Assembly: GCA_947258985.1 (NCBI GenBank)
Contig: CAMYKI010000045.1
Coordinates: 1 to 38,842 of the forward strand
Source of the DNA: an uncultured Acidimicrobiaceae bacterium
Lineage (GTDB): Bacteria; Actinomycetota; Acidimicrobiia; Spongiisociales; UBA5794
Direction of reading: 5' to 3'
DNA length: 38,842 nucleotides
Below the pieces are notes generated by a model. That model saw only the letters and a list, made by a program, of their open reading frames with translations. It was not told the DNA's origin and made no database searches. The translations under genes were made by a program, and so were the position numbers. Positions 1 through 38,842 of this stretch are shown here, piece by piece (position 1 is the stretch's first letter; each line of letters begins with the position of its first letter).

Positions 1-243
1 ACCCATCCGGTCCATCAGATCGTCTACTTCGCAACCGGCGCCGACGTCGACACCGTCGTCGTTGCCGGGGAGGTGCTTATGAAGAGCCGTCGTGTCACGA
101 CGCTCGACAAGGCCTCCGTGCTCGACTCGGCTCGTCACGAGCAGGCCTTGGCTTTCGCGCGAGTAGGCCTCGAGCCGGCAGCGGAACGGGAGGGCATGTG
201 GGGTGCTGTGCGTTACTCCAATGCCCCTCAGATCGAGCTCTAG
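1..243 (+). CDS. Amidohydrolase family protein, C-terminal fragment (5' end outside window)
   Basis: The first 80 codons are open from base 1 to a TAG at 241-243. The stretch reads as the C-terminal end of a TrzA/AtzB/MTA-SAH deaminase-type amidohydrolase: the HPVHQIVYFATGADVDTVVV segment, followed by GEVLMKSRRVTTLD, matches the beta-strand-rich tail in which these enzymes carry a 'VxTVxVxGxxVMxxRxVLTLD' pattern. The metal-binding and catalytic residues would lie upstream of the window, so substrate cannot be judged. The family hydrolyses amino or chloro groups on purine- or triazine-like rings in the cytoplasm. The next gene is on the opposite strand. Confidence 0.75.
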   Translation, partial: THPVHQIVYFATGADVDTVVVAGEVLMKSRRVTTLDKASVLDSARHEQALAFARVGLEPAAEREGMWGAVRYSNAPQIEL

Positions 244-355
244 TGGGTTGTCGCTAGGGCAACGCCAGGATTCTTCATGTCGCCTCGCAGGCCGGGTATG
301 TGGATGACCGCCGTTTGGGTAGCGACCTGGGGGCGACGAAGAAGCTTCGACAGTG

Positions 356-880
356 TCAACCCCGCTGAGCCAACACGGCTTTCACGTCCTCGTTCTCGAC
401 AAAACCGGCCTTGCGGGCGATTCGTCGCTGCTGGGCGGCGACGATCAGATCTCCCTCGTCCACACCATCCGGGACTGGGGTAATCCAGCTCATGAGCTCG
501 ACCACTGCACCGTTGGGGTCGCGAAAATAGAGGGAACGCTCATATCCGCGATCTACCGGTCCTTTGTAGCGGACTCCGTGGGCATCTAGCGTCGCCATAG
601 CTTCGTCGATCGGTACGTCGAGGTTGAGGGCAAGGTGCAGCATGGCACCCAGCTGGCGCCGCTGCGGCGTGTCGGGCAGCGACCCTTGCTTGGGTACGAA
701 GTAGGCGATGAACTGGCCTGGTCCGGCCTCGAAAAAGAGGTGCATCTGGCTGTCGTCGTCCAGGTTGGGCTGTTCGAGCACGAGTCGCATGCCGAGAACG
801 TCGCGGTAGAAGGCAACGGTCTCGTCGTAGTTGCGTCCGACGAGTGCAGGGTGATTGATTCCGTTGGTGCGGATTGCCAC
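356..880 (-). CDS. VOC superfamily protein (glyoxalase/extradiol dioxygenase-like)
   Basis: 174 aa, GTG start at 880. The N-terminus (GINHPALVGRNYDETVAFYRD) and the later LYFRDPNGAVVELMSW segment are the two paired beta-alpha-beta-beta-beta modules of the vicinal oxygen chelate fold. His10 near the N-terminus and the Glu of AVVELMSW fit metal ligands; the central NLDVPIDEAMATLDAHGV block is the usual linker to module two. The substrate is unknown: members range from glyoxalases to ring-cleavage dioxygenases and resistance proteins. It starts 3 nt after the pirin stop, so the two are probably co-transcribed and may both serve response to, or turnover of, a phenolic compound, under the divergent MarR regulator. 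Confidence 0.85.
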   Translation of the reverse strand: MAIRTNGINHPALVGRNYDETVAFYRDVLGMRLVLEQPNLDDDSQMHLFFEAGPGQFIAYFVPKQGSLPDTPQRRQLGAMLHLALNLDVPIDEAMATLDAHGVRYKGPVDRGYERSLYFRDPNGAVVELMSWITPVPDGVDEGDLIVAAQQRRIARKAGFVENEDVKAVLAQRG

Positions 881-883
881 GGG

Positions 884-1846
884 TCACCCTTCTCCGTGGA
901 TTGGGGGAATACGACCGAGGCGGCCCGCCTCGAAGTCCTCGAGAGCCTGCAGCACCTGGGCGCGGGTGTTCATTACGAAAGGTCCGTGCCAAGCAACCGG
1001 TTCGCGGATCGGCAGGCCGCCGAGCAGCAACACATCGACGTCGGGGCTTCGTGACTCTTGACGCTCGTCGGCGTTGATAGTCACGACATCCCCTGCGCCG
1101 AACACGCCGAGCTGACCCATCTGAAAGGGCTTGCGTTGTAAGCCGAACGAGCCACGTCCGTTGAGCACATACGCCAGAGCATTGAAATCGGGCCGCCAGG
1201 GCAGACGGAGCTCGGCGCCGGCGCTGAGGGTTGCGTGGATCATTGTGATCGGCGTGTGGGTCTGGCCGGGTCCGGTATGGCCGGCGACATCGCCGGCGAT
1301 GAGCCTCAGCAATGCTCCGCCGTCGGAAGAGGTCAGCAACCGCACCTGTTCAGCGCCCAGGTCTTGATATCTTGGCGCCAGAAACTTGTCGTCGGCGGGA
1401 AGATTGACCCAGAGCTGGAATCCATGAAACAGCCCACCGGACATGACCAGATGCTCTGGAGGTGTCTCGATGTGAAGAAGCCCGGAACCCGCCGTCATCC
1501 ATTGAGTGTCGCCATTTGTGATGAGGCCGCCACCGCCCTCTGAGTCTTGGTGTTCCATGATCCCGTCGATCATGTAGGTAACCGTCTCGAAGCCGCGGTG
1601 CGGGTGCCAGGGCGTGCCTTTGGGCTCGCCGGGTGCATACTCCACTTCTCCCATCTGGTCGAGATGAATGAACGGATCGAGCTCAGCCAGGTCAACGCCG
1701 GCAAAGGCTCGCCGGACTGGGAACCCTTCTCCTTCATAACCTTGGGGTGCGGTCGTCACCGACTTCACAGGCCGGTCGAGAGCAGCGATGTCGGGGGAGG
1801 CGATCCGAGGGAGCGCAAGATTGTCGGCAACGGTCACGGCCGGCAT
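884..1846 (-). CDS. Pirin family protein (bicupin)
   Basis: 320 aa, ATG start at 1846 preceded by AAGGAAG. The N-terminal cupin carries the pirin signature: HPHRGFETVTYMIDG, then HQDSEGGGG..TNGDTQWMTAGSGLLHIE, giving the His/His/His/Glu metal site. A second cupin (LRLPWRPDFNALAYVLNGRG) follows, then a short C-terminal tail. Pirins are Fe-binding; several have quercetin 2,3-dioxygenase activity, others act as regulators, so the reaction here is open. The gene heads a two-gene minus-strand operon with the VOC protein and is divergent from a MarR regulator across a palindromic operator, suggesting induction by an aromatic or oxidising compound. Confidence 0.9.
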   Translation of the reverse strand: MPAVTVADNLALPRIASPDIAALDRPVKSVTTAPQGYEGEGFPVRRAFAGVDLAELDPFIHLDQMGEVEYAPGEPKGTPWHPHRGFETVTYMIDGIMEHQDSEGGGGLITNGDTQWMTAGSGLLHIETPPEHLVMSGGLFHGFQLWVNLPADDKFLAPRYQDLGAEQVRLLTSSDGGALLRLIAGDVAGHTGPGQTHTPITMIHATLSAGAELRLPWRPDFNALAYVLNGRGSFGLQRKPFQMGQLGVFGAGDVVTINADERQESRSPDVDVLLLGGLPIREPVAWHGPFVMNTRAQVLQALEDFEAGRLGRIPPIHGEG

Positions 1847-1883
1847 GATTCTTCCTTTTACTGAGTGAATACTGTTTATTGGC

Positions 1884-1899
1884 AGTTACAACTGTAACT
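1884..1899. promoter_or_regulatory. Palindromic operator between pirin and MarR genes
   Basis: AGTTACA-AC-TGTAACT is a perfect 7-bp inverted repeat with a 2-bp spacer in the 70-bp divergent intergenic region. GTTACA on each strand could serve as the -35 element of each divergent promoter. On the plus strand GTTACA (1885-1890) is 17 bp from TATATT (1908-1913). A MarR dimer bound here would cover both -35 boxes, giving autorepression plus control of the pirin-VOC operon. MarR sites of this size and symmetry are typical of the family; that this regulator binds it is inference. Confidence 0.65.
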
Positions 1900-1913
1900 A
1901 CTTCTGATATATT
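1885..1913 (+). promoter_or_regulatory. Putative promoter of the MarR gene, leaderless transcript likely
   Basis: GTTACA (1885-1890), 17-bp spacer, TATATT (1908-1913). The ATG at 1920 lies 7 nt after the -10 box, where transcription would begin, and no Shine-Dalgarno sequence precedes it. This fits a leaderless mRNA, which is common in actinobacteria. Confidence 0.5.
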
Positions 1914-1919
1914 CCGGTG

Positions 1920-2360
1920 ATGCGGCCGAGCGAGGAAACGATCGAGGCGTGGCGGCTCATGCTGCAAGCGCATCAGCGATTGACTACTCAGATGGATCAA
2001 GAACTGCGGAAGCGGCACGGGCTCCAATTGGATTGGTATGACGTGCTGTATCAGCTCCACGATGCCGGCGGTCGAATGCGCATGCACGAGTTGGCTGCAG
2101 CCACCCTCTTTTCACGGACCGATTGCACCCGCCTTGTGGATCGAATGGAACGGGTTGGGCTGGTGCAGAGAGAACCGGCGGCGGAAGATCGACGTGGGGT
2201 TTACGCCGTCGCAACTGCCGAAGGGCAGGCATTGTTCCGCCGGGCTGCGGCATCTCATCTCGAGGACATCCAACAGTTGTTCGGTGCCCATGTGACCGCC
2301 GATGAGGCTAAGGCGATGGCTGAGGGTTTGGGACGAGCTATCCAGGCGGGAGAGGGGTAG
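1920..2360 (+). CDS. MarR family transcriptional regulator
   Basis: 146 aa from ATG 1920 (a GTG at 1917 is in frame). Helices 1-2 (EAWRLMLQAHQRLTTQMDQ) form the dimer interface. The winged helix-turn-helix is MRMHELAAATLFSRTDCTRL, followed by the family hallmark VDRMERVGLVQREPAAEDRRG, where the DRRG turn starts the wing. The C-terminal helix (ADEAKAMAEGLGRAI) completes the dimerisation domain. No cysteine sits at the OhrR redox position, so a small-molecule ligand is more likely than peroxide sensing. It is divergent from the pirin/VOC pair and probably represses both units from the shared palindrome. Confidence 0.92.
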   Translation: MRPSEETIEAWRLMLQAHQRLTTQMDQELRKRHGLQLDWYDVLYQLHDAGGRMRMHELAAATLFSRTDCTRLVDRMERVGLVQREPAAEDRRGVYAVATAEGQALFRRAAASHLEDIQQLFGAHVTADEAKAMAEGLGRAIQAGEG

Positions 2361-2856
2361 CGTCTTGCCCGTCAGCTGTCGCAGTGATGGTGACGCTGAA
2401 CTGGTGCGTCGGCTCGTGCCCGGCAATTGTCGATAGGCTCGAATCGGAGCGACCGATGCTCCATCGCCTGCTCTGCAGCGTGCGACTTAGCCTCCCGTCA
2501 GAGCAGCGACATCCATGCGATGAGCAGGCCGCGGCGTGACCAAGCCCGGTGCGCCACCAGTTCGGGGCAACCAGAGAGCGGATAGCAGCCCGGTCGTGAT
2601 TTGCCGATAGTCGGCCGTGAAGCAGAACCTTCCCCATCCCGGTTTCAGCAACCGAACTGTTCGAAGCCGAGCATTCCGCAAAGGATTCCGAGGTGGCCTG
2701 AGTCCTTGCGTTCGGTCACAGGCGGCGTTGTGGCTTGAATAGGTCGGCAGGCATGTTGCGATTCATCGCGATCGGCGGGAGGCTCTCGATACGAAGGTCT
2801 CGGCTAGTTTGACGGCGTCCCGCCGAAGGTAGATCGACAACTACACTCCGGCGGCC
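2361..2856. other. Intergenic stretch, no gene recognised
   Basis: About 500 bp between the MarR and antiporter genes. Open frames here have no recognisable protein character on either strand. A TACACT (2842-2847) close to the antiporter ATG could be a -10 box, but no good -35 lies at the right distance. Confidence 0.5.
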
Positions 2857-4773
2857 ATGAGCACCCTCTCCTCCGCCATCGCCTTCGCTGTCCTTTGCCT
2901 CGGCTCGTACATGGTCGGGAAGGGATTCAAAGCGCTGCGCCTTCCCACGATTACCGGCTACCTCTTCACAGGAGCCCTCGCGGGGTCGTTCGGTGTGGAG
3001 ATGATCGTCTCTGCGGAAGCAGAGCGATTGCGATTCGTTGACGAGATAGCGCTTGCGGTAATCGCGTTCGTTGCTGGTTCGGAGCTTTATGTCAAGGAGA
3101 TTCGTCCTCGCCTCCGGCCAATTCTGTTCACCGCCGGCGGAATCCTGGTTGTTGCCTTCATCCTTCTGACCGGCGCCATATTCCTGCTGACCGAGGTGCT
3201 CTCGTTTACATCGGAATACACCACGATGGCCAAAGTGGCAACCGCTCTGCTCGGGGGGGCCGTGCTCCTGGCTCTGTCTCCACCGTCCACAATTGCCGTC
3301 ATCAAGGAGGTGCGAGCCCGCGGCCCATTTACCCGGACCGCGCTTGGTGTGACCGTGTTCATGGATGTTGCAATCATCGTTCTCTTTGCGGTGATGACAT
3401 CCGTCGCAGCTGCACTGCTCACCGACGTCAGTCTCAACATCGGTTTTCTGGGACTCATCGCGCTAGATCTCGCTTCTGCAGTAACCATTGGGATCGCTGC
3501 AGGCTTCGTGCTTCGGGCACTACTGGGCTTGAGAGTTCCTCGGCTGGTCAAGATCGCGGGGATTCTCGCTCTCGGCTTTGGCATCTACGAGCTCGCCGAG
3601 TTTGTAGACAAGTGGAGCATCGACAACCTCGGGTTTGAGATCTACATCGAACCACTGCTTATTGCCCTCATCGCCGGATTCTTCATGACCAACTTCAGTG
3701 CCTTCAGAGTCGAGTTCGATAGCCTCCTCCATGACATTGGCCCCAGTGTCTATGTTGCGTTCTTTACGATCACGGGTCTCGCTCTCAAGCTCGACGTCCT
3801 GTGGTCCACGCTTCCGATTGCGCTCGTGCTCTTCGCGGTCAGAGTGCTCGGGATTGGAATTGGCGCCGGTGCGGGCTCAACACTCGCTGGAGAGTCACCG
3901 CTGGTTCGGCGGACATCGTGGATGGCCTTCATCACCCAAGCCGGTATTGCGCTTGGCCTTGCCCGCGAGGTCGCCGTTCAGTTCCCGGACCTCGGAGATG
4001 CCTTTGCCACACTGATCATTTCGGTGGTTGTCATCAACGAGATCGTCGGCCCACTCTTCCTCAAGGCAGGTCTTCGCCGAGTGGGCGAAGCCCACCTTCC
4101 AGAATCGACCCACGGCCCAGAATCGGGCAAAGTTGTGATCCTGGGAGTCGAGGGACAGTCGATTGCGCTGGCTCGAGCCCTGATCAACGATGGGTGGGAC
4201 GTCATCGTGGTTGACACCGACGCAGATCAGATTGATCGGATTGCAGCTTCAGACGTCGACGAGCTACTGATTTCGGAGGTCAATGCCGACACTCTCGGTC
4301 AGTTCGTGGACGCGGATACTGCCGCTGTGGTGGCAATGCTTCCCGACGACGACGCCAACCACTACGCGCTTCGTTTCGCATTCGAGGAGCACGGGATCGA
4401 CCGCTTGGTGGCGCGTCCCGCCGGAGCATCGCATGCGAATGACTTCGCAGACCTCGGCGTATTCATCGTCGACCCCGGCTCGGCGATGGTGACATTGTTG
4501 GAGCAAGCCGTAAAGGCACCGCAATCGACGGCGCTATTCCTCCACCGTGATCCGGATAGAACCGTGTCCCAGGCCACTGTCACCAATCCGGATGTTCACG
4601 GCGCCCTACTGCGAGACCTAAAGTTGCCCCCGGATGTGCTCGTGCTGGAGATCCAACGAGGAGAAAGCACCTTGCTGGCTCAAGGATCGACCATTTTCCG
4701 CTTGGGGGACGAGGTGACTTATGTCGCTGAACGCGATTCTCTCGAGGAAGTGCGTCTCCGTCTGAGCCGCTAG
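2857..4773 (+). CDS. CPA2-type cation/proton antiporter with TrkA-N/TrkA-C module
   Basis: 638 aa, ATG 2857. Residues 1-405 contain about 12 hydrophobic segments of the Na+/H+ exchanger fold, including the early LPTITGYLFTGALAGS unwound-helix region, the ALLGGAVLLALSPPSTIAVIKE segment and an acidic VTVFMDVAIIVL helix where D likely takes part in transport. Residues ~425-540 are a TrkA-N Rossmann domain (KVVILGVEGQSIALARALI, then VIVVDTDADQ), and residues ~555-638 a TrkA-C-like domain ending in RLGDEVTYVAERDSLEEVR. KefB/KefC-type proteins export K+ or Na+ in exchange for H+, gated by nucleotide binding to the Rossmann domain. The glycine motif is GVEGQS rather than GxGxxG, so nucleotide preference may differ. 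Monocistronic. Confidence 0.9.
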   Translation: MSTLSSAIAFAVLCLGSYMVGKGFKALRLPTITGYLFTGALAGSFGVEMIVSAEAERLRFVDEIALAVIAFVAGSELYVKEIRPRLRPILFTAGGILVVAFILLTGAIFLLTEVLSFTSEYTTMAKVATALLGGAVLLALSPPSTIAVIKEVRARGPFTRTALGVTVFMDVAIIVLFAVMTSVAAALLTDVSLNIGFLGLIALDLASAVTIGIAAGFVLRALLGLRVPRLVKIAGILALGFGIYELAEFVDKWSIDNLGFEIYIEPLLIALIAGFFMTNFSAFRVEFDSLLHDIGPSVYVAFFTITGLALKLDVLWSTLPIALVLFAVRVLGIGIGAGAGSTLAGESPLVRRTSWMAFITQAGIALGLAREVAVQFPDLGDAFATLIISVVVINEIVGPLFLKAGLRRVGEAHLPESTHGPESGKVVILGVEGQSIALARALINDGWDVIVVDTDADQIDRIAASDVDELLISEVNADTLGQFVDADTAAVVAMLPDDDANHYALRFAFEEHGIDRLVARPAGASHANDFADLGVFIVDPGSAMVTLLEQAVKAPQSTALFLHRDPDRTVSQATVTNPDVHGALLRDLKLPPDVLVLEIQRGESTLLAQGSTIFRLGDEVTYVAERDSLEEVRLRLSR

Positions 4774-5323
4774 GTCAACCTGTCGGTCAAGATGAACGCT
4801 CCACTTGGCGTATTTCGAGAAGTGGGTTCACCGGCATTTCGACGTCTGCGTGTATAGCGGCGGGACGGCCTGGTCCTAGGTCAATTGGTCGGGCCGTGTT
4901 CTTGCGTACCTACCACGGTGTCGCTGCAGAGGACTTTGGAATAGCCCGCGCACCGCGACGGCATGCGGTCTGACGCTGTAGCAACGACAGCCACGCCTCT
5001 CGACCTATTGGAAGGTATGGCGCAGATTCGGGTTCGATTGGACAGGTGGAGCGGGAGCTGGAGCCGGGGCAATCTGGCCGGGGCCGACGACTGCCTGACC
5101 CTCGGTGTAGGGCATCGAGCGAGAATCACCCCATACGGTGGTTTGCCGACGACGCCGGATCTTTCGTCCCATTCTTTGTAACGCTGATGGTTTGTATTGC
5201 TTCATACCAGCTCTACGAGGCTGCCACAGATAACGGATCATTCATTCACTGTTTCCGGGCAACCGCCGTAGCCGTGAGGAGAACCCTCATCCCCGCACAG
5301 AATCACCAGGCTAGAGGTGCGCT
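4774..5323. other. Intergenic stretch, no gene recognised
   Basis: About 550 bp. Short ORFs on both strands lack any recognisable motif and overlap one another. A GGTTCGATT string at about 5030 recalls a tRNA T-loop, but its flanks do not pair, so it is not called. Confidence 0.5.
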
Positions 5324-5680
5324 TCAGTCCCGACTCGAATCTTCCCCGGAAGCCATCGGACGGGGCGAGATGGGGTCGATACCGATACTCAGCAGATACC
5401 TGCGCCGGGCCCGTTCGATGCTTCTCCATTTGGCGGCGTCGGCGTTGTTGAAAATCGCCGCCGGACCGCTGCGCAGTTCGGCGGGAATTCCCGGTTCGAA
5501 TCGCCACCACGCCTCGGGCATGCCCCACATATTCCAGCGCAGCAGAAACTCGTCGCGGATGGAATTCCAAACCCCTTCCGCTGTTTCGATGGACCCGAAG
5601 GCGGCAACGAGTTCCTCATCACTGCCGAACGTGAATAGGCGGAAATGCTCGAAGGTGATGCCAGGTTCTCGCCGTCTCAT
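5324..5680 (-). CDS. Hypothetical protein, 118 aa
   Basis: ATG at 5680 overlaps the TGA of the upstream toxin remnant (ATGA junction), which suggests translational coupling. The sequence looks like a genuine folded protein, with a Trp-rich centre (LLRWNMWGMPEAWWRFEPGIP) and no transmembrane segment or signal peptide. I do not recognise the family. The C-terminus is rich in Arg and Ser. It may have travelled with the toxin remnant as part of a small accessory cassette. Confidence 0.5.
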   Translation of the reverse strand: MRRREPGITFEHFRLFTFGSDEELVAAFGSIETAEGVWNSIRDEFLLRWNMWGMPEAWWRFEPGIPAELRSGPAAIFNNADAAKWRSIERARRRYLLSIGIDPISPRPMASGEDSSRD

Positions 5681-5865
5681 CTGTCCAGTATCGCCGATTT
5701 GGAGCCGGCTAAGTCGCCTCGCCGCGGTTTGCCGACCCGTTGTGGGTTCCCGAGTAGGGGACCGACGAGGTAGTCGAGGACTGCGAGGGCGACCTTCTCC
5801 GGAAGTCGATCAATAGCTCTTCGGGCCGGCCCGGCAACAACTAGATCCCAAGGCGCTTCGGTCAC
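5677..5865 (-). pseudogene. Truncated RelE/ParE-type toxin remnant
   Basis: GTG start at 5865 gives 62 aa (the frame stays open further upstream to 5952, but homology begins at the GTG). WDLVVAGPARRAIDRLPEKV, then YLVGPLLGNPQRVGKPRRGDLAG, is the RelE family N-terminal two thirds. A full toxin continues with the SARRGxYRVxYRI strand that carries catalytic residues; here the frame runs into SKSAILDR and stops. No antitoxin gene precedes it: the flippase gene lies immediately beyond on the other strand. The toxin is therefore probably inactive and orphaned. It overlaps the 118-aa ORF by 4 nt. Confidence 0.65.
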
Positions 5866-6031
5866 GCGGTCTTGGAGCGGATTTGGCTGACCTGGGTGGC
5901 ACCGAGCAAGGCTCCAGACCGGCCAATGGTGGTTAGTTGAGCCGCGCAGCAACTCGGACTGCGCCCTACGCTATGGGCACCCCACGATCGTATCGCCAGC
6001 AAACGGGGCACCACCGGAGGTTGATCGGACG

Positions 6032-7369
6032 TTGAGCGAGGAAAAGGGCATCTTGCGACAGCTTCCCGCAGGTGTCGTCGACAGCGGCTTCGCTTCCGTT
6101 GCGACGTTTGTAGTCGGGATATCCGCCGTCAACCTATTCGACGATGTCGGGCGTGGCGTGTACGCCATCTTCTTTTCGGCGTTCATCATGGGAGCGTTGC
6201 TGTCAAACGAGCTGATCTTCACACCCGCCGAGGTGGGGGCAGTGTCCCACCCTGAGTCCGAGCGTATATCCCTCGTGCCGGGGAGTCTGCGGCTCGGGGT
6301 CGGACCTAGTCTGCTGGGTGCACTTGCCGTCCTGATGGCGATCGTCGTCACCGCCGATTATGCGGAGCCAGAACAGGCTGCAGGATTGGCAGCAACGACT
6401 GCAGTTGCGACCGTGCTGTCACCGATGCAGGACCATGTACGCCGAATGCTCCACATCGCCGCGCTTTCCTGGACGGCAGCGTTGGTCTCAATCGTGCAGC
6501 TCCTTGCCGTCGTCATATTGGTTTCTTGGGGCGTCGTGGCGGACCTGCCCGTTGCCTGGATCCCATTCGGCGCATTGGCCGGCGCTAACGCCGTCTCCCT
6601 GGCTGTGGGGTTGCTGCTCGTCCGACGCAACACCAAGAGTCAGGCGAAGGTGCGATTGCGGTTCCGTGCGCTCGCTTCCAAAGGCGTGTGGTTCGTCCTG
6701 AACGCAGCCGCACCCGCAGTGATGGGGTTTGCCGTTGCGGCCATCATTGCCTGGTTGGCGAGTCCCGAGGACCTCGGATATGCCGAAGCGGCAAGAGTTG
6801 TGGCCCAACCTGTGCTCGTGCTCGCCACAGGGTTGAAAGTGGTGTTGTACCCGCGGTCGGTCAGGGCTGCAATGGACCGCGATTTACCTGCGGCGCGCCG
6901 CACCAACACCACCTATCTCGTCGCTGTCGGCCTTGGTGGCGCTGCCTATCTGCTCGTCGTAGGGTGGGACTGGGTGCTCAATCCGATGGCAGCGATCGTT
7001 CCGGCCGCGTATGTGCTGACCGGCCTCGTCGCCCTGACGATTGCGGCCAATCTTGCGAACGCGGCGTGGTTCCTGCAGAGCTCCGAACTGGCAGGCGCCG
7101 GCCGCGAGTCCTCCCTTGCCGGAATCTCTTGGATCACCAGCCTCGTATGGTTGATGGCGGCATTCTCGGCTGGCGTAACCGGCGCGTATGCGCGTTCGCT
7201 CGGAGCAATAGCGGGAGCAGGTGTCCGGTACGTGGCCCAGATTCGGGTTCTCAAAGTGGCCTATAGGACTACCGACCAGGCGGAGTCTCCGACCCCCCGG
7301 GCACAGGACGAAGCGCACGGTCTCAGCGCCATCCATCCCGATGGGAAAACGAACGACGATCCTTCGTGA
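6032..7369 (+). CDS. Flippase-like polytopic membrane protein (Wzx/MVF-type)
   Basis: 445 aa, TTG start at 6032 with GGAGG at 6016-6020 (11 nt spacing, slightly long). The protein has about 12 hydrophobic segments with the VDSGFASVATFVVGISAVN first helix and the LASPEDLGYAEAARVVAQPV segment typical of polysaccharide-biosynthesis flippases of the MOP superfamily, which translocate lipid-linked glycans across the inner membrane. The family call rests on topology and these segments only. The C-terminal ~35 residues are hydrophilic. It converges on two glycosyltransferase genes, so the region may be a small glycan locus, but no polymerase or priming transferase is visible. Confidence 0.6.
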   Translation: MSEEKGILRQLPAGVVDSGFASVATFVVGISAVNLFDDVGRGVYAIFFSAFIMGALLSNELIFTPAEVGAVSHPESERISLVPGSLRLGVGPSLLGALAVLMAIVVTADYAEPEQAAGLAATTAVATVLSPMQDHVRRMLHIAALSWTAALVSIVQLLAVVILVSWGVVADLPVAWIPFGALAGANAVSLAVGLLLVRRNTKSQAKVRLRFRALASKGVWFVLNAAAPAVMGFAVAAIIAWLASPEDLGYAEAARVVAQPVLVLATGLKVVLYPRSVRAAMDRDLPAARRTNTTYLVAVGLGGAAYLLVVGWDWVLNPMAAIVPAAYVLTGLVALTIAANLANAAWFLQSSELAGAGRESSLAGISWITSLVWLMAAFSAGVTGAYARSLGAIAGAGVRYVAQIRVLKVAYRTTDQAESPTPRAQDEAHGLSAIHPDGKTNDDPS

Positions 7370-7389
7370 CGACCGGAAACCGTTGTCAC
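7366..7389. terminator. Hairpin between convergent flippase and GT4 genes
   Basis: GTGACGAC-C-GG / AAA / CC-GTTGTCAC forms a stem of about 10 bp with one G-T pair and one bulged C. It overlaps both stop codons of the convergent genes. There is no strong T-tract on either side, so it may act as a bidirectional, weakly intrinsic terminator. Confidence 0.5.
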
Positions 7390-8564
7390 TCAGGCCTTGT
7401 CTCTGCTCGGGCGTTGCGGTGCTTGATCGCTTGGTCATAGATAGCGACGAGTGAACGGGCCCCGTCGTGGGAGAAATTGCTCTCATAGACGCTGCGTGCA
7501 CGTGCGCCGCCGTCATCGACGGCTTCATCTTCGTCGATCAACGAAAGCACACGTTCCCATTCAGACTGCTGTTGCACATCAAATGTCCAATCCGAGTGGA
7601 CTTGCTCGACGTAGTCCCGAACCAGAGCCACGTCCGACAAGGCAACTGGGATTCCGCAGGCCATAGCCTCGACAACGACGAGTGGGAACGCTTCCTCCCC
7701 AATCGTCGGGAGGATGAGCGCTCGACTTTGCCGCATCCGCGCAGTGACCTCGTCGATTTCGACACGGCCTATGAAGGTTACGTCGGGGAACGCATCTGCC
7801 AGATTGCCGGCGATTGGGCCGTCGCCGATGACAACGAGTTGCTGAGAGCGCGGGCGCGATGTAAATATGCGGCACAGGGCCTCCACGCCTTTCGCTTCGT
7901 TGATCCGGCCTACATAGAGCACCGTGTCGGATTGTGACGGTGGCGCAATGCGCCCACCGGGATCGCTGATGCGGTGCGGCCGAACCACGATGCGGTCCTC
8001 CGGAAAACCCCAACTCGAGAAGAGTCCGTGTGCTTGCGGCGTCAAAGCGACGAACCTATCGATGTGTTTTGACCAGGTGCCGCTGCGGTCGGCGACCGCG
8101 CCGGTGGCAGCCGCAATGATCGAGAGTGGAACGGAATCGCGGTAGCAGCGGTGCCTTACGGCAGAAAGGCGACTGGAAGCTACGCAGTCCCTGCACGTGA
8201 CTCCGTCGCGGATCATCTCTCCGTTCACGCATAGCCATCTGAAGTTGTGCAGGGTATGCACTATCGGCACCCCCATCTTCGATGCGGTTACGATCGATGC
8301 AGGAGACAGTCGAAACCAGGTGTTGTGGACGTGGATCACGTCCGGCTTCTCTGCCTTGATGATCCGTTCGACCTTCCTCGCCTCGAGGGGGTTCCAGGGA
8401 GCCAGAGCCAGCGCTCCGAGCGTCTGTACGGCGCCGGTCTGGTTTGTCACGCCGTAGAGCACCACGTCGTGCCCTGCGGCTTCCAGGTCCGCGCGGTCTC
8501 GATCGAGGACAACGTTCTCGCCGCCATCCACGCGGTATTCGTTGTGGAGTTGGAGAATCTTCAT
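7386..8564 (-). CDS. Glycosyltransferase family 4
   Basis: About 392 aa from ATG 8564 (a TTG at 8570 is in frame; MKILQLHNEY is the usual N-terminus). The GT-B fold is clear: N-terminal LHNEYRVDGGENVVLDRD glycine-rich acceptor loop, DVIHVHNTWFRLSP and HTLHNFRWLC strands. Then the nucleotide-sugar half follows: VLYVGRINEAKGVEALCRIF, VVIGDGPI, and the E-x7-E region ILPTIGEEAFPLVVVEAMACGIPV. The HNFRWLC..G..C..C segment with RHRCYR belongs to a subset of GT4 enzymes that keep a small cysteine cluster. It retains donor-sugar configuration. It follows the GT1 gene after 2 nt, so the two are co-translated and may act on the same lipid or metabolite. Confidence 0.9.
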   Translation of the reverse strand: MKILQLHNEYRVDGGENVVLDRDRADLEAAGHDVVLYGVTNQTGAVQTLGALALAPWNPLEARKVERIIKAEKPDVIHVHNTWFRLSPASIVTASKMGVPIVHTLHNFRWLCVNGEMIRDGVTCRDCVASSRLSAVRHRCYRDSVPLSIIAAATGAVADRSGTWSKHIDRFVALTPQAHGLFSSWGFPEDRIVVRPHRISDPGGRIAPPSQSDTVLYVGRINEAKGVEALCRIFTSRPRSQQLVVIGDGPIAGNLADAFPDVTFIGRVEIDEVTARMRQSRALILPTIGEEAFPLVVVEAMACGIPVALSDVALVRDYVEQVHSDWTFDVQQQSEWERVLSLIDEDEAVDDGGARARSVYESNFSHDGARSLVAIYDQAIKHRNARAETRPE

Positions 8565-8566
8565 GG

Positions 8567-9955
8567 TCAACCGACGCCTCGATCTGCCGAGCCTGTGGCA
8601 ATCTGCCGCTCAACGAGCCCTACCGCGATGTCGTTGTCACGGTAGCGGTCGAAAACCAGTCGCATCGAGTGTACGTTTGACCGGATGTCTCGGTCATCGA
8701 GAAGCCGGGCTATGTGGCCTTCGAGGGCCTCCGGCCGGCCACCATTGAAGGATCCCATTACGCCGAGACCGTGGTACTCCACCCGGGCTGCGATACCGCC
8801 CTGATCGAGCAAACGGGGCGGGTACACAGCCACGGGTACCTCGGACGCGACGCATTCGTGCACCGACGAGGAACCGCCATGGGTGATAGCGCAATCTGCC
8901 GTCGCGAGCACCTGCAGTTGCGGTGCCCACGCCAGCGGCAGCACGTTGTCCGGCAGACGCGGAAGGGTCTCTGTCGTCGCTTGCCGTCCGAGTCCGAGCA
9001 CCAAATCCCACTCTGTTCTCCGGCGGAACGTATCGATGACGGTTGACAGGAACCGTGGATCTGACCAGTAGGAACCCAAGGAGCAGTAGACCAGCGGTCG
9101 ATCCGGGGCCTGCCGCTCACGGGTCTCCAAGAATTGCTCCCATTGGTGACGCGAGTTGGCGTCGAGGCGCCCCTCGGGTCGGTTTGCCGGGATCATCGGT
9201 CCCCCGTAATGGAGATTGGGATGGGCGTCGTGGGGGAAGTCCATCTCCCGCGCGGTGAAGGAGAGAACCGGCAGGCGGGTGTACATGAAAGGGCGCAACC
9301 ATTGCCTGCGGTCGGTATTCGCATCGAGGTCGTATCCCCTGGACCGGGCAACTTGTTCCAGGTCGGCGAGGTAGTTGGTTCCGTAGGAAACCGGCCGCAA
9401 GAAGTCCCCGACACCACGTCGCCCCAACTTGTGTTTCACCGACGCGGCATATGAGCCGAAGCGGACGCGCCTCCACGCCCGATCGATATCGAGCTCGAGG
9501 TTCGGATCTGCTGATGGGACGAGTTCTGAGTTGTGAGGGGGAAGCCCCGGCGACCGGTAGATGGAGAACCAGTTCATCATCAGCATTGTTGGGATGCCGA
9601 GACTCGCTGTGGCGATGGTGGCATAGTGCATTTCGATATCGATGAGCAGCATGTCCGGGTGGAGGCGCGCGATGACTCTTTCGAACTCGTCGGTGTTGAT
9701 CGTGTCTTTCCGAGCCTTCCGCATCCCGGCGATCCATCCCACAGGGTTCGCCTTTGCAGCGCGCACGGATTGGCCAATTCTCTCATCGTCGACCACCCTC
9801 ACGAAGTCGTGATCATGATCGACAACGTCAGGCCCGATGTCGGAGTGACTGACGAACGTGATCGTGTGCCCGGATCGACGAAGCCGGTTGGCCAACTCCA
9901 GGCTCGTGTTGAGCCTGCTCGTGAGGCCGTACGGAATCAGAACGATGTGGGCCAC
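8567..9955 (-). CDS. GT1-family (UGT/MGT-like) glycosyltransferase
   Basis: 462 aa from GTG 9955, which sits 7 nt beyond the upstream gene's stop; the open frame extends to 10066 but that part overlaps the HupE-like gene and lacks family character. N-terminal VAHIVLIPYGLTSRLNTSLELANRL is the acceptor half, and the donor-binding half carries PLVYCSLGSYWSD and the signature LAWAPQLQVLATADCAITHGG plus SSSVHECVASEVPVAVYP. GT1 enzymes of this kind transfer sugars from UDP or dTDP donors to small lipophilic acceptors or lipids. Its position in an apparent operon with a PPTase next to an NRPS makes glycosylation of the peptide product possible but unproven. Confidence 0.85.
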   Translation of the reverse strand: MAHIVLIPYGLTSRLNTSLELANRLRRSGHTITFVSHSDIGPDVVDHDHDFVRVVDDERIGQSVRAAKANPVGWIAGMRKARKDTINTDEFERVIARLHPDMLLIDIEMHYATIATASLGIPTMLMMNWFSIYRSPGLPPHNSELVPSADPNLELDIDRAWRRVRFGSYAASVKHKLGRRGVGDFLRPVSYGTNYLADLEQVARSRGYDLDANTDRRQWLRPFMYTRLPVLSFTAREMDFPHDAHPNLHYGGPMIPANRPEGRLDANSRHQWEQFLETRERQAPDRPLVYCSLGSYWSDPRFLSTVIDTFRRRTEWDLVLGLGRQATTETLPRLPDNVLPLAWAPQLQVLATADCAITHGGSSSVHECVASEVPVAVYPPRLLDQGGIAARVEYHGLGVMGSFNGGRPEALEGHIARLLDDRDIRSNVHSMRLVFDRYRDNDIAVGLVERQIATGSADRGVG

Positions 9956-9962
9956 GGGGGCG

Positions 9963-11360
9963 CTACGCCCGGCCGACGGAAACAGCAGCTTTGGGGGCGG
10001 CGAGAACCGGATCCGCTGCGACCGGAAGCAAACTGGAGCCACGCCGATCGTACGTGTATAGCCCAATTGCTCCGAGGTAGATCAGAACGAGGAACGACAA
10101 CGAGTTCGGCCAGAGGACTACGCGATCAACCACGTTGTCAACCGGTGTCGCAAACCCGAAGGTCCGTTCGAGAGCCCAAAGTGCTGCGACGATGATGAGG
10201 GCGACCGAACCGGCGTGCATTGCCGGAAGGTAGGCGCGGGTGCGTCTCGCCAAATAGAGCGCTGGGAAGATGACGATGATGATGACCGCTTGCCCGAGCT
10301 CGATTCCAAGATTGAAACCGAGGAGCGATACGAATTGACGGCTCTGGGTGAGTCCAAGCTCCGACAGCAAGCCGGCGAAACCAAAACCGTGGAACAGGCC
10401 GAAGCCGAACGCAATGATCCACTCCCGGTTCACGAGGACGGGCCGTATGTTGTGCAGTGCGGCGAGGATGATCGACACCGCGATCAAGGTTTCGACTAGG
10501 GCGGACGGGAGTTCGATGACACCCAACCCACCGAGAGTGAGCGTGATCGTATGGGCGATGGTGAACATCGTCACGATCTTGAGCACGCGCCACAGGCTTG
10601 CCCCGAACCGGGGTGACGGCTCCCAGCCGCGAGGTCTACTGAACACGAGAACCGCAGGCAACATGAGCGCAAAAACGAACAGGATGTGATCGGTGCCAAT
10701 GCGGATATGCTCGACTCCAAGTCCGATCACGCCGGTGAGTCCACGCCAGAACGACTCGTCGCCAAGATCGACGGTCTGCACGGTGCTATCGGCTGTGTAT
10801 CGGAGCAACTCGCTGGCTTCGTTGTTGAACGTGCCTGAGCCCCAATCGGTGCCGATGATGAGCAGCGCGTCGCGCTGCGGATTCGCATGGATGATCCCGT
10901 CGTATGCCACGACAAACTGACGCGGTGCCGGAGCAAACGTGGCGTCGAGTTCGAAGTTGACGACCACATATGCATCCACGCTGGTGTCAAGGGTCTCCAA
11001 CTCGCCGAAGACGATAGGCCACTCCGTCCCACCCGTGCTGGCGACTGACAAATGCTCCCTGCTGTACGTATAGATGGCTTCAGCGTTGGCTTCGACGGCA
11101 GCAAGGGTTCCCTCCCCACCGATGGGGAGATTCAGGCCCAACACCTCGTTCAGGTCGCCGACCGGATACTCCACACGCCCCTCGATCGTCGATTCGTAGA
11201 TGTCGAGGTACACGTAGCTCTGATCGCCGCTATGGGCTCCGGCCGCCGTGGACAACGTCATCAGAATTGAGGCAGCGAGGGTGGCGACGATGATTGTTCG
11301 CCACCTGCGTCGCCGGCCAGACGCCCGGCGTCGAGCGCTCTCACAGTATTCCCCGGTCAC
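9963..11360 (-). CDS. HupE/UreJ-like integral membrane protein with secreted N-terminal domain
   Basis: 465 aa from GTG 11360, supported by GGGAGG 7 nt upstream. A signal peptide (RRWRTIIVATLAASILMTL, cleavage near AGAHS) precedes an extracytoplasmic beta-rich domain of about 190 aa. The C-terminal half has about 7 membrane helices with the family motif GVEHIRIGTDHILFVFALML, then AHTITLTL and FGFGLFHGFGFAGLLSE. HupE/UreJ proteins are linked to nickel supply, but this two-domain form is widespread in genomes with no hydrogenase nearby, and none is visible here, so the substrate is unknown. It lies between PPTase and GT1 genes, all on the same strand. Confidence 0.8.
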   Translation of the reverse strand: MTGEYCESARRRASGRRRRWRTIIVATLAASILMTLSTAAGAHSGDQSYVYLDIYESTIEGRVEYPVGDLNEVLGLNLPIGGEGTLAAVEANAEAIYTYSREHLSVASTGGTEWPIVFGELETLDTSVDAYVVVNFELDATFAPAPRQFVVAYDGIIHANPQRDALLIIGTDWGSGTFNNEASELLRYTADSTVQTVDLGDESFWRGLTGVIGLGVEHIRIGTDHILFVFALMLPAVLVFSRPRGWEPSPRFGASLWRVLKIVTMFTIAHTITLTLGGLGVIELPSALVETLIAVSIILAALHNIRPVLVNREWIIAFGFGLFHGFGFAGLLSELGLTQSRQFVSLLGFNLGIELGQAVIIIVIFPALYLARRTRAYLPAMHAGSVALIIVAALWALERTFGFATPVDNVVDRVVLWPNSLSFLVLIYLGAIGLYTYDRRGSSLLPVAADPVLAAPKAAVSVGRA

Positions 11361-11476
11361 GATATGTCCTCCCACCCAGTCCTAAGCCCGACGAGATAAT
11401 CCAAAAGACCGCGCCGGATACTACAACGGGTGACGAAAGGCGAACACGGATAGTGTTCCTCCCGACCCGTGGCAGG
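11361..11476. other. Short spacer between PPTase stop and HupE-like start
   Basis: Contains the ribosome site GGGAGG for the GTG at 11360. No clear promoter or hairpin is visible, so transcription from the PPTase gene may read through. Confidence 0.4.
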
Positions 11477-12217
11477 TCATCCTCGCTGCCCGTCGTTCTC
11501 CGTCCCGCTTTTCGGGAGTACTAACCAGGTTACGACCGTCGAACCAAGCCACCCGCAGCCTACGTCGAAGGGTCGATCCGGCGGATACTCTGTGCTCACA
11601 GGTTCTACAAGGCGGCCGACGTATCCCGATGTTGTCGGCTCCAGCAAAGCCGCCTCGAAGCCGAAATACGACCTGACTGTTGGGAAGAACGCCTTGAAGA
11701 TCGACTCCTTGGCCGAGAACAAGGCCAGCAGATCATCGGCTCGCTCGGACTGCGGTCGATCTTCGAGCCACGTCCGTTCTTCGGGTCGTGGGATACGGTT
11801 CTCGAGTTCGGGGGCATGGCGACGCTGTTCTACGTCAACGCCGACGCCATCAGTCCGGCTTGCGGGCGCAACCAGGGCGATGCCGATGTCAGTGGTGTGC
11901 GAAATCGACCCAACCACACCCGCCGGCCATATCGGTTCGCGCATATCGCCGGCGAGAATCGGTCCGGTATCGCGACCCAGCGAAGCGAGCGCGTCGTGAG
12001 CGGCCGACCTCCCGAGGCTGAAAGACCTACGCCGAGCAAGACCGGCACGCGGGTGCAACATGGCCTCCTCATCAGAGTGGAGCGGTTGCGCTTCCTCCCC
12101 CAGGACGAAAATCGAGCAACGTGCGAATTGGGGGATATTCGGACGCCACGCCGCCAAACGGTCACGGTCAGCGGGGAGGCTACGTTTAGTCATTGCCGCA
12201 ATGCTCTCTGTTGACAC
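11477..12217 (-). CDS. 4'-phosphopantetheinyl transferase (EntD/Sfp type)
   Basis: 246 aa from GTG 12217; ATG 12193 (MTKRSLPAD) is an equally good start. Conserved blocks: GSISHTTDIGIALVA (the SISH substrate loop), DGVGVDVEQRRHAPELENRI (the Mg-binding GxDxE motif) and LLALFSAKESIFKAFFP (the FSxKES catalytic helix). The enzyme moves phosphopantetheine from CoA to the serine of carrier domains. It lies next to and divergent from an NRPS operon with three carrier domains (Ser35 of the small carrier, Ser1319 and Ser1000 of the two NRPSs), so it most likely activates them. A consensus -35 box for the NRPS operon overlaps its start. Confidence 0.92.
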   Translation of the reverse strand: MSTESIAAMTKRSLPADRDRLAAWRPNIPQFARCSIFVLGEEAQPLHSDEEAMLHPRAGLARRRSFSLGRSAAHDALASLGRDTGPILAGDMREPIWPAGVVGSISHTTDIGIALVAPASRTDGVGVDVEQRRHAPELENRIPRPEERTWLEDRPQSERADDLLALFSAKESIFKAFFPTVRSYFGFEAALLEPTTSGYVGRLVEPVSTEYPPDRPFDVGCGWLGSTVVTWLVLPKSGTENDGQRG

Positions 12218-12239
12218 TGTTGGGCGGGTGTGGTGTCAT
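12211..12239 (+). promoter_or_regulatory. Putative promoter of the NRPS operon
   Basis: A perfect TTGACA at 12211-12216, a 17-bp spacer and TGTCAT at 12234-12239 (4 of 6 -10 positions). It overlaps the start of the divergent PPTase gene. The inferred transcript start near 12246 leaves a leader of about 60 nt before the small ORF at 12305. Inference from consensus only. Confidence 0.45.
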
Positions 12240-12304
12240 CCACCGCAGGGTAGGTCTCCGTATGCTCTGTGTCATCGCAGGGGAATCCGTTGAAAGGGTG
12301 GAAC

Positions 12305-12409
12305 ATGGCAGCAGTGTGGAGTGTCGACGGCGGCCAGATCACGATCATAGGTATGGTGACGCCCGATACCTTGTCGGCTTCCCAGCCTCTGAGGAGGCCT
12401 CATGAGTGA
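12305..12409 (+). CDS. Candidate 34-codon ORF leading the NRPS operon
   Basis: ATG 12305 is preceded by AAAGGGTGGA, a fair ribosome site. The peptide begins MAAVWSVDGGQITIIGMVTP and ends LRRPHE; its stop TGA (12407-12409) overlaps the first codons of the cyclodeaminase gene (ATG 12402). The GAGGAGG ribosome site of that gene lies inside this ORF. It could be a coupling or attenuator-like leader, or a chance frame. I recognise no family, and it is not an MbtH protein. Confidence 0.3.
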   Translation: MAAVWSVDGGQITIIGMVTPDTLSASQPLRRPHE

Positions 12410-13384
12410 GCGACGCGAGTCCGAGACAACCATCATCGCCCGGGATGACATCGCGACCATAATCAACCGCGTAGGTCTCGATCGGCTGATGGACGAGATG
12501 ATTGACCGACTGCGGAGAGCGATCATCTCCTTCGACGAGACTGCGACCCGGGTGCGAACCCGCGACGGGTTCCACTACACCGAACCCGATCTCGGGTTAC
12601 TGGAGTGGATGCCGGTGATACAGGCCGGAGAAGCCACCACCATCAAGGTTGTCGGCTACCACCCGAACAACCCGTCCGCGTTCAACCTCCCCACCATTCT
12701 TTCGACAATCAGCGTCTACGAGACCGGCTCGGGTCATCTTGCAGCCCTCGCCGACGGTACGTTCCTCACCGCGCTCCGCACGGGGGCTGCTTCCGCTGTG
12801 GCTAGTGGCGTACTCGCCCGACCCGATTCCCACATCCTCGGCCTCATCGGGTGCGGGGCGCAATCAATCACGCAGATGCATGCGATCGTGCGTACCTTCC
12901 CCATCGATCAGATCCATATCACCGATGCAAGTCAGGCAAACGTCGCGTCGTTCGAGACAAGGGCGGCCGAGGTGCTGCCCGACGGAGTTGAGGTGCGGGC
13001 CATGCCCGTTGAACAGCTGATGATGTCGGCCGACATCGTATGTACCTCAACCTCGGTTGGCATTGGCGAAGGCCCGCTTTTCGATGACCTCCCGACGAAT
13101 CCTTGGCTCCATATCAATGCCGTCGGATCCGATTTCCCCGGCAAGGTGGAACTGCCGGCTGCGATGTTGCGGCGGGGGCTTGTGTGTCCCGACGTGCGGC
13201 GCTCGGCGACCAGGTTGCCATGCGGATGCTGCTCGAGCAGGCCGACCGGGCCGGTGTCGGCACCCGCATCGCTCTCGAAGACATCAGCGAAGATCCGCTC
13301 GATCCGTACGACCTGGGTAGGGCTAGTGCGTTGGCATCGGCTCCCGTCGCGGAATTAGGGGCGGCCCGGGGGAGTGGCGTGTGA
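12402..13384 (+). pseudogene. Ornithine cyclodeaminase / mu-crystallin family gene with internal deletion and frameshift
   Basis: The ATG 12402 frame (GAGGAGG upstream) encodes a clear ornithine cyclodeaminase/mu-crystallin protein through about codon 266. Visible blocks are the substrate-side KVVGYHPNNPSAFNLP, LTALRTGAASAVAS, the NAD-binding Rossmann loop ILGLIGCGAQSITQMHAI, CTSTSVG, and NAVGSDFPGKVELPAAML. After VCPDV the frame degenerates to Arg/Pro/Cys-rich sequence ending at 13358. The family C-terminus (ALGDQVAMRMLLEQADRAG, then TRIALEDISEDPLDPYDL) continues in another frame to a TGA at 13382-13384. The usual 45-50 residues between these points (EGE.QQL to FDS.G) are absent, so there is a deletion, not a multiple of three, near 13190-13205. 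Members convert ornithine to proline plus ammonia, which fits the downstream proline-activating enzyme. Either the gene is broken or the assembly collapsed here. Confidence 0.75.
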
Positions 13385-13479
13385 TTGTCGTAGCGAGGGG
13401 CGCTGCCCACGAACCGGTGCGATACCGCACGGATGCTTTGGTGGAGCGTGGGCTTGCTCCCTACAACCTGGAACATTGA
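13381..13479 (+). CDS. Candidate 32-codon ORF, coupled to flanking genes
   Basis: GTG 13381 overlaps the TGA of the cyclodeaminase C-terminal frame (GTGA junction) and has GGGGGAG just upstream; its own TGA ends 1 nt before the ATG of the adenylation gene. The peptide reads MIVVARGAAHEPVRYRTDAL and ends YNLEH. No family is recognised. Position, spacing and ribosome site favour translation, length argues against a function. Confidence 0.35.
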   Translation: MIVVARGAAHEPVRYRTDALVERGLAPYNLEH

Positions 13480-13480
13480 T

Positions 13481-15106
13481 ATGTCATTCGGTTCGGCCTC
13501 GGCCCGTTCTCGGTGGACCTACCTGCTCCCGCAGCTAGTCGAGCAGGCGGCGGAGTCGGATGCATCCCACGTTGCACTCCGCCATCGACAAGACTCCCTG
13601 ACCTACGGGCAGCTTCTCTCTGGATCGGCGCAGCTAGCGCACGCGTTGATTGCCGATGGCGTCGCTCCTGGAGAACGGATCGGCATACTGCTTCGCAAAG
13701 GCCTCGACAGCGCTGTCGCGCTCTACGGCATCATGAGCGCCGGAGCGGTCTACGTACCGATCGACCCCGCAGCTCCGGCGTCACGTGTGGCGTTTCTCAT
13801 TCGTGACTGCGGCATCACCCGACTTGTAACCAGCGACGCGATGGCCGGTGCGCTGGAAGCTCTCGAGGGCGAGGGTGTGTCGCTGGCGGCGGTATACGGG
13901 GTGTCAGACGACGCTGCGTCGCCGTTCCCGTCCGTGGCATGGGAGGAAATGACGGGATTCCCCGAAGCACTGCCAAACCTGTCGACCACGGAGCAGGACC
14001 TCTGCTACATCCTCTATACGAGCGGCTCAACGGGTACACCGAAGGGCATCATGCACACTCACCGGAGTGCGTTGTCGTGGGCCGAGATTACGGCGTCGGT
14101 GTACCGACTGGGGCCTGCCGACGTCATCAGCAACTATGCCCCCTTGCATTTCGACCTTTCGACGCTCGACTACTTCGGTGGGGCACGGGCGGGCGCAACC
14201 ACCGTGATCATCCCGGAGGAGTACACCCGGTTCCCCGCAAGCCTTGCGAAACTGATTGCCAGTGAGCGGATGACCGTCTTCTACACCGTGCCATTCGCTC
14301 TCGTTCAGTTGTCCGCCCCGGGGATCCTCGACGATCTAGAACTCGATCGGTTGAGACTTGTTTTGTTCGGCGGGGAGCCGATGCCCATGAAGCATCTCAG
14401 GAAGGCGATGGGGAAGATTCCCCACGCACAGTTCGTGAATGTGTACGGGCCGACGGAGACCAACGGCTGTACGCACTACCCAATCGAACGACCATTGCCG
14501 AAATCGATGAGCAGCCTCCCGATCGGGAAGCCGTATCCGAATGTCGAGATCCGGGTGCTCGACAACGAGGGCCATCCTGCCGCTATCGGCGACTCGGGTG
14601 AGCTACTCGTGCGAACCCCGACGCTCATGCGCGGCTACTGGGGTCGGCACGACCTCAACGAGGGGGCTTTTCACAAGACAACCGAACGAGGCGGCCTCCC
14701 CGAGGTCTATCACCGGACCGGGGATCTGGTGTCGCCCATGGAAGACGGCGATCTGAGATTCCTTGGCCGGATGGATCGCCAGATCAAGTCGCGGGGTAGT
14801 CGTGTCGAGCTCGATGAAGTTGAGGCCGTCCTGCTGGCAAATTCGGAGGTGCATGAAGCAGCCGTGTATGCGGTGCCCGACGATGCAGGCATCCTCGCAA
14901 TCCACGCCGAAGCGATCCTGACAACGGAATCAACTGCCACTGAGAAGGACCTCCTAGATCATCTTCGATCCGTTCTACCTGCGTACGCCCTGCCGGTCGC
15001 CATTAACGTGAGGACGTCCTTTCCGCGGACCTCGACCGGGAAGATTGACCGGCTCGAAATGCAGGCGGAGCCGACGACGCCGGTGACTGCCATCGGGCGT
15101 CGGTGA
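13481..15106 (+). CDS. Stand-alone proline-type adenylation enzyme (L-prolyl-AMP ligase, PltF/PigI-like)
   Basis: 541 aa from ATG 13481 (GGAA 7 nt upstream); an earlier ATG at 13433 adds a poor N-terminus overlapping the small ORF. Core motifs: A3 LYTSGSTGTPKG (~178-189), A5 NVYGPTETNGC, A7 YHRTGDLV, A8 LGRMDRQIKSRGSRVELDEVE, A10 PRTSTGKIDRLEM. Aligning by eye to GrsA gives the specificity residues D-L-L-Y-L-G-V-G-C-K. I recall DLLYL..VCK as the code of proline enzymes that feed pyrrole biosynthesis, matching at six or seven positions. No condensation or carrier domain is attached. It would activate L-proline with ATP and load it on the small carrier protein encoded next. The stop overlaps the ribosome site of that gene. 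Confidence 0.88.
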   Translation: MSFGSASARSRWTYLLPQLVEQAAESDASHVALRHRQDSLTYGQLLSGSAQLAHALIADGVAPGERIGILLRKGLDSAVALYGIMSAGAVYVPIDPAAPASRVAFLIRDCGITRLVTSDAMAGALEALEGEGVSLAAVYGVSDDAASPFPSVAWEEMTGFPEALPNLSTTEQDLCYILYTSGSTGTPKGIMHTHRSALSWAEITASVYRLGPADVISNYAPLHFDLSTLDYFGGARAGATTVIIPEEYTRFPASLAKLIASERMTVFYTVPFALVQLSAPGILDDLELDRLRLVLFGGEPMPMKHLRKAMGKIPHAQFVNVYGPTETNGCTHYPIERPLPKSMSSLPIGKPYPNVEIRVLDNEGHPAAIGDSGELLVRTPTLMRGYWGRHDLNEGAFHKTTERGGLPEVYHRTGDLVSPMEDGDLRFLGRMDRQIKSRGSRVELDEVEAVLLANSEVHEAAVYAVPDDAGILAIHAEAILTTESTATEKDLLDHLRSVLPAYALPVAINVRTSFPRTSTGKIDRLEMQAEPTTPVTAIGRR

Positions 15107-15117
15107 GGGAGGGCTCT

Positions 15118-15375
15118 ATGGAAGAACAGATGATTCGCTTCATCGATGACGTGATACTCGGTGGTTCGGGGCATGGCATTTCGGTCGATGATGAGATTGT
15201 CCTCAACGGCACCGTCGACTCGCTCGGCGTGACCCGCTTGCTGGACTTCATAGAGGATTCACTCGGTGTAGCCGTTCCGGCAGAGGATGTCACGATTGAG
15301 AATTTCCAATCCGTTGGCTCGATCTGTGCGTACCTACGAGGGCGCGCCGAGTATTCGGAACAGGGGGCTCGGTGA
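15118..15375 (+). CDS. Stand-alone peptidyl carrier protein (PltL-like)
   Basis: 85 aa from ATG 15118, preceded by GGAGGG; a GTG at 15103 is in frame but overlaps the upstream stop and lacks a site. The phosphopantetheine serine is Ser35 in GTVDSLGVTRLLDFIE, and the rest is a four-helix carrier with acidic helix II. It would hold proline loaded by the preceding enzyme while the acyl-CoA dehydrogenase downstream oxidises it to pyrrole-2-carboxyl. Its TGA overlaps the GTG of the next gene. The serine context VDSLG is closer to acyl carrier than to the NRPS GGDS context, as is usual for such stand-alone carriers. Confidence 0.88.
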   Translation: MEEQMIRFIDDVILGGSGHGISVDDEIVLNGTVDSLGVTRLLDFIEDSLGVAVPAEDVTIENFQSVGSICAYLRGRAEYSEQGAR

Positions 15376-18300
15376 CCGGGGAACACACCAACTCACAGAC
15401 TTATCCCCTCACTGCAGCTCAGGCATCGATATGGGCGAGCCAGGAACTCCATCCCGACGTGCCGCTGTACAACATGGCGTTTCTCTACGAATTCGACGGT
15501 GGCATCAACGAGGACGCCTTCGTTTCTGCCTTCTCTTCACTAGTTGACGAGGCCGATGCCCTTCGCACCGTCTTTCGCGATACAGGCGGTGAGGCCGAAG
15601 CCCTCGTGATGCCCCTCGATGAATTCGTTCTTCCCGTCATCGACCTGAGCACAGCCGGCGATTCGGAGCGCGACGCCGACGCCTGGGCTCAGTCGAGAAG
15701 TACGGTGATGCTCGATACCTCCGAGCGCACCTTCGACAGTGCCCTTCTCCGACTCGGGCACGATCGTTACGCATGGTTTCTGCTTCAACACCACCTGTGC
15801 ACCGATGCCTGGACGTTCACGGTCCTATTCCGGAGGATGGAGCAGCTCTATCTTGCGGCCACCGGGAGTTCGGTCGACGCGGTCGAACTGAATCCGTTCG
15901 CCCGATATGTCGAGTTCGAGGCTGCGGAACGCCGAGAAGCCGGCCATGCTGCCGAGAAACCCTCACAGGCGAAGCAGCCAGCGCCGCTCGAGATCTACGG
16001 AAGTAGACATCGGGACACATCAACGGCGAACGAGCGCGAGTCGGTGTCGCTAAGTGAGCGCACCTCACAGCAGCTCGACGAATTGGCTGGGTCGCCAGGG
16101 GTGCGGGCGCTGACGCCCAATCTCAGCAAGTTCCAGATCGTGGCGACGGCTATGTATGCCTGGCTTCATCGAGTGAGCGACCAGCCGAGCATTACGATCG
16201 GGCTGCCGGTGCACAACCGGACGCAGCCCGAGTTCCGGACCACCGCCGGCCTCTTCATGGAGGTCTTTCCCTGCACGGTTGACGTCGCAGCCGAGGATAC
16301 GTTTGCGTCACTGCACGCCAAGGTCCGCCAGGCAAGCATGGAAACTCTGCGATCAGCAAGGCCGGGGGCCTCCACGGCCGCCGAGGCACGAGCGGTCTCA
16401 ACCGTATTCAACTTCATCCAAGCCGAGTTCGGGGCTTTCGCCGGCATCGACTGCCGTTCGACCTGGGTACATCCCGATCATGTTGACGGCGTCCATCAGC
16501 TCCGTGTTCAGGCCCACGACTTCGATGCAACCGGACGGCTGCGCTTCGACTTCGATGGAAGCGCCGACACCTTCGACGCGGGAACTCGCGGTTCGATGCC
16601 GCAGCATTTCTTGCGAATAGTGGATGCGATGCTCACAGATTGGGAGGCGCCGATCGGGTCCGTGGATCTCCTCGAGGATGAGGAGCGGGCGGTCATCGAT
16701 GCCGCCGTCAACCGATCTGCACCCGATGTAGCGCTTGCCGACGTAGTCGAGCAATTTGCCCGCACCGCAGCGAGGGCACCGTCCGCACCGGCTGTGATCG
16801 ACGGTGACCAAACGTGGTCCTATCAGAGGCTCGACGACGCAAGCCGAGCCGTTGCCGCGAACTTCCAACCCGGGGGTGTCGTCGGGGTGGCGCTACTTCG
16901 ATCGGCCGAGGCCGTTGCGACCATCCTCGGAATCCTCCGCGCCGGCGCTGCGTTTGTCCCCATCGATCCCTCGTGGCCGCGAGACCGCATCAGGTTTGTC
17001 GTGGAGGATGCAGGTTGTGTGACCGTGGTTGCCGACGGTGACATGGGCGTCGCGACAACACCCTTCGAGGAACTCCAATCACCCTCCTCGAGATCCGATA
17101 TCCGGCCCGATTCCTCTGACCTGGCATATATGTTGTACACCTCCGGCTCGACCGGGGTGCCAAAGGGCGTCATGATCGAGCACCGGTCTCTTGCCCATTA
17201 CGTGTCATGGGCGTCGAGCTTCTATGACCAGGGACAGCGCTTGACCTTCCCGTTGTTCACGCCGATGACCTTTGACCTCACCATCACGTCGATCTTCGTG
17301 CCGCTGGTGTCCGGAGGCGCAATCCGCGTCTATTCGGAGAGTGAATCTCAAACCGATCTTGTCGTGTTGGACGTGTTCAACGACGACGCCGTTGACATCG
17401 TCAAGCTCACCCCCTCGCACCTAACGTTGCTGCCAGATCACGCCACGAAGAAACGAAGGATCCGTCGGCTAATCGTCGGAGGGGAGAACCTGACGACGGC
17501 GACGGCTCGTGGCGCACTGGCGAAGCTCGAGGATGATGCCCTGTTGCACAACGAGTATGGGCCGACGGAGGCAACTGTGGGCTGCATCGTCCACACTTTC
17601 GATTCGACATTCGATCGAACTGACAGCGTCCCGATCGGGAAGCCCATCCCCGGGATGCGTGCGTACGTTCTTGATGACGGCGGGCACAGGGTTCCGTTCG
17701 GAGTTCCAGGAGAGCTATTCCTTGCCGGCGATGGTCTCGCACGGGGCTACCTCGGTCGCGATGACCTGACCCTTGGCCGGTTTATCGTCCCCGGCCACGT
17801 TGCTGAGCTTCGTCTGTATGCGACCGGTGATCGTGCTCGGGTGCGTCGTGACGGGACAATCGAGTATCTGGGGCGGCACGACGACCAGGTCAAAGTGAAG
17901 GGTGTGCGCCTCGAGCTTGGGGAAGTGGAGGCGGCACTTGCGTCACACCCCCAGGTCTCTGCTGCAGCGGCCTCGGTCTGGGTCAAGGATCCACACTCTG
18001 AGAGCGACGAGGTTGTCTACTGCTCCCGCTGCGGCCTGGCGTCGGACCAACCAGGGGTCTCCTACGACGAGCATCGAGTATGCAATCTATGCCGAGCCTA
18101 CGACACGTATCAAGATCGTGCCGAGGCCTACTTCAAGCCGGAGGATGAACTCAAGGCGGTCCTAACCTCGCGACGAGACGGCATCGCCGACTACGACTGC
18201 ATTTCGCTCTTGAGCGGCGGCAAAGACAGCACCTATGTGCTGGCCCGCCTCGTCGATATGGGGCTGCGTGTTCTTGCGTTCACTCTGGACAACGGATACA

Positions 18301-19553
18301 TCTCCGACCAGGCGAAGGCGAATATCACCGGGGTGGTCGAGACACTTGGTGTCGATCACATTTTTGCGACAACACCAGCGATGAACGAGATCTTTGTTGA
18401 CAGCCTGCAGCGCCATGCGAATGTCTGCCAGGGTTGCTTCAAGACCATCTACACACTCAGTATGCAGATGGCCCATGAGCGAGGCATCCCATTCATCGTT
18501 ACCGGCCTTTCCCGCGGTCAATTCTTCGAAACTCGGCTCACTGAGGAGCTGTTCACGGAGCTCACGGTCAACGCAGACGAGATCGATGTCGACGTGCTGG
18601 AGGCGAGAAAGGCGTACCACCGTGTTGACGACGCCGTCCGCCAATTCCTCGACGTGTCGGTGTTCGACGACAATGAGATCTTCGATGAGGTCCAGTTCGT
18701 CGATTTCTACCGCTACGTGAGCGTGGACCTCGACGACCTCTACGCCTACCTCGAGGGGCGGCTCCCCTGGAAACGCCCAACGGATACCGGCAGGTCAACC
18801 AACTGTCTCATCAACGACGTTGGTATCTACTACCACCGGAAGGTGCGCGGGTACCACAACTATGCACTTCCCTACAGCTGGGACGTTCGGATGGGCCACA
18901 AGACCCGGAGCCAGGCCCTCGACGAGCTCGATGACGATATCGATATCGCTGAGGTGTCCAGGATTCTGGATGAGATCGGGTTTCCCGACGATATTGGCGA
19001 GCACGAATCCGGGCAGCGTCTCGTGGCGTACTACGTCGCGCCGGTCGATATCCCAACCCCCGAGCTTCGAACGCACGCATTGGAGGCCCTTCCGCAACAG
19101 GCGGTGCCGTCGCAGTTCATTCGCCTCGAGACTATTCCACTGACATCGAATGGCAAGGCGGACCGTTCGGCGCTGCCGGAGCCGGAGCATCAACGCCCCG
19201 AGCTCGGTGCGGCTTTCGTTGCGCCGCACACCGAGACGGAGAGAGCGCTTGCTGCCATCTGGGAGGATGTGCTCGGGATCGGCGGTATCGGAGTCCGTGA
19301 CAACTTCTTCGACCTCGGTGGCGACTCGATCATGGCGATCCAGATCACGGCTCGGGCCAATCGTGCAGGTCTTGCCATCACCCTTCCGGGCCTGCTCGAC
19401 GCGCTGACCATCGAACAGCTGGCACGCGCCATAGAGGGCGACGATGGCACAGCCGAGGAAAAAAAGCCTGAAGCGGTTGAGATCCCCGAGATATCAGCGG
19501 ATGAGATGAGTCGACTCGCCTCTCTACTGCAGCGTCGTGACGGTGGTTCATGA
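15372..19553 (+). CDS. NRPS C-A-PCP with a Zn-ribbon/PP-loop ATPase domain inserted in the A domain
   Basis: 1393 aa, GTG 15372 (AGGGGG upstream, GTGA overlap with the carrier gene). Order: condensation domain (~10-430; LTAAQASIW, HHLCTDAW at 140-147); adenylation core (~458-870; LYTSGSTGVPKGV near 585, NEYGPTEA near 727, A8 LGRHDDQVKVKGVRLELGEVE near 833); an insert (~880-1214); the rest of the A domain (RLVAYYVAP, PLTSNGKADR near 1256); carrier (LGGDS, Ser1319). The specificity residues read D-L-T-K-I-G-E-V-G-K, one change from the classical asparagine code DLTKLGEVGK. The insert opens with CSRC (884, 887) and CNLC (904, 907), has a PP-loop SGGKDST (948-954), a VCQGC pair (1019, 1022), GLSRGQFFETRLTEELF and a NDVGIYYHRK..GYHNYALPY block, the pattern of N-acetyl sugar amidotransferase-like alpha-ANH ATPases. 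It probably modifies carrier-bound substrate; sulfur or ammonia as donor is not decided by sequence. Confidence 0.92.
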   Translation: MTGEHTNSQTYPLTAAQASIWASQELHPDVPLYNMAFLYEFDGGINEDAFVSAFSSLVDEADALRTVFRDTGGEAEALVMPLDEFVLPVIDLSTAGDSERDADAWAQSRSTVMLDTSERTFDSALLRLGHDRYAWFLLQHHLCTDAWTFTVLFRRMEQLYLAATGSSVDAVELNPFARYVEFEAAERREAGHAAEKPSQAKQPAPLEIYGSRHRDTSTANERESVSLSERTSQQLDELAGSPGVRALTPNLSKFQIVATAMYAWLHRVSDQPSITIGLPVHNRTQPEFRTTAGLFMEVFPCTVDVAAEDTFASLHAKVRQASMETLRSARPGASTAAEARAVSTVFNFIQAEFGAFAGIDCRSTWVHPDHVDGVHQLRVQAHDFDATGRLRFDFDGSADTFDAGTRGSMPQHFLRIVDAMLTDWEAPIGSVDLLEDEERAVIDAAVNRSAPDVALADVVEQFARTAARAPSAPAVIDGDQTWSYQRLDDASRAVAANFQPGGVVGVALLRSAEAVATILGILRAGAAFVPIDPSWPRDRIRFVVEDAGCVTVVADGDMGVATTPFEELQSPSSRSDIRPDSSDLAYMLYTSGSTGVPKGVMIEHRSLAHYVSWASSFYDQGQRLTFPLFTPMTFDLTITSIFVPLVSGGAIRVYSESESQTDLVVLDVFNDDAVDIVKLTPSHLTLLPDHATKKRRIRRLIVGGENLTTATARGALAKLEDDALLHNEYGPTEATVGCIVHTFDSTFDRTDSVPIGKPIPGMRAYVLDDGGHRVPFGVPGELFLAGDGLARGYLGRDDLTLGRFIVPGHVAELRLYATGDRARVRRDGTIEYLGRHDDQVKVKGVRLELGEVEAALASHPQVSAAAASVWVKDPHSESDEVVYCSRCGLASDQPGVSYDEHRVCNLCRAYDTYQDRAEAYFKPEDELKAVLTSRRDGIADYDCISLLSGGKDSTYVLARLVDMGLRVLAFTLDNGYISDQAKANITGVVETLGVDHIFATTPAMNEIFVDSLQRHANVCQGCFKTIYTLSMQMAHERGIPFIVTGLSRGQFFETRLTEELFTELTVNADEIDVDVLEARKAYHRVDDAVRQFLDVSVFDDNEIFDEVQFVDFYRYVSVDLDDLYAYLEGRLPWKRPTDTGRSTNCLINDVGIYYHRKVRGYHNYALPYSWDVRMGHKTRSQALDELDDDIDIAEVSRILDEIGFPDDIGEHESGQRLVAYYVAPVDIPTPELRTHALEALPQQAVPSQFIRLETIPLTSNGKADRSALPEPEHQRPELGAAFVAPHTETERALAAIWEDVLGIGGIGVRDNFFDLGGDSIMAIQITARANRAGLAITLPGLLDALTIEQLARAIEGDDGTAEEKKPEAVEIPEISADEMSRLASLLQRRDGGS
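18012..19014 (+). other. Inserted Zn-ribbon + PP-loop (alpha-ANH) domain inside the NRPS A domain
   Basis: The insert lies between A8 and A9/A10, the same place used by methyltransferase insertions in interrupted A domains. It begins just after SVWVKDPHSESDE and ends before GQRLVAYYV, where the A-domain C-terminal subdomain resumes cleanly. It is complete: N-terminal four-cysteine ribbon, SGGKDS nucleotide loop, LAFTLDNGY second strand typical of PP-loop enzymes, a CxxC at 1019-1022, and a C-terminal helical part. Family members adenylate a carbonyl or amide oxygen and replace it with N or S. No HisH/HisF-type ammonia-supplying partners, which sugar amidotransferases need, are seen in the window. 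Confidence 0.85.
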
Positions 19554-22500
19554 CCGCGCTCTCGGGCCTGGAGAACGTCGAGGACGTATATCCCTTGACG
19601 CCCATGCAGCAGGGCATGCTCTTCCATACACTTGCGGACTCGACCTCCGGGGTCTTCGTCAATCAGATGTCTCTCACGCTCGAGGGCATTCTCGACCCCG
19701 AACTGTTTCGGCGCGCATGCGGTCGGCTCCTGGAACGTCACCCAGCGCTGCGCACGGCGTTCGTGTGGGACGGCTTGGATGCGCCGCTTCAGGTGGTCCG
19801 GGACACGGTCACGCTCGATTGGGCCGAGCACGACTGGACTGAGCACGACGAGCAACAGCGTCGTGTGATGGCAGACGAGCTGCTCGCAGGCGATCGGGAG
19901 CTGGCGTTCGACCTCGCGGACGCTCCTTTGACTCGCATGGCGCTCATCCGCCATGCCGCCGAGTCCTGGGAATGGGTGTGGACGACACACCACCTGATTG
20001 CGGACGGCTGGTCCCTACGGATCATGCTCGGAGAGCTATTCAGCGACTACAACGGCGACCTGCCACCCGATGCTGAACCCAGCTTCAGATACCGCGACTT
20101 CGTTGCTCTTGCCAACAGATCGTCAGACGGAGGGGACGAAGCGTTCTGGCGGTCGACGCTTGCGGGTTTCGAGGAACCCCACAGGCTCGAAGTGCCGGGT
20201 CTCCCCGTAGTCGGGTCCGGACACAGCGCTCAGGTCGTCACTCTGCCGGCCGACGCAAGCGCGGCGCTCGTGGAGTTCGCGAGGAGCCAGCGAGTGACGC
20301 TCAACACAGCGATCATGGGCGCATGGGGCATCACCCTGTCACGCTGGATGCGTACTCGGGACGTTTGTTTTGGCGTCACCTCATCTGGTCGTGATCCGCG
20401 GGTGCCGGGCGTGGAGAATGGTGTCGGGTTGTTCATCAATACGTTGCCGCTTCGCATTGACGTTGCGGCGGAGGCGACGCTCGGTACCTGGCTTCGCGAT
20501 CTCCAGGATCGGCAGAGCGCGCTCCGTGAGCATGAATTGGATTCGCTCGCCGCCGTCCAACGGTGGAGCGAAGTCACTGCGGGCACGCCGCTGTTCGAAA
20601 GCATCTTTGTTTTTGAGAATCTTCCGGGAGTTGATCCCGACCAGAGCGACGTAGATCCGAGGATCACGGCAACGCAGTTCTCCGAGCACAGCAACTATCA
20701 ACTGGCGATTCTCGTGCATCCGGGCGATGAGATCACTATCCGGTTCATTCACGATCGTTCGAGGCTGTCGGATGACGCAGTCCGTTCGCTCGGTTGGCAG
20801 ATGCTCGCACTGCTGGGAGCAATGCCGCAGGCAACGTCCGCCCGACTGGCCCAGATCGAGACAACGACGGAAGCCGACGCGGACCGGCTCGCAGAATGGG
20901 GCCGGGGAGCCGACCTCGACCCTGGAGACGCGACGATCGTCGAGATGATCGCTGCCGTCGCAGACCGAGCACCAGAGACAGTTGCCGTTGGCTTCGGCGA
21001 TGACGAGATCACATACGGCGACCTGTGGCAGGCTGCGGGCGTTGTCGCTGCTCATTTGCAGCAGGCTGGCGTCGGTCCGAACCGGTTGGTTGGCCTCCTT
21101 CTTTCTCGATCAATCGAGATGCTCATTGGAATGGTCGGGATTCTCCGGTCCGGGGCCGCATACGTGCCGCTCGATCCGCAATACCCGATCAACCACATCT
21201 CGAAATTGCTCGAATCAGGCGGTGTTGCCCACGTTGTGACGGACGATGGGCACCGCGGCCTCGTGCCGAGCGGGATCCGCGTCGTCGATGTCAACAACCG
21301 GCAGCCGGGTCTCACGCCGGACGGCCTGCTGCCGAGTGCCGACGATCTCGCGTATGTAATCCACACCAGCGGTTCGACCGGCACTCCCAAGGCCGTAGGA
21401 GTTACTCACCGCAATCTTGCGTATTCAACGCTCGCTCGCGGTGAGCACTATGACGAACCCGTTGGCCGGTTCCTGCTGCTTTCGTCGTTTGCGTTCGACA
21501 GCTCCGTTGTCGGGCTGTTCTGGACCCTTGCCACCGGAGGAATGCTCGTGTTGCCGGACGCCGGTGGCGAGCACGATGCCGACCACCTCCTCGATCTGAT
21601 GGAGCGCCGCAGCGTTACCCACTTGCTCTGTCTCCCCTCGCTATATCAGCTTCTCCTCGATCACGACGCCAACGGGCGTATGTCATCGCTGCGGGTTGCG
21701 ATTGTGGCCGGGGAGGCCTGCCCTTCGGGGGTTCTCGAGACTCACGCGGACCGGCTCCCAACGACGCAACTCCACAACGAGTACGGGCCGACGGAGGCGA
21801 CGGTGTGGTGCACGGTTCACGAGGCATCTTCATCTGATGCTGGTGGCCCGCTTCCCATTGGCCACCCGATTGCCGGTGCGCGCATCTACCTGCTCGACGA
21901 TTACGGAAAACGGACGCCGTGGGGTTACGTGGGTGAGATCTGTGTTGCCGGCGGGGGCCTGACGGCAGGTTATCTCGACCGGCCGGACCTCACGGCGGAA
22001 CGGTTCGTCACGGTCGATATTGGTGGAAGTACCGAGCGCGTCTATCGAACCGGCGATCTCGGGTTCATCGATGGCAACGGATCGCTGCAGTTCCTCGGGC
22101 GCGTCGACAAGCAGGTGAAGGTGCGTGGTTACCGCATTGAGCCCGGCGCGGTCGAAGCTGCGCTGCGTTCACATGAGGCAGTGGCGGACGCAGCAGTGGT
22201 GGGCCGCTCCCCACGCGGCAGATCGGCGACACAGTTGGTTGCATTCGTGGTTACGGTGCGTCCGGAGGATGACGTGAGGGATCTCAGACAGGCGATGCAG
22301 GCCGAGCTACCTCGCCACATGGTTCCCGACCTGGTTCTGGCTACAGCGGAGATCCCTCGACTTCCCAACGGCAAGGTCGACTACGGCGGCCTTCCCGAGC
22401 CGGCATCGCAACAAGAAGCGGGCAGAGGATTCGTCCCCCCACGCAATGACACCGAAGCCACGCTCGCCAAGCTATGGGCAGAGCTTCTCGAAGTCGATCT

Positions 22501-23491
22501 CGGTTCCATCGGCGCCGATGCCGATTTCTTTGCGCTCGGCGGGGACTCACTCATCGCAATCCGGCTGACGTCAGCGGTGCATCGGGAGTTTGGCGTGGCT
22601 GTTCCGTTGTCGTCCTTGCTCGACGCTCCGAAGCTTGGGGACTACGCCGACCTCCTTGGCACCCGTCCGCCGGAATCGAGATTGCTCGTACCGATCCGAG
22701 GTAGCGGACCGGTCGTGCTGTACATGATCCATCCCGGCGGAGGGAATGTGTTGGCCTACGAGCCGGTTGCGCGCAACCTTCCTGAGTCGATCACCGCGAT
22801 CGGTATCCAGGCTCGGGGTGTTGAGGGGGTGGACGAGCCGGATCGAACCATCGAACGGATGGCTATACGGTATGCGGAAGCGATCGATGAGTATCAACCA
22901 ACCGGAACCATCCACATGGTCGGCTACTCCACCGGGGGGCTAGTCGCCTTCGAGACAGCTCGTGTTCTCGAGCAGCGGGGGAGGTCCGTCGGTTTCCTCG
23001 CCATGCTCGACACGCTGTACCCACTGGGGAAGAGCATCGGCGATCGGGTCGCTCGACAAGTCAATACTGTCAGAGGGGGCGGGTTGGTCGGAGTTCGAAC
23101 GGTCTTGGCGTGGTGGTGGGCCACCTTCCGCGCCACTGCGGGCCGGTTCCGCCACGGGCCGAAGTGGCGATACCGTGCCGCGAAAGGGATTCCGTTGCCT
23201 CCCGAGCTGGCCGGGAAGAGGATCAATCACATCGCCCTCAAGGCGCAACGTGCCTATGAGCCCGGCCGCTACGGTGGAACGGTCACGTACCTGCGCGCGA
23301 CGGGTGATGAGGGTCTGCTCTACCAAGTCAGCCACGAGTTGTGGAGCTCCGTGACCGCCGGCGTGTTCGTCCGTGAGGCGCCGGGACGACACACCGGGGA
23401 GGGGAGCATGGTCCTCGACCCCCATGCATCGGAAACAGCTCGCATCCTTGCTGAAGAACTGGAGCGTGTGTCCGGAATGGAACGTGCATGA
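19550..23491 (+). CDS. NRPS C-A-PCP-TE termination module
   Basis: 1313 aa, ATG 19550 overlapping the previous TGA (ATGA). Condensation domain (~10-440): LTPMQQGMLFH, HHLIADGW at 147-154. Adenylation (~463-955): IHTSGSTGTPKAV near 604, NEYGPTEATVWC near 743, YRTGDLGF, A8 LGRVDKQVKVRGYRIEPGAVE, A10 RLPNGKVDY. By-eye specificity residues are D-S-V-L-I-A-E-V-W-K, which I cannot assign to an amino acid. Carrier: LGGDS with Ser1000. Thioesterase (~1040-1313): MIHPGGGNVLAYEPVA, nucleophile Ser1127 in GYSTGG, catalytic His1281 in GRHTGEG; it would release the product as acid or ring. There is no epimerisation domain, so residues should be L unless racemised elsewhere. Confidence 0.93.
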   Translation: MTALSGLENVEDVYPLTPMQQGMLFHTLADSTSGVFVNQMSLTLEGILDPELFRRACGRLLERHPALRTAFVWDGLDAPLQVVRDTVTLDWAEHDWTEHDEQQRRVMADELLAGDRELAFDLADAPLTRMALIRHAAESWEWVWTTHHLIADGWSLRIMLGELFSDYNGDLPPDAEPSFRYRDFVALANRSSDGGDEAFWRSTLAGFEEPHRLEVPGLPVVGSGHSAQVVTLPADASAALVEFARSQRVTLNTAIMGAWGITLSRWMRTRDVCFGVTSSGRDPRVPGVENGVGLFINTLPLRIDVAAEATLGTWLRDLQDRQSALREHELDSLAAVQRWSEVTAGTPLFESIFVFENLPGVDPDQSDVDPRITATQFSEHSNYQLAILVHPGDEITIRFIHDRSRLSDDAVRSLGWQMLALLGAMPQATSARLAQIETTTEADADRLAEWGRGADLDPGDATIVEMIAAVADRAPETVAVGFGDDEITYGDLWQAAGVVAAHLQQAGVGPNRLVGLLLSRSIEMLIGMVGILRSGAAYVPLDPQYPINHISKLLESGGVAHVVTDDGHRGLVPSGIRVVDVNNRQPGLTPDGLLPSADDLAYVIHTSGSTGTPKAVGVTHRNLAYSTLARGEHYDEPVGRFLLLSSFAFDSSVVGLFWTLATGGMLVLPDAGGEHDADHLLDLMERRSVTHLLCLPSLYQLLLDHDANGRMSSLRVAIVAGEACPSGVLETHADRLPTTQLHNEYGPTEATVWCTVHEASSSDAGGPLPIGHPIAGARIYLLDDYGKRTPWGYVGEICVAGGGLTAGYLDRPDLTAERFVTVDIGGSTERVYRTGDLGFIDGNGSLQFLGRVDKQVKVRGYRIEPGAVEAALRSHEAVADAAVVGRSPRGRSATQLVAFVVTVRPEDDVRDLRQAMQAELPRHMVPDLVLATAEIPRLPNGKVDYGGLPEPASQQEAGRGFVPPRNDTEATLAKLWAELLEVDLGSIGADADFFALGGDSLIAIRLTSAVHREFGVAVPLSSLLDAPKLGDYADLLGTRPPESRLLVPIRGSGPVVLYMIHPGGGNVLAYEPVARNLPESITAIGIQARGVEGVDEPDRTIERMAIRYAEAIDEYQPTGTIHMVGYSTGGLVAFETARVLEQRGRSVGFLAMLDTLYPLGKSIGDRVARQVNTVRGGGLVGVRTVLAWWWATFRATAGRFRHGPKWRYRAAKGIPLPPELAGKRINHIALKAQRAYEPGRYGGTVTYLRATGDEGLLYQVSHELWSSVTAGVFVREAPGRHTGEGSMVLDPHASETARILAEELERVSGMERA

Positions 23492-23540
23492 TCTCCGCTA
23501 TCGCTGAAACGAATGGTCGGATACCGGGTGGGAGACACAA

Positions 23541-24683
23541 ATGAAGCGAACGATCTTTGATGGAGACCACGATCTGTTTCGATCGTCGGTTCGAGGATTC
23601 ATCGAACGAGAGATCAAGCCGCATCACGATCACTGGGTAGCCGAGCGGATCGTCCCACGCGAGGCTTGGCTGAAGGCGGGAGCGCAGGGGCTCCTGTGTA
23701 TGTCGGCGCCCGAGGAGTACGGCGGCGCCGGCGTTGAGGACTTCCGCTACCCGGCGATTCTGGCCGAAGAGCTGCAGCGAGCGAACTGCACCGGCCCGGG
23801 CTTCGGCATCCACAGCAACATCGTTGCTCCGTACATCATCCGCTACGGCACCGCTGAGCAGAAGAAGCGCTGGGTCCCCGGCATGATTTCCGGCGATACG
23901 ATCCTTGCGATCGGAATGACTGAGCCGGATGCGGGGAGCGACCTCGGCGCCATTCGCACGTCGGCGATCGAAGACGGTGACAACTACGTGGTGAACGGAG
24001 CAAAGGCGTTCGTCACCAATGCCGTCAATGCAGACGTCATCATCGTCTCGTGTGTCACCGACCCGGAGAAGGGGCAGTGGGGTATCTCGCTGCTCGCCAT
24101 CGAGCGGGGAACTGAAGGACTCCAGGTTGGTCCGCCGCTCGCAAAGGTGGGATGGCACGCACAAGACACCGCTCAGGTCTTCCTCAACGATGTGGTTGTC
24201 CCGCAGGGCAATGTGATCGGGAAACCCGGCCAGGGAACCTTCCTGATGGGCAAGGAACTCAACCAAGAACGACTGCTCATCGCGGTGAGCGCCCTTGCAG
24301 CTTCTCGAGCAGCCCTCGACTGGACCATCGCCTACTGCAAGGAACGACAGGCGTTTGGGCAGCCAATCGGTACCTTCCAGAATTCCCGTTTCCTCCTGGC
24401 CGAGATGGAGACTGAAGTGACAATTGGCCAGACGTTCCTTGACCGTTGTGTCATGGAGTGGAATGCAGGGTCGCTGAGAGCTGATGAGGTTGCGATGGCG
24501 AAGTGGTGGGCAACCGATCTGCAGCAACGCACGATCGATCGTTGTGTTCAACTACACGGTGGGTATGGGTACATGGCCGAGTATCCGATTGCTCAGGCCT
24601 GGCTGGACATGCGGTGGACGCCCATCGGTGGCGGCACCAACGAGATCATGAAGGAGATGATCGGCCGCATGATGGGGTTCTAA
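23541..24683 (+). CDS. Acyl-CoA dehydrogenase, probable prolyl-carrier oxidase (PltE/PigA-like)
   Basis: 380 aa, ATG 23541 with TGGGAG 7 nt upstream, 49 nt after the NRPS stop. FAD-binding and ACAD blocks: AIGMTEPDAGSD (123-134), KAFVTNA, VGWHAQDTAQVFLNDVVVP, RQAFGQPIGTFQ, QLHGGYGYMAEYPIAQAW, IGGGTNEIMKEMIGR. The YEGT-type glutamate of short/medium-chain enzymes is replaced by GGGT, and Glu243 in LNQERLLIA occupies the position of the catalytic base of isovaleryl-CoA dehydrogenase-type members, as I recall for pyrrole-forming prolyl-carrier oxidases. With a proline A enzyme and stand-alone carrier in the same operon, four-electron oxidation of prolyl to pyrrole-2-carboxyl on the carrier is the best role. 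A general fatty or branched acyl-CoA dehydrogenase cannot be excluded from sequence alone. Confidence 0.88.
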   Translation: MKRTIFDGDHDLFRSSVRGFIEREIKPHHDHWVAERIVPREAWLKAGAQGLLCMSAPEEYGGAGVEDFRYPAILAEELQRANCTGPGFGIHSNIVAPYIIRYGTAEQKKRWVPGMISGDTILAIGMTEPDAGSDLGAIRTSAIEDGDNYVVNGAKAFVTNAVNADVIIVSCVTDPEKGQWGISLLAIERGTEGLQVGPPLAKVGWHAQDTAQVFLNDVVVPQGNVIGKPGQGTFLMGKELNQERLLIAVSALAASRAALDWTIAYCKERQAFGQPIGTFQNSRFLLAEMETEVTIGQTFLDRCVMEWNAGSLRADEVAMAKWWATDLQQRTIDRCVQLHGGYGYMAEYPIAQAWLDMRWTPIGGGTNEIMKEMIGRMMGF

Positions 24684-24687
24684 CCCC

Positions 24688-24705
24688 CCACGCACGGAGT
24701 CGTGG
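24688..24705 (+). terminator. Weak hairpin after the NRPS operon
   Basis: CCACG (24688-24692) pairs with CGTGG (24701-24705) across an 8-nt loop, 5 nt after the dehydrogenase stop codon. There is no T-tract, so it is at best a poor terminator. The convergent hydrolase gene ends at 24842. Confidence 0.25.
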
Positions 24706-24841
24706 TAGGACCCTCAGGCTTGATGCCGAGACGGCAGATCGGCGGCAATGCGGCTCGCCAACCTCGCGCTGACTCGCCTGGTTTGGGACGCCTGTGGCGT
24801 CGTTTCTCCTTCACACGGCAGTGGTCATGCGGACCGCTGCG

Positions 24842-25789
24842 TCATTTGTTCCAGAAGGCGTCGAGTGCGGCGGTGACAGCGTCAAGTTGCTCGAAGTGGG
24901 GGAGGCCACGCGTGCCGGGGATTCGGACCGCGGAGGCATCGCGGGCGCCGTTGACCAGTTCCGGCAGTCGGGCGAAGTCGGTGTAGGGATCGGTGTCGTA
25001 GAGCACCTGCATCGGGCAGGGCACCTCCGCGTAGAGGTGATCGAGCGCGTCGGAGGTGAACAGCCGCCCGGAGAGGAATGCCGCCGGGGCGTACTCGGCT
25101 CCGGGCTGGTGTGCGGTGAGGTAGGCATACTCGACGAGTCCCCCGTCGGGGTCACCGGCGAAGTTCTTGGCGAGGAACCACCGGATCGAGGTGCGCGTTG
25201 CGAGCAGGTCGAATGAGGCTCGGCCCACGATCGGTACCGAGAAGAAGGACTCCAGCCACTGCGCCTCGGCGGTCGAGCTTCGCGAGGACAGACCTGTGGG
25301 CGAGATCATCGTGAGGCTCCGGATGCGGTCGGGGTGGTCGATGGCAGCTCGGGCGGCGAACTCGGAGCCAAGCGATAACGCCACCACGTGGGCGGGCCCG
25401 ATCGTGTCGAGCGCGCCCGACACGGCCGCCGCCATCGATTCCGGAGTGTGCTCTACCTGTGTACGGTCGCTGTGTCCGTAGCCGGGGAGGTCGATGGCGT
25501 AGGTCGGCCGCTCGCCTCGGTAGTGCGTGAAAAGGGGGCGCATCTCGTACGCCGATGCCGCTGCATTGACCGAGTGGACGAGGAGGACGGGCTCGGGGTC
25601 GAGGTCCGCTCCCGCTGCGTAGAGCGCGACCTGGCCACGCAGTCCGGGAAGCGAGCGAACCTCGTCGGCGGGTACGGGATCGCCCAGCGGCAAGTCATGG
25701 TTTACGACGAACCGGGACCACGCCGAAGTCGCCGCAACACCGATCGCGGTGCCGGACACCGCTTTGGACACAAAGGACATGGCCGTCAT
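24842..25789 (-). CDS. Alpha/beta hydrolase
   Basis: About 315 aa from ATG 25789, chosen because AGGAG lies 4 nt upstream; the frame extends to 25807. N-terminal hydrophobic stretch (FVSKAVSGTAIGVAATSAW) may be a membrane anchor. Hydrolase core: LLVHSVNAAASAYEMRPLF (oxyanion region), YAIDLPGYGHSDR, nucleophile serine in VVALSLGSEFAARAA (ALSLG in place of GxSxG), then the Asp of YDTDPYTDF and His of GLPHFEQLD. The triad appears complete. Substrate is unknown. It converges on the NRPS operon but is not part of it. Confidence 0.85.
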   Translation of the reverse strand: MTAMSFVSKAVSGTAIGVAATSAWSRFVVNHDLPLGDPVPADEVRSLPGLRGQVALYAAGADLDPEPVLLVHSVNAAASAYEMRPLFTHYRGERPTYAIDLPGYGHSDRTQVEHTPESMAAAVSGALDTIGPAHVVALSLGSEFAARAAIDHPDRIRSLTMISPTGLSSRSSTAEAQWLESFFSVPIVGRASFDLLATRTSIRWFLAKNFAGDPDGGLVEYAYLTAHQPGAEYAPAAFLSGRLFTSDALDHLYAEVPCPMQVLYDTDPYTDFARLPELVNGARDASAVRIPGTRGLPHFEQLDAVTAALDAFWNK

Positions 25790-26608
25790 GGTACTCCTGC
25801 GTCGCACTGCGTTGGCATGGCGCGTTCGAAATCGTGCTTACCGCGGATGGTCGGCCATCGCCGACCTCGATCCCGGCCCGTTCGAGGGAAGCGGACAGAG
25901 GCCGCAGTGCGACCCGGAGGCCGCAGCTCAAGCAGCGCGACGTTGGAATCGGCAAGTGAGGCAGACCGGAAGGCTTGCGCTTTCGCCATCGAGATTGTGC
26001 GTGCCGAGCAACAAGTGCTCGGCCGAGTGGCAGTCGCTCAGCGCTTGCCGTGCTCTCGCGACGACGGAGTGTCGGTTGTCACGTGCCTCAAGAGCCGCAT
26101 CGGTATCGGCGGACCTGTTTTCGAGTAGTTGAGTCGAATGCATGTTGGAATCCCAAGGTCGGTTGCAATGGTTTCGGGCCGAAGGGCATCGGTGGATGAC
26201 TTCTCAGCAGGTTGCCGGAGGCACGACTGTGAAGCACGCCTCGCACGGTGGCAATGGAGCGTCGTTGGGTACGGGCTCTAGTGCGGCGTAGACGGGCGTC
26301 AATGCACCTCCGTCTCGGTCGAACGTTGCGGGACTATCGGGTCACGAAACGAATGAGGGGTGGGTATTGATGGGGTTCGGGAATGCGTAGTACGCCAGGT
26401 GCCGGATGCCCTCGAATTCGTGGGCGGGTCGTCGCGTTGCGGCCTACCTCTCGCCGACACGTTCGATCCCGCCTGGGTCATGTGCGCCGGGTCAAGGGTT
26501 CTTTCGATTCTGGGTGGTGCTCGCGTTGGACGTAGCTGCCCGATTCCGGAACACAGATGACGACGATGACTCCCCGAATCAGTAGTGACGCCCTGCCTAC
26601 GTATTCGG
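25790..26608. other. About 0.8 kb without a recognised gene
   Basis: Several short ORFs on both strands (for example minus 25928-26143 and plus 25749-26132) overlap one another and show no motifs or domain character. No hairpin with T-tract or RNA-gene signature is seen. It could hold decayed coding sequence. Confidence 0.45.
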
Positions 26609-26962
26609 TCAGGCGTTGCGTCTACGGATCTCGTCGAAGTCCTGCAACGCGGACACTGCGGCCGCGGTCGTAGCGGGATCGGCTGAATCGGTGAGTCGCG
26701 TCAGGGCGTTGCGGGCGTCGTCGGTGCCAATGCTGCTGACCACATCGACCAACTCAACCGGGTCCGATCCGGAGGCGATGGCCTCGACGACTAGTGGCAG
26801 CGAACGATCGCCGGCCTGAACCAAGGACATGCCGGCCAGAGTCCGCTCGTCGTCATTCCCGTGGACAAAGGCATCGATGAGACTGCGGCCGGCCCACGCC
26901 ATGCCGGCGACGCGCCAGGCTGCGCCGGTCGCCAACATTCTTGCTGAGGATGAAAATCCCAT
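26609..26962 (-). CDS. Small HEAT-like helical protein
   Basis: 117 aa, ATG 26962. The protein is built of short paired helices with repeating LxxxxDxxxxxxAxxAL spacing (SLPLVVEAIASGSDPVELVD, then NALTRLTDSADPATTAAAVS, ALQDF), resembling HEAT/PBS-lyase-type repeats. It has no signal peptide or catalytic motif; such proteins act as scaffolds or regulators. It follows the hydrolase gene (stop at 26990) by 27 nt on the same strand, and that hydrolase has a similar helical segment, so the two are likely partners. Confidence 0.55.
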   Translation of the reverse strand: MGFSSSARMLATGAAWRVAGMAWAGRSLIDAFVHGNDDERTLAGMSLVQAGDRSLPLVVEAIASGSDPVELVDVVSSIGTDDARNALTRLTDSADPATTAAAVSALQDFDEIRRRNA

Positions 26963-26989
26963 GGTTTAAGGGTACCGAGGCTTATTGGT

Positions 26990-28096
26990 CTACAACGTCG
27001 CGGAAAGGCCGTAACGTTGCCAGTAGGCGGGGTCGTTGGTGGCGTTGTGATCGAACCAACCGTTGATATGGGCTCGCACTTTGCTCCTATGGGCTCGCGG
27101 GGCTTGGAATACTTGGCCACCGCGGTCGGCCATGATCACGAGGTCCCACCTCACCCGTATGTCGATAATGCGTTGTAGCTTGCTGAAGTCCGGGAACCAT
27201 TCGCCGTGGACCGGCCAGCTCATCAATATGAGGCGATCGAATTGGGCGTTCTTGGTCGTGGCGAGGTGTGCCACTGTTCCGCCGTGGCTGTGCGCAAAGA
27301 AGTCCGGCGTCTGCAGCCCCTGGTCGGCAAGCCAGGCCACCAAGCGGTCCGCGGCGAGGTCACGAGCACCGTGCGAGTACTGGCCGGTCCATTGGTAGCT
27401 CGAGCCGTGCATGTGGAGAGGGGGCACAATCCCGTCGAGGTAGGTGTAGAGGCTGCCTCCAGGCCGCCACCAGCGAGTCCGCGAAGCAAAGGTGCCGTGG
27501 GTCAACACAGCGGTGTGTGATGCCCGATCCTTGCCGTACAGCGGTGCCGGTCTTCCAACGATGTTCCGGAGCGCATCGTGTTTCGGATTCACCCTGGCGA
27601 GTCCAACCCTGCCCAGGTCACGCACGAGCGGGTCACGATGACGAGACGCTACAACGAGCTGCTGCTCTACGTCCTTGCGCGGCCCAGTCGTGTCGAGTGC
27701 CGCGGCGGCCGCGGCGGTCCGCACCAGCGGGCTCGAGCTGTGCATGTTGGCTTCGATGAGGGCCGCAGCGGCATTCGCCGTCGGCTTGTCAACGAGTTGT
27801 TTTGCAAGTTTGGCCGTGGCCGACCCCGGTATCCGGAGGTCGGGCCGACTCATATGGGTCTCGGCGTCAATGTCGAGCTGCGAGACCGCCTGCTCTACGC
27901 GCATCTTGCGTTTGCGTTCGATGGCGGTCATCCCCGGAAGCTCCAGGTCGGCATCGGCTTCGAGCGCACCGGCGCGACCTCCTACTCCGGCACCGGCCGC
28001 CAACACCATGGCGGCTTGTGACATGACAGCGTCCCGGCTCCGCTCTTCGAACGCCTCGGGACCTGTGATCGGCGTGATCTCCCGGTATTCCTGCAT
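26990..28096 (-). CDS. Alpha/beta hydrolase with N-terminal helical repeat region
   Basis: About 368 aa from ATG 28096, chosen for the GGGAGGGAG just upstream (the frame opens at 28111). Residues ~70-175 are an Ala-rich helical, HEAT-like region (AKLAKQLVDKPTANAAAALI, VRTAAAAAALDTTGP, RDPLVRDLGRVGLARVNP). From about 190 there is a hydrolase core: AVLTHGTFASRTRWWRPGG, then FFAHSHGGTVAHLA with the nucleophile Ser in HSHGG, and a later HINGWFDHNATNDP supplying a possible His. It resembles lipases acting inside cells or a secreted-effector-type hydrolase, but no export signal is present. Substrate unknown. Confidence 0.65.
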   Translation of the reverse strand: MQEYREITPITGPEAFEERSRDAVMSQAAMVLAAGAGVGGRAGALEADADLELPGMTAIERKRKMRVEQAVSQLDIDAETHMSRPDLRIPGSATAKLAKQLVDKPTANAAAALIEANMHSSSPLVRTAAAAAALDTTGPRKDVEQQLVVASRHRDPLVRDLGRVGLARVNPKHDALRNIVGRPAPLYGKDRASHTAVLTHGTFASRTRWWRPGGSLYTYLDGIVPPLHMHGSSYQWTGQYSHGARDLAADRLVAWLADQGLQTPDFFAHSHGGTVAHLATTKNAQFDRLILMSWPVHGEWFPDFSKLQRIIDIRVRWDLVIMADRGGQVFQAPRAHRSKVRAHINGWFDHNATNDPAYWQRYGLSATL

Positions 28097-28189
28097 CGCG
28101 CTCCCTCCCAATGCGGGTGGCTCTCCTCCAAACGTACCCCATGCCTTGGGCCAGTTGCTAGATGCCGCATCCAGACAGGCGAGTACTGC

Positions 28190-28507
28190 ATGGGCGACGG
28201 CTGCAGCGATCAGGCATGGAGGAAGCAGCGAACACCGGGCGGTAGATCGGCTGGAAGAGCGTGTGAACGGGACTCAGCCACGTCGATCATTCAGCCCGGC
28301 AGCAACTCCGTCCCGTCGTTCGCTGCCGTGGCGATCGCCGTCAACAACGATCCGGCGGTCCTCGGTGCAGTCACCGCCATCATCTTCATACAGATCGTGG
28401 TGACAGCGGCGATCGGCACTCTGATGGGGAGCCAGTTCGGTCCCGCTGACGAGGCAAGCGATGCTGCCGCAGCAAGCGAGGCTGCGCCCGCAAGAGCTAA
28501 GCTATGA
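28190..28507 (+). pseudogene. Possible C-terminal remnant of a membrane transporter
   Basis: The open frame is 105 codons, but only the last 65 look like protein: SFAAVAIAVNNDPAVLGAVT, then AIIFIQIVVTAAIGTLMG and a short polar tail. This recalls the final two helices of bile-acid:sodium symporter-like transporters. The first 40 codons are Arg/Gly-rich and not membrane-like, so the N-terminal majority is missing. Family assignment is tentative. Confidence 0.3.
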
Positions 28508-28593
28508 GGCCGGCCGGCTGGAGCGTCGGCCGACTTCGGTGGGGCCGCCCTTCGGGCGGTTCAAGGCACAGGTATGCGGAGATTGGGTGACGG

Positions 28594-29367
28594 ATGGGCA
28601 GTGACGGTTTTGGTTCGGGCGATGCGATGAGGGGTTCCGAGGTCGAGCGCGCTCCCGGCCCGGTTCCGGTCTTCGACACCTCCGAGCTTCGCTGGTTCGC
28701 AATCGGTCCGGTGCCCGACGACGTGCTGGGGTGGTTCTTGGGTGAGCGCGAGTCCCTGACCGTGGAGGAGCGCGCCGATGTCTACCATTTGCATGCCGTC
28801 GATGGGTTGGGGGTGAAGTTCCGGGGTGGGACGATGCTCGAGGTGAAGCAGCTCCAATCAGTGGGAGATCCAGTCGATCTCGGCAACGGTTTGACAGCCC
28901 CGTTGACACGGTGGAGTAAGTCGCGGCCTGCGGAGGACACGGCATGGACGTCGGTCGACGTGGCCAGTGTCGAGGTGAGCAAGCGAATCGTAAAGCGAAG
29001 CTTCGGCCCCGAGGATTCCCTTCCGCCACATATCGAGATGCCCGCCGCTCGGCTGACGCCTGGATGCAACGTCGAGGTCACCTCAGTGTGGGTCGACGCC
29101 ATCGAGTCCTGGACCTTCGCCTTCGAGGCGTACGGCCCGCTCAGCATGCGTCACAGCCTCGTCATCGACGCCTGGGCCGCCCTAATCGGCGACGCCTCGC
29201 CACCGTCCGGTCTCGCTCGCCATCTGGATGTAACGGCCGCCTACCCGGTCTGGCTCCGGCAGACGCAAGAAGTCCGCCTCGCCGTGACCCCCAACCCTGA
29301 GTCCCGCTCGGCCCTAAACGGCTCCACAATGAGCCTTCAGGTCGGAGGCACGCTCACCCCCTCGTGA
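28594..29367 (+). CDS. Hypothetical protein, 257 aa, possible CYTH-like fold
   Basis: ATG 28594. ELRWFAIGPVPDDVLGWFL opens the protein, then DVYHLHAVDGLGVKFRGGTM followed by LEVKQLQSV resembles the charged beta-strand pair (xVKxRxGxLEVK) of CYTH-type or related hypothetical proteins. The rest is mixed alpha/beta with a conserved-looking FAFEAYGPLSMRHSLV. No signal peptide, membrane helix or catalytic motif stands out. Flanked by a remnant ORF upstream and a hairpin with T-run downstream, so probably monocistronic. Function unknown. Confidence 0.7.
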   Translation: MGSDGFGSGDAMRGSEVERAPGPVPVFDTSELRWFAIGPVPDDVLGWFLGERESLTVEERADVYHLHAVDGLGVKFRGGTMLEVKQLQSVGDPVDLGNGLTAPLTRWSKSRPAEDTAWTSVDVASVEVSKRIVKRSFGPEDSLPPHIEMPAARLTPGCNVEVTSVWVDAIESWTFAFEAYGPLSMRHSLVIDAWAALIGDASPPSGLARHLDVTAAYPVWLRQTQEVRLAVTPNPESRSALNGSTMSLQVGGTLTPS

Positions 29368-29408
29368 CGGTCTGGCGTCGAGATGTACATTGCCATGCGT
29401 CATGAACG

Positions 29409-29425
29409 CCGCTGCCGCGGTTTTT
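29409..29425 (+). terminator. Short GC hairpin with T-run after the 257-aa gene
   Basis: CCGC-TGCC-GCGG followed directly by TTTTT, 40 bp after the stop codon. The stem is only 4 bp, so efficiency is uncertain. Confidence 0.4.
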
Positions 29426-29510
29426 CGGGATGCGTTCCGGCGCGCGGTTCTCTGAGGGGGTTCTGCAGAGAGCTGATCCTCCGGCAAATGGTCGGATGCC
29501 GTGCCCAGAA

Positions 29511-29547
29511 CCAAGGAAGCCCCCCACTTGCATAGGAGGCTTCTTGG
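29511..29547. other. Long imperfect hairpin
   Basis: CCAAGGAAGCCCCC pairs with GGAGGCTTCTTGG across a 10-nt loop, with one bulge and one mismatch (about 12 bp). It sits between the convergent 257-aa and RRM genes and may serve as a terminator for either, though no T-tract follows. Confidence 0.45.
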
Positions 29548-29746
29548 TATTGCATTCTGCTGACGGGTGGTAACTAGGAGCTGCGTGAGCCCTTCCGACC
29601 TGTCTGCGCAAGATCGGGAAGTATGTAGACGGCGCAGGCGCACTTTGGCACCGTGCAACCGACATCTTCCCGATGTTCCTTGCGCGGATGTCCGCAGCCG
29701 ACGCATCGTTGTCTGCCACCGTCCACCGGGCGCGGACGGGAGGAGG

Positions 29747-30001
29747 TCATCTGGAGCGTTCTTTGGCCTGGTTGACTGTGAGGTCACGGCCATCGACGTT
29801 GCGACCGTTGAGCGCGCCAATGGCGGCGGCCGCCTCCTCGGAGGATGCCATCTCGACAAAACCGAAACCGCGGGACCTGCCCGTGTCACGGTCGTTGATG
29901 ACCTGGGCCTTGGTGACCTCACCAAACTCGGTGAAGAGGTTCTCGAGATCGCTCGAGGACGTGTTGAACGTGAGGTTTCCCACGTAGATATTGCTGGACA
30001 T
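29747..30001 (-). CDS. RRM-type RNA-binding protein
   Basis: 84 aa, ATG 30001 with AAAGGAG 6 nt upstream. A single RNA recognition motif fills the protein: RNP2 IYVGNL near the N-terminus, RNP1 RSRGFGFVEM near residue 45, and beta4 GRDLTVNQAKE. It resembles the cold-inducible Rbp proteins known from cyanobacteria and found across other phyla. It would bind single-stranded RNA in the cytoplasm. There is a long gene-free upstream region (30002-30401) that may hold a regulated 5' leader. Confidence 0.93.
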   Translation of the reverse strand: MSSNIYVGNLTFNTSSSDLENLFTEFGEVTKAQVINDRDTGRSRGFGFVEMASSEEAAAAIGALNGRNVDGRDLTVNQAKERSR

Positions 30002-30401
30002 GTGTGCTCCTTTGAAGCATGAACCGTCGGGGCCGACGCCCGGCCTGACTTGCGTTCGGGAGCTGAGCGAAGGCATCAGCGGCGATCGTGGTCTTGCGGT
30101 TACTCCGCCAGACGGTAAATGGAGGTGGAGCAGGCGACGCACGCGAACTGCGTGCAGTGCTCGCAGTGTAGGCACGGTTTGAGGCGTAGACCAGGAAGTT
30201 TCGGATGCGTTCGACTTCCAGCCGTCGCAAAGCGTTAAGGGTGTGCAGCGACCCCAACTCATACGCCTTCCAATATAAGTCGCTGGTAGTGCGTGGTTGA
30301 GCTCCGAAGTCGCCGAGGCTGGTGAGGTCGCATTGGCCAACAACATCGCGCTCGTTCTCGCCCTGACAACCCGGCGGCCACCGACGTGTTTCCGGTGAGG
30401 A
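30002..30401. other. Gene-free upstream region of the RRM gene
   Basis: About 400 bp with no recognisable gene between the RRM and DUF1801 genes. The RRM reading frame stays open back to 30346, but the translated part lacks protein character. It may contain a long 5' UTR; no riboswitch pattern was recognised. Confidence 0.4.
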
Positions 30402-30824
30402 TCAGTCGGCGGCGAGATGGTAGGTCAAGGCCATAGCGACACACGCTCGAAGCTCGTCTTCGGGGATTCTTGAGCCAATCGTGAACAGCAAGGCCCGGTT
30501 GCCGTCGTAGACGAAGCGGTCACCAAAGAGCTCCTTGAACGTCGCCACCAGATTTGTGTGGCAGATGAAGAACATGCCGTAGTCGAATCCCGACCTAGAT
30601 CCAGCGGGGGCTATGCGGATTGTGCTGCCGCTTCCGGTCTCGCTGGTGAGGTAGCTCGGTTGCCCCCATTTCAGTGTCTCCTCGATAGCGCCAACGCCAT
30701 CTGTTTCGTCGGCCGTATCGAGGATTAGCCGGCGGAGAACCAGTAACTCCCGGCGTACGGCATCCGGATACGATTCGAACACGGCGACAACGTCTGAGGG
30801 GGTCATCGGGGCTGTCTCTTTCAC
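30402..30824 (-). CDS. DUF1801 (YdhG-like) protein
   Basis: 140 aa, start at 30824. The DUF1801 pattern is visible: YPDAVRRELLVLRRLILDTA, then AIEETLKWGQPSYLT and GMFFICHTNLVATFKELFGD, ending with IPEDELRACVAMALTYH. Members are small cytoplasmic proteins with a frataxin-like alpha/beta fold, some proposed to bind iron or act in phosphate-related regulation; no reaction is established. Monocistronic, divergent from the PLP enzyme gene across two inverted repeats. Confidence 0.85.
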   Translation of the reverse strand: MKETAPMTPSDVVAVFESYPDAVRRELLVLRRLILDTADETDGVGAIEETLKWGQPSYLTSETGSGSTIRIAPAGSRSGFDYGMFFICHTNLVATFKELFGDRFVYDGNRALLFTIGSRIPEDELRACVAMALTYHLAAD

Positions 30825-30840
30825 CAGCGCAGCCTACTGA

Positions 30841-30858
30841 GACGACGGCACCGTCGTC
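30841..30858. promoter_or_regulatory. Perfect palindrome GACGACGG-CA-CCGTCGTC
   Basis: Two 8-bp arms separated by 2 bp in the divergent region between the DUF1801 and PLP-enzyme genes, 17 bp upstream of the DUF1801 start. It may be an operator or the base of a hairpin. Confidence 0.4.
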
Positions 30859-30886
30859 CTGTGTGCTCGTGGCGGACAGGCAGGTT

Positions 30887-30914
30887 GATCATATTGATAT
30901 ACGTCGATATGATC
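30887..30914. promoter_or_regulatory. Inverted repeat GATCATAT-N12-ATATGATC
   Basis: Two perfect 8-bp arms in a conspicuously AT-rich patch, with internal GATATACGTCGATAT adding a second, smaller symmetry. It lies about 130 bp upstream of the PLP-enzyme ATG. The spacing fits a dimeric regulator; the regulator is not encoded next to it. Confidence 0.5.
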
Positions 30915-31040
30915 GTCGTTGATGAGAACCCCGGCACACGAGGGACGCAAATCCGGATGGCGACGGTGCAGATCGTGCGGACACGCCGATACGGTAACGC
31001 GGGCGCTGTCATCAAGTGTCGTGAACCAGAGGAGCAATAG

Positions 31041-32186
31041 ATGAGCTTTGACTTCACCGCCCACGAGCGCTCCCTTGCAGTTGACCAACAGCGGCTCAGC
31101 AGCCTCTTCGGATCCGGGGATCTGCTTCCGTTGTGGATTGCGGAGCCATATGTGCCGCTGGCAGAACCAGTGCGGACCGCCATCGAGACCCGATCCGCGG
31201 CAGGTTGGTACGGCTACGAGACACGACCGGACGCCGTCAAGGAGGCCTTCTGGGCCTGGATGAGCCGTCGCCACTCGTGGAGCGGCCAAGGCCTTTCCAC
31301 GATTGTCAGCCCGAGCGTCGGCACGTCGATTGGCGTACTCATCGAAGAGCTGACCCAGCCCGGCGACGGTGTGCTCATTCAGCCGCCAGTATTTACCGAC
31401 TTCAAGCCCCTAATCGCCCGCGCCGGCCGCACGGTTGTGAGAAATCCGCTGGTTCTGGGTGAAGGCGGGTATCAGATGGATCTAGATCAACTGGCGGCCC
31501 TGACGGCTGAGTCCTCGGTGAAGCTGATGATCCTTTGCAATCCGCACAACCCGGTGGGGCGCCTTTGGACGGAAGAAGAGCTGCGAGCAGCAGCCGCCAT
31601 CTGTACCGAAAACCAGGTGGTTGTTGTTGCGGACGAGATCCACGCCGATCTGGCCCTCCCGACGATGCAGTTTGCTCCCTTTGCCAAGGCAGCGGCGAAT
31701 ACAGGTGTCCGATGGGCGGCGACACATGGGCCGATCAAGACCTTCGGGCTTGCCGGCATGTGTGACACGCTTCTCATCACGGATGACGGCGAGATTGCAG
31801 AAGGGTTCAAGGGGGCAAGCTCTCGGCTTCATCTGACCCGCAACAACGTCATCGCCACCTCGGCTTTCGAAGCCGCCTACACCTCGGGGGGCGATTGGCT
31901 CGACGGTCTACTGGATCTAGTCACGGGCAACCTCGAGAGACTCCACAACGGCCTTGGGGAGGCGATCTCCGTGATGCCCCACGAAGCGACCTATTTGGCA
32001 TGGATCGACTTTCGACGGCTCGGGCTCGATGTTCCCCAGCTCAAGGATTGGCTGGTCGGTGCCGGGCTCGCCCTGAGCCCCGGCCATTGGTTCGGTCGGG
32101 AGGGGGCGGGTTTCGCCCGCATGTCGATCGCCGTCGATCCCGCGGTGATCGACGAAGCTGTCCGACGCCTCAACGATCATCTGTGA
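31041..32186 (+). CDS. MalY/PatB-type PLP-dependent C-S lyase / aminotransferase
   Basis: 381 aa, ATG 31041 with AGAGGAG 8 nt upstream. Fold type I aminotransferase: substrate-binding GWYGYETRPDAV, PPVFTDFKPLI, LCNPHNPVGRLWT, VVVADEIHADLAL (Asp binding the pyridine N), PLP-lysine in GPIKTFGLAGM, and C-terminal RMSIAVDP with the carboxylate-binding Arg. The DEIHADL and TFGLAGM motifs point to the MalY/PatB cystathionine beta-lyase-like group, which splits cysteine S-conjugates or cystathionine to pyruvate, ammonia and thiol. The usual SxxK is PIK here. A role as sulfur source for the NRPS alpha-ANH domain is conceivable but the gene is 6 kb away with its own regulatory region. Confidence 0.88.
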   Translation: MSFDFTAHERSLAVDQQRLSSLFGSGDLLPLWIAEPYVPLAEPVRTAIETRSAAGWYGYETRPDAVKEAFWAWMSRRHSWSGQGLSTIVSPSVGTSIGVLIEELTQPGDGVLIQPPVFTDFKPLIARAGRTVVRNPLVLGEGGYQMDLDQLAALTAESSVKLMILCNPHNPVGRLWTEEELRAAAAICTENQVVVVADEIHADLALPTMQFAPFAKAAANTGVRWAATHGPIKTFGLAGMCDTLLITDDGEIAEGFKGASSRLHLTRNNVIATSAFEAAYTSGGDWLDGLLDLVTGNLERLHNGLGEAISVMPHEATYLAWIDFRRLGLDVPQLKDWLVGAGLALSPGHWFGREGAGFARMSIAVDPAVIDEAVRRLNDHL

Positions 32187-32199
32187 GCGGCGGCTGACC

Positions 32200-32814
32200 T
32201 CAGGCGTCGTTGGGCCGGCCAATCGTGACCATGTACAACGGCTCATGACCAGGCGGAAGGTCAAGCACTTCGGCGACTTGGCTCTCGCTGAACGATCCGA
32301 TGGGGACGCCACCCAGACCGAGGGCAACCGCCTGCAGAAGCAGGTTCTGTGCAGCATGGCCGGCATCGAGCTTCACGAATGACACTGCCCGGTCGCCGTA
32401 CTTCTGCTCGGTACGAGCGGACACGGCGATGATTGCGAACGTTGCCGCCGCTTCTGCCACCGACGGCTGCTCATGTGCGGCTCGCGAAAGCTCGGCCCGC
32501 AGGTCACCATCCGCAAGTTGCTCGAGTCCGTGATCTGTGGGCTCATAGCGATAGCGTCCACCTCCGGTCACGACATAGAGTTCGAGCGGGTAGGTGGCAC
32601 CCGCCGAAGGGGCCGTTCGTTTACCGGAATCCGAACTCACCCCTTGAGCTGCCCACAGCAATTGGGAAAGTTGGTCCGGAGTCAACGGCTCGTCGGCGAA
32701 CTCACGAACCGACCGGCGGCGAGCCAGGGTCTCCGTGAACGAGGGGCCGCCAACCGTGTCCGGGCGGGGTAGATCGATGCGCACATTGGCCTCCTGATTC
32801 CGGGTGAGCCTCAT
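32200..32814 (-). CDS. SagB-like nitroreductase family oxidoreductase
   Basis: 204 aa, start at 32814 (GTG at 32784 is an alternative). FMN-dependent nitroreductase fold: TLARRRSVREFADEPLTPDQL (phosphate-binding Arg cluster), LLWAAQGVSSDSGKRTAPSAG, TYPLELYVVT, then DAGHAAQNLLLQAVALGLGG. The APSAGATYPLELY motif identifies the SagB-type subgroup, which includes azoline oxidases of peptide pathways as well as many stand-alone enzymes. No cyclodehydratase or precursor peptide is near, so a thiazole/oxazole role cannot be claimed. Converges on the PLP enzyme with a 13-nt gap. Confidence 0.88.
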   Translation of the reverse strand: MRLTRNQEANVRIDLPRPDTVGGPSFTETLARRRSVREFADEPLTPDQLSQLLWAAQGVSSDSGKRTAPSAGATYPLELYVVTGGGRYRYEPTDHGLEQLADGDLRAELSRAAHEQPSVAEAAATFAIIAVSARTEQKYGDRAVSFVKLDAGHAAQNLLLQAVALGLGGVPIGSFSESQVAEVLDLPPGHEPLYMVTIGRPNDA

Positions 32815-33060
32815 CGATCGTGCCCAGCTGCGAGTGGGAATGCAAGCCGACTCCCTTCTTCTCCCGTGTCGGACGTTCTCCGACGAGGAACCAGCAGTCG
32901 GGTGGCCAAATTCGCTGAAGACTGAGGCCGTGAGCTCCGATTGCCTCTACTCGGGGAGGGGCGGGCAGTCCGCCGATGATCGCCCACCAGCGCAGAACGC
33001 GAAATGGTCACCCAGCCGGGCGATCCCTCAACTACGATCGATCACGCCTCGAGAAAGAGA

Positions 33061-33648
33061 GTGTCTCTGGTGAAGCAAACGCGAGCATTGGCGCTGGTAG
33101 GCACGCTGCTCACGGCGCTCGTCCTGGCTGCGGTTCCTGCGGCAGCAACCGTGACCGGGCCGTGTGACGGCTCGGCTACCTGGCCGGATGAGAAACCGCC
33201 GCTCACAGTGGTGGCAAGCCAGCTCAACGAGGGCGACGTCGTGATCATCCCGCTGGCCAGCACCGTTGAGTGGACCGGGACTATCGCAAGGGATTCGAGC
33301 GATTCGAGAGAGGTCAGCGGCAACGTACGAGTCAAGGTGCCGTATCCCGTCGGGTCGGTGCAGGTCGGCGAATGGTCGAGCACCGGGACCCTGAACGGCA
33401 ATTCCGGCGTCTACGAATACGATTTCCCCTCGATCCTTGCGGGGTTCAAAGTGACTGTCGAAGCCGAGCACTGGGAGGGCACGCTCGTGCAATCGGGTCC
33501 CCCCACGTGTGCAGGTGATGTCACGCTGTCACTCGATGGTACGAACCCGATCGGCTTCATCGCCGGTGGGCTCTCGATAGTGAGCATCATGGGTGCGTAC
33601 CTAGCGATTCGGGTGAAAGGTCCAGCGGCCGGAGGGAGCAAAAAGTGA
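33061..33648 (+). CDS. Secreted, C-terminally anchored hypothetical protein
   Basis: About 195 aa from GTG 33061 (AGAAAGAGA upstream; GTG 33070 is also possible; the frame opens at 33004). Signal peptide: KQTRALALVGTLLTALVLAA with cleavage near AAA-TVT. The mature part is a beta-rich ectodomain containing two Cys (in GPCDGS and PPTCAGD) that could pair. A C-terminal helix (PIGFIAGGLSIVSIMGAYLA) with basic tail RVKGPAAGGSKK anchors it. No family recognised. Its stop overlaps the GTG of the next gene, another membrane protein, suggesting a two-component surface unit. Confidence 0.65.
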   Translation: MSLVKQTRALALVGTLLTALVLAAVPAAATVTGPCDGSATWPDEKPPLTVVASQLNEGDVVIIPLASTVEWTGTIARDSSDSREVSGNVRVKVPYPVGSVQVGEWSSTGTLNGNSGVYEYDFPSILAGFKVTVEAEHWEGTLVQSGPPTCAGDVTLSLDGTNPIGFIAGGLSIVSIMGAYLAIRVKGPAAGGSKK

Positions 33649-33983
33649 AGAAGCAACGCGGCCGCCCCATCATGGCGGCAATCTTCGGCTTTGTAGCCGG
33701 CCTCTTCGGCAGCATTTCTTTGCTGGCATTCGGGATCATCCCGGTGGAGAGCCCCGTGGTGACGGTGCTGCCATTCGTGATGATGATTGCGGCATTCGCG
33801 CTGGCCATGTGGGCGCCGATCGGAGCAAAGCAGGAGGCCCCGGCGGCCCCGGTTGCTGCCGTGCCGTCACCTGCTGTGCCGCCCACCCTCGAACCACCTG
33901 TTCCGGGAGCACCGCCGGTCGCGGAGCCGCCATTCGGCGAACCGCCCGCAGAACCGCCCCGAACCGACGGACCTGCCGCCTGA
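33645..33983 (+). CDS. Small two-helix membrane protein with Pro-rich tail
   Basis: 112 aa, GTG 33645 with GGAGGG upstream, overlapping the preceding TGA (GTGA). Two membrane helices (IMAAIFGFVAGLFGSISLLA, then VVTVLPFVMMIAAFALAMWA) are followed by a 50-residue Pro/Ala/Glu-rich tail (PPTLEPPVPGAPPVAEPPF). The tail is likely disordered and may lie in or interact with the cell wall. Function unknown; co-translated with the anchored secreted protein. Confidence 0.65.
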   Translation: MKKQRGRPIMAAIFGFVAGLFGSISLLAFGIIPVESPVVTVLPFVMMIAAFALAMWAPIGAKQEAPAAPVAAVPSPAVPPTLEPPVPGAPPVAEPPFGEPPAEPPRTDGPAA

Positions 33984-34001
33984 GATAGCGAACCCAGTTC
34001 T

Positions 34002-34038
34002 TGCGTTGACCGTTCCGCCGGAGCGAACGGTCAACGCA
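34002..34038. terminator. Strong bidirectional hairpin
   Basis: TGCGTTGACCGTTC and GAACGGTCAACGCA form a perfect 14-bp stem with a 9-nt loop between the convergent small membrane protein and MFS genes. No T-tract is present on either side, so it may stop transcription through a Rho-assisted or actinobacterial-type mechanism. Confidence 0.75.
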
Positions 34039-34075
34039 GAGAAACAGGGGGTCCGGGTTGAGCGGAGATTCGATC

Positions 34076-35413
34076 TCAGGCATCAGCCGGTAGCTGGCTA
34101 TCGACAGCGGCGATCGAGGGTAATCCATCGATGGCACACGCCGACGCTGCTGCGGGCCGCTTGCCGGCAAAGAAGTCCTCGGTGTCATTGTGCCGACGAA
34201 CCAGTATCAGCAGCGGGACGGCCACGAGAGTTGCTGCCGCTCCTACAACGTACCCGACGGAATAGCCGCTGCGATCCGCCAGGATCCCGAGGCCCGCCTG
34301 TGCTGCCACACCACCGCCACCGGAGATCATCGAGTCGAATGACACAACTGTGGCCCGCTGCTCAGTTGGTACGATCTGATGAATGAACGCCTGCCGGACT
34401 GGCATCTGCACGCCCATGGCGACACCAGCGAGCAGAAGCAGAGCCAACGCGGGTACGAAGGCGTTGGCGATTCCAACCCCAATCATGGCGACCGAGAAGA
34501 CGCTTCCCGCCCACAGGAGCAACGTGGTGCGACGCCCGCACCACCGCGTCACGATCTCGACGATGCTATTGCCGACCATCATCGAAATCGAGAGCAGGGC
34601 AGCCACAACACCTGCCACCCACACCGCGTCATTCTCGAGCAACTCGAGAAAGTAGGGCTGCCATGCGTACCAGCCCCAGAAAAGGAAGCCACTTTGGACG
34701 GCCGTCGCCAGCATGACCAACCGCAACGAATCGTGGCCCCAACCAAAACGCACGCCATCTTTGGCAACACGGAGAGCCGCCGCAGGAACGCTGCGCAACT
34801 GAATGTGGTGAGTTTCGAATCCGACGTCGCGCATCCCTCGGAAGGCGAGGCCAAAGAGCGCCAGAAGTAGCGCGGCTCGAACCACATAGGGGAGCACTAG
34901 ATCGATCTGGCCCAGAAGCCCCCCGCCGACGGTGCCGACGAGCATGGCCGCGCCGCTCACGATCTGCCCTCGGGAAAAGACCCGGTCAAATCCGCCCTCG
35001 AAGCCCAGGGCTTTGGCTCCGTCGACCAGCCACGCCTCCATGGCCCCTGAGTAGAAGGTGAAGCCGAGACCCATCAGCACCGACACGAGTGAGAATGCGA
35101 CGACGCCGGCACCAAGCGAAGCCAGCCAAACGTAGAGCAGAGTCGTTACCGCAAGAACCGCCAGCGATAGCAAAAAGGAGGTCCGTCGGCCCAGGGTGTC
35201 TGCAACGACCCCGGTCGGGATCTCGAAGAGCAGCGTGCCCACTGAGAAGGCGGCGTTTGCGATGAAGGCTTCGGCGATCGACAGGCCCGCATCGAGGAGA
35301 AAGAGCGTGTTGATGCCCCAGATGATCGAAGCGGCCAATGTGTAGATGCCGGCGTACACGTAATAGCGGCTTATGAGTTGTCGGGCGGGTGCCGGTATGT
35401 CGGAACTGGTCAC
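34076..35413 (-). CDS. Major facilitator superfamily transporter
   Basis: 445 aa, GTG 35413. Twelve hydrophobic segments are present. The loop between helices 2 and 3 carries GVVADTLGRRTSFLLSLAV, the MFS motif A (GxxaDrxGRR). The central cytoplasmic loop (GMRDVGFETHHIQLRSVPAA) separates the two halves, and PVRQAFIHQIVPTEQRATVVSFD in the second half is typical of drug-efflux-like members. It uses the proton gradient to move a small solute, substrate unknown. It ends just beyond the hairpin at 34002-34038. Confidence 0.9.
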   Translation of the reverse strand: MTSSDIPAPARQLISRYYVYAGIYTLAASIIWGINTLFLLDAGLSIAEAFIANAAFSVGTLLFEIPTGVVADTLGRRTSFLLSLAVLAVTTLLYVWLASLGAGVVAFSLVSVLMGLGFTFYSGAMEAWLVDGAKALGFEGGFDRVFSRGQIVSGAAMLVGTVGGGLLGQIDLVLPYVVRAALLLALFGLAFRGMRDVGFETHHIQLRSVPAAALRVAKDGVRFGWGHDSLRLVMLATAVQSGFLFWGWYAWQPYFLELLENDAVWVAGVVAALLSISMMVGNSIVEIVTRWCGRRTTLLLWAGSVFSVAMIGVGIANAFVPALALLLLAGVAMGVQMPVRQAFIHQIVPTEQRATVVSFDSMISGGGGVAAQAGLGILADRSGYSVGYVVGAAATLVAVPLLILVRRHNDTEDFFAGKRPAAASACAIDGLPSIAAVDSQLPADA

Positions 35414-35478
35414 GAAGCAACGCTACACATGATGAGATGACGGCGGAGGCCGGATTCCTTGAGGATTGGGACGGATCG

Positions 35479-36423
35479 TCAGTGCGTGTCGAGAGCGTCT
35501 AGCGTTTCCGCCAGCCATTCAATCGATTCCACCGTGATTGGGTCGACCACCAGTTGCACATGGTCCAGCCCGGGCATGGCGAAGGCGCGGAGAGCGGCGG
35601 CAATGTCGCCCGGCGACCCGGCGATCCCCTCCGATCCTTCATGTTCGGTGTCGCCATAGACCCGGCCGGATCCACCCGGTGCCTGCACCATGATGGCGAC
35701 GGTTCTGGAGACATCGGATGGATCGCGTCCGACTTCGATACAGATGTCATCAACCATGGCCATCATCTTCTCGAGCCCGGCAGGGCTATTCCCATACCAG
35801 GCGTGCCATCCATTCCACATATCAACGTGGGGGAGTGTTGCCCGCAGCACCCGCGGGCCTTGGGAGCCGACCATCAAAGGGGGCCCTCCAGGTCGCGGCC
35901 GGGGTACCAACTCGCAATCGCGGAGGGTGTAGTAGTCGCCGGCGAAATCGATCTGACCTTCGCGCAACAGAGTCCGGATGATCGTGAAGGCCTCCTCGAA
36001 TCTGCTTGCGCGGTGGTCAAAGGGGAAGCCAAATGCCTCGTATTCGGTTCGGTTCCAGCCGGCACCGAGCCCGAGAATGAGTCTGCCATCCGAGATCTCG
36101 TCGACGGTGGCGGCCTTCTTGGCCAGCATCGCCGGGCTGTGGAAAGACGTCGCAGCAACCAGAGGGCCGATCTGGACTCGATCTGTCACCGCAGCCAGAG
36201 CGGCCATCGTCGACCAGGCCTCCCAAGGGCCACGAACCCCGTTGCCCGATCGGTAGAGAAGGTGATCGCCCACCCAGAGCGAGTTGAATCCGACGGCCTC
36301 GGCGGTCGTTGCCATCGTGCGTAACTCCGGCCACGTCACTTCTCGCTCGACCTCGGGTAGCTGCACTCCAACGGAGAATGGTCTCGGCATCTGGTGAGGA
36401 TAGACCTGCCCGGAGTCCGTCAT
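35479..36423 (-). CDS. LLM-class, probably F420-dependent oxidoreductase
   Basis: 314 aa from ATG 36423; ATG 36390 (MPRPFSVGVQLP) is the other plausible start. Neither has a strong ribosome site. Luciferase-like TIM barrel: FNSLWVGDHLLYR, IGPLVAATSFHSPAMLAKKA, VDEISDGRLILGLGAGWNRTEYEAFGFPFDHRASRFEE, PPLMVGSQGP. The GWNRTEYEAFG..FD..ASRFEE block is the hallmark of actinobacterial F420-dependent LLM enzymes. These pass hydride between F420 and small organic substrates. The gene begins 20 nt after the stop of the 769-aa membrane protein on the same strand, so co-transcription is likely, although a shared function is not evident. Confidence 0.88.
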   Translation of the reverse strand: MTDSGQVYPHQMPRPFSVGVQLPEVEREVTWPELRTMATTAEAVGFNSLWVGDHLLYRSGNGVRGPWEAWSTMAALAAVTDRVQIGPLVAATSFHSPAMLAKKAATVDEISDGRLILGLGAGWNRTEYEAFGFPFDHRASRFEEAFTIIRTLLREGQIDFAGDYYTLRDCELVPRPRPGGPPLMVGSQGPRVLRATLPHVDMWNGWHAWYGNSPAGLEKMMAMVDDICIEVGRDPSDVSRTVAIMVQAPGGSGRVYGDTEHEGSEGIAGSPGDIAAALRAFAMPGLDHVQLVVDPITVESIEWLAETLDALDTH

Positions 36424-36442
36424 CGCGGAACGGGACAGGCGT

Positions 36443-38752
36443 CTAATCGGGTGGAGGCAGCGGCGTCGCCGGGGGCGCACCCGGACCCGCAGGCGGCGTT
36501 CTGGATGCAGGAACAGAGGGTGCCGGCTTTTGAGTGGGTGGCAGGCCCGGGCTTGAAGGTTTCGCCGCGGTGGGCACCTCAACTCGTTTGACCAATTCGG
36601 CGGCATCCTCGGGGCTGGCGGCATCGAGGATTCTGGCGGCCTCTTCGGGCCTGCCCCGACGGACGGCATCCCTCAGTTCCTGTTCGACGCGGTTGAGATT
36701 CACCCCGCTGTGGGCTTGCTCCACGGTGTTGCCGAGTTGCTCCTGTTCGAGGGTGTTGCGGATTTGGGTTTCGATGGGGATGGATTCGGATGGGGGTACC
36801 CGGTTGAGGATTTCGCGGACGTTGTCGTCGCGTAGTGCCCGGTCGAGGTCGGTATCTGGTCCGATTGGCCCTACGGCGTCCCGGACCTGGTTGAGGAGAT
36901 GATTGCGGCGTTGCTCTTCGAGGAGCCTTACCATTTCGGCTTCTACTTGGGGGCGAATGTCGGGCGGTAGTGAGTCCAGATACTGCCGGGCTGTTGGGTT
37001 GCGTCGTAAGGCGACGAGTAGGTCGTCTTCGTCGACGAGGTTGTCGATGTCGAGGGATTGATCCGGTGGGATGGGACCTCCGCCTTCGTCGATGCGGTTC
37101 CCGGCTTGGTCGAGTGTCTTGTCGTCGAGTTTGTTGAGCATTTCGTCGTAGCGCCAGGGTTGGTTCTGGTCGTTGCGGGCGTCGATGAGTGCTTCGACTT
37201 TGCGTTCCCTGTCGAGCACGTTGATGCCAACATCCACCGCATTCCGCAACCGCTCCTGCTCCAAGGTGCGCTGCAGCGACTCGAGCAAACGTCGCCGCGT
37301 CTCGTCCGGCAATGCATCGAGAACCTCGTCAACCTGATCGTTGCCCTGCATCAGATTGGAGATGTCGGCATCAGGGGCAATCGGTCCGATCGCATCACGA
37401 ATCCGGTCGAGGGCTCGTCGATCTTCTTCCTCTTGTAGACGCCTGATCAGCTGTTCTTCGGCATCGCGGCGCGACTGATCTGGGGGAAGTTTGTCGAGTA
37501 TCGACCTGACCCGGTCGGGGTCCTTCGCCTCCTCCAGGGGATCCCGATAGACGAACGAGTCGTCCGGTTCCGTGGTCATTCCGGTGTCGGCAGACAGAAG
37601 GTCGCGCAGCCGGCCGGACCGCCAGGCGTTGAGTACGTCGTCAACGCTGTGTCCAGCATTGACCAGCGCATTGGCAAGTAGCAGCACCGAGCCGGTCAAG
37701 CCTGCAAGCGATAGCCGGATGGCGTCTTCTGCAGGGATCTCCGTGGCGGGAGCCACCAACTGTCGGGATAACTCGTTGTTGCTCAGATCAGCGTTGTCGG
37801 ACAGATGCCACATGGCTTCCTGGCCGGTGTAGTCGTAGAAGCCACCGTCCTGAATGCGCCGAATGGTGCGAATGGTGCGGGCATCTACCAACTCGCCCGG
37901 CGTGAATACCTCGGAACTGGGCGGTATCCCGTCGTGCATCTCTCCGCAGAAGGCCTTTATGTATTCCGAATGCGGTGGACCCGAAGTCGGAGGGACTTCG
38001 ATGACCTCGCCCCCTGCAGTGATCATCGTTTGGACCGAGGCATCCCCCGGTACCAGCTTGAGGCCGATGGGGACATGCACCCGGATGGGCTGGCCGGTGG
38101 TGTTCGTGAAGTCGAGTCTCACGGAATCGCCGTAGTAGATACCTGTGCCTCGGATCTGGACCGTCAACCCGGGGACTGCACCGTTGTAGACATCTCTGAC
38201 GTCGCGCCCTCCGCTCTCGGGAGCGGCTTCGCCAAAGCCTGACCCCACAACGAGGGCGAAAAGCAGGAGAATGACTGTGCTCGGAGCGGCTGTGGATTGA
38301 GATTGGCTGATTGCCCAGGCCCGTCCCACGAGCAGTCCGACGATGACGGCTCCGCCGAAGAGGCCCGCGGCCAAACCGAGTTGAGCGATTCCGGCCCGGT
38401 TGACGACCCCCGCCGCCTGGATGAGGACGGTTCCTGCTCCCCAGGCAACGACTCCCCAGACGGTGCGCTGCGCGTAGGTCCGGTTGCCATCCACGCGGAT
38501 AGCCAAGTTGCGACCCTGCGCGAACCCGATGCCGCCTCCGGCGAGCACCGCAATGGCGATCGCCCATTGCGGTGTTTCGACATCGAGCACCGCGTTCATG
38601 ATGAGGATGGTGCCAAAGGCGACGATCACGCGCACGACGTCGCGCCGTACCGATATGGCGGTCTCTCGGCGTACAAAGATGACGGCGATGACAAGAGCTG
38701 CCACCGAAAGGAGGAGCATTACGGCACTCAGGATGCGTATTGCGACGTCCAA
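36443..38752 (-). CDS. Large membrane protein with extracytoplasmic domain and duplicated charged C-terminal tail
   Basis: 769 aa, TTG 38752 with GGAG 6 nt upstream. Residues 1-175 hold about six hydrophobic helices, the last before GSGFGEAAPESGG. Then a beta-rich domain follows (TVQIRGTGIYYGDSVRLDFT, VHVPIGLKLVPGD, TSGPPHSEYIKAFC) and one more hydrophobic segment (SLAGLTGSVLLLANALV). From ~405 on the protein is highly charged and helical, with two diverged repeats about 172 residues apart: DRIRDAIGPIAPDADI (near 450) and NQVRDAVGPIGPDTDL (near 622), each followed by an EVLDALP/EILNRVP segment and a TLEQERL/TLEQEQL segment. The end is Pro/Ala-rich. I do not recognise a family; a sensor, scaffold or stress-envelope role is guesswork. 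Confidence 0.75.
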   Translation of the reverse strand: MDVAIRILSAVMLLLSVAALVIAVIFVRRETAISVRRDVVRVIVAFGTILIMNAVLDVETPQWAIAIAVLAGGGIGFAQGRNLAIRVDGNRTYAQRTVWGVVAWGAGTVLIQAAGVVNRAGIAQLGLAAGLFGGAVIVGLLVGRAWAISQSQSTAAPSTVILLLFALVVGSGFGEAAPESGGRDVRDVYNGAVPGLTVQIRGTGIYYGDSVRLDFTNTTGQPIRVHVPIGLKLVPGDASVQTMITAGGEVIEVPPTSGPPHSEYIKAFCGEMHDGIPPSSEVFTPGELVDARTIRTIRRIQDGGFYDYTGQEAMWHLSDNADLSNNELSRQLVAPATEIPAEDAIRLSLAGLTGSVLLLANALVNAGHSVDDVLNAWRSGRLRDLLSADTGMTTEPDDSFVYRDPLEEAKDPDRVRSILDKLPPDQSRRDAEEQLIRRLQEEEDRRALDRIRDAIGPIAPDADISNLMQGNDQVDEVLDALPDETRRRLLESLQRTLEQERLRNAVDVGINVLDRERKVEALIDARNDQNQPWRYDEMLNKLDDKTLDQAGNRIDEGGGPIPPDQSLDIDNLVDEDDLLVALRRNPTARQYLDSLPPDIRPQVEAEMVRLLEEQRRNHLLNQVRDAVGPIGPDTDLDRALRDDNVREILNRVPPSESIPIETQIRNTLEQEQLGNTVEQAHSGVNLNRVEQELRDAVRRGRPEEAARILDAASPEDAAELVKRVEVPTAAKPSSPGLPPTQKPAPSVPASRTPPAGPGAPPATPLPPPD

Positions 38753-38799
38753 GGCTTCTCCGCTTCCAGATCATGCTACACCCCGGCTAGGTTCTCGGT

Positions 38800-38842
38800 G
38801 TGAGCGAATTGGCCCATTTCACGTCTGCGGAATTGCTTTCCT
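38800..38842 (+). CDS. N-terminus of a possible amidase-like protein (cut by window end)
   Basis: GTG 38800 opens the peptide VSELAHFTSAELLS, which recalls the start of amidase-signature proteins (xELxxLSAxELLxxxRxxELS). A TAGGTT at 38788-38793 sits 7 nt ahead, consistent with a leaderless transcript. Only 14 codons are available, so this is weak. Confidence 0.3.
   Translation, partial: MSELAHFTSAELLS

Follow-up and report, generated by a model that had tools for sequence, protein, structure and literature searches.

The window (the whole analysed stretch of 38,842 nucleotides) carries an NRPS gene cluster in which the module NRPS1 is interrupted by a PP-loop ATPase that looks to be of the AMDH (aminomutase/amide dehydratase) type (Table 1). 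As the first-pass annotation had read it, the A domain of NRPS1 is split between A8 and A9 by this insert of 334 residues. The alpha-ANH fold assigned to the insert at that stage was borne out by a TIGR03573 profile match and an AF2 model, and the Zn ribbon that had been pointed out (CSRC...CNLC) is present, in a pattern common among relatives. Within the ORF of the ornithine cyclodeaminase (OCD) family the Pfam match stops at position 244 of 314 and is followed by unrelated residues, and in a representative relative (L075) the profile match extends to position 305; this suggests that the reading frame of the window ORF has shifted, or that its sequence is wrong, towards the 3' end.

Table 1. 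Features of the NRPS gene cluster in the window, with positions counted from its first nucleotide.
Feature	Position	Strand	Basis
UGT-type glycosyltransferase, part-time neighbour	8567..10066	-	15/80 loci
HupE/UreJ_2 family membrane protein (metal transport family)	9963..11375	-	PF13795; relatives in 55/80 loci
Phosphopantetheinyl transferase	11477..12217	-	PF17837, PF01648
Ornithine cyclodeaminase/mu-crystallin family gene	12402..13358	+	PF02423; relatives in 28/80 loci
Stand-alone adenylation protein (A0), proline-like code, putative starter loading	13433..15106	+	Code, domain match
Stand-alone carrier protein	15103..15375	+	PF00550
NRPS1, C-A(AMDH)-T, 1393 aa	15372..19553	+	A code DLTKIGEVG, Asn-type
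NRPS1 condensation domain	15393..16694	+	PF00668, residues 8-441
NRPS1 adenylation core as far as A8, Asn-type	16755..17981	+	PF00501, 462-794; TIGR01733, 483-866; code
AMDH-type PP-loop insert, 334 aa	18012..19013	+	TIGR03573 match; AF2 model; homologues
Zn ribbon CSRC...CNLC (C884, C887, C904, C907)	18021..18092	+	Sequence motif
PP-loop SGGKDST	18213..18233	+	SGGKDS invariant in 45-sequence alignment A5
Core CxxC (C1019, C1022), first two triad residues	18426..18437	+	Invariant; aligns with LarE CxxC
C1145 (STNC), third triad cysteine	18804..18806	+	Invariant; aligns with third LarE Cys
A9/A10, rest of A C-terminal subdomain	19014..19157	+	PF13193, 1212-1262
NRPS1 carrier (T) domain	19245..19433	+	PF00550, 1292-1354
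NRPS2, C-A-T-TE, His-type A code DSVLIAEVW	19550..23491	+	Domains, code
Acyl-CoA dehydrogenase, generic type, pathway membership uncertain	23541..24683	+	Best PDB match 2pg0

Conservation and distribution of the interrupted module

When a protein search was confined to the insert, 2102 NRPS-sized proteins out of 7992 scored candidates matched at E ≤ 0.001, and a search with the insert alone returned 640 smaller proteins; most of the 120 listed among these have a carrier domain and resemble NRPS fragments. Scanning one genome per species identified 289 relatives with 294 matching stretches, and the best 80 of the 289 were used as loci (copies of the window, L001 and L002, being excluded from the counts), so closer relatives are over-represented. 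Judged by their titles, the 80 loci come from Actinomycetota, Acidobacteriota, Planctomycetota, Bacteroidota, Cyanobacteriota, Chloroflexota, Verrucomicrobiota, Pseudomonadota and Gemmatimonadota, and 51 of them reach at least 20.9 kb and form the full-length set. Occurrence is patchy: a Flavobacteriaceae sample of 299 genomes contains it in 24 (counting the centre genome), a Cyanobacteria sample of 292 has it in one (the centre genome itself), and of 149 genomes from the phylum of the window one has it (the window's own).

The possibility of an assembly chimera, raised in the first-pass annotation against its own reading, was set aside because 79 of the 80 loci, which span nine phyla, encode an A core ahead of the insert within a single ORF; the one remaining locus is cut by its contig end. 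A carrier motif follows the insert in 77 of 80 loci, and A core, A10 and carrier were all recognised by pattern in 71. The A domain interrupted by a PP-loop insert is a real and strongly conserved feature. Two cysteine patterns accompany it, the first being the CxxC..CxxC ahead of the PP-loop (246 of 250 proteins; 74 of 80 loci for a tighter pattern) and the second a CxxC+C triad that is invariant in 80/80 loci and 324/324 proteins. A catalytically dead insert, or one with a purely structural role, is hardly credible, since the domain is more conserved than the A core of its host (mean identity of 62% versus 46% over 32 modules), the triad is kept in all members checked and the PP-loop is invariant in alignment A5.

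The cysteine triad and other PP-loop families

The best profile and fold match of the insert is to the TIGR03573/WbuX N-acetyl sugar amidotransferases (TIGR03573 and 8wex), with 119.4 and 124.4 bits falling under the curated cut-off of 203.2. The Zn ribbon of the insert also occurs in the sugar amidotransferases of L085 and L090, whereas the core cysteine triad is absent from all three such enzymes examined (L085, L086 and L090). Neither HisH/HisF-type partners nor a glutaminase partner were found among the Pfam-scanned ORFs of the window. The scores below cut-off, the missing HisH/HisF and the absence of the triad from the three sugar enzymes make a free-standing sugar amidotransferase role unlikely, in agreement with the first-pass annotation. 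They also count against the idea that the insert is an amidotransferase forming an Asn amidine with ammonia, like the TIGR03573 sugar enzymes; its grounds are the same best match and the shared ribbon, and with a glutaminase also missing we consider it very improbable.

All three triad cysteines align with cysteines of LarE by hhalign, and the CxxC also aligns with that of 8cnz, the VIA-align rows being evidence of a common fold only. PP-loop and three aligned cysteines of the [4Fe-4S] type are thus common to the insert and to LarE of the 4Fe-4S type (8cnz, 8cp4; genomic L120-L123), and a cluster in the insert is predicted; the genomic LarE proteins would hold one by analogy to 8cnz. LarE differs from the insert in having another substrate, the alignment of the two begins after the Zn ribbon, and with 24.7 bits the insert stays below the 150 required by the LarE profile TIGR00268. 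Scores for QueC were 24.9 bits with TIGR00364 (cut-off 150.3) and 22.6 bits against 22 with the Pfam profile, the latter over profile positions 2-75 of 210 only; the match to QueC, which stands with the nitrile synthetase ArtA (9leh, 9lei) among the closest known systems, covers the PP-loop part alone. TtcA produced a weaker local alignment (probability 77), confined to insert residues 43-187 and leaving the third cysteine outside.

Relation to AMDH domains and the predicted reaction

The insert appears to belong to a kind of domain that has already been described. According to the available portion of PMC7966384, the AMDH of CysH (cystobactamid) is a 38 kDa domain with an SGGKD motif that in vitro lowers the mass of carrier-bound Asn by 18 Da (beta-cyanoalanine) and leads to iso-Asn in vivo, nitrile and iso-Asn cystobactamids both being lost upon its deletion; homologues all lie in Asn-specific A domains, and none is linked to a known product. 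That portion leaves the mechanism open, with a brown protein of unexplained colour, no CxxCxxxC motif and no structure, and the CxxC+C triad matched to LarE offers a concrete cofactor hypothesis for AMDH. For albicidin, the accessible text of PMC12283262 describes an insert in the A domain of AlbIV that measures 342 aa and falls in the adenosine nucleotide alpha-hydrolase superfamily, ties its code DLTKIGEVGK to beta-cyanoalanine and suggests in situ conversion of Asn; conversion of Asn to beta-cyanoalanine by AlbIV is also proposed in the available text of PMC7966384.

Compared by published description only, the insert looks like an AMDH of the CysH/AlbIV kind on each point checked: it lies between A8 and A9 of an Asn-specific A domain, its 334 aa and SGGKDST stand beside the described ~38 kDa or 342 aa and SGGKD, and its host code, DLTKIGEVG, agrees with that of AlbIV. 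Of the 494 matches to a myxobacterial relative in a protein search, the 120 listed include none named CysH. CysH is a stand-alone module that hands its residue on in trans, and AlbIV is a single-standing NRPS of a p-aminobenzoate peptide pathway that yields a crop-pathogen toxin, whereas the window insert is part of a C-A-T elongation module and, unlike CysH, of an Asn-His line with HupE. Wherever the code of the AMDH-bearing A domain could be read, it is Asn-type: in all 79 such loci (the 80th being cut by its contig) and in all 131 such proteins, a set that omits P0001, P0002, duplicates and any protein whose PP-loop is preceded by fewer than 420 residues. Carrier-bound Asn, named in the first-pass annotation, stays the likely substrate on the strength of these codes.

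We therefore favor, with a probability of roughly 60%, that the insert dehydrates carrier-bound Asn to the nitrile (beta-cyanoalanine) as an AMDH of the CysH/AlbIV kind, a step that is likely part of a route to a small metal-binding peptide. Judging from its code, the host A domain would load L-Asn onto the T domain, and the SGGKDST PP-loop, by its fold, would adenylate the carboxamide oxygen of this residue; ATP-dependent activation of that oxygen has been proposed in print for AlbIV, in the part of the source available. A predicted [4Fe-4S] cluster on C1019, C1022 and C1145, which would resemble that of TtuA in its free iron site, may then help AMP and a proton to leave, giving the nitrile. 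The C domain of NRPS1 would couple the residue to a putative proline-type starter delivered by the stand-alone A protein and carrier, NRPS2 would add histidine according to its code, and the TE would free a starter-(modified Asn)-His tripeptide.

The products of CysH also suggest that the insert could act mainly as an aminomutase, placing beta-linked iso-asparagine in the chain with the nitrile as a side product. In the accessible parts of PMC7966384, methoxy-iso-Asn is a major and AMDH-dependent linker of cystobactamid, and iso-Asn is still formed after deletion of the hydroxylase CysJ; however, the reaction in vitro without CysJ is mainly dehydration, and those parts report no iso-Asn for albicidin. 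As no CysJ-type gene was found among the Pfam-scanned window ORFs either, we regard a predominant aminomutase as unlikely.

A thioamide or amidine had been put forward at first as the leading reaction, which is not supported, as the described AMDH gives -18 Da (beta-cyanoalanine) and iso-Asn; the thioamide was demoted as lead reading after the AlbIV/AMDH description. Sulfur insertion in the manner of LarE/TtuA, which would yield thio-asparagine as a soft copper ligand, retains some probability because the LarE-type triad is a sulfur-insertase feature, aligned with the three LarE cysteines and absent from the three sugar amidotransferases examined, and the gene neighbourhood is metal-linked. 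The closthioamide enzyme CtaC is an alpha-ANH enzyme that acts on carrier-bound amides and makes thioamides. Against sulfur insertion by the window's domain, nitrile and iso-Asn but no thioamide are mentioned for the described AMDH relative in the available portion of PMC7966384, and no sulfur carrier or desulfurase was recognised in representatives of the 19 neighbour groups present in at least four loci (group 14 had no Pfam match), so that sulfur insertion appears quite improbable beside dehydration to the nitrile.

Predicted product backbone and gene neighbourhood

Partner modules carry A codes of the form DS(A/V)x(I/M/V)AEVW in 47 of 48 readable A domains, distributed over 47 loci, with neither AMDH modules nor stand-alone A proteins being counted; this is a His code according to the available part of PMC12283262. 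The resulting Asn-His pair is found over eight of the nine phyla, the planctomycete L009 ending before its second module. Taken together, the Asn code of the AMDH module and the His-type code of its partner predict a product backbone of starter-(modified Asn)-His.

The code of the stand-alone A protein in the window is proline-like (DLLYLGV..) and presumably resembles that of PltF, while LgrA surpasses prolyl ligases as its PDB match. The pyrrolyl starter of the first-pass annotation is rejected for the window because the dehydrogenase at 23541 is generic (best match 2pg0) and the genome, at 93% completeness, holds no close prolyl-ACP dehydrogenase (best 37%). A prolyl-ACP-dehydrogenase-like gene, closest to the prolyl-ACP dehydrogenase 4irn for two representatives, is present in 32 of the 80 related loci, and a pyrrolyl starter may be used there. 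In the flavobacterial L027, L039 and L041, the fetched stretch has a carrier and the AMDH NRPS but neither a stand-alone A protein nor a prolyl-ACP dehydrogenase, and for this reason the starter probably varies while the modified Asn-His part is constant.

Neighbours were counted among ORFs of at least 70 aa that do not overlap longer ones, each group being named after one representative. Besides stand-alone A (53 of 80 loci) and carrier proteins (51), the loci contain HupE/UreJ (55), a TonB receptor (48), a small His-rich protein (36), OCD-family proteins (28) and UGT-type glycosyltransferases (15). Of the 51 loci that reach 20.9 kb, 43 have HupE, 47 have HupE or the TonB receptor and 4 have neither; by phylum, HupE occurs in seven of nine and was not seen in the Chloroflexota or Gemmatimonadota loci. 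A HupE_UreJ_2 search of nine AMDH-bearing genomes found 14 copies altogether, and in eight of these genomes one lies within ~8 kb of the AMDH module (a weak match ~11 kb off in the ninth). HupE/UreJ is a nickel transporter family, as stated in the available text of PMC4771312. The small His-rich protein (group 5, e.g., L040:11541-12011) sits between the AMDH NRPS and the TonB receptor gene and has 8% His against a background of 2.5%; its scanned representative had no Pfam or NCBIfam match. HupE had no match in the PDB; for the TonB receptor, matches were weak and confined to the plug of BtuB and of the colicin I receptor. Promoter palindromes were rejected as a guide to the identity of the metal after a perfect-palindrome scan of 136 intergenic regions revealed no common Fur/Zur-like site.

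The presence of HupE/UreJ, joined in Bacteroidota by the TonB receptor and small His-rich protein, suggests that the product is a metallophore. A starter such as Pro, which has a nitrogen beside its carbonyl, would together with a following X-His provide the 5,5,6 rings of an ATCUN site for Cu(II)/Ni(II), and a Pro (or pyrroline/pyrrole)-X-His backbone, as read from A codes with an uncertain starter, may coordinate either metal ion in this style. Combining these elements, AMDH would be a PP-loop enzyme related to LarE in which a [4Fe-4S] cluster that has a free iron site, rather than a radical, drives dehydration or rearrangement of the Asn amide on the carrier, and a single Asn-His pathway in at least eight phyla would make Pro-type-(cyano-Ala or other modified Asn)-His, an ATCUN-like Cu/Ni carrier handled via HupE/UreJ and TonB; this complete picture is tentative and stands at somewhat below even odds. 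The near-constant Asn-His codes and HupE/TonB genes permit a guess at the product of many orphan AMDH lines, a metal carrier from widely separated bacteria, and if true, on-line nitrile chemistry would be tied to trace-metal uptake. Searches of an open-access library showed no paper on the cysteine triad or on an Asn-His-HupE cluster among the titles and abstract beginnings listed; to that extent, novelty applies to the idea of a cluster cofactor, to an Asn-His backbone that hardly varies and to the link of the neighbourhood to metals.

Several plasmids carry versions of the pathway or related genes. On a Streptomyces sp. NBC_01216 plasmid (L084:14062-18112) the system is split into asnB, an A-T protein and a separate fusion of an AMDH-like with a condensation-type domain. 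This split relative is 40% identical and provides a counter-example to a strict Asn link, as the A-T protein has the code DARHASLMT, which is not Asn-type; the cluster includes a tyrosine 2,3-aminomutase gene. A Streptomyces sp. NBC_00470 plasmid (L087:4704-5852) encodes a stand-alone PP-loop protein with 24-25% identity to the insert and the same cysteine triad, near genes for an acyl carrier protein and a ketosynthase. Plasmids L085, L086 and L088 have genes annotated as N-acetyl sugar amidotransferase or QueC-like close to asnB, and AsnB is perhaps their ammonia source in place of HisH. Finally, a Roseovarius pelagicus plasmid (L083:7780-21469) carries a version of the pathway with a stand-alone A protein, methyltransferase, dehydrogenase, carrier, HupE and a two-module NRPS, much of which recurs on a second plasmid (L089); the polysaccharide genes beside it on L083 encode, among others, a true WbuX-type amidotransferase.
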